In this document: positions 1 through 64,000 of the stretch, piece after piece
Position numbering within the stretch: position 1 is the first letter of the stretch
Layout of the letters: every line of letters begins with the position of its first letter
Source: Ancylobacter aquaticus
Lineage (GTDB): Bacteria > Pseudomonadota > Alphaproteobacteria > Rhizobiales > Xanthobacteraceae
Reading direction: 5' to 3'
NCBI RefSeq assembly: GCF_004339465.1
Contig: NZ_SMFY01000001.1
Coordinates: forward strand, 682,001 to 746,000
Length of the DNA stretch: 64,000 nucleotides
The notes under the pieces: generated by a model
Told to the model about the DNA's origin: nothing
What the model saw: only the letters and a program-made list of their open reading frames with translations
Database searches by the model: none
Position numbers and translations under genes: made by a program

Positions 1-678
1 GCCGCTGTCGTGGTCGCCTATGGCCGCATTCTTCCGCAGGCCATCCTCGACCTGCCGACGCTGGGCTGCCTGAACCTGCACGCCTCGCTGCTGCCACGCT
101 GGCGCGGTGCGGCGCCGATCCAGCGCGCCATCATGGCCGGCGACAGCGAGACCGGGGTCGCCGTGATGAAGATGGAGGCCGGGCTCGACACTGGGCCGGT
201 GGGTCTTGTCGAGCGTGTGGCCATCGGGCCGGACATGACGGCGGGCGAACTGCACGACCGGCTGATGATCGTCGGGGGCGATCTCATGGGACGGGCGCTG
301 GCGGGGTTGCAGCGCGGGGCGCTTTCGTTCCAGCCGCAGCCAGCCGAGGGCGTGACCTATGCCGCCAAGATCGACAAGGGCGAAACCCGCATCGACTGGA
401 GCAAGCCGGCACAGGCGGTGCACGACCATATCCGCGGCCTCTCGCCGTTCCCCGGCGCGTGGTTCGATCTCGCCGGCACGCGGGTGAAGGTGCTGCGCTC
501 GACGCGGACGGACGGCGCCGGCGCCCCCGGCACGCTGCTGGACGGGGCGCTGACCATCGCCTGCGGGGCGGGTGGCGCGGTGCGGCTCGTCGAGGTGCAG
601 AAGGCCGGCAGCCGGGCGATGGCGGCGGACGAGTTCTTGCGCGGCAGTGACCTTGCCGCAGGCATGGTGCTGGCATGA
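1..678 (+). CDS. fmt: methionyl-tRNA formyltransferase, 5'-truncated by window edge
   Basis: The enzyme transfers a formyl group from 10-formyltetrahydrofolate to initiator Met-tRNA in the cytosol. The frame is open from base 1, so the gene enters from outside the window. About 225 codons are present of the usual ~310, so roughly the first 80 residues are missing. The catalytic region is visible: NLHASLLP carries the conserved Asn and His, and GLDTGPV carries the catalytic Asp. The C-terminal tRNA-binding domain begins near [11 protein letters not shown]. The stop codon overlaps the following acetyltransferase gene by 4 bases (ATGA), which implies co-transcription. Family assignment is secure; the true start lies upstream of the window. 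Confidence 0.97.
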
Positions 679-1124
679 CGGATATTCGCGCGCTCAACCC
701 CGACGATCACGCGCTCTGGCTGCCGCTCTGGCAGGCCTATCTCACCTTCTACGAGGCCGAGCTTCCCGCCGACGTGACGCAGACGACGTGGCAACGCCTG
801 CTCGACCCCGCCGAGCCGGTGCATGGCGCGCTGGCCTTCGACGAGGGCGGGCAGGCCGTCGGCTTCACCCACTGGTTGTTCCATCGCTCCACCTGGTGGG
901 TAGGCGATGTGTGCTACCTCAACGACCTTTTCGTCGACGCCAGCCAGCGCGGGCGCGGGCTGGGTCAGGCTCTGATCGCCCATGTCGCGGCCGACGCGAC
1001 GGCGAAGGGGAGCCCCAAGGTCTATTGGCTGACGCACGAGACCAACCTGACGGCGCAGCGGCTCTATAATGGCGTGGCCGAGCGCACCGGCTTCATCCAG
1101 TACCGCAAGCCGCTGCAGCCTTGA
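675..1124 (+). CDS. GNAT family N-acetyltransferase
   Basis: This 149-residue protein has the size and layout of a single-domain GNAT acetyltransferase, which uses acetyl-CoA to acetylate an amine. The acetyl-CoA-binding motif A is visible near residues 93-100 as [10 protein letters not shown], preceded by the typical beta strand CYLNDLFVD. The C-terminal half has the usual ETN...A.RLYN....R.GF pattern ([13 protein letters not shown], then RTGFIQY). The ATG overlaps the fmt stop by 4 bases, so translation is probably coupled. The substrate cannot be read from the sequence. Confidence 0.9.
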
Positions 1125-1160
1125 GGGCCGGACTGCCGGAGGCCGATCCGGGTCGTGCCA

Positions 1161-1259
1161 TCAGGCGGGCGATCCCGGCTCTCCGCTGCGCTGCGATTGG
1201 AGCGCCTCGCTGGTTTCGGCCGCGAAATCGGGCACGACGTCTCCACGCCGGATGGTCAT
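1161..1259 (-). pseudogene. N-terminal remnant of a peroxiredoxin gene
   Basis: On the minus strand an ATG at 1259 follows a good ribosome site (GGGGAGG). It encodes MTIRRGDVVPDFAAETSE, which closely resembles the first residues of 1-Cys/AhpC-TSA peroxiredoxins (xLRLGDxAPDFxAETTEG). After about 19 residues the similarity stops. The frame reaches a stop with no thioredoxin fold and no peroxidatic cysteine motif (PVCTTE type). It looks like the start of a gene whose body was deleted, leaving its ribosome site intact. The family match is from memory and rests on a short stretch. Confidence 0.5.
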
Positions 1260-1479
1260 GGAGACCTCCCCGAAAAAATCCATCAGCTCGGCGCGGCGGC
1301 GGGTGCAAGGCCGCAATCCTCGCCCTTCTTCCTGAACGTGGAACCGACGCGGCAGGTGCACGTTACCTCAACGGTCGTCTGCCGGCCGCGTCATGCGCGC
1401 GCTGGTGCGGCCGTCGACATCGGGGAAATGCCGTCGCGATCTGCTGGGCAGGTCCGGCATGCTCAAGAGGAGAGGGATC

Positions 1480-1737
1480 ATGCTCAAGATCGTTGTGCTT
1501 TCGCTGGCCACGCTCAGCATCGCAGCCTGCACCACCACGGAACGCCGCGCCACCGGCGGTGCGCTCATCGGTGGCGGCACCGGCGCGGTGATCGGCGGTC
1601 TGGCGGGTGGCGGCACCGGCGCGGCGGTGGGTGCGGCGGTTGGCGCCGGCACGGGCGCTGTGATCGGCGCGGCGACCTCCCCCGGCGACTGCTACGCCTA
1701 TGATCGCTATGGCCGCCGCGTGGCGGTGCGCTGCTGA
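1480..1737 (+). CDS. small glycine-zipper lipoprotein
   Basis: An 85-residue protein starting at the ATG at 1480, behind AAGAGGAGAGGG. A second in-frame ATG at 1459 is less well placed. Residues 1-17 form a lipoprotein signal with lipobox-like SIAAC, so Cys17 is probably lipidated. The middle is a run of GxxxG repeats (GGALIGGGTGAVIGGLAG and similar), typical of glycine-zipper outer-membrane proteins of the YMGG or OmpA-associated type. The end, PGDCYAYDRYGRRVAVRC, carries two cysteines that could pair. It is a stand-alone gene with its own terminator. The exact role is unknown. Confidence 0.8.
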   Translation: MLKIVVLSLATLSIAACTTTERRATGGALIGGGTGAVIGGLAGGGTGAAVGAAVGAGTGAVIGAATSPGDCYAYDRYGRRVAVRC

Positions 1738-1765
1738 CCGCAGGCGCCCAACGAGCTTCGAGAGG

Positions 1766-1787
1766 CGGCCCCCACGCGGGGCCGTTT
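1766..1787 (+). terminator. intrinsic terminator of the glycine-zipper gene
   Basis: A 7-bp perfect stem (CGGCCCC / GGGGCCG) with a 5-base loop lies 28 bases after the lipoprotein stop and is followed by TTT. The U-tract is short but the position fits. Confidence 0.6.
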
Positions 1788-1815
1788 CCACATCAGGGGC
1801 TTTACGGGGAGGCTG

Positions 1816-2436
1816 TTACTGGCTTGCCCACAGCACCCGGGCGATCCAGGCGATTTCGCCGTCCTGCAGCATCCGGTCGGGATGCTCGGGGTTGAGCGAA
1901 CGCAGTTCCACCGTGCGGGCGGTCTGGCGCTTCAGCTCTTTGGCTAGCACCTCGCCCTCCCGGGTCTTCACCACCACCCGGTCGCCGCGCCGGATCGGCG
2001 CTGCGGGCGACACCACGACGACATCGCCGTCGCGGTACAGCGGCAGCATGGAATCGCCCGCGATCTCCAGCGCATAAGCGTGTTCGTCCCCCACATTGGG
2101 AAAGGCGATCTCGTCCCAGGCGCCGCCGACCGGAAAGCCCGCATCGTCGAAAAAGCCGCCTTCGCCCGCCTGGGCGAAACCGATGAGCGGAATGGCGCGA
2201 CGTCCCGAACCATCCATCAGCGCCATGAAATCGTCGAGGCTGGTGCCGGTGGCGGCCAGCACCTTGGCGATGCTCTCAGTGGAGGGCCAGCGCGGCCGCC
2301 CGTCCGGCGCCTCGCGCTTGGAGCGGTTGAAGGTGGTGGCGTCCAGCCCGGCGCGCCGGGCGAGGGCCGAGGCGCTGAGGCCCAGCCGTTCCGCCAGCGT
2401 GTCCAGGGCGCGCCAGATATGCGCGTGGCTGAGCAT
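1816..2436 (-). CDS. XRE/S24 self-cleaving repressor (LexA/CI-like)
   Basis: A 206-residue transcription regulator. Residues 1-75 form a helix-turn-helix domain (RLGLSASALARRAGLDATTFNRSK). Residues 85-205 are a peptidase S24 domain. The catalytic serine is Ser129 in GDSM and the lysine is Lys157 in RVVVKT. An Ala90-Gly91 bond in GFAQAGEGG is a candidate autocleavage site like that of LexA and CI. This is not the cell's LexA, because the DNA-binding domain is of XRE rather than winged-helix type. Proteins of this layout occur as chromosomal stress or prophage-type repressors, but no phage genes are nearby. A palindrome over its own -10 region suggests autorepression. Confidence 0.88.
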   Translation of the reverse strand: MLSHAHIWRALDTLAERLGLSASALARRAGLDATTFNRSKREAPDGRPRWPSTESIAKVLAATGTSLDDFMALMDGSGRRAIPLIGFAQAGEGGFFDDAGFPVGGAWDEIAFPNVGDEHAYALEIAGDSMLPLYRDGDVVVVSPAAPIRRGDRVVVKTREGEVLAKELKRQTARTVELRSLNPEHPDRMLQDGEIAWIARVLWASQ

Positions 2437-2462
2437 GATTCGCGATCGGATTTTTATCTGAT

Positions 2463-2484
2463 GAATAGGAATTATACCCTATTC
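2463..2484 (-). promoter_or_regulatory. operator palindrome over the -10 box of the S24 repressor gene
   Basis: Arms GAATAGG and CCTATTC (7 bp, perfect) flank an 8-base spacer. Read on the minus strand, the spacer and inner arms contain a perfect TATAAT at 2476-2471, with TGGACA at 2497-2492 as a possible -35 box (15-base spacing). The site is 26 bases upstream of the repressor ATG. A repressor bound here would block its own promoter. That the S24 protein is the binder is inference. Confidence 0.6.
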
Positions 2485-2591
2485 CCGCCGCTGTCCAGCC
2501 TCTTTGCCGCGCTTTCGAGGCGTCCGACGGCCGGCTCTGGACAGGGCGCGCGCCCCGCCTAGGATGGCCGCCCTTCGGGGCAAGGGCCGGG

Positions 2592-4037
2592 ATGACACGA
2601 GACGACGCGCCAGACGAGGATACCGAGGCCCTACTGCTGGCGGCGGCGCGCCGTGCCATTGCCTATCGCAGGGCGCTGCCGGCGCACCAGCGGGCGCCGG
2701 CAAGCTATGGCGACTGCGTCGCCGCCTTCGACGAGGCGCTGCCCGAGCAGGGCATGGCGGCGCCAGAGGTGCTGGCGGCGCTGGTGGCGCGGGCTGAGCC
2801 GGGCCTGCACGCTTCCACCGGGCCGCGATTCTTCGGCTGGGTCATCGGCAATTCCCACCCGGTCGGAGTCGCCGCCGACTGGCTGACCGCCGCCTGGGGC
2901 CAGAACACCGCCAATCATGTGGCCGCGCCCGCCGCCGCCGCCGCCGAGACGGTGGCCGCGCGCTGGCTGCTGGAGCTGCTGCGCCTGCCGGCGGAAAGCT
3001 CGGTCGGCTTCGTCACCGGCGCCACCATGGCAAGCTTCGTCGCCCTCGCCGCCGCGCGGGGCGAGGTGCTGGCGCGGGCGGGGTGGGACGTGGAGGCGCA
3101 GGGCCTGTTCGGCGCCCCGCCGGTGCGGGTGCTGATCGGCGAGGAGGCCCACGCCAGTGTCTTTTCCGCCCTACATTATCTCGGCTTCGGCAAGGCGAGC
3201 CTGATCCGCGTGCCGGCCGACGCGCAGGGCGTGATGCAGCCCGCCGCCTTCGAGGAGCGGCTCGCCCGCGACGTGCCCAAAGGCGCGCCGCTGATCGTGG
3301 TGACGCAGGCCGGGCATATCCATAGCGGCGTCACCGACGCCCATGAGCGGCTCGTGCCGCTCGCCCGCGCGCGCGGCGGCTGGGTGCATGTGGACGGCGC
3401 CTTCGGCCTCTGGGCGCGGGCCTGCCCCACGCGCGCGCACCTCGCCTGTGGGGTCGAGGGCGCCGATTCCTGGGCCACGGACGGGCATAAATGGCTGCAG
3501 ACGCCGTTCGATTGCGGCTATGCCATCGTGCGCAATGCCGCCGCCCATCGCCGGGCGATGACGATTGCCGCCAGCTACCTGCCGCCGGTGAGCGAGCATG
3601 AGCGCGACCCTTCCCACTATGTGCCGGAGCTTTCGCGCCGCGCCCGGGGCTTCGCCACCTGGGCGCTGCTGCGCCATTTCGGCCGGGCCGGCATCGCCGC
3701 CATGGTGGAGCGCCATTGCGCGCAGGCGCGGCTGCTGGCGGGGCTGCTCGCCGCCACGCCGGGGATCACGGTGCTGAACGAGGTGGCGCTGAACCAGGTG
3801 GCGGTGCGCTTCGGCGGAGAGGCGGACATCGCCGCCGGCGATACGCTGACCCGCGCCACTCTCGCGGCGGTGCAAGAGGACGGCACCTGCTTCGCCGCCG
3901 GGGCGAACTGGCGGGGGCGCTGGATCATGCGGCTCTCGGTGATCGGCGCCTCTACCACCGATGACGACATCCGCCTCTCCGCGCAGGCCATCATCCAGGC
4001 CTGGCGCCGCGTTGCCAGTGCGGCCGAGGGCGGGTAG
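2592..4037 (+). CDS. PLP-dependent group II decarboxylase family protein
   Basis: A 481-residue PLP enzyme of the group II amino-acid decarboxylase / aspartate aminotransferase superfamily. Near residue 75 the segment [13 protein letters not shown] matches the substrate-binding loop of this family. FVTGATMAS follows around residue 135. The PLP lysine is in [18 protein letters not shown] near residue 300, and the Asp contacting the pyridine ring is in [13 protein letters not shown]. Length is normal. Substrate (aromatic amino acid, glutamate, other) cannot be decided. It stands alone between a divergent regulator and DUF952. Confidence 0.85.
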
Positions 4038-4073
4038 GACGGGCCGCGACGGCAATTCGCGGGGGATACGGAC

Positions 4074-4436
4074 ATGGCAGTGGCGCAGGCAACCCTCATC
4101 TACAAGATCGCGCCGCGCACGCTCTGGCAGGCGGCCGAGGCCGCCGGGCGGTTCGAGGGTGCGCCGGTCGACGTGGCGGACGGCTTCACCCATTTCTCGA
4201 CCGCCGGGCAGGTTGCCGAGACGGCGGCCAGGCATTTCGCGGGACAGGACGATCTGCTGCTGGTCGCCATACGCACCGAGCGCCTCGATCCGGCACTGCT
4301 GCGCTGGGAGCCCTCGCGCGGGGGCGACCTGTTCCCCCATCTCTATGGCCCGCTCTCTCTCGACGCGGTGGCCTATACACGCGAGCTGCCGCTGGGCCCG
4401 CATGGGCGCCATGTGTTTCCCGCGCTGGAAGGATGA
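4074..4436 (+). CDS. DUF952 family protein
   Basis: A 120-residue cytosolic protein of the DUF952 family. The family signature is clear: [21 protein letters not shown] at the N-terminus, then [20 protein letters not shown] and [12 protein letters not shown], ending [17 protein letters not shown]952 proteins have an ADP-ribosyltransferase-like fold, but no reaction is established. It ends 4 bases before pyrD, so the two are probably co-transcribed, an arrangement I recall from other Hyphomicrobiales. Confidence 0.88.
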
Positions 4437-4440
4437 CCTC

Positions 4441-5523
4441 ATGAGCCGTCTGCTCGACCTCGCGCTTCCTTTTGCCCGGCTGATGGACCCGGAGACCGCG
4501 CACGGGCTTTCCATCCGCGCGCTGGCCTGCCTGCCGCCCCGGCCCACGCCGGTGGACGATTCCCGTCTCGCCGTCTCGGCCTTCGGCCTCGCCTTTCCCA
4601 ACCCGGTGGGGCTGGCGGCGGGCTTCGACAAGGAAGCGGAGGTGCCGGACGCGATGCTCGGCGCCGGCTTCGGCTTTGTTGAGGTCGGCACCATCACTCC
4701 GCGCCCGCAGCCCGGAAATGCGCGCCCGCGCAATTTCCGCCTCACCGAGGACCGCGCGGTGATCAACCGCTACGGCTTCAACAGCGGCGGGCATGCGCCG
4801 GCGCTGGCGCGGCTCACCGCCCGCAACGCGCGCGGGGCGCCCGGCCTTGTCGGGGTGAATGTCGGGGCCAACAAGGATTCGACGGACCGCGCCGCCGACT
4901 ATGTCTCCGGCATCCGTGCCTTTGCCGGGGTGGCGGGCTATTTCACCGCCAATGTCTCCTCGCCCAACACGCCGGGCCTGCGCGACCTGCAGGAGGAGCA
5001 CGCTCTGGACGAGCTTCTGGCGCGGGTGGTGGAGGCGCGTGACGCGGCCGCCCCCGGCGTGCCGCTGCTGCTGAAGATCGCGCCCGATCTCGCGCTGCCC
5101 CATCTCGACGGCGTGGTGACGGTGGCGCGCCGGCGGCGGATCGACGGGCTGATCGTCTCCAACACCACCATCGCCCGCCCGTCCGGCCTGCGCTCCCCTT
5201 TCAAGGGCGAGACCGGCGGGCTTTCCGGCCGGCCGCTGTTTTCTCTCTCCACCCGCATGCTGGCGGAAACCTATGTGCGGGTGGACGGCGCCTTCCCGCT
5301 GATCGGGGTGGGCGGCATCGACAGCCCCGCCACCGCGCTCGCCAAGATCGAAGCCGGGGCGAGCCTGGTGCAGCTCTATTCCGGGCTGGTCTATGAGGGA
5401 CTGGGGCTGGTGGAGAAGATCAAGGAGGGCCTGGTGGCGCGTCTGGCGCGCGAAAACGCGACGCTCGCAACGCTGACCGGACGCCGCGCGCGCGAACTGG
5501 TGGCGGCGCCGTTCCCGGCTTGA
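4441..5523 (+). CDS. pyrD: dihydroorotate dehydrogenase (quinone), class 2
   Basis: Oxidises dihydroorotate to orotate in pyrimidine synthesis, passing electrons to quinone at the inner membrane. The protein is 360 residues from the ATG at 4441. Class 2 marks are the N-terminal amphipathic helix region ([20 protein letters not shown]) and the FMN barrel starting [29 protein letters not shown] carries the catalytic serine region, and [11 protein letters not shown] and [19 protein letters not shown] bind FMN. It follows DUF952 with a 4-base gap. The stop lies 12 bases before a palindromic repeat. Confidence 0.97.
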
Positions 5524-5534
5524 GCAATAAGCTG

Positions 5535-5585
5535 GAGCATTTTCTCGTCGCGAAAGTCTGTCAACTTTCGCGGGAAATGCTCTAG
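5535..5585. repeat. palindromic intergenic repeat, family A, copy 1
   Basis: Outer arms GAGCATTT / AAATGCTC enclose a 9-bp perfect stem CGCGAAAGT / ACTTTCGCG with a 6-base loop. The right end, CTCTAG, contains the TAG stop codon of the MATE gene read on the minus strand. Near-identical copies lie at 18852-18905 (inverted) and 26955-27006. Between two convergent genes it may also act as a terminator. Confidence 0.85.
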
Positions 5586-6913
5586 CCGAACGTTCTTCGC
5601 TCCAGCGCCGGCAGCCGCAGCGCCAGAAACACCCCGCGCCCGGAAATGAAGGCGAGATAGGCGAGCCACAGGCCGGTATTGCCGAGCGGCAGCGTCAGCC
5701 ACCAGGCGAGGAAGAACAGCGCCACCGCCGGCAGCATCATGTTGCGCATGTCGCGCGCCCAGGTCGAGCCGGCATAGATGCCGTCATAGGCGAAGGCGGC
5801 GACGCCGAGCAACGGGGTCAGCGCCGCCAGCGGCAGGAAGGCGCGGCCGACCTCGCGCACCTGCTCATTGGCCGAGAGCAGGTCGATCAGCGGTCCGCCT
5901 CCCGCCAGAAGCAGCGCGGAGGCGGGCGCGGCGAAGCCGAAGCCCCAGAACAGAACCAGCCGCACCGCGCGCCGAAAACCAGCCCGGTCCTTCGCCCCCA
6001 CGCTCTGCCCGCAGATCTGTTCGGCGGCGGTGGAGAAACCGTCGAGGAAGAAGGCCGAGACCATGACGATGTTGTAGAGCACCGCATTGGCGGCCAGCGT
6101 CACGTCGTCCTGCCGGGCGCCCTGCGCGGTGAAGAACAGGATCACGCTCATAATCAGCGCGGTGCGGACCATGATGTCGCGGTTCACCGCCACCGTCTCG
6201 ATCAGCCGGGCACGGTCGAGCACGGTGCGCCACGGCACCCGCCAGTCACGGCCCACCAGCCGGGCGGCGGCCATGAGGCCGAACAGCGTGCCGGTGATTT
6301 CCGCCAGCACATTGGCGCTCGCCGCGCCGGCGATGCCGAAATCCCACCACAGCACCAGCAGCACGGTGGCGACCGCGTTCACGGCGGCGATGAGGATCTG
6401 CAGGCCGAGGCCGATATCGGTGCGGGCGATGCCGACCAGCCAGCCGAGCACGGCGAAATTGCCGATGGCGAAGGGCGCCGACAGGATGCGTATGGAGAAA
6501 TAGAGCGTTGCCGCGCTGCGCACCCCCTCGCTGGCGCCCATGCCGAGAAAGGCGAGATCGGCCAGCGGGGCGTGCAGCACGATAAGCACGAGGCCGATGG
6601 CGGCGGCGATCAACAGTGCCCGCACCAGCACGGCGCGCAGTTCCACCCGTTCGCCGCGCCCCAGCGCCTGCGCGGTGAGGCCTGCCGTGCCCATGCGGAT
6701 CGAGCCGAAAATCCAGAAGGCGAAATCGAACAGCAGCGCGCCCAGCGCCACCGCGCCGAGCAGCACCGCATCGCCCAGCCTGCCAATGGCCCCGGTGGCG
6801 ACCAGCCCGAGCACCGGCGTCGTCATCTGCGCCAGCGTCGCCGGCAGCGCGATGGCGAGAAAGCGCCGGGACGTGACCTCGACCCGGCCGGCGAGCGCGA
6901 GGCTCACGCTCAC
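5582..6913 (-). CDS. MATE family efflux transporter
   Basis: A 443-residue inner-membrane protein with about 12 hydrophobic segments in two homologous halves, as in the MATE (DinF-like) family. These proteins export drugs or metabolites in exchange for H+ or Na+. Signature stretches are FLAIALPATLAQMTTPVLGLV at the start of the first half and the equivalent AANAVLYNIVMVSAFFLDGFS, then AAEQICGQSVGAKD, in the second. The start is GTG at 6913, 4 bases after the DUF6460 stop. The TAG stop is provided by a family A repeat. The substrate is unknown. Confidence 0.9.
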   Translation of the reverse strand: MSVSLALAGRVEVTSRRFLAIALPATLAQMTTPVLGLVATGAIGRLGDAVLLGAVALGALLFDFAFWIFGSIRMGTAGLTAQALGRGERVELRAVLVRALLIAAAIGLVLIVLHAPLADLAFLGMGASEGVRSAATLYFSIRILSAPFAIGNFAVLGWLVGIARTDIGLGLQILIAAVNAVATVLLVLWWDFGIAGAASANVLAEITGTLFGLMAAARLVGRDWRVPWRTVLDRARLIETVAVNRDIMVRTALIMSVILFFTAQGARQDDVTLAANAVLYNIVMVSAFFLDGFSTAAEQICGQSVGAKDRAGFRRAVRLVLFWGFGFAAPASALLLAGGGPLIDLLSANEQVREVGRAFLPLAALTPLLGVAAFAYDGIYAGSTWARDMRNMMLPAVALFFLAWWLTLPLGNTGLWLAYLAFISGRGVFLALRLPALERRTFG

Positions 6914-6917
6914 GGGA

Positions 6918-7193
6918 TCAGCGGCCGCGGTTGGCGATGCGCAGGATGAGCCAGAGCGGGATGACGATGACGGCGCCGAGGACGAAATAGCGCCACAGAC
7001 GCTCGATCGCCTCGAAGCTGAAATTGAACAAATGCCGCAGCAGGCTCTCCAGGCTCGAGAGAATGTTCAGCGGGTCGAGCCCCAGCGCGGCAAGTATGAC
7101 GCCGACCACCACCGAGAGCGCGATCAGCCGCAGCAGCACCCAGAAGGGCGAGCCGCCCATCCATCGGGAGAGACTGTTGTTGGTGTCGGCCAT
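6918..7193 (-). CDS. small membrane protein, DUF6460-like
   Basis: A 91-residue protein with two predicted membrane helices, LLRLIALSVVVGVILAAL (about residues 20-38) and RYFVLGAVIVIPLWLILRI (about 68-87). A loop LDPLNILSSLESLLRHLFNF separates them. It resembles the small DUF6460 proteins of Hyphomicrobiales; that name is from memory. It starts just after the ligase stop and precedes the MATE gene with a 4-base gap, so it probably shares their transcript. Function unknown. Confidence 0.75.
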   Translation of the reverse strand: MADTNNSLSRWMGGSPFWVLLRLIALSVVVGVILAALGLDPLNILSSLESLLRHLFNFSFEAIERLWRYFVLGAVIVIPLWLILRIANRGR

Positions 7194-7196
7194 GAA

Positions 7197-8909
7197 TCAG
7201 GCTCCCTCGGCAGGCGAACGCTGCTTCCCTAGCACGGCCGCCGCCCGGCGGGGAGCGTGGCTTTGGTCACCGCCGCCGTCGCCATCGCCGATCATTCGCT
7301 CCAGCGTCTCCAGCCGGTCGGCCTCGCCGGGCGGCTTGTCCCAGCGCAGCCGGGCGATGCGGGGAAAACGCATGGCGAGCCCGGAGCGGTGGCGGGTGGA
7401 GCGGGCCAGCCCCTCGAACGCGACCTCCACCACCAGCCCTTCGGTTTGCGTGTGCACCACCTCGCGCACCGGGCCGAAGCGGTTCACCGTGTGGCGGCGC
7501 ACGAAGCGGTCGATCTCGATCAGCTCGGCATCGGTGAAGCCGAAATAGGCCTTGCCGACCGGCACCAGTTCGCCCGCTTCCGTCCAAACCCCGAAGGTGT
7601 AGTCGGAATAATAGGAGGAACGCTTTCCGTGGCCGCGCTGGGCGTACATCAGCACGGCATCGACGCTGTGCGGGTCGCGCTTCCATTTCCACCATGGGCC
7701 CTTGGGGCGGCCGGGCAGATAAAGACTGTCCGCGCGCTTGAGCATCACCCCTTCCACCGCCTCGGCATCCGCCTCCGCGCCATGGGCGGCGGGGTCGGCG
7801 CGGGCCTCGGCGAGGTCGTCCCAGCTTGCAAACGGCACGAGGGGGGAGAGGTCGAGCCGCCCCTGCGCGGGATGGGCGGCGACCAGCGCCTCCAGCCGCG
7901 CCCGCCGCACCGCGAAAGGGCGTTCGCGCAGATCCTCGTCCGCCTCTACCAGCAGGTCATAGGCGCGGATATGGGCGGGAAACTCCATCAGCAGCTTGGG
8001 CGAGACCGTCTTCCGGTTCAGCCGCTGCTGCAGCACGTTGAAGGACTGCACCCGCCCCTCGCGCAGGATGAGCAGTTCGCCGTCCACCACCCCGTCGAAG
8101 GCCAGCGCTTCGGCAAGGTCGGGGAAGGCGCCGGAAATATCCTCGCCGGTGCGGCTGTAGAGCCGCGTGACGTGCTGCCCGTCCTGCCCCGCCGCTCGCG
8201 CGGCCTGCACGCGTATGCCGTCCCATTTCCATTCGGCGCGGAATTCCGCCGGGTCGAGCCGGCCGATATCCGTCTCTTCAAGCGGATGGGAGAGCATCAC
8301 CGGGCGGAACGGGGCGGGGTCCTCGGTCTCGGGCTTGGGCCCATGCCCCTCGGCCCAGGCGAACAGTTCCAGATAGGGCGGCGTCAGCCCCGGCCAGACC
8401 AGCTCGATCGCGTCCGGCGCGTGGTCGCCCAGTGCCGCCACGGCCGTTTTGGCGAGGCGGGCCGAGACACCGATGCGCAGCCCCCCGGTGATGAGCTTCA
8501 ACAGCGCCCAGCGCCCGGTCTCGTCCAGCCGGTCGAGCAGCGCGGTCAGCACCGCCGGCATCTCGGCGCGGCCTATGTGGGTGAAGGTTTCGACGATGGC
8601 CGAGAGCGGCGGCGGTTCGGTGTCGTTCAGCCCGTGCGGCGCCGGCCACATCAGCGCCACCGTCTCCGAGAGGTCGCCGACATAGTCATAGGAGAGGGCG
8701 AACAGCACCGGGTCGGTGCGCTCGCCGATGAGTTGGCGGATCAGGCCGGGCTTGGCGTTGCGGAAGGACAGCGCGCCGGTGAGCGCCGCCAGCGCCCAGC
8801 CGCGCTCGGGGTCGGGCGTGTGGCGGAAATAATCGGCGATGAGCCGAATCTTGCCGTTGCGGCGCGGCTCATAGGCGAGGCGGTCGAGCAAAGCGGCGAA
8901 ACGGTTCAC
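7197..8909 (-). CDS. ATP-dependent DNA ligase, cisplatin/damage-response type
   Basis: Joins nicked DNA after ATP activation. The start is a GTG at 8909 that overlaps the exonuclease stop (GTGA); the frame is open far upstream but that part is a shadow. The product is 570 residues. An N-terminal helical DNA-binding domain covers about 1-200, including LLKLITGGLRIGVSARLAKTA. The nucleotidyltransferase domain follows, with the catalytic lysine in EWKWDGIRVQ, then YSRTGEDISGAFP, FDGVVDGEL and the KWKRDP motif V. An OB domain is at the end. This is the family found with a dedicated exonuclease, Lhr-like helicase and PdeM phosphoesterase, all of which lie within 7 kb. Confidence 0.92.
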   Translation of the reverse strand: MNRFAALLDRLAYEPRRNGKIRLIADYFRHTPDPERGWALAALTGALSFRNAKPGLIRQLIGERTDPVLFALSYDYVGDLSETVALMWPAPHGLNDTEPPPLSAIVETFTHIGRAEMPAVLTALLDRLDETGRWALLKLITGGLRIGVSARLAKTAVAALGDHAPDAIELVWPGLTPPYLELFAWAEGHGPKPETEDPAPFRPVMLSHPLEETDIGRLDPAEFRAEWKWDGIRVQAARAAGQDGQHVTRLYSRTGEDISGAFPDLAEALAFDGVVDGELLILREGRVQSFNVLQQRLNRKTVSPKLLMEFPAHIRAYDLLVEADEDLRERPFAVRRARLEALVAAHPAQGRLDLSPLVPFASWDDLAEARADPAAHGAEADAEAVEGVMLKRADSLYLPGRPKGPWWKWKRDPHSVDAVLMYAQRGHGKRSSYYSDYTFGVWTEAGELVPVGKAYFGFTDAELIEIDRFVRRHTVNRFGPVREVVHTQTEGLVVEVAFEGLARSTRHRSGLAMRFPRIARLRWDKPPGEADRLETLERMIGDGDGGGDQSHAPRRAAAVLGKQRSPAEGA

Positions 8910-9973
8910 GGCGTCGCCTCCGGAGTTTCGGCGGGCGTCGTGGCCGCCTCCGCCTCGGGGGTGGCGCTCTCGCCCTCTTCCTCGCCATAGCCGACCATGT
9001 GCAGCGGCCGCGCGCGCAAGCCGGCGAGCGTTGCCCAATGCACCAGCGCGTCTTCCTGCCCGTGCGTCACCCACAACTCCTCGCAGCCGGTGGCGCGGAT
9101 GGCGACCTGCAATTCGTCCCAGTCCGCATGGTCGGAAATGATCAGCGGCAGCTCGACGCCGTTCTGCCGGGCGCGGGCGCGGATGCGCATCCAGCCCGAG
9201 GCAAAGGCGGTGACGGGATCGGGAAAGCGCCGCGACCACACATCGGCCAGCGCGCCCGGCGGGCACAGCACCACCGCGCCGGCGCGCTCGGCCGGGGAGG
9301 CGTCGCGGGCCGGGCGGGTGTCGCCGAGGTCGATGCCCTGCGTGCGGTAATAGGCGGTCAGCTTCTCCATGGCACCGTGCAGCAGGATCGGCCGGTCGTG
9401 CCCTGCGGCGCGCAGCAGCGCCATCACCCGCTGCGCCTTGCCCAGCGCATAGGCGCCGACGAGATGCGCCCGCTCGGGAAACAGCGCCAGCGAGGCGGTG
9501 AGCTTGGCGATCTCGTCGGCCGCGGGGGGATGGCGGAACACCGGCAGGCCGAAGGTCGCCTCGGAGATGAAGACGTGGCAGGGCACCGGCTCGAACGGCA
9601 CGGCGGTGGGGTCGGCGCCCGGCTTGTAGTCGCCCGAGGCGACGATGGTGCAGCCGCGCCATTCCAGCGCGATCTGCGCGCTGCCCAGAATATGGCCGGC
9701 GGGATGGAAGGTGACGCCGACGCCGTTCACATCCAGCCGCGCGCCATAATCGGCTGCCTGCACCGTGCCGGCAAAGGCCTCGCCATAGCGAATGGCCATG
9801 ATCTCCAGCGTCTGGCGCGTCGCCATGACCGCGCCGTGGCCGGACCGGGCATGATCCGAATGGCCATGGGTGATCAGCGCCCGCGCCACCGGCCGCGTCG
9901 GGTCGATGAAGAAGTCGCCGGCCGGCGAATAAAGCCCCTGTGGGGTGGTGTGGAGAAGCTCTTCCGGGCGCAT
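8906..9973 (-). CDS. ligase-associated DNA-damage-response exonuclease (MBL fold)
   Basis: A 355-residue metallo-beta-lactamase-fold nuclease related to SNM1/CPSF enzymes. The zinc-binding motif HGHSDHAR is near residue 35, followed by TFHPAGHILGSAQI and SGDYKPGADPT, and SDHADWDEL near residue 295 is the beta-CASP-like motif. The N-terminus (RPEELLHTTPQGLYSPAGDFFIDP) is typical of the ligase-associated exonuclease family. The last 25 residues are Ala/Glu/Thr-rich and probably disordered. It overlaps the ligase start by 4 bases, so the two are one operon and presumably process DNA ends before sealing. Confidence 0.92.
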   Translation of the reverse strand: MRPEELLHTTPQGLYSPAGDFFIDPTRPVARALITHGHSDHARSGHGAVMATRQTLEIMAIRYGEAFAGTVQAADYGARLDVNGVGVTFHPAGHILGSAQIALEWRGCTIVASGDYKPGADPTAVPFEPVPCHVFISEATFGLPVFRHPPAADEIAKLTASLALFPERAHLVGAYALGKAQRVMALLRAAGHDRPILLHGAMEKLTAYYRTQGIDLGDTRPARDASPAERAGAVVLCPPGALADVWSRRFPDPVTAFASGWMRIRARARQNGVELPLIISDHADWDELQVAIRATGCEELWVTHGQEDALVHWATLAGLRARPLHMVGYGEEEGESATPEAEAATTPAETPEATP

Positions 9974-10023
9974 GGTGGAACCTATATAGGGCGCCCTCCA
10001 GCTTTTTCGCGAGACCCCCGCAC

Positions 10024-10950
10024 ATGGCCCCCGGCCGGCTCATTCTTTCCTCCGGCGACCCCACGGTCGATCGCCGGATCGACTGGGCGCGCGCGCTGAT
10101 GGACGAGGGTAAGGCCGCCGACGCGGCCGAGCTTCTCACCGAGGCGGTGGCCCGCGCCGGCCATTACGCGCCGGGCTGGTTCCTGCTCGGCGAGGCCCGT
10201 GAGGCGGCCCGCGATGCGCCCGGCGCCCGCGCCGCCTTCGAGCAGGCGCTCGCTCTCGATCCTGCCGACACGCTGGGTGCCACGCTGCGCCTCGCCCGGC
10301 TGGAGGGCGAGGTGGCGGGCATGAGTCCGGCCTATGTCCGCGCTTTGTTCGATCAATATGCCGACCGTTTCGACGCCGCGCTGGCCCGGCTGGATTATCG
10401 CGGGCCGGAAGTGATCGACGCCGCGCTGGCCGGTGTCTGCGCGCGGCTGGAACGCTCCTTCGCCTTCGCGCACGGGCTGGATCTCGGCTGCGGCACCGGG
10501 CTGGTCGGCACCCGCCTTGTCGACCGCATCGGCACGATGGAGGGCGTCGATCTTTCGCCCAACATGGTGGCGCTGGCCCGGCGGCGGAACATCTATGACA
10601 CGCTGGCGGCCGGCGAGATGGTCGCCTACCTGCGCGAGCGGCAGGCGCGCGAGGTCGATCTGGTCTTTGCCGGCGACGCCTTCTGCTACCTCGACGACCT
10701 CGCCCCCATCCTTGGCGAGAGCCGCCGCGTGCTGGAGCCGGGCGGGCTGCTGGCCTTCACCACCGAAACCCATGACGGCACGGGGGTGCTGCTGCGCGAC
10801 ACGCTGCGCTTCGCCCATGCGCCGGACTATGTGCGGGAGGCCCTGGCCGGAGCGGGGCTGGGCCTGATCGCCTTTACCGATGAATGGGCGCGCAAGGAAC
10901 ACAACCGGCCGGTGCCCGGCCTGGTCGTGGTGGCGCAGCGCGAGGAGTGA
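10024..10950 (+). CDS. TPR-containing SAM-dependent methyltransferase
   Basis: A 308-residue protein starting at the ATG at 10024, 50 bases from the divergent exonuclease start. Residues about 20-95 contain tetratricopeptide-like helices (ALMDEGKAADAAELLTEAV, then GWFLLGEAREAARDAPGARAA). From about residue 105 it is a class I methyltransferase with the SAM-binding motif LDLGCGTGLVG, then the acidic loop MEGVDLSPNMVALAR and VDLVFAGDAFCYLDD. Related proteins occur widely in alphaproteobacteria without a known substrate. It sits between the two halves of the ligase-associated repair module. Confidence 0.85.
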   Translation: MAPGRLILSSGDPTVDRRIDWARALMDEGKAADAAELLTEAVARAGHYAPGWFLLGEAREAARDAPGARAAFEQALALDPADTLGATLRLARLEGEVAGMSPAYVRALFDQYADRFDAALARLDYRGPEVIDAALAGVCARLERSFAFAHGLDLGCGTGLVGTRLVDRIGTMEGVDLSPNMVALARRRNIYDTLAAGEMVAYLRERQAREVDLVFAGDAFCYLDDLAPILGESRRVLEPGGLLAFTTETHDGTGVLLRDTLRFAHAPDYVREALAGAGLGLIAFTDEWARKEHNRPVPGLVVVAQREE

Positions 10951-11002
10951 GCGAGACCGGGCTCCCCCTCGCAATTGCGCGGCGAGGCATTAGCTTGTCG
11001 CC

Positions 11003-13525
11003 GTGATCATTGATGCCGCGCCCGACGACCTTCTGCCCGAGCCGTTCCGACGCTGGTTTGCCGGCAGGGGCTGGGCGCCGCGCGCGCATCAGATGGAATT
11101 GCTGGCCCGGGCGCGCGAAGGCCGGTCCACGCTCCTCATCGCCCCCACCGGCGCGGGCAAGACGCTGGCCGGCTTCCTGCCAAGCCTGGTGGAACTGGCC
11201 GGGCGGCCCGCCCCGCGCAACAGCGCCCGCCCGCCCGGGCTGCACACGCTCTACATCTCGCCGCTGAAGGCGCTCGCCGTCGATGTCGCCCGCAATCTGG
11301 AGCGGCCCGCGCAGGAAATGGGCTTGGCTGTCCGCATCGAGACCCGCACCGGCGACACGCCCGCCTCGCGCCGGCAGCGCCAGCGGCGCGACCCGCCGGA
11401 CATCTTGCTGACCACGCCCGAGCAGATCGCGCTGCTGCTGGCCTCCGGCGACGCCGAGCCGCTCTTCGCCGACCTCAAGCGCATCGTGCTGGATGAATTG
11501 CACGCGCTGGCCGGCTCGAAGCGCGGCGATCTCCTCAGCCTCGGCCTCGCCCGGCTGCGACGCCTCGCGCCCGGCGTGCAGACGGTCGGCCTCTCCGCCA
11601 CCGTGGCCGACCCCGACACGCTGCGCCGCTGGCTGGTGCCGCAGCGCGGGCAAGGGGAGATCGGGGAGCTTGTGGTGGCCGATCCCGGCGCCGCCCCGGA
11701 CCTGTCCATGCTCGACAGCGCCGCCCATGTGCCCTGGGCCGGGCACACGGCGCGCCATTCCCTCAAGGAAATCTACGGCCTGATCGAGCGGCACACGACC
11801 ACGCTGGTGTTCGTCAATACCCGCATGCAGGCGGAGCTGCTGTTCCAGGAGCTGTGGCACATCAACGACGCCAACCTCCCCATCGGGCTGCACCACGGCT
11901 CGCTCGACGTCTCGCAGCGCCGGCGGGTGGAGGCGGCGATGGGCGAGGGGCGGCTGAAGGCGGTGGTGTGCACCTCCTCGCTCGATCTCGGCATCGACTG
12001 GGGCGCGGTGGACCTTGTGGTCAATGTCGGCGCGCCCAAGGGCTCCTCGCGCCTTATGCAGCGGATCGGCCGGGCCAATCACCGGCTGGACGAGCCCTCC
12101 CGCGCCGTGCTGGTGCCAGCCAACCGCTTCGAGGTGCTGGAATGCCGGGCCGCGCTGGAGGCGGTGCGGGCGGGGGCGCAGGATGGCGCGGTGATCCGCA
12201 CCGGCGCGCTCGACGTGCTGGCACAGCACGTGCTCGGCATGGCCTGTGCCACGCCGTTCGACGCTGACGAGCTTTTTGCGGAAGTCGTTTCCGCCGAGCC
12301 CTATGCGGGCCTTGCCCGCGCGGATTTCGACGATTTGGTCCAGTTCGTCGCCACCGGCGGCTATGCGCTGCGCGCCTATGAGCGCTTCGCCCGCATCCGG
12401 CAGATGAAGGACGGGCGCTGGCGCGTTGCGAACCCGATGATGGCGCAGCAATACCGGCTCAATGTCGGCACCATCGTCGAATCCACCATGTTGAAAGTGC
12501 GCCTTGCCGGTGCCAAGGCGCGCTTTGGCGGGCGGGTGCTGGGCGAGGTGGAGGAATATTTCGTCGAGACGATGAGCCCGGGCGACACCTTCGTCTTCGC
12601 CGGCGAGGTGCTGGAATATCTCACCATTGCCGAGAACGAGGTCCGCGTCGCCCGCAGCCATGCCAAGGAGCCGCGCGTTCCCTCCTATGCCGGCGGCAAG
12701 TTTCCGCTTTCCACCTTCCTGGCCGCGCGGGTGCGGGCGCTGCTCTCCGAGCCGGAACGCTGGTCGAGCCTGCCCGGGCAGGTGCGCGACTGGCTGCAAC
12801 TGCAGAAGCTGCGCTCGCGCCTGCCGGGACAGGAGGACCTGCTGGTCGAGACCTTTCCGCGCGGCGGGCGCTATCACCTCGTCGCCTACCCCTTTGAGGG
12901 CCGGCTCGCCCACCAGACGCTGGGCATGCTGCTGACCCGAAGGCTGGACCGCGCCGGGCTGCATCCGCTGGGTTTCATGGCCAACGACTATGCGCTGGTG
13001 ATCTATGGCGTCTCCGACATGTCGCTGGCGATCGCGCAGGGGCGGCTCTCGCTCGACGCTCTGTTCGACGCCGACATGCTCGGCGACGATCTGGAGGAAT
13101 GGCTGGCGGAATCCGCGCTGATGAAGCGCACCTTCCGGCAATGCGCCGTTATCGCCGGGCTGATCGAGCGGCGCTTCCCCGGCAAGGAGAAGAATTCCCG
13201 CCAGGTGACGATGTCCACCGACCTCGTCTATGACGTGCTGCGCCGGCATGAGCCGGGCCATGTGCTGCTGCGCGCGGCGCGGGCGGATGCGGCGACGGGG
13301 CTCTTGGACATTCGCCGGCTCTCGGACATGCTCACGCGGATACGGGGCCGAATCGACCATCTCGCCTTGCCGCGTGTCTCGCCGCTGGCGGTGCCCGTGA
13401 TGCTGGAGATCGGCCGCGAAATGGTCGCGGGCGGGGCCTCCGACGCGCTGCTGGCCGAGGCCGAGGACGAACTGATCAGGGAGGCGATGCGTGCCGGCGA
13501 CGATGACAGCGACCCTGGCCGATGA
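11003..13525 (+). CDS. ligase-associated DEXH-box helicase (Lhr family)
   Basis: An 840-residue superfamily 2 helicase starting at a GTG at 11003. Walker A is APTGAGKTLAG near residue 50. The Walker B equivalent is VLDELHALAG near 167, followed by the motif III-like GLSATVADP. The second RecA domain carries TLVFVNTRMQAE, HHGSLDVSQRR and QRIGRANHR. The remaining ~450 residues are the Lhr-specific winged-helix, beta-barrel and helical region. It is shorter than full Lhr (about 1500 residues), as expected for the ligase-associated subfamily. It overlaps pdeM by 35 bases. Confidence 0.93.
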   Translation: MIIDAAPDDLLPEPFRRWFAGRGWAPRAHQMELLARAREGRSTLLIAPTGAGKTLAGFLPSLVELAGRPAPRNSARPPGLHTLYISPLKALAVDVARNLERPAQEMGLAVRIETRTGDTPASRRQRQRRDPPDILLTTPEQIALLLASGDAEPLFADLKRIVLDELHALAGSKRGDLLSLGLARLRRLAPGVQTVGLSATVADPDTLRRWLVPQRGQGEIGELVVADPGAAPDLSMLDSAAHVPWAGHTARHSLKEIYGLIERHTTTLVFVNTRMQAELLFQELWHINDANLPIGLHHGSLDVSQRRRVEAAMGEGRLKAVVCTSSLDLGIDWGAVDLVVNVGAPKGSSRLMQRIGRANHRLDEPSRAVLVPANRFEVLECRAALEAVRAGAQDGAVIRTGALDVLAQHVLGMACATPFDADELFAEVVSAEPYAGLARADFDDLVQFVATGGYALRAYERFARIRQMKDGRWRVANPMMAQQYRLNVGTIVESTMLKVRLAGAKARFGGRVLGEVEEYFVETMSPGDTFVFAGEVLEYLTIAENEVRVARSHAKEPRVPSYAGGKFPLSTFLAARVRALLSEPERWSSLPGQVRDWLQLQKLRSRLPGQEDLLVETFPRGGRYHLVAYPFEGRLAHQTLGMLLTRRLDRAGLHPLGFMANDYALVIYGVSDMSLAIAQGRLSLDALFDADMLGDDLEEWLAESALMKRTFRQCAVIAGLIERRFPGKEKNSRQVTMSTDLVYDVLRRHEPGHVLLRAARADAATGLLDIRRLSDMLTRIRGRIDHLALPRVSPLAVPVMLEIGREMVAGGASDALLAEAEDELIREAMRAGDDDSDPGR

Positions 13526-14225
13526 ACGCACGGGCGAGAGCGAGATCGAGCTGGCCGGCGCGCGGCTGGTGCTCGATCCCGCTGGCGCGCTCTGGTGGCC
13601 GGCCGAGCGGGCGCTGATCGTCGCCGACCTGCATCTGGAAAAAGGCTCCTCTTTCGCCGCGCGCGGCGTGCCGCTGCCCCCCTACGACACCCGCGCCACC
13701 CTTTCGCTGCTGGCGCACCTCGTCGCGCGGTGGAACCCGCGTACGCTGATCGCGCTGGGCGATAGCTTCCATGATCGCGGTGGCGCCGCCCGGCTCGGCG
13801 AGGAGGAGCGCGTGAGCCTCGCGGCGCTGGCGCAGGGGCGCGACATGGTCTGGATCGCCGGCAATCACGATCCCGAGCCGATGCCGGGTATCGGCGGCCG
13901 GCATGCAGGCGAACTGACGCTCGGCCCGCTGACGCTGCGCCACGAGCCGGCGGAGGGCCGTGTACGGGAGAGCGGTGCGGGCGAAATCGCCGGGCATTTC
14001 CATCCGGTGGCGCGGGTGGTGGTGCGCGGGCGCAGCCTGCGCCGACGCTGCTTCGCCACCGATGGCCGGCGCCTCGTCATGCCGGCGCTCGGCGCCTATG
14101 CGGGGGGGCTGAACATTCGCCATGCCGCGCTGGCGGGCCTGTTCGGCGGCGCTTTCGACGCGCATCTGGTGGGGGCGGCGCGCACCTACCGCATCGCCCA
14201 CCACGCCTGCCTGCCGGACCGCTGA
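13491..14225 (+). CDS. pdeM: ligase-associated metallophosphoesterase PdeM
   Basis: A 244-residue calcineurin-like phosphoesterase. Metal-binding motifs are in order: VADLHLEKG, LGDSFHDRG, GNHDPEP and HFHPVARV. This is the fourth member of the ligase/exonuclease/helicase/PdeM set. The start used is the GTG at 13491; an ATG at 13503 (MTATLADERT) is equally possible. Either start lies within the helicase gene, so translation is coupled. Whether it acts as an endonuclease on damaged DNA is family knowledge, not visible here. Confidence 0.92.
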   Translation: MPATMTATLADERTGESEIELAGARLVLDPAGALWWPAERALIVADLHLEKGSSFAARGVPLPPYDTRATLSLLAHLVARWNPRTLIALGDSFHDRGGAARLGEEERVSLAALAQGRDMVWIAGNHDPEPMPGIGGRHAGELTLGPLTLRHEPAEGRVRESGAGEIAGHFHPVARVVVRGRSLRRRCFATDGRRLVMPALGAYAGGLNIRHAALAGLFGGAFDAHLVGAARTYRIAHHACLPDR

Positions 14226-14234
14226 CCGGGTCGC

Positions 14235-14305
14235 GCTCTAAACTCTATGATAGAGAACGCGTTATCCGATCAACTTGCGTTGCAAGCTGACCGGCGCGTG
14301 CTCTA
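14235..14305. repeat. palindromic intergenic element ending in CTCTAG (family F)
   Basis: Between the convergent pdeM and coiled-coil genes. It contains CTCTAT-G-ATAGAG at 14243-14255 and TCAACTTGC / GCAAGCTGA (one mismatch) at 14270-14290. Its right end TGCTCTAG supplies the TAG stop of the minus-strand gene, as family A repeats do. The interior sequence differs from family A. Confidence 0.6.
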
Positions 14306-16654
14306 GCGCGAGAAGAACAGGCTGGACGGGGCGGCCGGGGCGCGCGGGGCGCCGTTGCCGATTGAGCCGGTGATGTCCTCGGGCCCCGGCACGGTGGCGG
14401 GGCCGGCGGCGCTCAGCTGCTCCTGCCGGAACTGCGCCAGCAGATGCCAGGAACCATAGGCGAGCGCCGATCCGCACAGGGCGATGACCAGCGTGGCGCG
14501 GATGCGCGCCAGCCAGCGGCCCGGCGGCGGCGCCGCGCGGGTGCCGATATGGCTGCGCAGCTCCACCGGCGCGCCCGGCGGGGGCCGATTAGCGGCGGGT
14601 CTTAGGGCAGAATTGGCAGCGGGGCTCGCGGCGCGGCGGGCCTGGGCGATGAAGGCGGCCCGGCTCGGGGCACTGTCGCCGGGTGCCGCGTCTGCTGCCG
14701 GGGGAGCGCCCTCGGCCTCGGAAACCGGGCGCGAGGGCGTATCGACCGGCGCGCGGCGGGGCGCTGCGGAGGTACGGCTGAGCGCTTCCAGCGCGGCGCG
14801 CATGAGCTGCGGCTCGAAGGCTTTCGGGATCGAGGCAGGCGCGGGCGTGAACGCGGGCTCGGTGATCGCGCTCGCCTTCACCTGGGGTGGCACGGCGGCG
14901 AGGCTGGCCAGTTCGGCTGCGACCGCCGCCTCGGCGGCGGCGGCGGAGAAAGATGCGCGCTCCGTCGGCTTCTCCGCGGCCAGCCGGCCCTCCAGCGCGG
15001 CGATTTCCCGCCGGATAAGGGCGGCGACGCCTTCCGGGTCGCTGCCGGAACCGGACGGCGGGCGAGGACGGGGGGCCGCCAGCAAGCTTGCCCGCGTCTC
15101 TTCCATCTGGATGAACAGGTCGTTGACCGCCCGTTCGATGCCGGCAAGCTGGCTGGAGAGCTGCCCCGGAATCTCCGTGCCGGTAATCGCGGTACCGCCA
15201 ACGCCCGTACCGTCGAGCGCTTTGCCGACCCGCTGCGAGAGGTCCGCGATCTGTCGGCCGAGCGCCTCGAAACGGGCGCCGTCGTCGGCCCGCTCCAGCG
15301 GCCGCTCGATCCGCTCTATACGGTCGGACAGACCCTTGATCAGCGTCTCCATGCCGGCGGGCAACTCGCGGCGCGCGCTGGCGAGGTCGGTCTGGATGGC
15401 GTCGAGGCGCCCCAGCAGGTCGTCGAGCGGGAGTGGGGAGGGCGTGCCGATCCGCTCGGACAACGTCTCGATGCGCTGCTCCAACGAGCCGAACGCAGTG
15501 CGGACGGCCTCGTCCTCGCTGGCCGCCATCTCCGCCACGCGGCTGGCGAGAAGCGACACCTGCTCGGCTAGCAGCCGCACCGAATCCGACGACAGGGCGC
15601 GCGCCAGAAGCTCGCGGATCTCGCTGATCTGCGCCTGCAGGCGGGCCACCGTGGCGCCGTCGACCACCTTGGCGTTGACGATGTCGATCTTGCGTTCCAG
15701 GGCGCCGATGCGGCCGAGCAGCAGGTCCGGCGGTTCGGGCAGACGGAGCCCGCCGATCATCTCGCGCAGCGCCGCCAGCGTGGCGCGCAGCCCCTCGTCG
15801 CGCGTTTCGGAGCGCTCGACCCGTTCGACCAACTGCTGCACGACGCGCTGGAGTTCGTCGACCGAGCGGCGCGGCGCCAGGGTGCCCACCGCTTGCCGCA
15901 GGCCGGACAATTCGTTCTGGAGAGCGGTAAGCGCTTCCTGCGCCAGCGGCGCGGCGGGACGTGCCGGCACTTCAGGCAATGGTGCTTCAGGCGAGGGAGT
16001 TTCAGGCGCGATCGATTCGAGGGCCGACGCCGCGGGCGGAAGGGCTTCCGGCGAGTTCTCGACACGACGACGTCGGCCGTCACGGTCGAGCTCGCTCTGG
16101 CGGGCGGCGATCTCGGCCACCGCAGCCTCGATGGCAGCCGGGCTCGGGGCGGCCTCCGGCGTCACCGTGCGCCGACGGGTGAGTTGCAGGGCCTCCAGCC
16201 GCTGGTCGATCTCGCGCATGGCGGCGGCGAGCCGCTCATCGGCATAGGTCGAGCCGGTGGAGGAAGGCGCGCGGGGGCTTTCCGGCGCGGCGACACGGGC
16301 CGGGGCCACCATCGCGGAAACGTCTGCCGGGGGCGAAGAGGCGGGGTGCTCGGCCGGCGCGGCAAGGTCGGTCGCGGTGGCAAGGTCGGCCCGGCCGATC
16401 TGGCCGGCAAGTTCCTCGATGCGGCGCCGCAACTCGGCGAGGTTGTTCAACCCGTCAATGCCGGCCGGCGGCGTGCCGGCGGCGGTGGTGCCCATGAGCT
16501 GTCCGCGCAGCCATTGGTCGAGCGGAAGGCCAGCCCGCCGGGCCGCCTCGCTCATGGCGCGCCACGCCTCGGGAGCGATCTGTCCGGTCGTCGAAGGGGC
16601 CTCTTGCCTCACCTTGGTCTCCGTCGCTCCGGCACGAATGGCGGCATGAATCAC
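14303..16654 (-). CDS. large coiled-coil protein with one C-terminal membrane helix
   Basis: A 783-residue protein that I do not recognise as a named gene. Near the N-terminus, PEAWRAMSEAARRAGLPLDQWLRG resembles the short helical motif at the start of PodJ-like and other polar coiled-coil proteins of alphaproteobacteria. Residues about 60-520 are rich in Glu, Arg, Leu and Ala heptads (LRRRIEELAGQIGRADLATA, LSERIGTPSPLPLDDLLGRL), predicting long coiled coils broken by Pro/Ala-rich linkers. A single membrane helix, RATLVIALCGSALAYGSWHLL, lies near residue 730 and a short tail follows. A structural or polarity role is plausible but inferred. The stop is inside a repeat. Confidence 0.8.
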   Translation of the reverse strand: MIHAAIRAGATETKVRQEAPSTTGQIAPEAWRAMSEAARRAGLPLDQWLRGQLMGTTAAGTPPAGIDGLNNLAELRRRIEELAGQIGRADLATATDLAAPAEHPASSPPADVSAMVAPARVAAPESPRAPSSTGSTYADERLAAAMREIDQRLEALQLTRRRTVTPEAAPSPAAIEAAVAEIAARQSELDRDGRRRRVENSPEALPPAASALESIAPETPSPEAPLPEVPARPAAPLAQEALTALQNELSGLRQAVGTLAPRRSVDELQRVVQQLVERVERSETRDEGLRATLAALREMIGGLRLPEPPDLLLGRIGALERKIDIVNAKVVDGATVARLQAQISEIRELLARALSSDSVRLLAEQVSLLASRVAEMAASEDEAVRTAFGSLEQRIETLSERIGTPSPLPLDDLLGRLDAIQTDLASARRELPAGMETLIKGLSDRIERIERPLERADDGARFEALGRQIADLSQRVGKALDGTGVGGTAITGTEIPGQLSSQLAGIERAVNDLFIQMEETRASLLAAPRPRPPSGSGSDPEGVAALIRREIAALEGRLAAEKPTERASFSAAAAEAAVAAELASLAAVPPQVKASAITEPAFTPAPASIPKAFEPQLMRAALEALSRTSAAPRRAPVDTPSRPVSEAEGAPPAADAAPGDSAPSRAAFIAQARRAASPAANSALRPAANRPPPGAPVELRSHIGTRAAPPPGRWLARIRATLVIALCGSALAYGSWHLLAQFRQEQLSAAGPATVPGPEDITGSIGNGAPRAPAAPSSLFFSR

Positions 16655-17043
16655 CGCGGCGACCGCAGGAGGCTGCCGACTGCAACTGTTACGAATCTTG
16701 GTAAAGGGCGCGTTAACGCGTGCCAGAGTCGCTGGCGTCCGCCGAGGTGGCGGCAGGTGCCGCGAGCGCCGGTCTGGCGGGAATCAAGGTACCAGGCGAG
16801 GAGTTCCGCGGCCTCGTGGCACGGGCCGGACGCTTGATGAAACCGGCCGGGCGGCACTTAGCGGAGGGGGTGAGGTCGACTGACGAAATTGAAAAAATGC
16901 AACATAATCAATTAGATGACTTTTCATTTAACAGTAAGTTTCCCTAACGTCGGGTGTGACTTTCTCCCCTAGCGGCAACCTCTCTGCGACAGTGGGGCAA
17001 CATCGCTGTCGCGTTACCCGCCGTTTTCCCCGGAGCTGCCCAG
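16655..17043. promoter_or_regulatory. 389-base divergent intergenic region with AT-rich core
   Basis: No gene is visible. Bases about 16884-16947 are strikingly AT-rich for this genome (GAAATTGAAAAAATGC, then ATTAGATGACTTTTC) and end 96 bases before the MerR-family start. This probably holds the MerR promoter. No clear MerR operator palindrome was found by eye. Confidence 0.4.
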
Positions 17044-17475
17044 ATGGATTTCACTTCCTACGAGGCCGAACGCACCCCCGACATCGCCCTTGCCGCCTCC
17101 GGCGAGAGCGCTTTTTTTACCATTGGCGATCTCGCCCGCGAATTCGGCGTGACGCTGCGCGCCCTGCGCTTCTATGAGGACAAGGGCCTGCTCGCCCCAC
17201 GTCGCGAAGGCCTGACGCGCCTCTACAGCGCGGCCGAGCGCTCGCGCCTCGCGATCATCCTCAAGGGCAAGAAGCTCGGCTTCACCCTGGCGGAGATCAA
17301 GGCCATGGTGGCCTTGCGCGAAGGCAGCGCGGTGCCGGCCGGCGGGCTCGCCCTCACCGCCGAGAAATGCGGCGAGCAGCTCGCTTTGCTGGAGCAGCAG
17401 AAAGTCGAGATCGAGGACGCGATTGGCGAACTGCGCCAGATGGTCGCCGCGTTCTCGTCCCGCAGCGCCGCCTGA
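17044..17475 (+). CDS. MerR family transcriptional regulator
   Basis: A 143-residue regulator. Residues 20-90 are the MerR winged helix-turn-helix: FTIGDLAREFGVTLRALRFYEDKGLL, then RREGLTRLYSAAERSRL. A dimerisation helix follows (LALLEQQKVEIEDAIGELRQM). There are no cysteines arranged for metal sensing, so a metal-responsive role is unlikely. Residues 1-19 are an extra N-terminal stretch. The gene is monocistronic with a strong terminator. The target is unknown. Confidence 0.9.
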   Translation: MDFTSYEAERTPDIALAASGESAFFTIGDLAREFGVTLRALRFYEDKGLLAPRREGLTRLYSAAERSRLAIILKGKKLGFTLAEIKAMVALREGSAVPAGGLALTAEKCGEQLALLEQQKVEIEDAIGELRQMVAAFSSRSAA

Positions 17476-17504
17476 ACGCTTCCCCTGCGATCGACGACAC
17501 AGCG

Positions 17505-17534
17505 ACGGCGCCCTCGTGGGCGCCGTTTGCTTTT
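17505..17534 (+). terminator. intrinsic terminator after the MerR gene
   Basis: A 9-bp stem (ACGGCGCCC / GGGCGCCGT) with a TCGT loop starts 30 bases after the stop and is followed by TTGCTTTT. Confidence 0.8.
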
Positions 17535-17627
17535 GCGTGGGCATGCGCGAACGGTGCCCCACAGCGCGCGAAAATGCTTTAGCGTGGGCGGCAAGGTCCA
17601 GATCAACCCGTTCTGCCGAGTGCCCCC

Positions 17628-18242
17628 ATGTCCCGTTCGATCGACTATTACTTCTCCGTCATCAGTCCCTGGGCCTTCATCGGGCATGAGATGTTTCTCG
17701 ATTTGGCGCGCCGCAACGCAGTGCGGGTGAATTTTCGCCCGGTGCAGCTGGGCGATCTCTTCGCCGAGACCGGGGGACTGCCGCTCTCCAAGCGCCATCC
17801 GGCCCGGCAGCGTTATCGGCTGCTGGAGCTCAAGCGCTGGCGCGAGACGCGGGGCATCGAGCTCAACATCAAGCCGGCCCATTGGCCGTTCGACCCCAAG
17901 CCGGCCGACCGGCTGGTCATCGCCACGCAGATCGCCGGCCATGATGTGGGCCCGCTGGTCCAGCGGATGATGTCCGGTGTCTGGCAGCGCGAGGAAAACC
18001 TCGCCGACCCGGCGACGCTCGCCGCCGTGCTGGCGGAGCTTGGCCTGCCGGCCGAACTGCTCGACGCGGGCGCGCAGGACCGGACGGCGACGATCTATCA
18101 GGCCAATCACGACGCCGCCATCGAGGCCGATGTGTTCGGATCGCCCGCCTATGTGCTCGACGGCGAGGTGTTCTGGGGTCAGGATCGGATCGAACTGCTC
18201 GACGGTGCGTTGTCGAGCGGACGGGCGCCGTTCACGCCGTAG
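17628..18242 (+). CDS. 2-hydroxychromene-2-carboxylate isomerase family (DsbA fold)
   Basis: A 204-residue glutathione-dependent isomerase-like protein of the thioredoxin/DsbA fold. The start SIDYYFSVISPWAFIGHEMF is the family's active-site segment, with Ser in place of the DsbA cysteine pair. The C-terminal region EADVFGSPAYVLDGEVFWGQDRIELL is also characteristic. Named members isomerise hydroxychromene carboxylate in naphthalene breakdown. No aromatic-degradation genes are nearby, so the real substrate is open. Confidence 0.88.
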   Translation: MSRSIDYYFSVISPWAFIGHEMFLDLARRNAVRVNFRPVQLGDLFAETGGLPLSKRHPARQRYRLLELKRWRETRGIELNIKPAHWPFDPKPADRLVIATQIAGHDVGPLVQRMMSGVWQREENLADPATLAAVLAELGLPAELLDAGAQDRTATIYQANHDAAIEADVFGSPAYVLDGEVFWGQDRIELLDGALSSGRAPFTP

Positions 18243-18270
18243 ACGCGCCGGCGCCGCAGGAGGGTTCGCG

Positions 18271-18855
18271 ATGGGTGAGTTCAGTATCTCGGCCAGGGCC
18301 GCGCTTGCGGGTGTCGCCGTGCTTGCCGGAAGCGTGCTCGCGCAAGCGCAAACGGCCGCCGGCAAGCCCGGGGCCGATCCGTCCGCCGCGGTCGAACGGG
18401 TGCGCTTCACCGTGCAGCCGGTGGAGGGCGGGCTGATGCGGCTCGACACGGAATCCGGCGCCATGTCGTTCTGCGCCCAGCGTTCCAGCAGTTGGGTCTG
18501 CGAGACGGTGCCCGATGACCGACGGGCGCTGGAGGCGGAGATCGGCCGGCTTCAGGCTCGACTCGAGGCGCTGGAGAAGAACCGCGCTTCCGGCGGCGGG
18601 GGCGTGCCCGACATCATGGCACCACCGCCGGCGACGTCCCCCGATGCCGCCCCACCCGATGCCTCGCCTCCCGCCGCGTCTTCGCCCGATGCAGACGGGG
18701 AACTGCCAGCGCAGGCGCGCCAGCGTTTCGACCAGGCGATCGACCTCGCCGAGCATGCCTTCCAGCGCTTTGTCGAGATGATCGAGCGCCTGCGCAAGGA
18801 CCTGCCGACGGACGGGTCGGCGGCGACCCCGCCCCCCAAGGGCGAGCCCTTCTAG
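18271..18855 (+). CDS. secreted hypothetical protein with coiled coil
   Basis: A 194-residue protein starting at ATG 18271, behind GCAGGAGGG. A signal peptide is visible (AALAGVAVLAGSVLAQAQT). The folded part is about 60 residues and has two cysteines (MSFCAQRSSSWVCETVPDD). A short coiled coil (LEAEIGRLQARLEALEK), a Pro/Ala/Asp-rich linker and a helical end follow. The stop TAG lies at the edge of a family A repeat. I do not recognise the family; the layout (small Cys-paired domain plus coil) is seen in periplasmic proteins of this order. Confidence 0.78.
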   Translation: MGEFSISARAALAGVAVLAGSVLAQAQTAAGKPGADPSAAVERVRFTVQPVEGGLMRLDTESGAMSFCAQRSSSWVCETVPDDRRALEAEIGRLQARLEALEKNRASGGGGVPDIMAPPPATSPDAAPPDASPPAASSPDADGELPAQARQRFDQAIDLAEHAFQRFVEMIERLRKDLPTDGSAATPPPKGEPF

Positions 18856-18905
18856 AGTATTTCCCGCGAAAGTTGACAGGCTTTCGCGACGAGAAAGTGC
18901 TCTAG
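18852..18905. repeat. palindromic intergenic repeat, family A, copy 2
   Basis: An inverted copy of the 5535-5585 element, with the CGCGAAAGTTGACAGGCTTTCGCG core conserved in arm sequence and loop. Both ends carry CTAG. The left TAG ends the plus-strand secreted protein, and the right CTA is the stop of the minus-strand esterase, so one repeat ends two convergent genes. Confidence 0.85.
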
Positions 18906-19894
18906 CAGGTGCCGACAAAGGCGTGGATGCGGGCGAGCGCCTGATCGGCCAGCGAGCCGGGAAAACCGACAAAGACGTGGCAGCCGCCGGGATAGACGGC
19001 GAGCTCGGTGGCGTTGCCGGCGGAAAGCCAGCGCGGCGCCATGAACAGCGTGTCGTCGAGCAGCGCGTCGCGGGTGCCGATGGTGAACAGGGCCGGCGGC
19101 AGGTCCGTAAGATCGGCTTGGAGCGGTGAGACATCGGGAGACGCGACATCGCTGCCTCCGCGCAGATAATGGCCGACGAACACGTTGATGTCCCGCGTGT
19201 TGAGCACCAGCGGCTCGTCGCCCCAGCGCCGCGCGCTCGGTGTCAGCGCGAGATCATAGGCGCCGGCATTGAGATTGGCGGCGCGGAACGCGTTCAGCCC
19301 ATGCCGGTCGCGCAGGCGCAGCAGCGTGGCGACCGCGAGGTTGGCGCCGGCCGATTCCCCGCCAATGGCGAAGCGGTTGGTGCCGAAGCGCGACGGTCCC
19401 TCGCGCAGCAACCAGAGCGCGGCGGCCTCGCAGTCATCGGGCGCGGCCGGGTAGGGGATTTCAGGCGCCAGCCGGTAGTCGACAGAGACCACGGCGAAGC
19501 CCGTGCGCTCGACGAAGCGATGGTTCAGCCCATCATTCTCCCGCGCCGAGCCCAGGCACCAACCGCCGCCATGAATGTGCAGGTAGACGCCCTTGGGCGG
19601 CGCCGGGGGCGTGAGGATACGCAGCGGGATTTGCCCGTGCGGCCCCTCGATCTCGACCACCTTGGCCAATGGGCTCTCGGGCGAGAGCGGGAACGGGCCC
19701 TTGCCTTCGAGGCGCAGCTTGCGCAGCATCGCCATCGGAAACACCCAGCGGTCGGGCACGGCGCCAAGCGCTTTGATGATGCTCGCATTCACCGCGCGCG
19801 TGTCGGGGGCGATGGCGGCCGGGTCGAACAGGGCGGGATCGACCGCCAGCGGGGCGGCGGCGCGCATCGGCACCGGGGAAGGCTTTGAACTCAT
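18902..19894 (-). CDS. alpha/beta hydrolase, hormone-sensitive-lipase family
   Basis: A 330-residue esterase. The oxyanion-hole motif HIHGGGWCLGS is near residue 108. The nucleophile serine is in the GESAG motif (GGESAGANLAV) near 180. The acid Asp is in IGTRDALLDD and the His in GGCHVFVGFP. Together these make a full catalytic triad of the HSL (family IV) type. The start chosen is ATG at 19894; a TTG at 19900 has a better-spaced GGAG and is possible. The stop is inside a repeat. The natural ester substrate is unknown. Confidence 0.9.
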   Translation of the reverse strand: MSSKPSPVPMRAAAPLAVDPALFDPAAIAPDTRAVNASIIKALGAVPDRWVFPMAMLRKLRLEGKGPFPLSPESPLAKVVEIEGPHGQIPLRILTPPAPPKGVYLHIHGGGWCLGSARENDGLNHRFVERTGFAVVSVDYRLAPEIPYPAAPDDCEAAALWLLREGPSRFGTNRFAIGGESAGANLAVATLLRLRDRHGLNAFRAANLNAGAYDLALTPSARRWGDEPLVLNTRDINVFVGHYLRGGSDVASPDVSPLQADLTDLPPALFTIGTRDALLDDTLFMAPRWLSAGNATELAVYPGGCHVFVGFPGSLADQALARIHAFVGTC

Positions 19895-20013
19895 AGGCAA
19901 GCGACACTCCGGAAAGGGCGTGGCGAAGGACCTGTCATCAGGGGCTGATCGGGTCTATCCAAGCCTAGCTGGCGCGCTACGTCCAGCGCGCAAGGGTGAC
20001 AGGAGGCATGCCG

Positions 20014-20478
20014 ATGGCGCGGATCCGGCAGGGCGACGTGCTTGAAAGCGCGGTGACGCGGCGGTTCACGAGCCTTCTCGCGGTGGACACTAACGGGCGC
20101 GGCTTTACTGAAATCACCGAGGCGGTGGCGGCGTTTCTGGCCGATATAGCGGCGAGCGAGGGCGAGGTGACGGTGTTCTGCCGGCACACCTCCGCCTCGC
20201 TCACCCTTCAGGAGAACGCCGATCCTGATGTGAAGACCGACCTTCTCACCGCATTTGAGCGGCTGGCGCCGGACCATGCGGGCTGGGTGCATGATCTTGA
20301 GGGGCCCGACGACATGCCCGCCCATATCAAGGCGGTGCTCACCGGCGTCCATCTCGCCGTGCCTGTCATTGGCGGGCGCATGGCGCTCGGCACCTGGCAG
20401 GGGCTCTATCTCGTCGAGCACCGGGTGCGGCCGCACCGGCGCGAATTGGTTGTGGCGTTTGTCGGCGAGGCCCACTAA
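20014..20478 (+). CDS. YjbQ family protein
   Basis: A 154-residue protein of the YjbQ/UPF0047 family, annotated elsewhere as secondary thiamine-phosphate synthase. Marks of the family are VTVFCRHTSASLTLQENADPD, DDMPAHIKAVLTGVHLAVPV and GRMALGTWQGLYLVEHR, including the conserved histidines and aspartates. Two other in-frame starts lie upstream (GTG 19996, ATG 20008). The ATG at 20014 is preferred because AGGAGG is 7 bases before it. The physiological role is not settled. Confidence 0.92.
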   Translation: MARIRQGDVLESAVTRRFTSLLAVDTNGRGFTEITEAVAAFLADIAASEGEVTVFCRHTSASLTLQENADPDVKTDLLTAFERLAPDHAGWVHDLEGPDDMPAHIKAVLTGVHLAVPVIGGRMALGTWQGLYLVEHRVRPHRRELVVAFVGEAH

Positions 20479-20616
20479 AGGTCGAGCATTGACCTGCGAT
20501 CGGGCCGCTGCGGGCCTGCCGGCCTCGCGGCTTGCGGTGGCGGTCCGTCCGCACCATGATCGCGGCGCCGGCCTGCGCCGAGAGCGGGTCTGTGCAGGTG
20601 GAAGGGGCCGCTGCGC

Positions 20617-21294
20617 GTGGATACGACGACGAGTTTCCGGCTGGTGATCGCCGACGATCACCCGCTGTTCCGGGGCGCGCTGCGTGAGGCGGTGTCCCGC
20701 CAGTTTCCGGCGGCGGAGCTGTTCGAGGCCGGTGGCTTCGAGGACCTTCAGGCGCTGCTGGAGCGCGAGAGCGATCTCGATCTCATCCTGCTCGACCTCA
20801 CCATGCCCGGCGTGCGCGGCTTTTCCGGGCTGATGTACTTACGCGCGCAATATCCCGGCATTCCGGTGGTGGTGGTTTCCGCCAACGAGGAATCCAGCGT
20901 CATCCGCAACTGCATGGAATTCGGCGCCTCGGGCTTCATCCCCAAGACCAGCGCGGTGGAAACCATGCGCGAGGCCATCGCCGCCGTGCTGGAGGGCCGC
21001 ACCTGGACCCCGCCGGATGTCGACCTCGCCGGCGGCTCCGACAAGGAGACGCAGGCCCTCGTCTCCCGCCTCGCCACGCTGACCCCGCAGCAGGTGCGGG
21101 TGCTGATGATGCTGTCCGAAGGGCTGCTGAACAAGCAGATCGCCTATGAGCTCGGCGTCTCCGAGGCGACGGTGAAGGCGCATGTCTCCGCCATATTGCA
21201 GAAGCTCGGGGTGGAGAGCCGTACGCAGGCGGTGATCGCCGCCTCCAAGATCGAGGGCGGCACCTGGGCGCAGGGTTCGCAGCCGGCGGGGTGA
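20617..21294 (+). CDS. LuxR-family response regulator, CrbR/ErdR-like
   Basis: A 225-residue two-component regulator starting at a GTG. The receiver domain (about 8-125) has the acidic pocket IADDHPL, the phosphorylated Asp in LILLDLTMPG and the Lys in GFIPKTSAVE. The LuxR helix-turn-helix is at the end (LTPQQVRVLMMLSEGLLNKQ, then GVSEATVKAHVSAIL). A transporter-fused hybrid kinase of the CrbS/MxtR type is encoded 1.4 kb away. In Pseudomonas and Vibrio such kinases work with a LuxR-type partner to control acetate use. Partnership here is inferred. Confidence 0.88.
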   Translation: MDTTTSFRLVIADDHPLFRGALREAVSRQFPAAELFEAGGFEDLQALLERESDLDLILLDLTMPGVRGFSGLMYLRAQYPGIPVVVVSANEESSVIRNCMEFGASGFIPKTSAVETMREAIAAVLEGRTWTPPDVDLAGGSDKETQALVSRLATLTPQQVRVLMMLSEGLLNKQIAYELGVSEATVKAHVSAILQKLGVESRTQAVIAASKIEGGTWAQGSQPAG

Positions 21295-21499
21295 GGGCAC
21301 GCGCGGCGCCAACGTCGCGGCAATCCCCAGCACGTGCCGGCTCGCGACCTTCACGCCAGCGCCGACGCCGAAACGAACGGACCCTATTCTTGCCTTGCCC
21401 CGGCCCTATATAGCGCATGTGGCGGTGAGCGCCGCGACGCATTCCACGAATGCCCCAGTTGGTGGGGTTTCCGCGTCGTCTTAGAGACTGAGAGACATC

Positions 21500-22687
21500 T
21501 TGCGCCAAGACATACTGCGCGAAGACATGCCGCGCCACGGCACCGGGCTTCCCCCCATCGCCGGCTGGACCGAGGCGGAGCGCTTCGCCGCCCTCGAAAG
21601 CTATCAAATCCTGGATACCCCGCGCGAGCAGGATTTCGACGATCTGGCGCAGATCGCCTCTCAGGTCTGCGGGACGCCGATCGCGGTGGTGAACCTGGTT
21701 GGCACGACGCGGCAATGGTTCAAGGCCGAGGTTGGTCTCGGCGTCCGGGAGACGCCACTGGAAACCTCCTTCTGCGGTCAGGCGATCCTGGCAGCGGACA
21801 TGCTGATCATTCCGGATGCGACAAAGGATTCGCGGTTCGACTGCAATCCGCTGGTTACGGGCGCGCCCGGCCTGCGGTTTTATGCCGGCGCCTTGCTGAC
21901 GACGCCGAGTGGCCTGCCGATCGGGACGATGTGCGTTCTCGACTTCCGGCCCCGCCAGCTTGACGAGCATCAGATCCGCACCCTGAAGCTGCTCGCCCGC
22001 CAGGCCATGACGCAGCTCGAACTGCGCAAGTCGCTGGCTGAGAAGGAAGCCGCCATCCGCGAGCAGGAGGCGACTGCCGAACAGCAGCGTCTTCTGACAT
22101 TCGAGCTGAAGCATCGCATGAAGAACATGCTGGCGATGGTGCAGGCCATTGCCAACCAGACGATCCGATCCGGCGTGACGGTGGAGGACGCCCGCTCGAC
22201 CTTCGCCGCCCGGCTTGGGGCTCTGAGCAACGCACAGGATATCCTGACTCAAATGACATGGACCCGTGCCTCGGTCCGCGATGTCGTGCAGAGCGCCCTG
22301 TCGCCCCATGGCGTGAACGGCGGCCGCTTCCTGATCGAGGGCCCCGACATCGGCCTGTCGTCGCGGTGCAGCCTCGGCCTGTCGCTGGCGCTGCACGAAC
22401 TCGCGACCAACGCAGCCAAATACGGTGCGCTGTCGAATGAGCTGGGCGTCGTCGAGATCACCTGGTCGATCGACCGATCGGGGTCTTCGCCCGAATTCCA
22501 TTTTCAGTGGGCGGAGCGATCCGGCCCGCCGGTGTCGCCGCCGACCCGACAGGGATTTGGCTCGCGCATCATCGAGCGCTTTCTGGGCGACTATTTTCGC
22601 GGCACCGCGACACTGAGCTACGCCCCCACCGGCGTCGTCCTCTCGCTGCGCGCCCCGCTTTCCGCGCTCAGCGACGCGGAGGGCTGA
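21500..22687 (+). CDS. GAF-domain HWE-family sensor histidine kinase
   Basis: About 395 residues from a TTG start at 21500 (GAGAG eight bases upstream); an ATG at 21527 is the alternative. Residues 25-170 form a GAF domain, from RFAALESYQILDTPREQDFD through LETSFCGQAIL to LPIGTMCVLD. A coiled linker leads to the HWE dimerisation domain with the phospho-acceptor histidine in FELKHRMKNMLAMVQAI. The ATPase has the N-box LALHELATNAAKYGAL and G-box-like GFGSRIIER. It appears soluble, so the signal is cytosolic. HWE kinases often act in general stress or light responses; its partner is unknown. Confidence 0.9.
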   Translation: MRQDILREDMPRHGTGLPPIAGWTEAERFAALESYQILDTPREQDFDDLAQIASQVCGTPIAVVNLVGTTRQWFKAEVGLGVRETPLETSFCGQAILAADMLIIPDATKDSRFDCNPLVTGAPGLRFYAGALLTTPSGLPIGTMCVLDFRPRQLDEHQIRTLKLLARQAMTQLELRKSLAEKEAAIREQEATAEQQRLLTFELKHRMKNMLAMVQAIANQTIRSGVTVEDARSTFAARLGALSNAQDILTQMTWTRASVRDVVQSALSPHGVNGGRFLIEGPDIGLSSRCSLGLSLALHELATNAAKYGALSNELGVVEITWSIDRSGSSPEFHFQWAERSGPPVSPPTRQGFGSRIIERFLGDYFRGTATLSYAPTGVVLSLRAPLSALSDAEG

Positions 22688-22695
22688 ACGCCTCC

Positions 22696-25600
22696 TCACT
22701 CCGCCGCTGCCCTCGCCGCGCGGCACTGGGCAAGGAGCGCGCGTAGCGCGGCCGGGCGCACCGGCTTGTTCAGCACTTCCATCTCGGTCGCCCGTGCGCC
22801 GTCGCGCACGCGCTTGGAGCGGTCGGCGGTAATCAGCACCGCCGGCAGGCCCTGGCCGAGCTTCCAGCGCAGCTGCTTGGCGGCGTCGATGCCGTCGCCC
22901 GTGTCGAGATGATAGTCGACCAGCAGCACGTCGGGCGGGGTGCGCCGCTCGCGCAGCATGGCCAGCGCCTCGTCGATTCCCGGGGCTTTCAGCACCTCGC
23001 AGCCCCAGCCGCTGAGCAGCGTCTCCATGCCATCGAGAATGGCCGGGTCGTTGTCGATGCACAGAACGCAGAGCCCTTGCAGGCTTGCCAGCGGCACGCT
23101 CGCGCGCGGCGAGGGCGTCGCGCGGGCGGGGATGGCCGGGGCCGTGGGCAATTCCACCGTGAAGACCGAGCCCTTGCCGGGCACCGAGGACAGGGCGATA
23201 GTGTGGCCGAGCACCCGGGCGATGCGCTCGACGATGGACAGACCGAGCCCCAGCCCCCGCGCCGCCCGCGCGCCTTCGTCCAGCCGCTGGAACTCCTTGA
23301 AGATCAGCTTCTGCTTGCCCGGCGGCACCCCGACCCCGGTGTCCAGCACCTGGATGCGCAGCTTGCCGCGCCGGCGCCGCACACCCACCAGCACCCGGCC
23401 GCGTGGCGTGTATTTGAGGGCGTTCGACACGAGGTTCTGCAACAGGCGGCGCAGCAGCCGCCGGTCGGAGCGCACGGCGGCCGAACTTGGCACGAAGGTC
23501 AGACGCAGCCCCTTCTCCATCGCCATCGGCGCGAATTCGACGTCGAGCTGGCGGAAGATCTCGTCCAGTCGCAGCGCGGCGAATTCCGGCTTGTGGGCGC
23601 CAGCGTCAAGCCGCGAAATGTCGAGCAGCGCGCCCAGGATCTCTTCCACCGCCTCCAGCGAGGCATCGACATTGCGGGCGAGGCGGGCCTCGTCGCCGAC
23701 CTCGGCGCGCTCGACCAGGCTGGTGGCGTAAAGCCGGGCCGCGTTCAACGGCTGCAAAATATCGTGGCTGGCGGCAGCAAGGAAGCGGGTTTTCGAGATG
23801 TTGGCCTCGTCCGCTTCGGATTTCGCCTGCGCCAGCTGGGCGTTGAGGTTTTCCAGCGCCTTGGTGCGCTCGCGCACGCGCCGTTCCAGCGTCTCGTTGG
23901 CGCGCTCCAGCGCTTCGGCCGCCTCCACTGTCGGGGTGATGTCGGTGAAGGTCACGACCACCCCGCCATCCGGCATGGTGCTGACGCGCACCTCCATCAC
24001 CACGCCGCGCGGGGCGAGGCGTTCCTGGAACGCGACATTGCGCCGGGCGTAGCGCGAGAGCTTCTCGCGCACGATCTCCTCCACCGGCCCGGCGCCGAAC
24101 TGGCCGGCGGTGGCGTTGAAGCGGATGATCTGGTCGATCCCCACCCCGATGCGCAGGATTTCCGGCGGCAGGTCCAGCATTTCGCCGAACTGGCGGTTCC
24201 AGGTGACGAGCCGGAGGTCGCGGTCGAACACCGCGATGCCCTGGCGCACATGGTCGAGCGCGGTCTGCAGGATCTCGCGATTGTACTGGATGGCGGCGGA
24301 CGCATCGTCCAGCAGCTTGAGCGCCGCCTTGGTGGAGACGGTGCGCTTTCGCAGCATCAGCGACAGCACGAGTCGCGAGGAGGCGGCGCCGATGGCCGAG
24401 GCGAGCAGGTGCTCGGCATAGCGGATGAGCTGGAAATCGGCCTCGCGTCCCGGCTCCAGCGAGACCCCGCGCATTGCCGCGACGCTCTCGAAGGAGGCGC
24501 GGGTGCGCTCCTCTCCGAGATAGCGCGCGACGGTGGCGATGAGTTCGCCCACCGTCACCGGCGAGCGCCATAGCCGGAAGCTCGGGGCGGAGGGCACGTG
24601 CTCGCTCTGCACGAACACGCTGGCCTGCAGCCGTTCGATCGGGGTGGGCCGGCGGAGCATGGAAGCGGCAAAGAACACCAGCACGTTGACGGTGAGGCTC
24701 CACAGCACGCCATGCACCAGCGGGCTCGCCTGCACGCCGAGCAGGGCCTGCGGGCGCAGGAAGGCGAGGCCCATCGGCCCGTCGCTCACCAGCGCCGGGC
24801 TGAACAGGCCGGCATCGACGAGATTGGGCAGCAGCAGCGTATAGGCCCAGAGCGCGATGCCGGCGGCGATGCCGGCGAGCGCGCCGAGCCCGGTGCCGCG
24901 CCGCCAGACCAGGCCGATCAGCAGCGCCGGGCCGAACTGGGCGACGGCGGCGAAGGACAGGAGGCCGATCTGCGCCAGCTGCGCCTCGCCGGTGACGCGG
25001 TAGTAGAGATAGGCCAGCAGCAGGATGGCGAAGATGGCGATGCGCCGCACCGTGAGCAGGCGGTGGCCCATGTCGACATGGTCGGACGAGGCACCGGCCC
25101 GCCCGCTCTCGTCGCCCTCGCGCAGCCGCCGGCCGCGCACCATCAGCGGCATGAAGATGTCGTTCGACACCATGACGGCGAGCGCCACCGTCTCGACGAT
25201 CACCATCGCGGTGGCGGCGGAGAGGCCGCCGACAAAGGCCACCAGCGACATCACCTGCGCGCCCGCCGACAGCGGCAGCGTGACCACATACATGTCGCCG
25301 TCAATGAAGCCGGGTGGAAAGGCGATGAGGCCGGCGACGGCGATGGGGATGACGAACAGGTTGATGAGCACGAGATAGAGCGGGAACAGCCACCGCGCGG
25401 TGCGGATCTCGTTCTCGGACGTGTTCTCCACCACGGCGACGTGGAACTGGCGCGGCAGCAGTAGGATGGCGAGCGCCGAGAGCAGCGTCATTGCCGCCCA
25501 GCTGCCCAGGGTGAAGCCATCCGTCAGCACCGGCAGCACGCCCTTCTCGGCGGCCTTCTCGAACAGGTCCCACGGGCCGGCGAACATGCCGAAGACGACG

Positions 25601-26235
25601 AACAGCCCCACCGCCAGAAAGCTGACCAGCTTGACGATGGATTCCGTCGCCACCGCCAGCATCAGCCCTTCCTGATGCTCCGTAGCATCGATATGGCGGG
25701 TGCCGAACAGCACGGCGAACACCGCCATCGCCACCGCGACGGTCAGCGCCAGATCGCCCACCAGAGGGTAATGCAGCCCCAGCCCGTCGAAATCGCCGAG
25801 CATGGCGAGAAGGGCGGCGGAAACCGCCTTGAGCTGGAGGGCGATGTAGGGCAGCGAGCCGACAATGGCGACGCAGGCCACCAGCGCCGCCACGCCCTGG
25901 CTCTTGCCGTAGCGGGCGGCGACGAAATCGGCGATCGAGGTGATGTTCTGCGCCTTGGCGAGGCGCACCACGCGCAGCAGGAACGGCGTGCCCAGCGCGA
26001 AGACCAGGATCGGCCCGATATAGATGGTCAGGAAGTTGATGCCCTGCGTGGTGGCGAGGCCGACCGAGCCGAAGAAGGTCCAGGAGGTGCAGTAGACCGC
26101 CAGCGAGAGCGAATAGATATAGGGCCGCCCCTCGCGCCCACGCCGCGGCAGGCGCCGGTCGCCGAAGCTCGCCACGGCGAAGAGAAAGCCGATATAGACG
26201 AGCGCAACGGCGATGATCGACCATGCCTGAAGCAT
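22696..26235 (-). CDS. SSF-fused hybrid histidine kinase/response regulator, CrbS/MxtR-like
   Basis: A 1179-residue membrane sensor starting at ATG 26235 behind GGGAGAG. Residues 1 to about 480 are a sodium:solute symporter-like domain with about 13 helices ([38 protein letters not shown]). A STAC-like linker follows ([17 protein letters not shown]), then PAS ([19 protein letters not shown]), HisKA ([18 protein letters not shown]), an ATPase domain ([16 protein letters not shown]) and a C-terminal receiver with Asp in [10 protein letters not shown]. The architecture matches CrbS/MxtR kinases linked to acetate or small carbon compound sensing. The LuxR-type regulator at 20617 is the likely target. 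Confidence 0.9.
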
Positions 26236-26393
26236 GCACTCTCCCGGCGGCGTGGAGCCGCTGCCTTTATGCGCCGGGTGCGCGGCGTCCGGCAAGCGCG
26301 GTGCGCGCGGCGGCGGCCGCATCTTCCGGAGTTGCGGGCCGGCGCGCGGCGTATCACAGTGGCCCGCACTGGGTGAAGCAAACCGGGGGCGTC

Positions 26394-26864
26394 ATGAGCA
26401 CGGTTCTTAAGGAATTCCGCGAATTTGCGGTGAAGGGCAATGTCGTCGATCTCGCCATCGGCGTGATCATCGGCGCTGCTTTCGGGCAGATCGTCTCCTC
26501 GATCGTCACCGACCTGTTCATGCCCGTCGTCGGCGCCGTGTTCGGGGGGCTCGATTTCTCGAACTACTTTGTCGGGCTGTCGTCCAGCGTCACCGCCAAC
26601 TCGCTCGCCGCCGCGCGTGAGCAGGGCGCGGTGTTTGCCTATGGCCACTTCCTCACTGTGGTCATCAATTTCCTCGTCATCGCCTGGATTCTCTTTCTGG
26701 TGGTGAAGGGCATCAACCGCCTGCGCCGCAACGCCGCGAAGGAGCCGCCGGCGCCCGCGCCGCCGACCAAGGAGGAGGTGCTTCTGGCGGAAATCCGCGA
26801 CATTCTCGCCCGGAAGGCCGAGACCGCCCCCGCCGCCCCCGCCGCGCCTCCGCCGGCCGTGTGA
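26394..26864 (+). CDS. mscL: large-conductance mechanosensitive channel
   Basis: A 156-residue inner-membrane channel that opens under hypo-osmotic shock. The N-terminal helix and TM1 are clear ([20 protein letters not shown], then [18 protein letters not shown]). TM2 is [20 protein letters not shown]. The cytoplasmic end ([18 protein letters not shown]) forms the C-terminal helix, followed by a Pro/Ala tail slightly longer than usual. The start is ATG 26394. Confidence 0.97.
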
Positions 26865-26954
26865 GGCCGGTTCAGGCGGCACGAGACAGGCTGGAGCCCC
26901 TTCCGATCGGGTGGGGTCGCCTGATAGGAAGCGGGCTCCGCAATCAGCAAGCCG

Positions 26955-27006
26955 AAGCCTTTTCTCGGCGCGAAAGTCTATCAACCTTCGCGCAAAATGC
27001 CCTAGA
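26955..27006. repeat. palindromic intergenic repeat, family A, copy 3
   Basis: A diverged copy in the same orientation as copy 1: TTTTCTCGGCGCGAAAGTC, then TATCAA and CTTCGCGCAAAATGCCCTAG. The inner stem has a mismatch here. It separates mscL from the rfb operon and does not end a gene. Confidence 0.75.
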
Positions 27007-27038
27007 AGCGCGGGAGTTCCCGTCGAGTGCAGAGCGAC

Positions 27039-27614
27039 ATGACGACCTTCACCCGCCTTGCCATTCCCGATGTCATTCTCGTCCAGCCGGTCCGGCGCGG
27101 CGACGACCGGGGGTATTTCTGCGAGACCTACAAGAAGCCGGAATTCGACGCCTTCGGCATCGACATCGCCTTCGTGCAGGACAATGAATCGCTCTCGCGG
27201 GAGGTCGGCGTGGTGCGAGGTCTGCACTTCCAGACACCGCCCATGGCGCAGGCCAAGCTGGTGCGGGCGGTGCGCGGCGCCATTTTCGACGTAGCGGTCG
27301 ACATCCGGAAGGGCTCGCCGACCTATGGTCAGTGGGTTGCGGCGACGCTGACCGCCGCCGGGGGGGAGCAATTGCTGGTGCCGCACGGCTTCGCCCATGG
27401 CTTCTGTACACTGGAGCCGGACACGCTGGTCGCCTACAAGGTCGATGCCCCCTATGCGCCGGCCAACGATGCCGGCATTCGCTGGGACGATCCTGCGCTC
27501 GGCATCGACTGGCCGGTAGCGCCCGGGGCAGCGATCCTGTCGGGCAAGGACCGGGCCGCGCCACTGCTGCACGACTATGCGACGCCCTTCACCCTTGAGC
27601 CGGCCGGAGCGTGA
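27039..27614 (+). CDS. rfbC: dTDP-4-dehydrorhamnose 3,5-epimerase
   Basis: Third step of dTDP-L-rhamnose synthesis. The protein is 191 residues from ATG 27039 (GTG at 27027 possible). Cupin-fold signatures are [35 protein letters not shown] with the catalytic His, [20 protein letters not shown] and [13 protein letters not shown]. The end, [15 protein letters not shown], is typical. First gene of the rfbCBDA operon, 4 bases from rfbB. Confidence 0.97.
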
Positions 27615-27618
27615 GGCC

Positions 27619-28683
27619 ATGAGCGTTCCCGCCCAGCGCGTTCTCGTCACCGGCGGCGCCGGCTTCATCGGCTCGGCCGTGGTGCGCCGTCTGGTACGGC
27701 AGGGCCGGCAGGTGCTGACCTATGACAAGCTCACCTATGCGGGAAACCTTGCCTCGCTGGCCGAGGTGCACAACCTGCCTGGCCACAGCTTCGTCGAGGC
27801 CGATATCTGCGACGGCACCGCCTTCCGCACCGCGCTGGCGGAGTTCCGGCCCGACCTCGTGATGCACCTCGCCGCCGAGTCGCATGTCGACCGCTCGATC
27901 GACGGGCCGGGCGACTTCATCCGCACCAACATCGTCGGCACCTACACCCTGCTGGAAGAGGCGCTGGCCTATTGGCGCGGGCTGGACGGGCCGGCGCGCG
28001 GGCGCTTCCGCTTCCACCACATCTCCACCGACGAGGTGTTCGGCACGCTCGGCGCGGAAGGGCTGTTCCATGAGGACACGCCCTACCAGCCCAATTCGCC
28101 CTATTCGGCCTCCAAGGCCTCCTCGGACCATCTGGTGCGGGCCTGGTTCCACACCTATGGGCTGCCGGTGGTGATGTCGAACTGCTCGAACAATTACGGG
28201 CCGTATCATTTCCCGGAAAAGCTGATCCCGCTCACCATCCTCAACGCGCTGGAAGGCGCGCCGCTGCCGGTCTATGGCAAGGGCGAGAATGTGCGCGACT
28301 GGCTCTATGTCGACGACCACGCGGCGGCCCTCGACCTCATCGCCACGCGCGGTCGGCCGGGCGAGAGCTACAATGTCGGCGGCAATAATGAGCGCCGGAA
28401 CATCGACGTGGTGCGCACCATCTGCACCATCATGGACCGGCTGGTGCCCGACCCTCGCCTCGGCGCGCGCGAAAAGCTCATCAGCTTCGTCACCGACCGC
28501 CCCGGCCATGATGCGCGCTACGCGATCGACGCCGGCAAGCTGCAGCGCGAACTCGGCTGGGTGCCGGCGGAGACCTTCGAGAGCGGCATCGAGAAGACCG
28601 TGCGCTGGTATCTCGACAATCCGGGCTGGTGGGAGCCGCTGAAGGCCCGCTACGCCCGCCAGCGCATCGGGCTCGCGACATGA
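27619..28683 (+). CDS. rfbB: dTDP-glucose 4,6-dehydratase
   Basis: Converts dTDP-glucose to dTDP-4-keto-6-deoxyglucose. The protein is 354 residues. The NAD-binding motif [14 protein letters not shown] is at the N-terminus. [12 protein letters not shown] and the catalytic region ISTDEVFG, then [14 protein letters not shown] (YxxxK), follow. [17 protein letters not shown] and [12 protein letters not shown] are also diagnostic. The stop overlaps the rfbD start (ATGA). dTDP-rhamnose normally feeds lipopolysaccharide or exopolysaccharide. Confidence 0.97.
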
Positions 28684-29567
28684 CCCGGCTTCTGCTTCTC
28701 GGCGCCGGCGGGCAGGTCGGCCGCGAGATCGCCGGGCGCGCGAATGAGGCCGGCCACGACCTCGTGGCGCTCGACCATGCCGGGCTCGACATATCAGATG
28801 CCGCCGCACTGGCGCGGGCGCTGGCGACCGCGCGGCCGGACGTGGTGATCAACGCCGCCGCCTATACGGCGGTGGACCGGGCGGAAAGCGAGCCCGAGCG
28901 TGCCCATCTCATCAACGCGGTGGCGCCGGGGCTGATCGCGGATGCCTGCGCAGCGCAGGGCGCGGCGCTGATCCATCTCTCCACCGACTATGTGTTCGAC
29001 GGCACCAAGCAAGGCGCCTATGTCGAAAGCGACCCCGTCGCCCCGCTCGGCGTCTATGGCGCCTCCAAGGAGGCGGGCGAGCGGGCGGTACGCGAGGGGC
29101 TGGCGCGCCATCTCATCATCCGGACCTCATGGGTCTATGGCGTCCATGGCGGGAATTTCCTGAAGACCATGCTGCGCCTTGGCGCTGAGCGCGACCGGCT
29201 GACCATCGTCGCCGACCAGCGCGGCTGTCCCACCGCGACCGTCGACATCGCGCAGGGCCTGCTGGCCGCCGCCGTGCCGCTTGCCGCCGGGACGCTGGCG
29301 CCCGGCACCTATCACCTCGCCGGCACCGGGGCGACGAACTGGTGCGCCTTCGCCGCCGCGATACTGGAGCGGGCCGGCCTGCACACCGGCCGCCATCCCG
29401 AGATCGTGCCGATCGCGACAGTGGACTACCCGACCCCGGCGCGCCGGCCGGCCAATTCGGAGTTGTCGAGCGAAGCCTTCGCGCAGGCGAGCGGCTATCG
29501 CCCCGCGCCCTGGCAAGACCGGGTGGCCGAGGTGGTCGACCAATTGCTGGCCTCGCCGGCGAGCTGA
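28680..29567 (+). CDS. rfbD: dTDP-4-dehydrorhamnose reductase
   Basis: Last step of dTDP-L-rhamnose synthesis. The protein is 295 residues from ATG 28680. It has the NADPH motif [14 protein letters not shown], then [17 protein letters not shown], the active-site segment [17 protein letters not shown], the [12 protein letters not shown] YxxxK pair, and [18 protein letters not shown]. Coupled to rfbB by a 4-base overlap. Confidence 0.96.
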
Positions 29568-29590
29568 ATTCACGGGACAAGGACCGCGAC

Positions 29591-30463
29591 ATGAAGGGCA
29601 TCATCCTCGCCGGCGGCTCCGGCACGCGGCTTCACCCGATCACGCTGGTGGTGTCGAAGCAGCTCCTGCCGGTCTACGACAAGCCGATGATCTACTATCC
29701 GCTGACCACGCTGATGATGGCGGGCATCAGGGACATTCTGGTCATCACCACGCCGCATGACGGCCCGCTGTTCCAGAAGCTGCTGGGCGATGGCGCGCAG
29801 TTCGGCCTGTCGCTGAGCTATGCGACGCAGGAGAGCCCGCGCGGGCTGGCGGACGCCTTCATCGTCGGGCGCGATTTCATCGGCGACGATCCCGTGGCGC
29901 TGGTGCTGGGCGACAATCTGTTCTTCGGCCACGGCCTGCCGGAACTGCTGGGCAAGGCGGCCGGCCGCGCCAGCGGCGCCACCGTGTTCGGCTATCCCGT
30001 CAAGGACCCCGAGCGTTACGGCGTGGTAGAGATGGGCGAGGGCGGCAAGGTCATCTCCATCGAGGAAAAGCCGGCCGTGCCGCGCTCCAATCTCGCGGTG
30101 ACGGGGCTCTATTTCTACGACAACCGGGTGGTGGAAATCGCCGCCGGCCTGACGCCCTCGCCGCGCGGCGAAATCGAGATCACCGACGTCAACCGCGCCT
30201 ATATGGAGCGCGGCGAGCTTGACGTGCTGATGATGGGCCGGGGCTTCGCCTGGCTCGACACCGGCACGCCGGAATCGCTCATCGAGGCGGCGCAGTTCGT
30301 GCAGATACTGGAAAGCCGGCAGGGGCTGCGCATCGCTTCGCCGGAGGAGATCGCCTTCCGCGCCGGCTTCATCAATGCGGCCCAGCTGCGCACGCTCGGC
30401 GAGGCGCAGAAAAAATCCCAGTACGGCGCCTATCTCCTGCGCATCGCCGAGGAGGAAGGCTGA
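29591..30463 (+). CDS. rfbA: glucose-1-phosphate thymidylyltransferase
   Basis: First step of the pathway: Glc-1-P plus dTTP gives dTDP-glucose. The protein is 290 residues from ATG 29591. The nucleotide-binding motif [14 protein letters not shown] is at the N-terminus. [39 protein letters not shown] and [14 protein letters not shown] follow. Gene order C-B-D-A makes a complete dTDP-rhamnose set. Confidence 0.97.
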
Positions 30464-30575
30464 GGGCGCTGGCGCGATCCATCGCTTCCATTCATCGACG
30501 GGTCACGTCTTTTGATGAATCCATGGCGCCCGTCGGTTGTAGGCTGGCGGCCCGCGCCCTCTGTCAGGTTTCCCC

Positions 30576-31787
30576 ATGTCCGCCGACGCCCCCTTTCTCG
30601 CCAAGCCCTCGCTGCTCGACCATATCCGCCCGCAGGCGCTCTCCCTGCCGGAAAGCGGAATTGTCGAGGTAATGAACTATGGCCGCCGGCACGAGGGGCT
30701 GATCCCGCTCTGGGCCGGCGAGGGCGACCTGCCGACCCCGGCCTTCATCAGCGAGGCGGCGACCCGCTCGCTGGCGGCGGGCGAGACCTTCTACACCTGG
30801 CAGCGCGGCATTCCGGAGCTGCGCGCAGCGCTTGCCCGCTACATGCACCGCCTCTATGGCGTGGCGGAAGACCCGGAGCGCTATTACGTCACCGGCTCGG
30901 GCATGCAGGCGATCCAGGTGGCGCTGGCGCTTACCTTGTCGGCCGGCGATGAAATACTCATTCCCTCGCCCTCCTGGCCGAATGCGGCGGCAGCGGCCGA
31001 GGTGGTCGGCGCGCGTCCGGTCTTCGTGCCGTTCTCCTTCGATGTGGCGCGTGGCTTCTGGCTCGATCTCGACCGGCTGGAGAGCGCGGTGACGCCGCGC
31101 ACGAGGGTCATCTTCATCAACTCGCCGGCCAACCCCACCGGCTTTGTCGCCTCCGTCGATACATTGCGCGGCGTGCTCGATATTGCCCGCCGGCACGGGC
31201 TGTGGATCGTGGCCGACGAGATCTATGGCCGCTTCTTCTACGAAGCGGAGGAGGCCGGGCCCGCCCTCGCACCCTCCTTCCACGACGTGATGGAGGAAGA
31301 CGACCGCATCCTCTTCGTGCAGACCTTCTCCAAGAACTGGGCGATGACCGGCTGGCGGCTCGGCTGGATCGAGGCGCACCCCTCGCTCGGGCCGGTGCTG
31401 GAAAACCTGATCCAGTATTCCACCTCCGGCGTCGCGGCCTTCATGCAGCGGGCCGGCGTGGCGGCGCTGGAGCGGGGGGAAAGCTTCGTCACCCACCAGA
31501 TCGAGAGGGCGCGGCGCGGGCGCGACATCGTGGCCAAGGGGCTGGCCGCGTCCAACCGGGTGCGCTTCGCCTCGCCGCCGGGCGCCTTCTACATGTTCTT
31601 CGGCGTCGAGGGCGAGGCAGACATGCGCGCGCTCGCCCTGAAGCTGGTCGACGAGGCAGGCATCGGCCTCGCCCCCGGCACGGCGTTCGGCCCGGGCGGG
31701 GAGAGCTATATCCGCATGTGCTTCGCCCGCGGCGAGGCGCAGATGAGCGAGGCAACCGACCGGCTGGTGCGCTGGCTGCAGCGGTGA
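30576..31787 (+). CDS. class I/II PLP-dependent aminotransferase
   Basis: A 403-residue fold-type I aminotransferase. TYTWQRGIPELRAALARYM and VTGSGMQAIQVAL near residues 70-110 are typical. FINSPANPTGFV and IVADEIYGRFFY carry the cofactor-ring Asn and Asp. The PLP lysine is in QTFSKNWAMTGWRLGW near residue 250. The C-terminal substrate Arg is in YIRMCFAR. Substrate is not determinable. It lies between rfbA and fixL, separated from both by more than 30 bases. Confidence 0.9.
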   Translation: MSADAPFLAKPSLLDHIRPQALSLPESGIVEVMNYGRRHEGLIPLWAGEGDLPTPAFISEAATRSLAAGETFYTWQRGIPELRAALARYMHRLYGVAEDPERYYVTGSGMQAIQVALALTLSAGDEILIPSPSWPNAAAAAEVVGARPVFVPFSFDVARGFWLDLDRLESAVTPRTRVIFINSPANPTGFVASVDTLRGVLDIARRHGLWIVADEIYGRFFYEAEEAGPALAPSFHDVMEEDDRILFVQTFSKNWAMTGWRLGWIEAHPSLGPVLENLIQYSTSGVAAFMQRAGVAALERGESFVTHQIERARRGRDIVAKGLAASNRVRFASPPGAFYMFFGVEGEADMRALALKLVDEAGIGLAPGTAFGPGGESYIRMCFARGEAQMSEATDRLVRWLQR

Positions 31788-31826
31788 ACGGTTGCGACCC
31801 GCGCCCCGGCGGAGCAGACTGAAATC

Positions 31827-32978
31827 ATGAAAGATTTCGCGCCACCTGCCGAAGCGCTGCGCCCGCCGACCGTCTCGGAGGCGCGGCTGCTCTCGGTGCT
31901 GGATACCGCTGCCGACGGCATCATCGTCATCGACGAGCACGCGCGCATTCTCATCTTCAACAAGGCCTGCGAGACGATGTTCGGGCTCTCCGCCGCCGAG
32001 GCGGTCGGGCAGAACGTCAAGCTGGTCATGCCGACCCAGTATGCCCGCGACCACGACGCCTATGTCGGCAGTTACATAAGCACCGGGGTGAAGAAGATCA
32101 TCGGCATCGGCCGCGAGGTGCAGGGGCTGCACGCCGATGGCACCGTCTTCCCGCTGGAACTGTCGGTCGGCGAGGCTGCGACGCCGGACGGGCGGCAGTT
32201 CATCGGTATCCTGCGCGATTTGCGCCCGCGCAAGGAGAGCGAGCAGCGGCTCGCCGACCTGCAGAGCGAACTCGTCCACCTCGCCCGCGTCTCGGCCATC
32301 GACGAGATGGGGGCCGCCATCGCCCATGAGCTGAACCAGCCGCTGACCGCGCTGATGCTCTATCTGCAGGCGATCCGCCGCGCGCATAGCCGGGGCGTCG
32401 ATATCGTGACGGTGCTGGGCGACATTCTCGACAAGGCGGCGGGCGAGGCCGAGCGCGCCGGCCACATCATTCAGCGCATGCGGCAGTTCGTGGAAAAGCG
32501 CGACCCCGAGCGCCATGTGCGCCCGCTCGATCCGCTGATCGACGAGGCGATCGACCTCACCTTGCTCGGCCAGCGCCACCGCATCCGCATTGACCGCCAG
32601 CCGGGCGTGGACCTGCCGCCGGTCTCGGTCGATCCGGTGCAGATCCAGCAGATCGTGGTCAATCTGGTGCGCAACGCCATCGAGGCCGCCGCAGGCGTTG
32701 CCGATCCGGCGATCCGGATCCGCACACGCGCGAGCGAGAGCAGCGTGGTGCTGGAAGTCCAGGACAACGGCCCCGGCATCGCGCCGGAAGCGCTGCCGAA
32801 GCTGTTCGAGGCCTTCGCCAGTTCAAAACGTCGCGGCATGGGACTCGGCCTTGCGATTTCGCGGACGATCGCCCAGAACCACGGGGGAGACCTGCTGGTC
32901 GATCCCGGTGGCAACGGCAGCGGCGCGTGCTTCTCGCTGGTCCTGCCGGCGGCGGCGATGCCGGACGAGGTCGGTTGA
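31827..32978 (+). CDS. fixL: FixL-like haem-PAS oxygen-sensor histidine kinase
   Basis: A 383-residue kinase with no membrane helices. Residues about 18-135 are a PAS domain. His76 in RDHDAY and Arg96 in IGIGREVQG sit exactly 20 residues apart, matching proximal His200 and Arg220 of Bradyrhizobium FixL. Together with HADGTVFPLELSVGE, this supports haem binding and O2 sensing. HisKA has His167 in IAHELNQPLTAL. The ATPase domain has VNLVRNAIEAA, VQDNGPGI and RGMGLGLAIS. It precedes fixJ by 12 bases. Oxygen sensing is a strong family-based inference. Confidence 0.9.
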   Translation: MKDFAPPAEALRPPTVSEARLLSVLDTAADGIIVIDEHARILIFNKACETMFGLSAAEAVGQNVKLVMPTQYARDHDAYVGSYISTGVKKIIGIGREVQGLHADGTVFPLELSVGEAATPDGRQFIGILRDLRPRKESEQRLADLQSELVHLARVSAIDEMGAAIAHELNQPLTALMLYLQAIRRAHSRGVDIVTVLGDILDKAAGEAERAGHIIQRMRQFVEKRDPERHVRPLDPLIDEAIDLTLLGQRHRIRIDRQPGVDLPPVSVDPVQIQQIVVNLVRNAIEAAAGVADPAIRIRTRASESSVVLEVQDNGPGIAPEALPKLFEAFASSKRRGMGLGLAISRTIAQNHGGDLLVDPGGNGSGACFSLVLPAAAMPDEVG

Positions 32979-32990
32979 GGGGGGGCGTTG

Positions 32991-33608
32991 ATGGCGCATC
33001 TGGGTGAGGTCTTCATCGTCGACGACGATGCCGCGGTGCGCGATGCGCTCTCGCTCGTACTGAGCCTTGAGGGCTATCATGTGCGCGGCTTTTCGGACGG
33101 TGCCGCCTTTCTCTCGGTCGCCCGCACCCATGTTCCTTCCTGCATCGTGCTCGACGTGCACATGCCGGGCCGCTCCGGCCTCGACATACTGAAAGAGCTG
33201 GAGGCCGACCGCTACCCGGCGCCGATCTTCATCATTTCCGGGCAGGGCGATATTCCCATGGCGGTGGACGCCATCCGGCACGGGGCGCTCGACTTCATCG
33301 AGAAGCCGTTCGACGCAGACACCGTGCTGGAGCGGGTGCGCGACGCCATCGCCGCCCATGGACGGCGCGCCTCGGCCGAACCCGGCGACCTCTTGACCGC
33401 GCATTTCCCCGGCCACGACCTGCTCACCCCGCGCGAGCGCGAGGTGCTGGTGCAGATCGCCTCCGGCGCCTCCAACAAGGAAGCGGGTCGCACGCTCGGC
33501 ATCTCACCGCGCACCATCGAGGTGCACCGCGCGCGCATCATGGAAAAGCTCGGCGCCAAGAACGCCGCCGATCTCGTGCGTATCGTCCTCAAGGACATGC
33601 GCGACTGA
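32991..33608 (+). CDS. fixJ: FixJ-like response regulator
   Basis: A 205-residue regulator from ATG 32991. The receiver domain has the acidic pocket VDDDAAVR, the phosphorylated Asp55 in IVLDVHMPG, Thr/Ser in IISGQGD and Lys in FIEKPFD. The LuxR-type DNA-binding domain is at the C-terminus (LTPREREVLVQIASGASNKE, then GISPRTIEVHRARIMEKLGA). The high similarity to rhizobial FixJ and pairing with fixL indicate a low-oxygen cascade that activates fixK. Confidence 0.93.
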   Translation: MAHLGEVFIVDDDAAVRDALSLVLSLEGYHVRGFSDGAAFLSVARTHVPSCIVLDVHMPGRSGLDILKELEADRYPAPIFIISGQGDIPMAVDAIRHGALDFIEKPFDADTVLERVRDAIAAHGRRASAEPGDLLTAHFPGHDLLTPREREVLVQIASGASNKEAGRTLGISPRTIEVHRARIMEKLGAKNAADLVRIVLKDMRD

Positions 33609-33720
33609 TAGGGCGGCGCGGCTGCCGCCTGTGCAGCGTGCCGGCCTCTACGCATCCCTACGAATTGCTGACGCCCCCGCTCTTTGTCCACCCTCTGCGC
33701 TAAAGAGCGGGAGGCAGCCC

Positions 33721-34068
33721 TTGCGTGTTCACGTGGTCGAGGATGATGCCGGGGTGAGCGATTCGCTCGCCCTCATCCTGCGCAATATCGGTCACTCGGT
33801 GGTCTCCCATCGCGACGCGGAAAGCCTGTTCAAGGGGCCTTTGCCCGAGGCAGGGGACGCGGTCATCGTGGATCTCAGCCTGCCCGGCATATCGGGCGCG
33901 CATCTGGTGCGCTGGCTGCTCAACCTCGCCGCGCCGCCGCGCGTGGTGGTCATCACCGGCCAGTCGCAGGGCTTCATCGACCATCAATTGCGTGGCCTGG
34001 TGCCGGACGGGGTGATGCGCAAGCCGCTCGATGTCGACGCCATCGCCGGCGTGCTGCCGGCCCCCTGA
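33721..34068 (+). CDS. single-domain receiver (response regulator) protein
   Basis: A 115-residue stand-alone receiver. The start is proposed at TTG 33721, seven bases after GGGAGG, directly giving LRVHVVEDDAG; longer in-frame starts add 30 non-homologous residues. The conserved residues are all present: the acidic pair in VVEDDAG, Asp in AVIVDLSLPG, Thr in VVITGQ and Lys in VMRKPLD. There is no output domain. It sits between fixJ and the FixK-like gene, suggesting it tunes FixL phosphate flow or serves another kinase. Confidence 0.8.
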   Translation: MRVHVVEDDAGVSDSLALILRNIGHSVVSHRDAESLFKGPLPEAGDAVIVDLSLPGISGAHLVRWLLNLAAPPRVVVITGQSQGFIDHQLRGLVPDGVMRKPLDVDAIAGVLPAP

Positions 34069-34179
34069 CGCGCCGCGCCGGCGGGAATCGGCGGGGCGGG
34101 CGGCCCCGTTTCCGGCGCCGCTCCGCAAAGTCCCTTACGCAGCCCCCCGAACTGCGCCGCCCCTCCTGGCGCTCTAGCC

Positions 34180-34193
34180 TTGCGCAAGATCAA
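34180..34193 (+). promoter_or_regulatory. FixK/Fnr-type box before the FixK-like gene
   Basis: TTGCGCAAGATCAA fits the FixK consensus TTG(A/C)-N6-(T/G)CAA. It ends only 17 bases before the FixK-like ATG. That is too close for class II activation from this start, so autorepression is the simpler reading. Confidence 0.65.
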
Positions 34194-34210
34194 GGGGTGG
34201 AGCCAGACAG

Positions 34211-34852
34211 ATGCGACAGATCATCGACGAACGCACCGGCGGCACCGTGCGCCCGCCCTATGGCACCGAGCCCCATTGCCCGACCGTGCGGATCGCCGCC
34301 CATGTCACCGTGCTGCATGAGGGCGATCCCGCTCGCCGCATCATGGAAGTGGTCGAAGGCGCGGTGATGCTGAGCAAGTTGCTTCCGGACGGGCGCCGCC
34401 AGGTGGTGGAACTGCTCGGCCCGGGCGACGTGTTCGGCCTCGCCCATGCCGATATCTATGCGTGCTCGGCCGAGACGCTCACCCCCGCCACCATCAACAC
34501 CCATGAGCGCGGCGCGCTGGAGCGAGACCCGGTGCTGGCCGCACGGCTGCTGCGGCGCTTCGAGGCGCAGCTCTGCGTGATGCACGCACACGCGCTGATG
34601 CTCGGCCGCATGTCGGCGCTGGAGCGCGTCGCCTTCTTCCTGCTGCGGTTGATGCCGGACGGCATGGTCGGCACGACGCTGCATCTGTCCATGACGCGGC
34701 AGGAGATCGCCGATTTCCTCGGCCTGACGCTGGAAACGGTGAGCCGGGCCTTTTCCGAGCTCAAGCGGCGCGGCCTCGTGGTGCTGCAGCGCGCCGATGA
34801 AGTGCGCATCCAGGATCGAGGTAGCATGCGCCGCCTCGCCGGGGCGCTCTGA
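34211..34852 (+). CDS. fixK: Crp/Fnr family regulator, FixK-like
   Basis: A 213-residue CRP-fold regulator. The cyclic-nucleotide-binding-like beta barrel spans about 25-125 (VLHEGDPARRIMEVVEGAVM, LLGPGDVFGL). There is no N-terminal cysteine cluster, so no Fnr iron-sulfur centre. The recognition helix EIADFLGLTLETVSRAFSEL carries the E..SR pattern that reads TTG-N8-CAA sites. Position after fixLJ and the presence of matching boxes here and before hemN support FixK identity. A strong terminator follows. Confidence 0.87.
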   Translation: MRQIIDERTGGTVRPPYGTEPHCPTVRIAAHVTVLHEGDPARRIMEVVEGAVMLSKLLPDGRRQVVELLGPGDVFGLAHADIYACSAETLTPATINTHERGALERDPVLAARLLRRFEAQLCVMHAHALMLGRMSALERVAFFLLRLMPDGMVGTTLHLSMTRQEIADFLGLTLETVSRAFSELKRRGLVVLQRADEVRIQDRGSMRRLAGAL

Positions 34853-34928
34853 GCCCTCCAGCTTCGCGCGGCACCCTGTCCCGCCGGCGCCTTCCGCCAT
34901 CCTTTCCAGCAATAGCCTTCCAGCAACT

Positions 34929-34956
34929 GGGCGCCCACGACGCGGGGCGCCTTTTT
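34929..34956 (+). terminator. intrinsic terminator of the fixK-like gene
   Basis: Stem GGCGCCC / GGGCGCC (7 bp, perfect) followed by TTTTT, 77 bases after the stop and 15 bases before the end of convergent hemN. Confidence 0.85.
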
Positions 34957-34970
34957 CCTCGCCGATGTCG

Positions 34971-36293
34971 TCACACCGCCGCCGAATGACGGGCGGCGCT
35001 CTGGCTTTGCAGCCGGTGGTCCAGCGCGGCCGCCGCGAGGCGCACGAAGGGACGCCCGCCGGGGGTCATGGCGACGTGCCGACCCTCCAAAGTGAGGAGC
35101 CCGTCGGCGGCGAGGCCGGCGAGGCGCGGCGCAGCCTCGGCGAGGGTCGAGGGGTCGAGATCGACTTCGAGGTCGCACATCAGCCGCTCGATGAGGGCGC
35201 CGCGCTGGCGGTCCTCGGGCGTGAAGGCGATGCCGCGCACCGTGGCGAAGCCGCCCTCGTCGATGGCGCGCATATAGGAACCGGCGTCCGGCGCGTTCTG
35301 GGTGAAGCCCTGCGGAAAGCGGCTGATCGCCGAGGCGCCCAGGCCGATCAGCACATCGGCCCGGTCGGCGGTATAGCCCTGGAAATTCCGCCGCAACTGG
35401 CCGGAGGCTGCCGCGCGGGCCAGAGGATCGTCGGCGCGGGCGAAATGGTCGAGGCCGATGGCGACATAGCCATGGGCCAGCAGCACCTCGCGCGCTGCCT
35501 CAGACTGGTCGAGCCGCTCGGCGGCACCGGGCAGGGCGGCCTCGTCGATCCTCTTCTGGTTGGCGCGCACCCACGGCACATGGGCGTAACCGAACAAGGC
35601 GAGCCGGTCCGGCGCCAGCAGCGTGGCGAGCCTGGTGGTGCGGCGTATGTCGCGCTCGCTCTGGTGCGGCAGACCATACATCAGGTCGAGATTGATCGCC
35701 GAAATGCCCGCCTCGCGCAGCATGCGCATGGCGCGCTCCACCGTGGCAAAGGGCTGGATGCGTCCGATGGCGCGCTGCACATGGGCGCTGAAATCCTGCA
35801 CCCCGAGGCTGACCCGGTCGACGCCCATGGCGGCCAGCGCGTCGGCCAGCCCTGCGTCGGTCTCGCGCGGGTCGAGCTCGAAGGCGTGTTCGGCGAGCCG
35901 GTCGAGCCGGAAGTTCTCGGCGAGCTTTTCGCCCAGCCGCTTCAGCGTTGCCGTCCCCAGCAGGCTCGGCGTGCCGCCGCCCCAGGCGATGTGCGTGACG
36001 GCGCGGGTGCCGATGCGCGCGGCGACGAGGTCGATCTCGCGCTCCAGCCGTTCGGCATAGGCGGCCACCGGCTCGGCCCGGCGCGTCGCCTTGGTGGTGC
36101 AGCCGCAATAGAAGCACAGCGCCGGGCAGAACGGCACGTGCAGGTAGAGCGAGACATCGGCCTGCGCCGGCAGGACGGCCAGCCAGTCGGCATGCGCGCC
36201 GGCCCGGATCGCGCCGGTGAAATGCGGCGCGGTGGGGTAGGAGGTGTAGCGGGGCACGGCCCGCTCTGCATGGATCAGGGTTGCGTTATGCAT
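34971..36293 (-). CDS. hemN: oxygen-independent coproporphyrinogen III dehydrogenase
   Basis: A 440-residue radical-SAM enzyme for anaerobic/microaerobic haem synthesis. The iron-sulfur motif CPALCFYCGC (CxxxCxxC) is near residue 55, preceded by VPRYTSYPTAPHF typical of true HemN. GGGTPSLLG, ELDPRETD and RVSLGVQDF, then AINLDLMYGLPHQ, follow. The frame is open far upstream, but similarity begins only after MHNATL at 36293. A FixK-type box is centred exactly 41.5 bases upstream of that ATG, so the start may coincide with the transcript start. Confidence 0.93.
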   Translation of the reverse strand: MHNATLIHAERAVPRYTSYPTAPHFTGAIRAGAHADWLAVLPAQADVSLYLHVPFCPALCFYCGCTTKATRRAEPVAAYAERLEREIDLVAARIGTRAVTHIAWGGGTPSLLGTATLKRLGEKLAENFRLDRLAEHAFELDPRETDAGLADALAAMGVDRVSLGVQDFSAHVQRAIGRIQPFATVERAMRMLREAGISAINLDLMYGLPHQSERDIRRTTRLATLLAPDRLALFGYAHVPWVRANQKRIDEAALPGAAERLDQSEAAREVLLAHGYVAIGLDHFARADDPLARAAASGQLRRNFQGYTADRADVLIGLGASAISRFPQGFTQNAPDAGSYMRAIDEGGFATVRGIAFTPEDRQRGALIERLMCDLEVDLDPSTLAEAAPRLAGLAADGLLTLEGRHVAMTPGGRPFVRLAAAALDHRLQSQSAARHSAAV

Positions 36294-36327
36294 GCAGGGA
36301 GTTTGACCCGGACCGGCATTCGTCGCA

Positions 36328-36341
36328 TTGATCCGCCGCAA
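36328..36341 (-). promoter_or_regulatory. FixK/Fnr-type box before hemN
   Basis: On the minus strand TTGCGGCGGATCAA, a perfect match to TTG(A/C)-N6-(T/G)CAA and sharing TTGCG-N4-ATCAA with the box at 34180. The centre is 41.5 bases before the hemN ATG, the classic class II activation distance if transcription starts at the A of the ATG. Confidence 0.7.
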
Positions 36342-36401
36342 ATGTCGTGACGACGCAGGTGGCTCCGCGCGCCTGCCCAGCGTGCCGCCGGTTCCTGCCC
36401 C

Positions 36402-37511
36402 ATGCCCCTTCCCGTCTTTCTGAAGCTGCCCGCCGCCAAACGCCTCGCCTGGTATGGCGCGACGCTGGCCCTCGCCTTTGCCGGCGGCGCCTTCTTCGCC
36501 TTTCTCGCCATGCCGGCGGGCTGGCTCTCCGGCGCGCTGGTGGCGACGGCGCTGGCGGCGCTGCTCGGGGCGCCGGTCGGGGTGGAGAAGAACACGCGGC
36601 TTGGCGTGTACATCATCCTCGGCACCTCGATGGGCTCCGCGATTACGCCCGAGACGATGAGCGGCATCACCGCCTGGCCGGTAACAATGGCGGTGCTGGT
36701 GGCGTCCGTCCCCGTGATGATGGGGGCGGTGATCCTTTATCTGGAGAAGGTCGCCGGCTGGGACCGGCGCAGCGCCTTCTTCGCCGCCGCGCCGGGTGCG
36801 CTCTCCACCGTGCTGGTGCTGGCGGAAAGCTCCGGCGCCGATACGCGGCGGGTGGTGTTCGGCCAGTCGCTGCGGCTGTTCGTGCTGGTGGCGCTGCTGC
36901 CGGCGGCGATCGGCGGGCTCGGCCATGAACCGTCGGGCACGCTGCCGATCAACCCGGTGGTTCCGGACCTGACGAATTTCCTCGCCTCGCTCGGCGTCGG
37001 CATCTTTGGCGGGTTTCTCGCCGAGCGCAGCCGCTTTCCCGGCGGCGCCATGGTGGGCGCCATGCTGGCGAGCGCGCTGGTGCACGGCTTCGGGCTGATC
37101 GAGGGGCGGTTGCCCGACATTTTCCTGATCGTCGGCTTCGTGGTGCTGGGCGCCAATACGGGCAGCCGCTTTGCCGGCACGCGCATCGCCACGCTGCGCC
37201 ACTTTTTCGTCGATTCGCTGGTGGCGCTCTTCATCGCCACCGCCGTCGCGCTGGCCTTCGCCGTGCTCGGTGCCTGGCTCGCCGACGAGCCGCTGCCCAA
37301 GGTGCTGGTGGCCTATGTGCCCGGCGCGCTGGAGGCGATGACCATCATGGCCTTCGTGCTCGGCATGGACCCGGCCTTCGTGGCCGCGCACCATCTCGTG
37401 CGCTTTCTCGGCCTCGCGCTGGCGATCCCGGTCATTGCCCGGCTGTTCTTCGGCCGGGCAGCCATCCCGTCCGAGAATCTCGACATCGACAAGACCGAGC
37501 CAAAGGACTGA
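36402..37511 (+). CDS. AbrB family (ammonia monooxygenase-like) membrane protein
   Basis: A 369-residue inner-membrane protein with about ten helices in two duplicated halves. Each half carries the family motif: MPAGWLSGALVATALAALLG with GVYIILGTSMGSAIT in the first, and FPGGAMVGAMLASALVHGFG with VGFVVLGANTGSRFAG in the second. The name AbrB or ammonia monooxygenase in databases is historical and says nothing about function. It may be a transporter. Convergent with hemA. Confidence 0.87.
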   Translation: MPLPVFLKLPAAKRLAWYGATLALAFAGGAFFAFLAMPAGWLSGALVATALAALLGAPVGVEKNTRLGVYIILGTSMGSAITPETMSGITAWPVTMAVLVASVPVMMGAVILYLEKVAGWDRRSAFFAAAPGALSTVLVLAESSGADTRRVVFGQSLRLFVLVALLPAAIGGLGHEPSGTLPINPVVPDLTNFLASLGVGIFGGFLAERSRFPGGAMVGAMLASALVHGFGLIEGRLPDIFLIVGFVVLGANTGSRFAGTRIATLRHFFVDSLVALFIATAVALAFAVLGAWLADEPLPKVLVAYVPGALEAMTIMAFVLGMDPAFVAAHHLVRFLGLALAIPVIARLFFGRAAIPSENLDIDKTEPKD

Positions 37512-37547
37512 AGCGCGACGGATTACTCCGCCGGATGTTTGCCTTTG

Positions 37548-37567
37548 GCGGCGGATTATTCCGCCGC
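37548..37567. terminator. hairpin across the hemA stop codon
   Basis: A perfect 8-bp palindrome GCGGCGGA / TCCGCCGC with a TTAT loop. The loop's TTA is the hemA stop codon on the minus strand, and the plus-strand AbrB gene ends 37 bases before. There is no U-tract, so terminator function is uncertain. Confidence 0.4.
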
Positions 37568-38782
37568 TTGCGCCCGCTTGACGAAGCCGAGCCCGAGCCG
37601 GCTCCACACATCCGTCAGCGCATGCGCGAGATGGGCGATCAGCGCGTCGTCATGGAACGGGCCGGGGGTGATGCGCAGCCGCTCCGTGCCGCGCGGCACG
37701 GTGGGGTAGTTGATCGGCTGGATATAGATGCCGTGCTCGGCCAGCAGCATGTCGCTGGCCGCCTTGCAGGCCTCGGCATCGCCGACCATGATCGGCACGA
37801 TATGCGTGTCGGTGACAAGCTGTGGCAGGCCAGCCAGATCCAGCGCCCGCTTGACCTTTGCGACCTGCGCCTGCTGGCGGGTGCGCTCATTGGGCGAGGC
37901 CTTGAGGTGGCGCACGGAGGCGGCGGCCGCCGCCGCCACGGCCGGGGGCAGCGCGGTGGTGAAGATGAAGCCGGGCGCGTAGGAGCGCACCGCGTCCATC
38001 ACCGCCCGCGTGCCGGTGATGTAGCCGCCGACCACGCCGAACGCCTTGCCCAGCGTGCCCTCGATCACGTCGATACGGTGCATAACGCCGTCACGCTCGG
38101 CAACACCGGCGCCGCGCGGGCCATACATGCCGACCGCGTGCACTTCGTCCAGATAGGTCATGGCGCCGTAGCGCTCGGCGAGGTCGCAGATGGCGCCGAT
38201 GGGGGCGACGTCGCCATCCATCGAGTAGATGCTCTCGAACACGATCAGCTTCGGCCGTTCGCCGGCGGCGCGCAGCAGCTCTTCCAGATGGGCAAGGTCG
38301 TTATGGCGGAACACCACCTTGTCGCGCCCGGCCTGGCGCACGCCCTCGATCATCGAATTGTGGTTCAGCGCGTCCGACAGGATCAGGCAGTCGGGGATCA
38401 GCCGGGCGAGCGTCGCGATGCCGGTCTGGTTGGAGACATAGCCTGACGTGAAGACGAGGCCGGCCTCCTTGCCGTGCAGGTCGGCAAGTTCCGCCTCCAG
38501 CTCCACCACGGCATGGCTGTTGCCGGAAATGTTGCGGGTGCCGCCCGCCCCGGCGCCGGTCTGCCGGGCCGTAGTGCACATGGCCTCCACCACGGCCTCG
38601 TGGCAGCCCATGCCGAGATAGTCGTTGGAGCACCAGATGACGATGTCGCGCTTGCCCTGCGGCGTGTGCCAGATGGCGTGCGGGAAGCGCGCGGTGTCGC
38701 GCTCGATTTCGGCGAAGGTGCGGTAGCGACGCTCATTCTTGAGCGTATCGACGGCATCCTGAAAGAAACGGGCGTAGTCCAT
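37556..38782 (-). CDS. hemA: 5-aminolevulinate synthase
   Basis: First step of haem synthesis by the C4 route: glycine plus succinyl-CoA gives ALA, using PLP. The protein is 408 residues from ATG 38782. Signatures are the N-terminal [44 protein letters not shown] and [15 protein letters not shown]. The PLP lysine is in [14 protein letters not shown]. The C4 route is a hallmark of alphaproteobacteria. Lying next to hemN, it places two haem enzymes beside the fix regulators. No FixK box was found before this gene. Confidence 0.97.
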
Positions 38783-38916
38783 GGCGCATCCCAACTGGGC
38801 ATCGCCGGCGACCCAGCGAGGCACTGTCCGGGCACCATGAACTTTGGAGCCGTTCCGATCAACCCGGCAGCCCCCCGACGCGGCGATCGGGCGCGCCTAT
38901 TGGAAACGCGCCGTGC

Positions 38917-39423
38917 TCACGTCTCCGCGAGACTGCGCACCTGCGCCAGCGTCATCGGCACCGAGGCGCTGCCGTTGAAATAGACGAAGCGCAGCGTGCG
39001 CCGGAGCGAGGTCATGGCGGCGGGCAGCGGGTCGTAGCGGAAGCTGCCGCCGCCCAGATGCGGCATCACCGCCCCCACATCGGTGGTCTCGCCGGTCTCG
39101 ACCCGCAGCAGGCTGACCCGCGTGCCCTCCGCCGTCATGGCGTCGAACGGAATGCGGGCGAGGCGCAGGAAGCTGGTCGGGTCGCTGGCGGTGGCGAAGC
39201 TCTCGACGAACGCCTTTTCCACCAGATCGAGGTCGGACTCGACGGGGGCGTGCCCAACCTCTTCCGGCGGCTGCGGCAGATGCGGCGTCTGCCATTGCGC
39301 GGCGCGCGGCGGCTGGCCGTGATTATGGCCGTGGGAATGCGCATGGGCTTCAGCGTGGGAATGGCTGTGCCCGCCGGCGCCGGCGCCGTGGTCGTGGTGA
39401 TGATGGTCGTGGCCACGATGCAT
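38917..39423 (-). CDS. His-rich protein downstream of guanidine hydrolase
   Basis: A 168-residue protein. Residues 1-35 contain 15 histidines mixed with Gly, Asp and Ser (HDHHHHDHG and HSHSH-type repeats), the pattern of nickel- or zinc-storing tails on metal chaperones such as HypB. The rest (about 65-168: EKAFVESFATASDPTSFLRL, then GGGSFRYDPLPAAM) is a compact domain that I do not recognise. It starts 36 bases after the guanidine-hydrolase gene and must share its riboswitch-controlled transcript. Since guanidine hydrolase needs nickel and helper proteins in Synechocystis, a nickel-handling role is proposed, not shown. Confidence 0.8.
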   Translation of the reverse strand: MHRGHDHHHHDHGAGAGGHSHSHAEAHAHSHGHNHGQPPRAAQWQTPHLPQPPEEVGHAPVESDLDLVEKAFVESFATASDPTSFLRLARIPFDAMTAEGTRVSLLRVETGETTDVGAVMPHLGGGSFRYDPLPAAMTSLRRTLRFVYFNGSASVPMTLAQVRSLAET

Positions 39424-39459
39424 ATGTTTTAGGCCTTCTGCGTGCTTCGAGGCGCGGGT

Positions 39460-40683
39460 TCAGAAACTCACCGGCTTGTCGATCATGTGCTTGTGGCTGC
39501 CCAGCTTGCCATGGGCGAGCATGGAGCCGAGCGCTTCCACCACGACGCGGGTGGCGAACAGGGCGGTGATGTCCGAGGTGTCATAGGGCGGGGATACCTC
39601 CACCACTTCCAGCCCGCACAGTCCTTCGGCCGCCACCAGCCCGAGGATCTTCAGCGCCTCGCGCGGCAGGAAACCGCCGGGTTCGGGCCAGCCGGTGCCG
39701 GGCACGAAGCCGCAGTCGATGCTGTCGACATCGAACGAGATGTAGACCGCATCGGCGTCCTTCCAGGCGAGTTCGAGCGCGATCTCGGCCGCCTTCTCCA
39801 GCCCGATCTTCTCGATATCGTCGATGGTCAGCACGTTCGTGCCGCGCTTCCTCGCCTCCTGCACGCCATAGCGCGGCACCTGCCAGCCGCCGATGCCGAG
39901 CTGCACGAGGTTCTTGGGCGAGACATTTGGCAAATTGGTCGCCCAGTACCAGGGCGTGGTGTGCATGCGCTCGTCGAGATCCTTTTCCTGGATGTCGATA
40001 TGCCGGTCGAAATGGATGATGCCGATGCGCTTCGACGTGCATTCGGCGATGCCGCGCACGCAGGGAAAGCCGATGGAATGGTCACCGCCCAGCATGATCG
40101 GCAGCGCGCCGGAGGAGAAGACGTGGCTGACGCCCTTGGAAATCTGGTCGAAGCTCTTTTCCAGATTGGCGGGAATGGTGAACACGTCGCCCGCATCGCA
40201 CAGCGTCATCTGCTCGCGCAGGTCGACGCCCAGCTCGTAATTATAAGGGGTGTAGAGCGCCGAGATGCGGCGGATGCCCTGCGGCCCGAAGCGGGTGCCG
40301 GGGCGGTAGGTGGTCCCTGAGTCGAAGGGAATGCCCAGCACGGCGGCGTCGTAACGGCCGACATCGCGGACATTCTCGACGTAAGGGGCCTTCATGAAGG
40401 TGTTGATGCCGGCGAAATGCGGAAGCTCGCCGCGCGCAAAGGTCGGGATCGACTTGTCGGTGATCGAGTCGGCGCCGGGCAGGCCCATGTCGAGCGCCCA
40501 TTGCTGCTCCTTGCGCCAGCCGTCTTCCGACAGCCTTTCCTCGGCCTCCAGCGCCTTCCAGCCCTGCATCCCCTTGATCTCGAAATTGGGGTGATGAAGG
40601 CGCCGGCGCTGCGGGACGGCCGCAAGGCCCGCCTTGCGGGTGGAGCGCTCGGGCGCGTGACGCATCGTGTGGGAATGACGCAT
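39460..40683 (-). CDS. gdmH: guanidine hydrolase (ureohydrolase family, GdmH-like)
   Basis: Predicted to split guanidine into urea and ammonia with a nickel pair. The protein is 407 residues from ATG 40683. The ureohydrolase metal motifs are LGGDHSIGFP, HFDRHIDIQE (with Arg in place of the Ala of agmatinase DAHxD) and SFDVDSIDCGFVPGTG. The extended N-terminus and the stretches DERMHTTPWYWATN and QLGIGGWQVPR recall Synechocystis GdmH rather than agmatinase or arginase; this comparison is from memory. A guanidine-I riboswitch directly upstream strongly supports guanidine as substrate. Older pipelines would call it speB/agmatinase. Confidence 0.88.
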   Translation of the reverse strand: MRHSHTMRHAPERSTRKAGLAAVPQRRRLHHPNFEIKGMQGWKALEAEERLSEDGWRKEQQWALDMGLPGADSITDKSIPTFARGELPHFAGINTFMKAPYVENVRDVGRYDAAVLGIPFDSGTTYRPGTRFGPQGIRRISALYTPYNYELGVDLREQMTLCDAGDVFTIPANLEKSFDQISKGVSHVFSSGALPIMLGGDHSIGFPCVRGIAECTSKRIGIIHFDRHIDIQEKDLDERMHTTPWYWATNLPNVSPKNLVQLGIGGWQVPRYGVQEARKRGTNVLTIDDIEKIGLEKAAEIALELAWKDADAVYISFDVDSIDCGFVPGTGWPEPGGFLPREALKILGLVAAEGLCGLEVVEVSPPYDTSDITALFATRVVVEALGSMLAHGKLGSHKHMIDKPVSF

Positions 40684-40774
40684 GTCATGTCTCCATTCGT
40701 CGAAGGGCCTGACGACCTTCGCGAGGAGACCCCGACGCATGCGGAAGGGTCTTCGCCGCGAATGCCGCCGCGCG

Positions 40775-40885
40775 AGCCTCCCGGGCTTTTGTCCCGCCGT
40801 GGACCGGGCGATGGCGGCTCGCCCGGCTGCCCCTCTCGGACCAGCACGCCGCGACACATGGCCGGCGCCGGAACCCTAGGGACAT
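40775..40885 (-). promoter_or_regulatory. guanidine-I (ykkC) riboswitch
   Basis: Read on the minus strand, all three invariant blocks are in order and spacing: CTAGGGTTCCG (from 40879), CTGGTCCGAGAG, and CACGGCGGGACAAAAGCC followed by CGGGAG. A variable GC-rich hairpin (GCCGGGCGAGCCGCCATCG, then CCCGG) sits between the second and third blocks. This is the consensus of the guanidine-I aptamer. It ends about 90 bases before the gdmH ATG. That leader contains a possible hairpin (GACCC ... GGGTC) that could be the expression platform. Guanidine binding normally turns the downstream genes on. Confidence 0.95.
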
Positions 40886-40925
40886 TTGACTTGAGCCTAG
40901 ATCGGTCCGGCCCCCGGCGAAAGCC

Positions 40926-41588
40926 TTATTTGGTTCCGAAGATGCGGTCCCCGGCATCGCCGATGCCCGGCACGATATAGCCATGGTCGTTGAGGTGGCT
41001 GTCGACCGCCGCCGTGTAGACCGGCACGTCGGGATGGGCGTCGTGCAGCGTCTTCAGCCCCTCCGGCGCGGCGATCAGGCAGACGAACTTCACCGACTGG
41101 CACCCGGCGGCCTTGACCTCCGATACCGCCGCCGCCGCCGAATTGCCGGTGGCCAGCATCGGGTCGAGGATGATGGCGGTGCGCTCGAAAATATCGCGTG
41201 GCAGCTTCAGATAATATTCCACCGCGGCCAGCGAGACCGGGTCGCGGTAGAGCCCGACATGGCCGACGCGGGCGGCGGGCAGGATTTCCAGCATGCCCTC
41301 CAGAATGCCGCCGCCGGCGCGCAGCACCGAGACGAGGCACAGCTTCTTGCCGGCGAGGATCGGCGCCTGCATCGTCGTCAGCGGTGTCTCGATCTCGATC
41401 AGCTCGGTCGGCATGTCGCGCGTCACCTCATAGGCGAGCAACATGCTGATTTCGCGCAGCAGCAGCCGGAACTCGTTGGCCGGGGTGCGCGAGCGGCGCA
41501 TCAGCGTCAGCTTGTGCTGGATCAGCGGGTGGTCGACGACGACGGTGTTCGCCGGCAGGGCGGCCTTGGGGCTGGTGGGCGCGTTCAT
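40926..41588 (-). CDS. upp: uracil phosphoribosyltransferase
   Basis: Converts uracil and PRPP to UMP. The protein is 220 residues from ATG 41588. Signatures are [40 protein letters not shown], the PRPP loop [17 protein letters not shown] and the uracil-binding end [20 protein letters not shown]. In yeast this enzyme (Urc6) is part of the URC uracil-degradation route. The divergent neighbour genes are homologues of the other two core URC proteins, so here upp may serve catabolism as well as salvage. It is transcribed toward the guanidine riboswitch. Confidence 0.96.
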
Positions 41589-41676
41589 GTCGGCGTCGTC
41601 CTCACATGGCGTGGGCCGCGGCACGGTGCCGGAACCCGTCATCGGCGGCAGGATAGCGCGAAACGCGATACAAGAA

Positions 41677-41690
41677 ACGGACCAGTCCGT
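41677..41690. promoter_or_regulatory. candidate operator in the upp/urc1 divergent promoter region
   Basis: A 14-base palindrome ACGGAC-CA-GTCCGT with perfect 6-bp arms lies in the 213-base region between upp and the divergent URC1-like gene. It looks like a TetR-family operator. No regulator gene for it is in the window, so the binder is unknown. Confidence 0.45.
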
Positions 41691-41801
41691 CCGATTTTTC
41701 GCCGGGCCAGCGGCCGCCCCCTTGCGGAACCGGCCAATCCACGCTCACATACGTTGCTTCCAGAGTGTCGGCGATGGCGCCGATGTCGAAGCGAGCAAAC
41801 C

Positions 41802-43070
41802 ATGTCCGTCAATGCCAGTGCAGGCGGTCGTTCCCGCAATCATATCGTCCTTACCTCCCACGGCGCGTCCACCGGCGTCGCCGCCGACGGGCCGGTGCTG
41901 AACTGGGGCGCGCCCGACCCGGCCCTGCGCGGCCCTGTCGTCGCCACCCTCACCGACATGAAGCGGCGTAACGCCATCGGCACCCATGCCGGCGGCTATG
42001 CGGTCTATCGCGCGCTGGCCATCGCCGCCGGGGCGCTGCCGGCCGATTTCAAGGCCGACCTCACCAATACCTCGCCCTCCGACATCATCGGCCCCCACCC
42101 GCAATGGGGCGATCCGGGCAAGATCGTCTCGCTCGACCCGTTCGGCCACATGATCGGCGAGGCTTTCGGCGACGCGGTGGCGGCCGGGCTCGACGTGCGC
42201 CCGAGCATCGCCATCACCCGCGCCCATATCGACATGCCGGAAATCCGCGACGCGCTGCGCGCCGGCCGGCTGAAGATCGACGGCGACATCATCGGCCCGA
42301 AGGGAGACGTGCGCGTCACCAAGGCGGCGATCGAGCCGGTCTGGTACCTGCCCGGCATCGCCGAGCGCTTCGGGGTAAGCGAGGGCGCGCTGCGCCGGGC
42401 GCTGTTCGAGCACACCGGCGGCATGTTCCCCGAACTCGTCACACGCGGCGACCTCAAGGTCTTCCTGCCCCCCATTGGCGGCATGACGCTCTATCTGTTC
42501 GGCGATCCCGCCAGGATCGGCGACGGCGTCACCCCGCTCGCCTGCCGGGTGCATGACGAGTGCAACGGCTCGGATGTGTTCTCCTCCGACATCTGCACCT
42601 GCCGGCCCTATCTCGCCCATGGAATCGAGATCTGCGTGGAGATGGCGCAGAAGGGCGGCGTTGGCCTCGTCGTCTACAACCGCAAGGAGGGGCGCGCGCT
42701 GGGCGAGGTAACGAAGTTCCTCGTCTACAACGCCCGCAAGCGGCAGGAGGGCGGCGACCTGCCCGAGACCTATTTCAAGCGCACCGAATGCGTCGCCGGG
42801 GTGCAGGACATGCGCTTCCAGGAGCTGATGCCGGACGTGTTCCACTGGCTCGGCATCACACGGATCGACCGCTTCGCCTCGATGAGCGACATGAAGTTCA
42901 ACGCGCTGGAGCGGGCCGGCATCGCGGTGGGCGAGCGGGTGGCGATCCCCGAGGACCTGATCCCGCCCGATGCCCGGGTCGAGATGGAGGCGAAGGTGTC
43001 GGCCGGTTATTTCGGCGGCGGCTTCCAGAGCCAGTTCGACGCCACGCAAGGGCGGGCGCTGGAGGAGTAG
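41802..43070 (+). CDS. URC1-type GTP cyclohydrolase II homologue (uracil catabolism)
   Basis: A 422-residue protein. Residues 1-200 are an N-terminal extension absent from RibA (NAIGTHAGGYAVYRALAIAA, TNTSPSDIIGPHPQWGDPG). Residues about 210-400 are a cyclohydrolase II domain. The zinc ligands Cys254, Cys265 and Cys267 (HDEC ... DICTC) have the same spacing as in E. coli RibA. GLVVYNRKEGRALGEVTKF replaces the RibA GRNIGL motif, so the substrate probably differs. The pairing with DUF1688 and upp matches the yeast URC1/URC4/URC6 set, in which this protein is thought to act on a uracil nucleotide. Databases may call it ribA; a riboflavin role is unlikely. Confidence 0.88.
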   Translation: MSVNASAGGRSRNHIVLTSHGASTGVAADGPVLNWGAPDPALRGPVVATLTDMKRRNAIGTHAGGYAVYRALAIAAGALPADFKADLTNTSPSDIIGPHPQWGDPGKIVSLDPFGHMIGEAFGDAVAAGLDVRPSIAITRAHIDMPEIRDALRAGRLKIDGDIIGPKGDVRVTKAAIEPVWYLPGIAERFGVSEGALRRALFEHTGGMFPELVTRGDLKVFLPPIGGMTLYLFGDPARIGDGVTPLACRVHDECNGSDVFSSDICTCRPYLAHGIEICVEMAQKGGVGLVVYNRKEGRALGEVTKFLVYNARKRQEGGDLPETYFKRTECVAGVQDMRFQELMPDVFHWLGITRIDRFASMSDMKFNALERAGIAVGERVAIPEDLIPPDARVEMEAKVSAGYFGGGFQSQFDATQGRALEE

Positions 43071-43090
43071 GGGCGCCTCTCCTCATTCTC

Positions 43091-43192
43091 CGTCATCCCG
43101 GACGGGCCGTCGGTCCGATCCGGGATCGATGCCAGACAAGGGCACATGATGACGCGATCCCGGCTCATGGCTCCGCCATGTCCGGGATGACG
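43091..43192. repeat. intergenic palindromic repeat, family B
   Basis: A 102-base element whose ends are inverted copies (CGTCATCCCGGAC and GTCCGGGATGACG), with inner GATCCGGGATCGATG and GCGATCCCGGCTCATG. It lies between the URC1-like and DUF1688 genes, which are nevertheless likely one operon. Confidence 0.75.
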
Positions 43193-43220
43193 TTGGTTTC
43201 AATTGGAAGAAGCAACCCCG

Positions 43221-44447
43221 ATGATTCCCCCCGAACTCGCCGCCCTGCGTTCCCCGGCCGCCGTGCGGGCCCGCAGCCATCAGGTGCTCGACTATGTCCG
43301 GGAAGGGCGCTCGCCGCATTTCACCGTCGATCTCGGCGCGCTGGACGGCGTGGCGGATTATGTGGCTGAGGTGACCCGGCTGGACTATCCGGCCCTCGAT
43401 ATCCCCTATCACAGCCGCTGGAGGCACTTCGATGCCGGCGGGGTGGCGCGCTGGCAGGCTCTGGCCGCACGGCTGGAGGGCGTCGACGCCGCCGAGCGGG
43501 CGCGCACCATGATCGACCTCGGCGTGGTGAGCGTGCTGCTCGACGCCGGCGCGGGCGACGTCTGGCGCTATCATGAGGAAGCGACGGGCCTCACCATCGG
43601 CCGCTCGGAAGGGCTGGCGGTGGCGAGCCTCGACATGTTCGCGGCTGGCGGTTTCGCCTCGGATCCCGCGCAACCGCTGCGTGCCGACGCATCGGCCCTG
43701 GTCGCCCTTGATGCGGCAACGCTCGGCCGCTTCTTTCAGGTCTCCGAGGCCAACCCGCTGGTCGGGCTTGCCGGGCGGGCGGCGCTGCTGAACCGGCTCG
43801 GCCAGGCGGTTGCGGCGCGTCCGGATGTGTTCGGCCCGGCCGGGCGGCCGGGTGGGCTCTATGACACGCTGGCCCCGCAAGCGCGCATCGGCCGGCTGCC
43901 GGCCGAGAGCATTCTCAAGGCGCTGCTCGACGGGCTCGCGGTGATCTGGCCGTCGGGGCTGGAGGTGGCGGGCGTTGCCATGGGCGATGCCGGGCGCCAC
44001 CCGGCGGTGCGGATGGGCGATCTCTCCGACCAGCTTGTGCCGTTCCACAAGCTGTCGCAATGGCTGACCTATTCGCTGCTGGAGCCGTTCGAGGCATCGG
44101 GCCTTGCCATCACCGATCTCGACGCGCTCACCGCGCTGCCGGAATACCGCAATGGCGGGCTGCTGATCGACCTTGGGGCGATCGTGCCGCGCACACCGCT
44201 CGATCCGGTGCAAAAGCACGCGGTGTCGTCGGAGATGGTCGTCGAATGGCGCGCACTCACCGTGGCGCTGATGGACGGGCTCGCCGACCGGGTGCGCGAG
44301 CGGCTCGGGCTCGACGCCTCGCAATTCCCGCTCGCCAAGCTGCTGCAAGGTGGCACGTGGACGGCGGGGCGCCGCATCGCTGCCGAGCGCCGCCCCCCCG
44401 CCGGCCCGCCGCCGCTCGCCATCGACGCCGACGGCACGGTGTTCTGA
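43221..44447 (+). CDS. DUF1688 / URC4-like uracil-catabolism protein
   Basis: A 408-residue protein of the DUF1688 family, the bacterial homologue of yeast Urc4/Urg3. Recognisable stretches are LRSPAAVRARSHQVLDYVRE, DYPALDIPYHSRWRHFDAGG, ARTMIDLGVVSVLLDAGAGD and FRPxx-type end LIDLGAIVPRTPLDPVQ. The start is ATG 43221 behind GGAAGAAG; a TTG at 43203 is less likely. Yeast Urc4 is required for growth on uracil as nitrogen source, but its reaction is not firmly known. With the upstream URC1-like gene and divergent upp it completes the core URC set. Confidence 0.9.
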   Translation: MIPPELAALRSPAAVRARSHQVLDYVREGRSPHFTVDLGALDGVADYVAEVTRLDYPALDIPYHSRWRHFDAGGVARWQALAARLEGVDAAERARTMIDLGVVSVLLDAGAGDVWRYHEEATGLTIGRSEGLAVASLDMFAAGGFASDPAQPLRADASALVALDAATLGRFFQVSEANPLVGLAGRAALLNRLGQAVAARPDVFGPAGRPGGLYDTLAPQARIGRLPAESILKALLDGLAVIWPSGLEVAGVAMGDAGRHPAVRMGDLSDQLVPFHKLSQWLTYSLLEPFEASGLAITDLDALTALPEYRNGGLLIDLGAIVPRTPLDPVQKHAVSSEMVVEWRALTVALMDGLADRVRERLGLDASQFPLAKLLQGGTWTAGRRIAAERRPPAGPPPLAIDADGTVF

Positions 44448-44455
44448 GGGTGCCT

Positions 44456-44561
44456 ACCCCCTCTCCCTATCGGGGAGAGGGTTGGAGTGAGGGGCGTGCA
44501 AGGGTGCCATGCCCCCTCACCGACCCGCTTTGCGGGCCACCTCTCCCCAATGGGGAGAGGG
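44456..44561. repeat. intergenic palindromic repeat, family C
   Basis: Two hairpins, CCCTCTCCCTATCGGGGAGAGG at the left and CTCTCCCCAATGGGGAGAGG at the right, with an inverted relation between them (GAGTGAGGGG / CCCCCTCACCGACCC). It lies between the convergent DUF1688 and TctC-type genes and may act as a bidirectional terminator. Confidence 0.75.
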
Positions 44562-44587
44562 AGGGCGACGGACGAGCGGCCCCTTTC

Positions 44588-45562
44588 TCAATCCAGCTGC
44601 GCGCCGGATGCCTTCACGATCGGCGCCCATTTGGCGATTTCCTTCTTTACATGCTCGCCCAGTTCCTCCGGCGTCGAGCCCACCGAGACGGCGCTGAAAT
44701 CGGCGAGGCGGGCCTGCACCTTGGGGTCAGCCAGCGCCTTGTTGGCGGCGGCGTTGAGCTTGGCGACCACCTCCGGCGGTGTGCCGGCGGGGGCGAAGAC
44801 GGCGTTCCAGGTGTAGGTTTCATAGCCCGGCACCGCCTCGGCGATGGCCGGCAGGTCGGGGAAGGAAGGCGCCCGCTTGGCCGTGGTCACGCCCAGCGCC
44901 CGCAGCTTGCCGGACTTGATGTGGCCGGTGGAGGAGGGGAGGTTGTCGAACATGATCGGCACCTGCCCCGAGAGCACGTCGATCAGTGCCGGGCCGGCGC
45001 CCTGATAGGGAATGTGCTGCATGTCGACATCGGCCATGCTCTTGAACAGTTCGCCCGAGAGATGCAGCGGCGTGCCGTTGCCGGACGAGGCGTAGGAGTA
45101 CTTGCCCGGCTCCTTCTTCAGCAGCGCGATCAGTTCCTCGGTGGTCTTGGCGGGGAAGTCCGGGTTCACCACCAGCACGTTGGGCACCACGACCAGCAGC
45201 GACACCGGGGCGAAGCTGGTGACGGGGTCATAGGGCATCTTCTTGTAGAGGGTGGGGTTCAGCGCGTGGGTGGCCACCGTGCCCATCAGGATGGTGTAGC
45301 CGTCCGGCGTGGCCTTGGCGACCTGCGCCGCGCCGAGATTGCCACCGGCGCCGCCCTTGTTTTCCACCACCACCGGCTGGCCGAGCTCCGCGCTCATGCG
45401 TTCGGCGATCAGGCGGCCGACCAGGTCGGTGGAGCCACCAGCGGAAAAGGGGATGACGAGCGTGACCGGGCGAGTGGGGAACTCCTGAGCGGCGGCGGTG
45501 CCGACGGCCAGGGGCGCAACCAAGAGCGAGGCCATGGTGGCGGCGATGAGCGTGCGTATCAT
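44588..45562 (-). CDS. Bug/TctC family periplasmic solute-binding protein
   Basis: A 324-residue secreted binding protein starting at ATG 45562 behind GGGAGAT. The signal peptide ends near VGTAAAQEFP. The family's ligand loops are PFSAGGSTDLVGRLIAERM and VENKGGAGGNLGAAQVAKA, followed by HIPYQGAGPALIDVLSGQV. Such proteins bind carboxylates or amides and usually serve a TctAB membrane pair. No tctA or tctB lies in the window, so it is an orphan, as is common in this family. The ligand is unknown. Confidence 0.9.
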   Translation of the reverse strand: MIRTLIAATMASLLVAPLAVGTAAAQEFPTRPVTLVIPFSAGGSTDLVGRLIAERMSAELGQPVVVENKGGAGGNLGAAQVAKATPDGYTILMGTVATHALNPTLYKKMPYDPVTSFAPVSLLVVVPNVLVVNPDFPAKTTEELIALLKKEPGKYSYASSGNGTPLHLSGELFKSMADVDMQHIPYQGAGPALIDVLSGQVPIMFDNLPSSTGHIKSGKLRALGVTTAKRAPSFPDLPAIAEAVPGYETYTWNAVFAPAGTPPEVVAKLNAAANKALADPKVQARLADFSAVSVGSTPEELGEHVKKEIAKWAPIVKASGAQLD

Positions 45563-45889
45563 CCGGCGATCTCCCTGTTGTCCGCGCTCCATGCGCGGGC
45601 GTGCCTCTGCGGGCTGTTGATCTATCTAGAGTGCGGCATCGCGGCGTCACGCTCAATCCGTCATCTGTCGCAGGCGGGTGTGCCGCACGGACACGAATTG
45701 AGCAACGCGGAGGCTCTCTGCCTGTTCGCTAGGCAATGGTGTGGAAAGTAAGGTACTCTGCTCCGCAATGGGCGGGCGCCGGCTTTCGGCGAGCGAGACG
45801 GGCCGTGATTCGCGGCAGGGTTGCCTGACTGGCATATCGCTTGCGTGAAGCACCGCCTGTCCGGGCAGCAGGGGAGCCATGCCGACCAC
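45563..45889. promoter_or_regulatory. 327-base intergenic region with sigma-54-like promoter at 45830-45845
   Basis: No gene is visible here. On the plus strand TGGCATATCGCTTGCG at 45830-45845 fits the sigma-54 consensus TGGCAC-N5-TTGCW: GG and GC are separated by exactly 10 bases and only the last base of TGGCAC differs. Transcription would start near 45856, about 34 bases before the ABC ATPase gene. An upstream activator site was not identified. Confidence 0.55.
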
Positions 45890-46990
45890 ATGAGCAAGGG
45901 CGCCGACATTGAACTGATCGACGTGACCAAGCGCTATGGCGCGGCACTGGCGGTCGAATCCGTCTCGCTGAAGATACCGGCCGGCACCTATTGCTGCCTT
46001 CTCGGCCCTTCCGGCTGCGGCAAGACCACAACGCTGCGGATGATGGCCGGCCATGAGAGCATCACCGAAGGCGACATTCGCCTCGGCAACACCGTGGTGA
46101 CGGACCTGCCGCCGGCCCGGCGCGGCACGGCGATGATGTTTCAGAGCTACGCGCTCTTCCCCCATCTCGACACGGTCGACAATGTCGCCTTCTCGTTGAA
46201 GATGAAGGGGGTCGACAAGGCCTCGCGCCGGGCCAAGGCGATGGAGATGCTGAAGCTGGTCCACATGGACCACCTCGCCGAGCGCCGCCCGGCCCAGCTT
46301 TCCGGCGGCCAGCAGCAGCGCGTGGCGCTGGCGCGGGCGCTCATCACCGATCCCCAGGTGCTGCTGCTGGACGAGCCGCTCTCCGCCCTCGATCCTTTCC
46401 TCAAGATCAAGGTCCGGCAGGAACTGAAGAAGCTCCAGCTCCAGCTCGGCATTTCCTTCATCCATGTCACCCACAGCCAGGAGGAGGCGATGGCGCTCTC
46501 CGACCTCGTGGTGGTGATGAATGGCGGGCGGATCGAGCAGGCGGGCACGCCGCGCGAGGTGTTCAACCGCCCCGCCACCGCCTTCGTCGCGCGCTTCATG
46601 GGCGATCACAATGTGATCGCCGGGCGCGTGACCGCGATCGGCGACGACGACATGACGTTCGAGGTGCCGGGCGGGGCTTCCTTCCGCGCGCCGAGAGCGC
46701 CCCAGTCCGGGCTGGAGCCAGGTGAGCCGGTAGAGATCGCCGTGCGAACCGACCGGGTGACGCTGGGCGCGGGGGCGATGCCCGGCTGCGGCCTCACCGG
46801 CCTGGTGCAGAACATCGAATATCACGGCCAGAAGGTGCAGGTGGCGCTCAATGCGCCCGGCGTGGCGGAGTTCGCCGTGCAGGTGCCGGAAACCGCTTTC
46901 TTCGCCGCGCCGCTCAGCGTCGGCGATGCCGTGCCGCTCGCCTGGACGCCGCAGGATGTTCACATCCTCAAGGCGTCGCCTGCAGCCTGA
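45890..46990 (+). CDS. PotA-like ABC transporter ATP-binding protein
   Basis: A 366-residue ATPase from ATG 45890. Walker A is LLGPSGCGKTTTLRM, the Q-loop MMFQSYALFPHL, the signature [15 protein letters not shown], Walker B VLLLDEPLSALDP and the switch His in IHVTHSQEEAMAL. The C-terminal TOBE domain spans about 280-360. It belongs to the spermidine/putrescine/iron/thiamine group of importers. First gene of an operon with a binding protein and two permeases. The substrate is unproven; location beside the URC genes makes a pyrimidine, amide or polyamine-like nitrogen compound plausible. Confidence 0.93.
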   Translation: MSKGADIELIDVTKRYGAALAVESVSLKIPAGTYCCLLGPSGCGKTTTLRMMAGHESITEGDIRLGNTVVTDLPPARRGTAMMFQSYALFPHLDTVDNVAFSLKMKGVDKASRRAKAMEMLKLVHMDHLAERRPAQLSGGQQQRVALARALITDPQVLLLDEPLSALDPFLKIKVRQELKKLQLQLGISFIHVTHSQEEAMALSDLVVVMNGGRIEQAGTPREVFNRPATAFVARFMGDHNVIAGRVTAIGDDDMTFEVPGGASFRAPRAPQSGLEPGEPVEIAVRTDRVTLGAGAMPGCGLTGLVQNIEYHGQKVQVALNAPGVAEFAVQVPETAFFAAPLSVGDAVPLAWTPQDVHILKASPAA

Positions 46991-47037
46991 ATTCGTTAAT
47001 CGCTCCACGCCACCGCCGACAAGCTCGGGAGACAGTC

Positions 47038-48372
47038 ATGAGCCAGAAGACCACGGATCGCACCGGCGCCAAGACCGGCAAGGCCCTCAAGACCGTTGAC
47101 GCCAGCGCTGGCGTGAGCCGCCGCGGCCTGTTGAAGGGGGCGGCGGCGCTGGGTGGCCTTGCCGTCGGCGGGCAGGCCGTCACCGGCTTCCCGACCGTGT
47201 GGGCGCGGAACCCGATCACCCTGCGCCAGTTCGGCACCGGCGTCTCGAACCTCAACGCCATCGCCGAGAAGTGCAAGGCGGACCTCGGCATCACCCTGCA
47301 GATGACCGCGCTGGATTCGGATGCCGTGTCGCAGCGCGTGGTGACGCAGGCCAATTCCTTCGACATCGCCGACATCGAATACTGGATCTGCAAGAAGGTG
47401 TTCGCCGCCGGCACGCTGCAGCCGATGGATGTGAACAAGATCAAGTATTACGACCAGATCGTGCCGATTTTCACCACCGGCAAGCTGACCCCGGAATCCG
47501 TGGTCGCGCAGGGCACGGCGCCCAACACGGTGGGCTTCGTCGAGGGGCCGGACTCCAAGAAGTTCGCGTCCGCCCCGACCCAATGGATGACGCTGATCCC
47601 CACCATCTACAACGCCGACACGCTGGGCATCCGCCCCGATCTCGTCGGCCGGCCGATCAAGAACTGGAAGGACATTCTCGACCCCGCCTTCAAGGGCAAG
47701 ACCTCGATCCTGAACATCCCGTCCATCGGCATCATGGACGCGGCGATGATCTGCGAGAGCGCCGGCATCATCAAATACGGCGACAAGGGTAACATGACAA
47801 AGGCGGAGATCGACACCACGATCGATTTCCTCATCAAGACCAAGCAGGCGGGCCAGTTCCGCGCCTTCTGGAAGACCTTCGACGAGAGCGTGAACCTCAT
47901 GGCCTCGGGCGAGGTGGTGATCCAGTCCATGTGGTCACCGGCGGTGGCGGCGGTGCGGTCCAAGGGCATTCCGTGCGTCTACCAGCCGCTGGAAGAGGGC
48001 TACCGCGCCTGGGGCGGCGGGCTCGGCATCGCCAAGCACCTGAAGGGCGCGCAACTCGACGCGGCCTATGAATACATCAACTGGTACCTCTCCGGCTGGG
48101 TCGGCGCCTATCTCAACCGACAGGGCTATTATTCCGCCGTGCTCTCCACCGCCGAGAAGAACATGACGCCGGACGAATGGGCGTTCTGGATGCTCGGCCA
48201 GCCGGCCAAGACCGACATTCTCTCGCCCGAGGGCAAGGTGATGTACGCGGCCGGCGCGGTGCGCGATGGCGGCTCCTTCGAGGAGCGCATGGGTGCGGTG
48301 GCCTGCTGGAACTCGGTGATGGACGAGGACCGCTACATGGTCCGCCGCTGGAACGAGTTCATCGCCGCGTGA
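47038..48372 (+). CDS. PotD-like extracellular solute-binding protein, Tat-exported
   Basis: A 444-residue periplasmic binding protein. A long N-region precedes SRRGLLKGAAALGGLAVGG, a twin-arginine signal, so it folds before export. The mature part has the family 1/PotD type layout (FDIADIEYWICKKVFAAGTL, TLIPTIYNADTLGIRPDLVG, WKDILDPAFKGKTSI). It is longer than PotD. It lies 47 bases after the ATPase gene and supplies the ligand specificity of the importer. Confidence 0.92.
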   Translation: MSQKTTDRTGAKTGKALKTVDASAGVSRRGLLKGAAALGGLAVGGQAVTGFPTVWARNPITLRQFGTGVSNLNAIAEKCKADLGITLQMTALDSDAVSQRVVTQANSFDIADIEYWICKKVFAAGTLQPMDVNKIKYYDQIVPIFTTGKLTPESVVAQGTAPNTVGFVEGPDSKKFASAPTQWMTLIPTIYNADTLGIRPDLVGRPIKNWKDILDPAFKGKTSILNIPSIGIMDAAMICESAGIIKYGDKGNMTKAEIDTTIDFLIKTKQAGQFRAFWKTFDESVNLMASGEVVIQSMWSPAVAAVRSKGIPCVYQPLEEGYRAWGGGLGIAKHLKGAQLDAAYEYINWYLSGWVGAYLNRQGYYSAVLSTAEKNMTPDEWAFWMLGQPAKTDILSPEGKVMYAAGAVRDGGSFEERMGAVACWNSVMDEDRYMVRRWNEFIAA

Positions 48373-48393
48373 CGTGGCTTGCCTCCAAGGGCG

Positions 48394-48485
48394 CCGTCAT
48401 GACCGGGCTCGACCCGGCCATCCACGCCTTTGTCGGGGCGGCGGCGGCTAGACATGGATCCCCGGGTCAAGCCCGGGGATGACGG
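48394..48485. repeat. intergenic palindromic repeat, family D
   Basis: CGTCATGACCGGGCTCGACC at the left, and ATCCCCGGGTCAAGCCCGGG followed by GATGACG at the right. Outer CGTCAT / ATGACG ends are inverted. It lies inside the ABC operon between the binding-protein and first permease genes. Confidence 0.75.
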
Positions 48486-48519
48486 TCCACACGATTGAAG
48501 CCGCCACCGGAAGCCCCGC

Positions 48520-49371
48520 ATGACCCTGTCCCGGATCGCACCCTATCTGCAGGCGACGCCGCTTACGCTGATCCTGGCGGCGTTCCTCGTGCTTCCGATC
48601 GCCACCATCGTGATGGTGAGCTTCTGGGACTATGACTCGATCCAGATCTTCCCGGATTTCGTCTTCACCAATTACGAGGAGACGATCACCTCGTCGGTGA
48701 CGTGGAAGACCTATCTCAACACGCTGAAATACACCGTCATCGTCTGGGCGGTGACGCTGCTCGTCGGCTTCTGGGTCGCCTATTACCTCGCCTTCCACAT
48801 CCGCTCGACCACGATGCAGATGGTGCTGTTTTTGGTGTGCACCATCCCGTTCCTGACCTCGAACATCATCCGCATGATCTCGTGGATTCCGTTCCTCGGC
48901 CGCAACGGGCTCTTGAACCAGACGCTGATGTCGATGGGCCTGATCGACCAGCCGCTGGAGTTTCTGCTGTTCTCGGACTTCGCGGTCGTGCTGGCGATGG
49001 TGCACCTCTACACGCTGTTCATGGTGACGCCGATCTTCAACACGCTGATGCGAATCGACCGGGCGCTGATCGAGGCGGCGCGGGATGCCGGCGCCAACGC
49101 CTTCCAGATCCTTACCAATGTCATCATTCCTCTCGCCAAGCCCGGCATCGCCATCGGATCGATCTTCGTGGTGACGCTGGTCATGGGCGACTTCATCACC
49201 GTGCGCTTCATGTCGGGGGGGCAGTCGGCCTCGGTCGGGCTGATGATGGCGAACCAGATCGCGCTGCTGCAATACCCTGCGGCGGCGGCGAATGCGGTGA
49301 TCCTGCTGGTGCTGGTGCTGCTTCTGGTCGCCGCCATCCTGCGCATCGTCAACATTCGCAAGGAGCTGTGA
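48520..49371 (+). CDS. PotB-like ABC transporter permease
   Basis: A 283-residue inner-membrane permease with six predicted helices. The EAA loop that contacts the ATPase is IEAARDAGANAFQILTNVII near residue 190. TLRVALMT-type helices and FWVAYYLAFHIRSTTMQMV near residue 90 fit the spermidine/putrescine permease family. Third gene of the operon. Confidence 0.93.
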   Translation: MTLSRIAPYLQATPLTLILAAFLVLPIATIVMVSFWDYDSIQIFPDFVFTNYEETITSSVTWKTYLNTLKYTVIVWAVTLLVGFWVAYYLAFHIRSTTMQMVLFLVCTIPFLTSNIIRMISWIPFLGRNGLLNQTLMSMGLIDQPLEFLLFSDFAVVLAMVHLYTLFMVTPIFNTLMRIDRALIEAARDAGANAFQILTNVIIPLAKPGIAIGSIFVVTLVMGDFITVRFMSGGQSASVGLMMANQIALLQYPAAAANAVILLVLVLLLVAAILRIVNIRKEL

Positions 49372-49402
49372 CGTGGGGGCGGGAAGGCAGCGTTTGGGGG
49401 GC

Positions 49403-49511
49403 ATTCTTCGAGGCGAGGGCGATGCCCGGGCACCTCAGGAGGACGTGGTTCGGTTGGAGCACGTCTCCATCATGCCGAGGTGCGAGCGCGAGCGAGTCTC
49501 GAAGCACGAAG
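49403..49511. repeat. intergenic palindromic repeat, family E
   Basis: ATTCTTCGAGGCGAGGGCGA and GGGCACCTCAGGAGGACG at the left are mirrored by CATGCCGAGGTGCGAGCGCG and GAGTCTCGAAGCACG at the right. It resembles a repeat known widely in Bradyrhizobium and Rhodopseudomonas (from memory). It lies between the two permease genes. Confidence 0.75.
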
Positions 49512-49536
49512 GTTCCCTCGACACGGAAACGCAGCC

Positions 49537-50367
49537 ATGAATTCGGAAAAGCGCGGCCCCGGCTTCTACGTGCTCACGGCCTTCTTCATCCTGTTCGTGC
49601 TGTTCCTGTACGGGCCGCTGTCGACCATCTTCATCCTCTCCTTTCAGGGGCCGAATGGTGGACTGACCTTCCCGATGAACGGCGTGTCGCTGCGCTGGTT
49701 CGAGAGCCTGCTGTTCGAGCAGCAGGCGGTGGGCGATTTCGGCGGTGCGTTCTCGCGCTCGCTGGTGCTGGGCCTCATGACGATGCTGACCACGGTCGTG
49801 GTCTCGCTGCTGGCGGGGCTGGCCTTTCGCCGCCGCTTTTTCGGCAGCGGGCCGCTGTTCTACCTCACCATTGCCAGCCTGATCGTGCCCTCGATCCTGA
49901 TCTCGCTCGGCATCGGCCTCGCCTTCAACGTGTTCGGGCTGGAGCCGGCCTGGTACTCCTCGGCCTTCGGCGCCCACCTCACCTGGACGCTGCCCTTCGG
50001 CCTTCTCATCATGTTCGCGGTCTTCAACCGCTTCAACCCGGCCTATGAGGAGGCCGCGCGGGACCTCGGCGCCAGCCCCTGGCAGACCTTCGCCCATGTG
50101 GTGCTGCCGATCATCCTGCCGAGCCTCGTCGGCGTCGGCCTTTTCGGCTTCACCCTGTCCTATGACGAATTCGCCCGCACGCTGATGACCTCGGGCAGCT
50201 TCAATACGCTGCCGCTGGAGATCTACGGCATGACCACCAATGTCACGACCCCGGTGCTCTATGCGCTGGGCACGGTGACGACGCTGTTCTCCATGGCGGT
50301 CATCCTCATCGCGCTGGCGACCATCGCCGTGCTGCGCAAGCGCCGCGCCCGTCGCCTCGCCGGCTGA
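49537..50367 (+). CDS. PotC-like ABC transporter permease
   Basis: A 276-residue permease from ATG 49537. It has six helices (FYVLTAFFILFVLFLYGPL at the N-terminus). The EAA loop is EEAARDLGASPWQTFAHVVL near residue 178. LTIASLIVPSILISLGIGLA is the conserved third helix region. Last gene of the ATPase, binding protein, PotB, PotC operon. Confidence 0.93.
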   Translation: MNSEKRGPGFYVLTAFFILFVLFLYGPLSTIFILSFQGPNGGLTFPMNGVSLRWFESLLFEQQAVGDFGGAFSRSLVLGLMTMLTTVVVSLLAGLAFRRRFFGSGPLFYLTIASLIVPSILISLGIGLAFNVFGLEPAWYSSAFGAHLTWTLPFGLLIMFAVFNRFNPAYEEAARDLGASPWQTFAHVVLPIILPSLVGVGLFGFTLSYDEFARTLMTSGSFNTLPLEIYGMTTNVTTPVLYALGTVTTLFSMAVILIALATIAVLRKRRARRLAG

Positions 50368-50470
50368 GTTCTTCCGTAGCGGAAAGTCTCAATGGAGCAG
50401 CAACTTGCGGTCTGCCGGGCGGCTTTTCGGAACCGGATGATGTTCCGCATGTTGGTGTCGGGATAAGCCG

Positions 50471-50515
50471 CGTGACCGCGCGGCGTCACGCGCGGAATGA
50501 AGGCGCGGCGTCACG
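50471..50515. repeat. direct repeats and hairpin before a small gene
   Basis: GCGCGGCGTCACG occurs twice, at 50478-50490 and 50503-50515, 25 bases apart. The first overlaps a hairpin CGTGAC / GTCACG (50471-50490). The second copy ends 11 bases before the ATG of the 73-residue gene and covers its ribosome-site region, so it could be a regulatory element for it. Confidence 0.5.
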
Positions 50516-50526
50516 GGAGAGACGCC

Positions 50527-50748
50527 ATGAACATCTGCACCACGGACCGCACCATCTGCGACCTGCTTCGGGAGGTGGCCAAGGACGAGCGCAAGCATGC
50601 GCTGACCATCAAGCTGCGCAGCGGCGACATGATCACCGCCTATGGCCCAATCGAGGTCGCCGACCGCTTCATGCTGTGCCGGCTGCACCACAATAATCAT
50701 GAAGGCAGCCAGCTCATCGCGCTCGACACTATCGAGTTCATTCGCTGA
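50527..50748 (+). CDS. small protein, 73 residues, family not recognised
   Basis: Starts at ATG 50527 with GGGAGAG just upstream and reads MNICTTDRTICDLLREVAKD. It continues with a beta-rich part, HALTIKLRSGDMITAYGPIE, then VADRFMLCRLHH, ending in SQLIALDTIEFIR. The alternating hydrophobic strands after one helix are reminiscent of a small beta barrel of the Sm/Hfq kind, but no family motif is certain. It has no signal peptide and no close neighbour on the same strand. Base use is like its surroundings. Confidence 0.7.
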   Translation: MNICTTDRTICDLLREVAKDERKHALTIKLRSGDMITAYGPIEVADRFMLCRLHHNNHEGSQLIALDTIEFIR

Positions 50749-50898
50749 CCGCCAAAAGGTGCTGCGACGTCAGGCTCGCGGTGAGAGGGCGTTCCACTGT
50801 CGCGGCGCTGCGGATTTGCTAGGATGACGCAACGGCCCGCCGGGCGGGCCGGCGGTCGCCCTCGCCACGGGTGCGACAAAAACTTGCGGGAGCCCCCT

Positions 50899-51189
50899 AT
50901 GCGAAACGTCCTTCTCCTGTCCGCCGCGCTGATCCTCGCCGCTTCCCCGGCCGTGGCGCAGGAAACGCCGCGCTCCGCCACCATGAGCTGCACGGCGGTG
51001 GGTGCGCTGGTGCAGCAGCGCGGCCAGGTGGTGTTCGACACCGGCGGCGGCGAGCTCAGCCGCGTCGTTTCCAATCCCAGCCTGTGCGACGCCGCCGACG
51101 GGGGCGCGCCGAGCTGGATTCCCTCACAGGACCAGAGCCAGTGCCTCGCCGGCTATCGCTGCCAGGAGCGCTCGGGCCACGGCAACTGA
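50899..51189 (+). CDS. small secreted protein with four cysteines
   Basis: A 96-residue protein from ATG 50899. The signal peptide is MRNVLLLSAALILAASPAVA. The mature part has four cysteines (MSCTAV, SLCDAAD, SQCLAGYRC), which probably form two disulfides in the periplasm. I do not recognise the family. It ends 18 bases before the convergent ABC operon. Confidence 0.72.
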   Translation: MRNVLLLSAALILAASPAVAQETPRSATMSCTAVGALVQQRGQVVFDTGGGELSRVVSNPSLCDAADGGAPSWIPSQDQSQCLAGYRCQERSGHGN

Positions 51190-51207
51190 AACGGCCCGGG
51201 TGAGGGA

Positions 51208-51969
51208 TCACGGCGCGCGTCGCGGCAGCGCGCGCTGTACCTCGCCGAGGGCGAGATCGACGGTGACGGCGAACAGCGCCACCAGCACTGTGCCCTGCAG
51301 CACGAAGGCGGGGTTGTCGCCCGACAGGCCATCGATGATGGGCGAGCCGAGGGTCAGGGCGCCCACGGTCGAGCCGATGGTGGCCGTGCCGATGCCGATC
51401 GTCACCGAGGTGCGGATGCCGGCGAGGAGGATCGGCGCGGCGAGCGGAAGCTCGATCCGCCACAGCCGGCCGGCGGGTGAAAAGCCGCTGCCGTCCGCCG
51501 CCTCCAGCACCGAGGCCGGAACGCTGCGCAGCCCCGCCATCCCGGCCCCCATCACCGGCAGCACCCCGTAAAGTACCAGGGCAAAGGCGGTCGGCAGGTC
51601 GCCATAGCCGAGGCTCGGCACCGCGAGGGCCAGCACCGCGACGGGCGGAAAGGTCTGGGCAAGCGCGCCGAGCCGGTCCAGCGTCGCCGCATAGGCGCGG
51701 CCGGAAGGGCGGGTGGCGAAGAGCGCGGCGGCAAGGCCGATGCCGATGGCGATAAGGCTCGCCGATCCCGTCAGCAGGGCGTGCGAGGCGACCAGTTCGG
51801 GAAAGGTTGCTCGGGTGTAGACGAGGCGTGTGCCCTCGGGGAACAGAAAGCCGAGATGCGGCGCCAGCGCGCCCATGCCGAAGGTCAGCCCCAGGAAGAC
51901 CGCGCCGACCCCGACCACCGGCCGGCGGGCGAGGCGCCCCGCCGCACGCATTGCCCTCGCCAGGCTCAC
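51208..51969 (-). CDS. osmoprotectant-type ABC permease (YehW/OpuCB-like)
   Basis: A 253-residue inner-membrane permease with about five to six helices. [20 protein letters not shown] is the typical first conserved helix. The ATPase-contact region is [20 protein letters not shown], and [20 protein letters not shown] follows. This matches the glycine betaine/choline (OpuC, YehW) permeases. Last gene of the operon, overlapping the ATPase gene by 4 bases. Confidence 0.9.
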
Positions 51970-52898
51970 GGCCGGACCAGATCGGCGAGATCGAGAACGC
52001 CGCTCCTGCCATCGGCGAGGTGCCGTACCGGCAGCCGCGAGCGCCCCTCCGCCACCATGCGGGCCAGTGCAGTCTCCAGCGTAGCGTCCGTGTCGATCGG
52101 CTCGCCCTCCGCCGCGGGCGGGTCAGCGACATGCGCCCGGTCGCCGACCCGCAGGGCCTTCAGCCGGTTGAGCCCCAAGAGCGGCCCGCCGAAAAAGCGC
52201 GCCACCTCGTCGCTCGCCGGGTGGGTGAGCACCGAGGCTGGCGTGCCGGTTTGCAGGAGCCGCCCGTGGTGGAGCACGGCCAGCGTGCCGCAGAGGCGGA
52301 TCGCCTCCTCCACATCATGGGTGACGAGAAGAATGGTGGTGCCGGTGCGCCGCTGGATGGCGATCAGGCTGTCCTGAAGCCCGCGCCGCGTCGGCGGGTC
52401 CACCGCGCCGAACGGCTCGTCCATCAGCAACAGCTCGGGCTCGGCCGCCAGCGCCCGCGCTACCCCCACGCGCTGCTGCTGGCCGCCGGACAGCTCATCG
52501 GGATAGCGACGTGCGTGAAGCCCGGGCGGCAGGCCGACGAGGTCGAGCAGTTCGGCCACCCGTTCGCCGATCCGCGCCGAGGACCAGCCCAGAAGGCGCG
52601 GCACGGTGGCGATGTTGCGCTCCACTGTCCAGTGCGGGAACAGGCCGACCGACTGGATGACATAGCCCACGCGCCGGCGCAGTTCGACCGGGGCGAGGCG
52701 GGTCACATCTTCCCCGTCGAACCGGATGCTGCCCGCGTCCACCTCCAGCAACCGATTGACCAGACGGAGCAATGTGGACTTGCCGGAACCGGAGGTCCCG
52801 ACCAGCGCGCAGATCGTGCCGCGCGCGACCGATAGCGTCACGTCGTCGACGGCCTTCGCGCCGCCGAAGCTCTTGGAGACACCCTCGAACCGGATCAC
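51966..52898 (-). CDS. osmoprotectant-type ABC ATP-binding protein (OpuCA-like)
   Basis: A 310-residue ATPase. Walker A is [15 protein letters not shown], the Q-loop [13 protein letters not shown], the signature [15 protein letters not shown], Walker [14 protein letters not shown] and the switch His [13 protein letters not shown]. The last ~60 residues hold a partial CBS-like domain ([20 protein letters not shown]), as in OpuCA, where CBS domains sense ionic strength. Only one CBS repeat is evident, fewer than in OpuCA. Confidence 0.92.
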
Positions 52899-54097
52899 CG
52901 CGCGGGCCCCCGCGTGAAGAGGAGAGCAAGCCCGCGCAGGGCGGTATCGGCGAGGAGGGCGAGAGCGATGGCCGAGAGCGCGCCGAGAAGGACGAGGTCC
53001 GCCGCCGTTTGGCCCAGCCCTTGGAAAATGAAGGTGCCGAGCCCCCCGGCGCCGATCAGCGCCGCCAGCACGGCGAGGCCGATAAGCTGCACCAGCGTCA
53101 GCCGCAGCGTCTGCAGCAGCGTCGGCAGGGCGAGAGGAACCAGTGTGTGGCGGACGATCTGGCCCTCGGTCATCCCCATGCCCCGCGCCGCCTCAACGGC
53201 GGCGCCCGGCACGGCGGAAAGGCCGGCATGCACGCCGCGCGCGACCGGCAGCAGGCCGTAGAGACCCAGCGCCAGGATCGCGGGGGCGGGCCCGATTCCG
53301 GCTATCCCCAGCTGCCGGAGGGCCGGGAGAAGCGCGGTCAGCATCGTCAGCGGCCCGATGAGGAGGGCGAAAAGTGCCAGAGAGGGGATGGTCTGCACGA
53401 TGTTGAGCACGGCGAACACCGGCCCGGCCCGCTGCGGCCGCCGATAGGCCAGCAGCCCGATCGCTCCCCCGGCGACGAGCGCGAGAGCGAGGCCCGCGCC
53501 GGTGAGTTGAAGATGGCGCACCAGTTCGTCCAGATAGGCCTGGTGGCGCACGGCATATTCACGCGCCAGCGACAGCTGCGACAGGTGCCCGCTGGCCAAG
53601 AGTGCGGCGAGGCCGAGCAGCGTGGCGAGGAGGGGCAGCGCCTTGTTGGCGCGGCTCGGCTCACGCTCTGCGCCGTCGGCCAGCAGGAGCAGCCCGGCCA
53701 TGAACAGGGTCCAGAAACCGGCGCCGAGCGATACCCGCGTCAGCCGGCCGGCGGCAAGCCCCTGTTCGCTCGCGGCCGACCCCGCCAGCGCCAGCGACAT
53801 CACCATGAGGCCGCCAGCGGCAAGGCCGATCAGTACCCGCCGAAAGCGCAGCGCAGGGCGCGCGGCGAGTGTCGCGATTACCACGAGCAGCGCCAGCAGG
53901 GCCCCAGCCCCGCCGGGGCCCGCCGCCTGCCAGAGGCTGAGAGGCGTGCCCGACTGCAGGCGATTGGGCGCCACCACGACGAAACCGCCCAGCAGGAGGG
54001 CGGCGAGGGCGATGGCGCAGATGAGCAGCGGCAGGCCATCGAGCCCGGAGCCGGCGCGCAGGAAAGGCGCCGGCTGCCGCCCGGCCGGGCTTCTCAC
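52895..54097 (-). CDS. osmoprotectant-type ABC permease (YehY-like), long form
   Basis: A 400-residue membrane protein with about ten helices. The first ~190 residues are an extra set of helices as found in YehY. The transport core starts near [20 protein letters not shown] and includes [19 protein letters not shown] and the ATPase-contact segment [20 protein letters not shown]. In E. coli YehYXWZ is a low-affinity betaine system. It overlaps both neighbours by 4 bases. Confidence 0.9.
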
Positions 54098-55020
54098 CCG
54101 AGCAGCCCCTGCGCTTTCAGATAGCCCTCGGCGACGGAGCGGGCGTCGAGCCCTTCAAGCTGGACCTGCGCGTTCAATTGCTGAAGTGTCGGCAAGGTGA
54201 GGCCGGCAAAGGCCGGCGCGAGCAGCGCGGCGATCTGGGGATAGGCGTCGAGCACCGCTTTGCGGATCACCGGCGCCGGCTGATAAACCGGCTGCACATG
54301 CTTGGTGTCCGCCATCACCTTGAGGTCGAGCGCCGCGATGGCGCCGTCGGTTCCATAGACCATGGCGGCATTGACGCCAGACGTGCCTTCCGCCGCCGCC
54401 TTGATGGTCGCGGCGGTGTCGCCGCCGGATAGGACGAGCAGCTGGTCGCCGGACAGCGTGAAGCCGTAGGCGTCCTGGAAGGCGGGGAGCGCCGCCGCGC
54501 TTTCCACGAACTCGGCCGAGGCGGCAAGTTTCACATCGTCGGCCTGCTTTGCCCAGCGGGCGAAATCCTCCAGCGTCGCCAGCTTCTCGCGCGCCGCCAC
54601 ATCGCCGCGCACCGCGATGCCCCAGGTGTTGTCCGCCGGCGCCGGTGCCAGCCAGACAAGAGCGTTCGCGGCATCGAGATCCCGCGCTTTCGCATAGGCC
54701 TCGCCGGCGTTCTTCCATAGCGGGTCGTCGGCCATGCTGAAGAAGAAGCCCGCATTGCCGGTATATTCCGGGTAGATGTCGATTTCGCCCGCCAGCAGCG
54801 CGGTGCGCACAATCTTGGTGGGGCCGAGCTGCAGCCGACGGGTCAGCGGGATGCCGGCGTGCTCCAGCACCAGCGCGATGATGTTACCGAGCACGGCGCC
54901 CTCGGTGTCGATCTTGGAGCTGACGACCACGGGAGCGGCGGCCTTCGCCGGAGCGCCGGCCAAAAGCGCCGCAGCCGTGAGCGAACCGAGGAGGCAACGG
55001 CGGCTGATGGCTGTTATCAT
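54094..55020 (-). CDS. osmoprotectant-type solute-binding protein (OsmF/YehZ-like)
   Basis: A 308-residue periplasmic binding protein from ATG 55020 behind GGAGACCTC. The signal peptide is SRRCLLGSLTAAALLAGAPA, with a possible twin-arginine character. The ligand domain has SSKIDTEGAVLGNIIALVLE, IYPEYTGNAGFFF and VYGTDGAIAALDLKVM, typical of the ProX/OsmF quaternary amine-binding family. First gene of the four-gene operon; all junctions are ATGA overlaps. The ligand is probably glycine betaine, choline or a related amine. Confidence 0.91.
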   Translation of the reverse strand: MITAISRRCLLGSLTAAALLAGAPAKAAAPVVVSSKIDTEGAVLGNIIALVLEHAGIPLTRRLQLGPTKIVRTALLAGEIDIYPEYTGNAGFFFSMADDPLWKNAGEAYAKARDLDAANALVWLAPAPADNTWGIAVRGDVAAREKLATLEDFARWAKQADDVKLAASAEFVESAAALPAFQDAYGFTLSGDQLLVLSGGDTAATIKAAAEGTSGVNAAMVYGTDGAIAALDLKVMADTKHVQPVYQPAPVIRKAVLDAYPQIAALLAPAFAGLTLPTLQQLNAQVQLEGLDARSVAEGYLKAQGLLG

Positions 55021-55351
55021 GAGGTCTCCCGGAGCATTGATGTTCGTCGTGATGCTGCCGACAGAAGCGGGCGGCGGACGGGATTGTTCCAATATCTGAC
55101 CCGCATGAAAAGCGTCATCTGTCGCCGGTGGTCCTTCGGGAGGGATCGGCGCTGTCCACGGCCCGTGTCGCCGGCTATGCCGCATCGTTCCTGCCGCTGG
55201 TTAGCAGGAGCGGCGGAGGCGCGCGATGAACGGTTGCGACAGTGGCCGCACTGCCGACTGGAAGGCAACACGTGTTCATCCGGTTCGATTGGGACTAAGC
55301 GTGAGCACGTCTGGGAGGGGCGGCGGCGGCGGGGCCGCGTTCGACGACCTT
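55021..55351. other. 331-base intergenic stretch without gene
   Basis: Upstream region of the minus-strand osmoprotectant operon and downstream of a small secreted-protein gene. Only short open frames without ribosome sites are seen. The operon promoter must lie here but no clear -35/-10 pair could be picked out. Confidence 0.4.
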
Positions 55352-55753
55352 CTAGGGCGCCGATGCGAGGCACGGGTCCAGTACGACATGATGTGCGTCG
55401 ACCCGGCTATAGCCGCCGCCAAACACCATGACATCGCCGCGTTTGAGATCATTGGCGCTATAGGTGACGCACATCACTTGCACCTGCGCGGGCGCACACA
55501 TCAGCAGATAGGCCATTACTCCGTCGGAATGAACGCCGGTGATCGCCCCCTCGATGCCGAGCGTGATGCGGTCATCGGTCTTGGGCGCCCGGTCCGCCCA
55601 GTGGCCCAGCGTGTCGCAGGTGGCCAGCGTCTCGGGATAGGCCTCTCCCGGCCTGAACGGCCCTGCGGGATCGCAACAGCCTTCCTCTGCGGGCGCGTTT
55701 GTCACCAGTGCCAGAATAAGGGCCGGGATCGCCAGAAGCGCACGTGATGCCAT
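55352..55753 (-). CDS. secreted hypothetical protein
   Basis: A 133-residue protein from ATG 55753. The signal peptide is ALLAIPALILALVTNAPA. The mature part contains EEGCCDPAGPF, TLATCDTLGHWADRA, YLLMCAPAQVQVMCVTYSAN and VLDPCLASAP, giving several cysteines likely paired in the periplasm. RGDVMVFGGGYSRVDAHHVV near the end is a compact hydrophobic/His segment. I do not recognise the family. Confidence 0.75.
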   Translation of the reverse strand: MASRALLAIPALILALVTNAPAEEGCCDPAGPFRPGEAYPETLATCDTLGHWADRAPKTDDRITLGIEGAITGVHSDGVMAYLLMCAPAQVQVMCVTYSANDLKRGDVMVFGGGYSRVDAHHVVLDPCLASAP

Positions 55754-55840
55754 CTCGTCCTCCGTGTGCGGATCGTCATCGCACGGGTGAACGGGGGAGG
55801 CCAGCCAGAGCACTGCGGACGGCGGTTGGCCGCGCCCTGC

Positions 55841-55877
55841 GGAGGCCCGCCCAAGACGCTGCGGGCGGGCCTCCTTT
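55841..55877 (-). terminator. strong hairpin after the Cys-rich gene
   Basis: A 12-bp perfect stem, GGAGGCCCGCCC / GGGCGGGCCTCC, with a 10-base loop, 10 bases after the stop of the minus-strand Cys-rich gene. On that strand no U-tract follows; the T-run lies on the plus-strand side. It probably stabilises or ends the transcript. Confidence 0.65.
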
Positions 55878-55886
55878 AGAAAGGGC

Positions 55887-56108
55887 TCAGCCCTTCATCT
55901 TCTGCAGCGCCTGGGCGCAGCCGACCGACATCTCCTTGGTATGTGCCTTGAGGCACTTCATGATCCGGCCACCGCCGGGCTGGACGGCAGGGCAGAGCCT
56001 CTGGATATCGGCCTGGCAGTATTTGACGAGATCGTTCTGCTGCGCCTGTGCGGCATTGCCGGCCGCGAGGGCCATGAACAGCGACAGTCCCATGATGATA
56101 GCGCGCAT
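55887..56108 (-). CDS. small secreted cysteine-rich-repeat protein
   Basis: A 73-residue protein from ATG 56108. The signal peptide is MGLSLFMALAAGNAAQAQ. The mature ~50 residues contain four cysteines in KYCQADIQRLCPAVQPGGGR and MKCLKAHTKEMSVGCAQAL. This pattern (C-x5-LCP, then C-L-x-H-x5-S-x2-C) matches one cysteine-rich repeat of the GLG1/PF00839 type, found in many small alphaproteobacterial periplasmic proteins. Function unknown. Confidence 0.85.
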   Translation of the reverse strand: MRAIIMGLSLFMALAAGNAAQAQQNDLVKYCQADIQRLCPAVQPGGGRIMKCLKAHTKEMSVGCAQALQKMKG

Positions 56109-56335
56109 GTAGGCTTCCTTTCCCGGGTGGAATTTTTTCCGCGTGGCAGCCGCGAACATAGACGTTCCACGCGGGCTGGTGGATGGCGAAGTTTGGCCGC
56201 TTCGCCGCCGCGCGGTTGCCGTCGGGAGGAGGGACGAGCGCGCGCAACAGGAAACACTTGGCCGGTTGGGGCGTTCTCCACGGGTCTGCGCGGGCAGAAC
56301 CCCCGCGAATCTCCAGCCTCATCGGATCATGAGAC

Positions 56336-57331
56336 ATGCGCGCCGAGCCTGACGCCCGCCTTCGGATCGGCTATCACGCCTCGCATGAGCAGTTCGCCCC
56401 GAGCGCGCTTCTGGACTGCGTGCGCGAGGCTGAGCAGGCGGGCTTTTCCGCCGCCATGTGTTCGGATCATTTCGCGCCGTGGAGCGAGCGCCAGCCGCAT
56501 TCCGGCTTCGCCTGGAGCTGGCTCGGCGCGGCACTGGCGACGACCTCGCTGCCGTTCGGCGTCGTCACTACCCCCATCGGCCGGCGCTACCACCCGGCCA
56601 TCACCGCGCAGGCGGCGGCGACGCTGGCGGAGATGTTCCCCGAGCGATTCTGGATGGCGCTCGGTTCCGGCGAGGCGCTGAACGAGCGCGTGACCGGCAG
56701 GCGCTGGCCGGCCAAAGCCGAGCGCGACGCCCGCCTGATGGAGGCGGTCGACATCATGCGTGCGCTTTTCGCCGGCGAGACGGTGAGCCGGCGCGGCGGG
56801 CTGATCGATGTCGAGGAAGCGCGCCTCTACACCCGCCCCGCGACACCGCCGCTCTTCATCGCCGCTGCGCTGACGCCGGAGACCGCCCGCAGGGCTGGGG
56901 GATGGGCGGATGGCCTCGTCACCATCAACCAGCCGCTGGACAAGCTGCGGGCCATTGTCGACGCCTTCCACGATGGCGGTGGCGCTGGCAAGAAGCTGAT
57001 TCTGCAGGTCCATCTCTCCTATGCCGGCAGCGAGGAGGAGGCCCGCGCCAACGCGCATGACCAATGGCGCTTCAACACGCTGACCTCGTCCGTGGCGGCC
57101 GAGCTGAAGCTGCCCGAGCAGTTCGATGCCGCCACCCGCCATGTGCGGGCGGAGGATCTCGATGAGAGCATCCTGATCTCGGCCGATGCCGGCTGGCATG
57201 CCGCGCGGCTGGCCGAATTCGCCGAACTCGGTTTCCGCGACATCTACCTTCACAATGTCGGGCTAAACCAGCGGGCGTTCATCGAGGCGTTCGGTGCCCT
57301 CGTGCTTCCCCAGTTGCGGGGCGGGGCCTGA
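56336..57331 (+). CDS. LLM-class flavin-dependent oxidoreductase
   Basis: A 331-residue luciferase-like TIM-barrel oxidoreductase. The N-terminus RIGYHASHEQFAPSALLDCV is that of a subfamily I recall as TIGR03885 (non-F420, presumably FMN-dependent). FAPWSERQPHSGFAWSWLGA, VVTTPIGRRYHPAITAQAAA and MALGSGEALNERVTGRRWP follow. Two GH13 sugar enzymes lie immediately downstream, and I recall this subfamily occurring with such genes. The reaction is unknown. Confidence 0.85.
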   Translation: MRAEPDARLRIGYHASHEQFAPSALLDCVREAEQAGFSAAMCSDHFAPWSERQPHSGFAWSWLGAALATTSLPFGVVTTPIGRRYHPAITAQAAATLAEMFPERFWMALGSGEALNERVTGRRWPAKAERDARLMEAVDIMRALFAGETVSRRGGLIDVEEARLYTRPATPPLFIAAALTPETARRAGGWADGLVTINQPLDKLRAIVDAFHDGGGAGKKLILQVHLSYAGSEEEARANAHDQWRFNTLTSSVAAELKLPEQFDAATRHVRAEDLDESILISADAGWHAARLAEFAELGFRDIYLHNVGLNQRAFIEAFGALVLPQLRGGA

Positions 57332-57352
57332 CCAAACCTTAGGGAGGCGCGG

Positions 57353-58951
57353 ATGGCGCAGGCACAGTGGTGGCAGCGCGGAATTTTCTATCAGGTCTAT
57401 CCCCGCTCGTTTCAGGACACGAATGACGACGGCATCGGCGATCTCGACGGTATCCGTGTGCGCCTCGACTATCTGGTCGGGCTTGGCATCGACGCGGTAT
57501 GGATCTCGCCGATCTTCCCCTCGCCCATGGCCGATTTCGGCTATGACGTCGCTGATTATCGCGGCATCGACCCGATGTTCGGCGACTTCAGCGCCTTTGA
57601 TCGCCTGATTGAGGAAGCGCACGCCCGCCGCCTCAAGATCGTGCTCGACTTCGTGCCGAACCATACGTCGGACCAGCACCCCTGGTTCGTGGAGAGCCGC
57701 GCCTCGCGCGATAATCCCCGGCGCGACTGGTATATCTGGCGCGATCCCGCCCCGGATGGCGGGCCGCCGAACAATTGGATGAGCAATTTCGGTGGACCGG
57801 CCTGGACCCATGACCCCGCGAGCGGGCAATATTACTACCACGCCTTCCTGACGCAGCAGCCGGACCTGAACTGGCGCAACCCGCAGGTGCGCGCGGCCAT
57901 GCACGACGTGCTGCGCTTCTGGATGGCGCGCGGGGTCGATGGCTTCCGGGTCGACGTGATCTGGCACCTGATGAAGGACGCCGATTTCCGCGACAACCCG
58001 CCCAACCCGGAATACGGGCCCGGCGACCCCGATATCCGCCGCTTCCTGCAGACCCACTCGACGGACCAGCCGGACGTTCATTCGATCATCGCCGAACTGC
58101 GCGGGGTGATTGACGAGTATGACGACCGGGTGCTGATCGGCGAGATCTACCTGCCGATCGACCGGCTCGTGACCTATTACGGCGAGAATCTTGGGGGCGC
58201 GCATCTGCCGTTCAATTTCCAGCTCATCCATGCCGGCTGGAGCGCGCCTCGCCTCGCCGAACTGATCGCCGAGTATGATGCGGCCCTGCCGGAAGGTGGC
58301 TGGCCAAACTGGGTGCTGGGCAATCATGACCAGTCGCGCATCGCCTCGCGCATCGGTGCGCGGCGGTCGCGGGTCGCGGCCATGTTGCTGCTCACCCTGC
58401 GCGGTACGCCGACCATGTATTACGGCGACGAGATCGGCATGGAGAACGTGCCGATTGCCACCGAGGACGCGCAGGACCCGTGGGAGAAGAACGAGCCGGG
58501 CCTCGGCCTCGGCCGCGATCCCCAGCGCACGCCGATGCAGTGGGACACCTCGCCCAATGCCGGGTTCACCAATGGCCGGCCGTGGCTGCCGCTGGCTGCC
58601 GACAGCGCCACCCGCAACGTCGCTGTGCAGTTGGAACAGCCCGCCTCGCTGCTCGGGCTCTACCGCGAACTCATCGCCCTGCGCCGCGCCCATCCCGTGC
58701 TGCACGCCGGCACCTATCGCAAGATCACCGCGCTGGGCGACGTGCTGGTCTTCCTGCGCGAGAGCGCGGAGGAATGCGTGCTGGTCGCGCTTAATCTCGC
58801 CGGAACGGCGCAGGACGAAATCCCCCTGCCGCCCGGTACTTATGGGCGGGTGCTGCTTTCCACCGGGCGCGACCGCGAGGAGAGGGTGGAAGGCCACCTC
58901 TCCCTGCGCCCGCATGAGGGGGTGATCGTCGCGCTGGACGCCCGGTCCTAA
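57353..58951 (+). CDS. GH13 alpha-glucosidase / oligo-1,6-glucosidase type
   Basis: A 532-residue cytosolic glycoside hydrolase. It begins WWQRGIFYQVYPRSFQDTND, the usual start of this group. The (beta/alpha)8 barrel motifs are DFVPNHTS, the nucleophile Asp in GFRVDVIWHL, the acid Glu in VLIGEIYLP and the third Asp in VLGNHDQSRI. The C-terminal beta domain ends near residue 530. It probably cleaves alpha-linked glucosides such as maltose, isomaltose or trehalose-related sugars. It starts 21 bases after the flavin enzyme gene. Confidence 0.92.
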   Translation: MAQAQWWQRGIFYQVYPRSFQDTNDDGIGDLDGIRVRLDYLVGLGIDAVWISPIFPSPMADFGYDVADYRGIDPMFGDFSAFDRLIEEAHARRLKIVLDFVPNHTSDQHPWFVESRASRDNPRRDWYIWRDPAPDGGPPNNWMSNFGGPAWTHDPASGQYYYHAFLTQQPDLNWRNPQVRAAMHDVLRFWMARGVDGFRVDVIWHLMKDADFRDNPPNPEYGPGDPDIRRFLQTHSTDQPDVHSIIAELRGVIDEYDDRVLIGEIYLPIDRLVTYYGENLGGAHLPFNFQLIHAGWSAPRLAELIAEYDAALPEGGWPNWVLGNHDQSRIASRIGARRSRVAAMLLLTLRGTPTMYYGDEIGMENVPIATEDAQDPWEKNEPGLGLGRDPQRTPMQWDTSPNAGFTNGRPWLPLAADSATRNVAVQLEQPASLLGLYRELIALRRAHPVLHAGTYRKITALGDVLVFLRESAEECVLVALNLAGTAQDEIPLPPGTYGRVLLSTGRDREERVEGHLSLRPHEGVIVALDARS

Positions 58952-60615
58952 AGCTCCGTGCGCCGGAAGGCATAGTCGAGCCCGCCCATGCGGAACCAGC
59001 GATAGCCATAGGGCTCCAGCGTGATGGCGTGCCGGCCCTTGCCGTCGGCCTCGCTATGACTGTCCGACAACAGGTTGACGAGCCGGTTCGGCTCGCCTTC
59101 CGGTGCCGCCAGCGAGAAGCGGACGCTCACGCCCTCCGGGTGGAAGTTGTGCAGGAACACGGCGACGTTGTTGCGCCATTCATAGCGCAGGCACAGCACC
59201 GCGTCGTGGCCGACATCGACGATCTCGAAGGCGCCCCAGCCGATTTCCTGCGTCTCCTGGCGCGTGCGGATCATGCGTTCCATCCAGTTGAGGAAGGATT
59301 GCGGATCGCGGCGCTGGTCGGCGACGTTCACCTCCTCATAGGCATAGGCACCCTCCGCTATGACCGGCAGATAGGTCTTCTCGGCGGCGCTGAAGCCGGC
59401 TTGCGGCTCGTTCGACCACTGCATGGGCGTGCGGGCGCAATAGCGCTCCGGCAGGCCGAGATCGTCGCCCATGCCGATTTCGTCCCCATAGCGCAGCACC
59501 GGCGTGCCGGGGAGCGAGAGCATGAGGCTGTAGGCCAGTTCCATCATCCGGCGGTCGCCCTTCAGCATGGGGGCAAGGCGGCGGCGGATGCCGCGGTCAT
59601 AGAGCTGCATCGACTTGTCCGGCCCGAACGCCTGGAACACCTCCTCGCGCTGCGCCGGCGTCAGCCGGCCGAGGTCGAGCTCGTCATGATTGCGCAGGAA
59701 CAGGCCCCACTGTGCCGTGGCGTAGTCCGGCCGCGTGGCATTGAGCGCCTTGACGAGTGGCTTCATGTCGGCGCTCGCCAGCGCATAGAACAGCGACTGG
59801 TTGACCTGGAAGTTGAACATCATGTGCATGCGGTCGCCGTCTTCGCCGAAATATTTCTTGTCGTCCTCGGGAAGGATGTTGGCTTCCGCGAGAATGATGG
59901 CGTCGCCTCGCCGCCACTGCAGGAACTCGCGGAAGGTGCGCAGCATGTTGAAATGCTCGACCGGCTTCCCGTCGGTATCCGCGCCCTTTTCCGCGATCAC
60001 GAAGGGCACCGCGTCCATGCGGAAGCCGGAGACGCCGAGTTCCAGCCAGAACCCCATGATGCGCAGGATTTCCGCCTGCACGTCCGGGTTTGCGGTGTTG
60101 AGGTCCGGCTGGAAGTCGTAGAAACGGTGGAAATAATATTCCTTAGCCGCCTTATCATAGGTCCAGGTGGTCTTTTGCACGCCGGGAAAGACCATGCCTT
60201 CATTGGCGTTCTTCGGCTTGGTTTTTGACCAGACATACCAGTCTCGATGGGGCGACTGCGGGTCGGAACGGGCGGATTTGAACCAGGGGTGCTGGTTCGA
60301 GGTGTGGTTCACCACCAGGTCGATCAGCACCCGCATGCCGCGCTGCTTGGCAGCATGCGTGAACTCGACGAAATCGCCGAGCGTGCCATAGCGCGGATCG
60401 ACGCCGTAATAATCGGCGACGTCATAGCCGTCATCCCGCCCCGGAGAGACCTGAAACGGCATGAGCCAGATGGCGGTGACGCCGAGCCCGTGCAGATAGT
60501 CCAGCCGGCGCATCAGGCCACGGAAGTCGCCGACGCCGTCTCCATTTGAGTCCATGAAGCCTTCCACGGAGAGGCAATAGACGATGGCGTTCTTGTACCA
60601 GAGGTCGGTGATCAC
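58948..60615 (-). CDS. GH13 enzyme, trehalose synthase-like
   Basis: A 555-residue GH13 enzyme. The start is GTG 60615 behind GGGAGC; the longer open frame upstream runs through a tRNA gene and is not coding. ITDLWYKNAIVYCLSVEGFM and DSNGDGVGDFRGLMRRLDYL are characteristic of the TreS group. Catalytic residues are Asp in GFRMDAVPFVI, Glu in IILAEANILP and Asp in LRNHDELDLG. TreS interconverts maltose and trehalose, but the C-terminal maltokinase of fused forms is absent. Its stop overlaps the convergent glucosidase stop (CTAA). Confidence 0.85.
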   Translation of the reverse strand: MITDLWYKNAIVYCLSVEGFMDSNGDGVGDFRGLMRRLDYLHGLGVTAIWLMPFQVSPGRDDGYDVADYYGVDPRYGTLGDFVEFTHAAKQRGMRVLIDLVVNHTSNQHPWFKSARSDPQSPHRDWYVWSKTKPKNANEGMVFPGVQKTTWTYDKAAKEYYFHRFYDFQPDLNTANPDVQAEILRIMGFWLELGVSGFRMDAVPFVIAEKGADTDGKPVEHFNMLRTFREFLQWRRGDAIILAEANILPEDDKKYFGEDGDRMHMMFNFQVNQSLFYALASADMKPLVKALNATRPDYATAQWGLFLRNHDELDLGRLTPAQREEVFQAFGPDKSMQLYDRGIRRRLAPMLKGDRRMMELAYSLMLSLPGTPVLRYGDEIGMGDDLGLPERYCARTPMQWSNEPQAGFSAAEKTYLPVIAEGAYAYEEVNVADQRRDPQSFLNWMERMIRTRQETQEIGWGAFEIVDVGHDAVLCLRYEWRNNVAVFLHNFHPEGVSVRFSLAAPEGEPNRLVNLLSDSHSEADGKGRHAITLEPYGYRWFRMGGLDYAFRRTEL

Positions 60616-60741
60616 GCGCGCGCTCCCGTTGAGATACCGCGGGCGCAACGCCTCATGCGGCGCAAGCGTTCCTCTCGGCGGGGCAGCCGACGTCCCGGTC
60701 ACCGACCAGGCGGCGCTAAAAGAATTTTCCGGAGGTTCCGA

Positions 60742-60816
<75 letters not shown>

Positions 60817-61093
60817 GCCGGGGTGTTGGTGGGACGGCCACCAAGGCGCGGGGACGTTTGCCACAGCGCGCCGGCCGGCGCAAGCGCCCGCCACGCAATT
60901 CCACCGCTGCCTGTGCATGCCGGGCGCAAACCGTGGTGCCGGATCTCGCCGGCGCGCCCCCTTCGCGCCTCGGGCGACCCTTTCGTCTGGCATGGCTGCA
61001 CGATAATTCTGGGGACAGCGGCAGGGGTGAAAGGTCATGGCGGTGGCGAGGGGCGGTGGCCCGCTTCCGCCCGGACCCGTGGGAGGCAATTGG

Positions 61094-61360
61094 ATGAGCG
61101 GCCAGGAAGAAGCGGCCCGCGCCGAAAGGCTGGCGGCGGCGCTGCGCGCCAATCTCGCCCGTCGCAAGCAGCAGGCGCGCGGCCGCAAGGATTCTCCAGC
61201 GCCGCCGCAGGATCTGCCGGAGGCGGCGCAAAATCTGCCAGAGGCGCAGCAAGAGCGGCCGGAGACGACGCGCACGGCGCCGGGCCTCTCGGGCGCCGCG
61301 CCGCCGCTGGATCTGCCGTCGCTCCCCGCCACTCCCGCCCGGCCGGGCGGCAAGGACTGA
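61094..61360 (+). CDS. small charged hypothetical protein upstream of murA
   Basis: An 88-residue protein. The start is ATG 61094, seven bases after GGGAGG. Residues 1-30 form a basic helix (EEAARAERLAAALRANLARR, then KQQARG) conserved in many Hyphomicrobiales proteins encoded near murA. The rest is a Pro/Glu-rich disordered tail with an imperfect repeat (PPQDLPEAAQNLPEAQQERP). Possibly nucleic-acid or membrane binding; no function known. Confidence 0.78.
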   Translation: MSGQEEAARAERLAAALRANLARRKQQARGRKDSPAPPQDLPEAAQNLPEAQQERPETTRTAPGLSGAAPPLDLPSLPATPARPGGKD

Positions 61361-61538
61361 GTGCGCGCGTTGTCGCGCCCGGCGACACGCGGTAGAGATT
61401 GACGGGAATTGACAGTGGGACGCCACGAATCGGCCCCATCGTCCAGACATGCCGCTGCCGACAGGCGCCGGACGCGACACCGTTCCGGGCACGGACCGTT
61501 CGCGCCCTCTGTCGCGCGCTGAAGGAGTATCGAACTTC

Positions 61539-62828
61539 ATGGACCGCATCCGTATCGTCGGCGGCAACCCGCTCAACGGGACGATCCCGATTTCCGGCGC
61601 CAAGAACGCCGCCCTGCCGCTGATGATCGCCGGCCTGCTGACCGACGAGAAGCTGGTGCTGGAGAATGTCCCGCGCCTCGCGGACGTGTCGCAGCTCCAG
61701 CGCATCCTCGGCAATCACGGCATCGACATCACCGTGAACGGCAAGCGCCGGGGCGACGATGCCTATGCCGGCCAGACGCTGGAAATCGACGCGCGGGTCA
61801 TCGTGGACACCACCGCGCCATATGAGCTGGTCTCGAAGATGCGGGCGAGCTTCTGGGTCATCGCGCCGCTGCTGGCCCGCATGGGCGAGGCCAAGGTGTC
61901 GCTGCCGGGCGGCTGCGCCATCGGCACGCGGCCGGTGGATTTCCACCTCGACGCGCTGCGCGCGCTGGGGGCTGAGATCGAGATCGATGCGGGCTATGTG
62001 CTCGCGCGCGCTGCGAAGGGCCTCAAGGGCGCGCGGATCGTGTTCCCCAAGGTTTCAGTCGGCGCCACCCATACGGCGCTGATGGCCGCCAGCCTAGCCG
62101 AGGGCGAGACGGTCATCGAGAACGCCGCGCGCGAGCCGGAGATCGTCGACGTCGCCGACTGCATCAACGCCATGGGCGGGCGGATCGAGGGACAGGGCAC
62201 CTCGACCATCCGCATCGTCGGCGTGCCGCGCCTCAAGGGTGCCCGCCACTGCGTGCTGCCGGACCGCATCGAGACCGGCACCTATGCGATGGCGGTGGCG
62301 ATGACGGGCGGCGACGTGCTGCTGTCCGGCGCGCGGGCCGATCTGCTCGACACGGCGCTGGACACGCTGCGCGAGGCGGGCGCGGAAATCACCGTCTCCA
62401 ATGAGGGGCTGCGGGTAAAGCGCAATGGGGCCGGCATTTCCCCAGTCAATGTGACCACCGCGCCGTTCCCGGGCTTTCCCACCGACCTGCAGGCCCAGCT
62501 GATGGCGCTGACCACGCGGGCGGGCGGCACCTCGCGCATCACCGAGACCATCTTCGAAAACCGCTTCATGCATGTGCAGGAACTCGCCCGGCTTGGCGCG
62601 CGCATCCATCTGGATGGCGAAACCGCCACCATCGAGGGCGTCGAGCGGCTTAAGGGCGCGCCTGTCATGGCGACCGATCTGCGCGCCTCGGTGTCCCTGG
62701 TGATCGGCGCGCTCGCCGCCGAAGGCGAGAGCATGATCCACCGGGTCTACCATCTCGATCGCGGCTTCGAGCGGCTGGAGGAGAAGCTCTCCGCCTGCGG
62801 CGCCGAGATCGAGCGGCTGGCTGGCTGA
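61539..62828 (+). CDS. murA: UDP-N-acetylglucosamine 1-carboxyvinyltransferase
   Basis: First committed step of peptidoglycan synthesis: transfers enolpyruvate from PEP to UDP-GlcNAc; the fosfomycin target. The protein is 429 residues from ATG 61539. The N-terminal loop [18 protein letters not shown] carries the catalytic Lys-Asn. The active-site cysteine is in [16 protein letters not shown], so fosfomycin sensitivity is expected. Near the end, [20 protein letters not shown] carries the conserved Asp and Arg. It heads murA-DUF2948-hisD, a conserved order in this group. Confidence 0.97.
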
Positions 62829-62918
62829 ACCGCGCGCTTACGCACTGTCACCCGGCCCCTTGTCGACAAGGCCTTGCGGCGCCATCTGGGCGTCACAGGA
62901 TGTGGCGGAGATGACAAA

Positions 62919-63401
62919 ATGGCCGGGCTGAAGCTGGTGGCGCTCGATAGCGAGGATCTGGCGGTCCTCTCGGTTCATCTGCAGGACGCCGTAGTCGCTG
63001 TGGCGGACATGGCCTTTCTGCCGAAAGAGCGGCGCTTCGTGCTGCTGGCCAACCGATTCGACTGGGAGAAGTTGATCCAGGCCGAGGCGATGGCCGATGC
63101 CGACGCTCCGCTCGGTGCGGCGGCCGCGGCGGCCGGCCCCTGCGTGAGACGTCGGTCGGGGCTCCGCTTCGAGCGCGTCCTGCGGGCGCGGGTGCGTGGA
63201 ATCGACCTGAAGATGAAGCAGGGCGTGCTCAACCTGCTGGCGCTCCATTTCGAGGAGACCGACGCGCCGTCGGGAATGGTCACTTTCCTGTTCTCGGGAG
63301 GCGGCGAAGTGCAGCTCGATGTCGAATGCATGGAAGCGGGGCTTGAGGACCTCGGTCCCGCCTGGGACGCCAAGGGAACGCCCTGCCACGAGGCCGAGTG
63401 A
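62919..63401 (+). CDS. DUF2948 family protein
   Basis: A 160-residue protein from ATG 62919 with GGAG eight bases upstream. The family signature is visible: LKLVALDSEDLAVLSVHLQD, AVVAVADMAFLPKERRFVLL, RRRSGLRFERVLRARVRGID, then LLALHFEETDAPSGMVTFLF and GGGEVQLDVECMEAGLEDLG. No function is known. Its constant place between murA and hisD in Hyphomicrobiales suggests only operon conservation. Confidence 0.9.
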   Translation: MAGLKLVALDSEDLAVLSVHLQDAVVAVADMAFLPKERRFVLLANRFDWEKLIQAEAMADADAPLGAAAAAAGPCVRRRSGLRFERVLRARVRGIDLKMKQGVLNLLALHFEETDAPSGMVTFLFSGGGEVQLDVECMEAGLEDLGPAWDAKGTPCHEAE

Positions 63402-63615
63402 GGCGTCGCGCCGGCGGCCTGTCGACCCAAGGGCATGGCCGGGGCGTTACGGAATGCGCTTGTCTTCGGCGAGCGCGGTTGCGATAGGACAAGCCGACAT
63501 CGGTGCCCGCGCGCCTGCGCGGTCTCGCGCCTGCCGCGCTTGCGTGGCGGCCGGGCCCGCAGGACCCTGACGCGCCGATCCCGACATGCAGGACGCCGAC
63601 CCGCAGGACCACGAT

Positions 63616-64000
63616 ATGCCGCTTCGCCTCGACACACGCTCGCCCGATTTTACGGAACGCTTCCGCGCCTTCCTCGGCACCAAGCGCGAGGTGTCGGCGG
63701 ATGTCGCGCAGGCGGTGGCGAAGATCGTCGAGGAAGTGCGCCACCACGGTGACGCGGCGCTGATTTCCCTTTCCAAGACCTTCGACCGCGTCGATCTCGG
63801 CGCGCTGGGCATCCGCGTGACCGACGACGAAATCGCGGCGGCCGTCGAGGCATCCGATCCGGCGACGCGCGAGGCGCTGGCCTTCGCCCATGGCCGAATC
63901 CGCTCCCACCATCAGCGCCAGCTTCCGACGAGCGGGCGCTATGTCGACGCCGCCGGCGTCGAGCTCGGCCATCGCTGGACGGCGGTGGACGCGGTGGGGC
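63616..64000 (+). CDS. hisD: histidinol dehydrogenase, 3'-truncated by window edge
   Basis: NAD-dependent enzyme for the last two steps of histidine synthesis. About 128 N-terminal residues of ~430 are present. MPLRLDTRSPDFTERFRAFL and VAKIVEEVRHHGDAALISLS, then the KTFDRVDL segment, match HisD. The start is ATG 63616 with AGGA upstream; ATG 63586 in the same frame would add ten residues. The catalytic histidine and zinc ligands lie beyond the window. Confidence 0.93.
   Translation, partial: MPLRLDTRSPDFTERFRAFLGTKREVSADVAQAVAKIVEEVRHHGDAALISLSKTFDRVDLGALGIRVTDDEIAAAVEASDPATREALAFAHGRIRSHHQRQLPTSGRYVDAAGVELGHRWTAVDAVG

Follow-up and report, generated by a model that had tools for sequence, protein, structure and literature searches.

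The locus lies in a window of 64,000 nucleotides (the whole stretch of DNA that was analysed) from the genome of Ancylobacter aquaticus, which is assembled to 4.83 Mb in 11 contigs. On the minus strand the order is upp, a Guanidine-I riboswitch, gdmH, hisX and hemA, where hisX is a name coined here for a gene that encodes a histidine-rich protein. An initial annotation of this DNA had closed the unit at 39460-40885, which stops short of its second gene: hisX (39423-38917) was overlooked. The features are as follows.

40926-41588 (-), extent as scanned: upp, from the protein family scan
40776-40890 (-): Guanidine-I (ykkC subtype 1) riboswitch aptamer, from the RF00442 match and covariation in relatives
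40684-40775 (-): leader from aptamer to start codon, studied by folding, Shine-Dalgarno (SD) pairing and a terminator pattern scan
39460-40683 (-): gdmH, predicted guanidine hydrolase (guanidinase), 407 aa, from the ORF, Pfam, PDB relatives, residues and tree
38917-39423 (-): hisX, His-rich protein of 168 aa and candidate nickel chaperone of GdmH, from the ORF and genomic coupling
39310-39423 (-): His-rich N-terminus of HisX, roughly residues 1-38, disordered in the AlphaFold2 prediction
38920-39225 (-): C-terminal core of HisX, roughly residues 67-168, predicted by AlphaFold2 as helices and strands
ATG at 38782 (-): hemA, 134 nt downstream of hisX, from the protein family scan

Neither a guanidine carboxylase nor a known guanidine exporter was present among the 12 neighbourhood proteins scanned for families, in agreement with the initial annotation. 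Beside the unit, upp stands close to genes for a GTP cyclohydrolase II-like protein (41811-43067, +) and a DUF1688 protein (43203-44444, +), a cluster that presumably resembles the URC set of uracil catabolism.

The riboswitch and its leader

The minus-strand Guanidine-I aptamer that the initial annotation had recognised was recovered by Rfam cmscan of the whole window: RF00442 matches at 40890-40776 (-) with 84.0 bits against a gathering threshold of 63 (E 1.6e-13), and the match spans the full model (positions 1-107). We aligned 20 such elements, 19 of them distinct, from the source genome and related genomes. The alignment has 43 invariant columns and 98.7% of its cells are paired; two-sided changes at 13 of the 25 pairs support the four-helix structure, and the covariation score was reached by none of 500 shuffles. 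To judge from its sequence, the aptamer would bind guanidine.

Folding of the leader indicated that an upstream GUCUCC is able to pair with the SD sequence GGAGAC, and an alternative hairpin (AGACCC/GGGUCU), read by eye, overlaps this pairing. Since the SD is predicted to be paired upstream in just 12 of the 21 genus leaders scored, the folding does no more than suggest translational control by the riboswitch. Simple pattern scans found neither a promoter-like nor a terminator-like site in the leader; the sole terminator-like match in 38700-41000 falls within hisX, with 1.5 matches expected by chance for the region.

The source genome harbors a second ykkC-like RNA, located before an EamA-like gene (L002 1501-1606 (-), G000:C5:209482-209587). 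It is one of four sub-threshold elements (L002, L261, L262 and L263; 35.7-41.4 bits), each of which precedes a DMT/EamA-like transporter gene (labelled by eye); the transporter ORF behind the element of the source genome has only 134 aa. This second RNA fits the orphan ykkC subtype 2d as outlined in PMC7266159 rather than the guanidine class, and we regard all four elements as candidates for that subtype.

The guanidine hydrolase

The gdmH ORF runs from the ATG at 40683 to a stop that ends at 39460, and its 407-aa product contains the motifs HFDRHIDIQE and DERMHTTPWYW that had been pointed out initially. The protein matches the Pfam Arginase family with 258.8 bits, and two annotated relatives carry the label agmatinase family protein, so one would argue that GdmH hydrolyzes agmatine or some guanidino compound other than guanidine. 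This is very improbable, given the guanidine riboswitch in front of the gene and the following comparisons. GdmH falls under both NCBIfam agmatinase cut-offs (162.1 vs 174.3 for TIGR01230, 209.7 vs 302 for PRK02190.1). The closest solved structures are those of the Synechocystis guanidine hydrolase (7esr/7oi1, 549 bits), followed by the Nitrospira inopinata guanidinase (9fek, 529 bits), and the next solved relative after these guanidinases is a guanidinobutyrase with 176 bits.

The same grouping was obtained in a tree of 22 rows, including 14 GdmH rows (both solved enzymes among them), the divergent enzyme of the order genome G168 and five ureohydrolase paralogues from the source genome. The 14 GdmH rows, with the G168 enzyme at their base, are set apart by a branch with support of 100/100; the branch that excludes the G168 enzyme has support of 91/87. 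The five other ureohydrolases of the source genome fall outside the GdmH clade in this tree, in which long outgroup branches were flagged.

The account of the N. inopinata enzyme in PMC11410670 names Thr, His, Trp and Glu (105, 222, 313 and 344) as possibly important for guanidine catalysis, and GdmH has all four of the residues named there, as T125, H241, W332 and E362 (positions were transferred via the alignment with 9fek, whose numbering runs two ahead). The marker Trp is replaced by Thr or Ala in all five same-genome paralogues, and position 359 is Glu in the GdmH rows and Asp in the paralogues. The marker Glu (E362) is common to four of the five paralogues; therefore, the Trp is the telling residue, as it is the only marker that separates GdmH from all five. 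Of the named loci, 79 of 80 have the Trp motif, as do 31 of 32 in the order and all 10 in the class. The named locus that lacks it has no gdmH, and the one in the order is G168, which carries Ser at this position. GdmH also has the six residues expected of a ureohydrolase, H202, D226, H228, D230, D318 and D320, which we take to be the metal ligands of this fold.

The initial reading of the first gene behind the riboswitch as a guanidine hydrolase, in place of an agmatinase label, is thus borne out by the company the protein keeps in the tree and among solved structures, and the finding corrects agmatinase labels. The riboswitch and the guanidinase are almost certainly one more instance of a pair already known, and the Ancylobacter enzyme would, by homology, hydrolyze guanidine and depend on nickel.

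Two observations on related enzymes may be added. The G168 enzyme (L222 4177-5508, -), a divergent GdmH-like ureohydrolase, begins with a His-rich stretch if an upstream start is used. The source genome contains tandem ureohydrolase genes (L220 on G000:C2, 8262-9461 and 9461-10417, +), the nearest solved relatives of which are 3-guanidinopropionase and an agmatinase.

HisX and its coupling to gdmH

Both genes are on the same strand, and hisX begins 36 nt past the stop of gdmH. HisX has 18 His, 15 of them within the first 40 residues, and no Cys. It gave no Pfam or NCBIfam match up to E 1 and no PDB chain related by sequence, and the 22 HisX members scanned produced chance-level matches only, none of them to UreE. 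With its His tail beside a nickel enzyme it resembles UreE; however, we found no sequence relation to UreE, HypA or other nickel chaperones: no UreE_N or UreE_C domain was detected (0 Pfam matches), hhalign against UreE aligned one column, and no HypA domain was seen. No mention of HisX was found in the literature searched, two founding papers falling outside that search.

The AlphaFold2 model has pLDDT under 50 at residues 12-24 and 26-38, and a core with block means of 76-97, except for about 58-67 near residues 121-140. Across 58 sequences 26 columns are invariant, 20 of them from residue 64 onward, and the His tail is long and variable: the His share of the first 50 residues has a median of 32% and a minimum of 12% among 78 members. 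The loci L103-L112 carry a second form of HisX, in which the QWQTPH motif is absent and HLHSHVHG-like stretches stand in its place; the seven aligned have 28-35% identity to the HisX of the window.

The link of hisX to gdmH is close to exclusive. Both genes are present in all 30 genomes of the genus. In the order, gdmH (E 1e-100 or better) was found in 32 of 297 genomes and HisX by tblastn in 30, all of them within these 32; a His-rich ORF lies directly behind gdmH on the same strand at each of the 30 loci fetched. One gdmH genome missed by tblastn (G101) has a divergent HisX and is the 31st, and in G168 a HupE-like gene is directly behind gdmH and no HisX was found. In the class, gdmH occurs in 11 of 385 genomes and HisX in 13, with HisX behind gdmH in all 11. 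The two HisX-only genomes are G448, where the match is weak, and G685, which has a riboswitch (81.8 bits) and overlapping pieces of transporter and HisX genes. In the latter (G685:C49, L259 985-2001) what comes behind the riboswitch is the beginning of a substrate-binding-protein gene that overlaps the end of a HisX gene in another frame, apparently a remnant after an internal deletion.

Among the named genomes, with HisX loci from Ancylobacter, Bradyrhizobium, Mesorhizobium, Sinorhizobium/Ensifer, Methylopila, Jiella and Nisaea among others, gdmH is just upstream of HisX at 79 of 80 loci. At these 79 the gdmH stop and the hisX start are a median of 9 nt apart, and often 2 nt. The association is significant by Fisher's test (p 4e-39 when genomes are counted, 1e-22 when genera are), where the genomes are non-independent. 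The order gdmH-HisX is kept on two Rhodobacterales plasmids, where HisX is annotated as a hypothetical protein. A HisX locus of Jiella endophytica (L177) shows no match to gdmH, the importer or the riboswitch within 12 kb.

These counts bear on two other assignments of HisX. It could belong with hemA, which is the next gene in the window and is near HisX at 20 of the 80 loci, or be a passenger. This is hardly credible: the 20 loci (L114-L132 and L138) are all of Ancylobacter type, and of the other 60, gdmH is present at 59 and a convincing hemA at none, which refutes the tie to hemA as a general case. HisX could also serve urease as a second UreE and merely be parked beside gdmH, since a strong match to urease alpha (E below 1e-50) was found in 33 of the 36 genomes searched, with partial or weak matches in two. 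Such a role is very doubtful, as the remaining genome (G060) has gdmH and HisX without a urease match, and the source genome already encodes a UreE with a His-rich tail of its own, to which HisX shows no similarity.

Nickel supply and the fate of guanidine nitrogen

The locus is probably best explained as a guanidine-controlled two-gene unit of GdmH and a dedicated nickel chaperone, HisX. The leader riboswitch would bind guanidine and thereby allow expression of gdmH and then hisX, the two genes being presumably co-transcribed. GdmH would split guanidine into urea and ammonium, and urease, encoded elsewhere in the genome, would release the remaining nitrogen from urea. HisX would capture Ni2+ with its His-rich tail and pass it to GdmH, thus holding the place that the HypA/HypB paralogues GhaA/GhaB have in Synechocystis. 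For the chaperone role and the metal binding it implies, the evidence tips somewhat in favour.

The GdmH of Synechocystis is described as nickel-dependent and matured by GhaA/GhaB (PMC12186494, PMC12930504, PMC8390497); therefore, by analogy, HisX is most likely the alphaproteobacterial counterpart of these proteins. The gdmH operon of Synechocystis PCC 6803 consists of sll1077, GhaA/GhaB and an ABC importer. It shares with the alphaproteobacterial loci the Guanidine-I riboswitch, a homologous GdmH and, at most of the 80 loci, the importer. Contrastingly, the alphaproteobacteria have HisX in place of GhaA/GhaB, and HypA, the member of the pair that was searched for, was not found at any of the 80 HisX loci, in the source genome or in 25 of the 32 gdmH genomes of the order; the importer is missing from the Ancylobacter window as well. 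The locus of N. inopinata (an APC permease and the guanidinase) has likewise a Guanidine-I riboswitch and a GdmH without HypA/HypB, as far as PMC11410670 describes it, and the authors of that 2024 comammox paper call the nickel-loading mechanism unclear. No APC permease was seen at the Ancylobacter locus, where HisX is present. The metformin and dimethylguanidine hydrolase clusters, given in PMC11399263 as hypA, hypB, two ureohydrolases and hupE, also combine a nickel ureohydrolase with nickel partners and a nearby HupE, but their ureohydrolases are more distant (132 bits to GdmH) and their partners are HypA/HypB and not HisX.

Genes of the HupE/UreJ nickel-transporter family (PF04955) are present at 43 of the 80 loci, 32 directly behind hisX and 11 upstream. 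Together with the long and variable His tail, these genes would suit HisX as a nickel store or buffer, presumably Hpn-like in role, that does not dock on GdmH. We consider this unlikely, as the invariant columns, concentrated outside the tail, the mostly confident predicted core and the near one-to-one coupling to gdmH fit a partner better. A partner of another kind, structural, stabilising or regulatory, with the histidines secondary, would agree with that coupling, the often 2-nt spacing, the invariant core and a tail that differs between members, some of which have few His in it. It is nevertheless rather improbable in view of the His content of the N-terminus at the median, the nickel enzyme that GdmH is in Synechocystis and the HupE/UreJ genes at many loci.

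A wider proposal, which we hold to be evenly balanced, is that HisX stands for a novel family of nickel chaperones, each dedicated to one enzyme and made up of a disordered His tail and a small alpha-beta core. In Alphaproteobacteria this family would have taken over from the HypA/HypB route in serving guanidine hydrolase, would be turned on by guanidine along with its client and would enable bacteria that lack HypA to produce an active dinickel ureohydrolase. With a partner gene that is nearly invariant and uncharacterised, the nickel supply of GdmH can be tested directly in Ancylobacter and in rhizobia that grow in culture.

A Guanidine-I element is upstream on the same strand at 73 of the 80 HisX loci (one cut by the locus end), and the importer lies between the riboswitch and gdmH at most of them (substrate-binding protein at 55, permease at 57, ATPase at 58). 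In the genus, close importer orthologues (84% or more) are present in 3 of 30 genomes; the other 27, among them the source genome, have nothing closer than a paralogue with 46-50% identity, whose operon in the source genome includes a luciferase-like monooxygenase gene. The three importer-bearing genomes (G005, G019 and G021) are the only ones without an aptamer directly before gdmH among the 28 loci read. Thus the riboswitch in the window probably came to adjoin gdmH through loss of the importer.

The initial annotation had also called the response degradation-only. This undersells a likely route of nitrogen assimilation, since the source genome encodes urease, with two strong urease-alpha matches, and urea is therefore probably usable as nitrogen. 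The findings suggest that many alphaproteobacteria associated with plants and soil use guanidine as a source of nitrogen. In Bradyrhizobium sp. BTAi1, a transposase-like ORF (identified by eye; L139 1688-2722, -) sits inside the guanidine cassette and separates the gene of the importer's binding protein from the rest.
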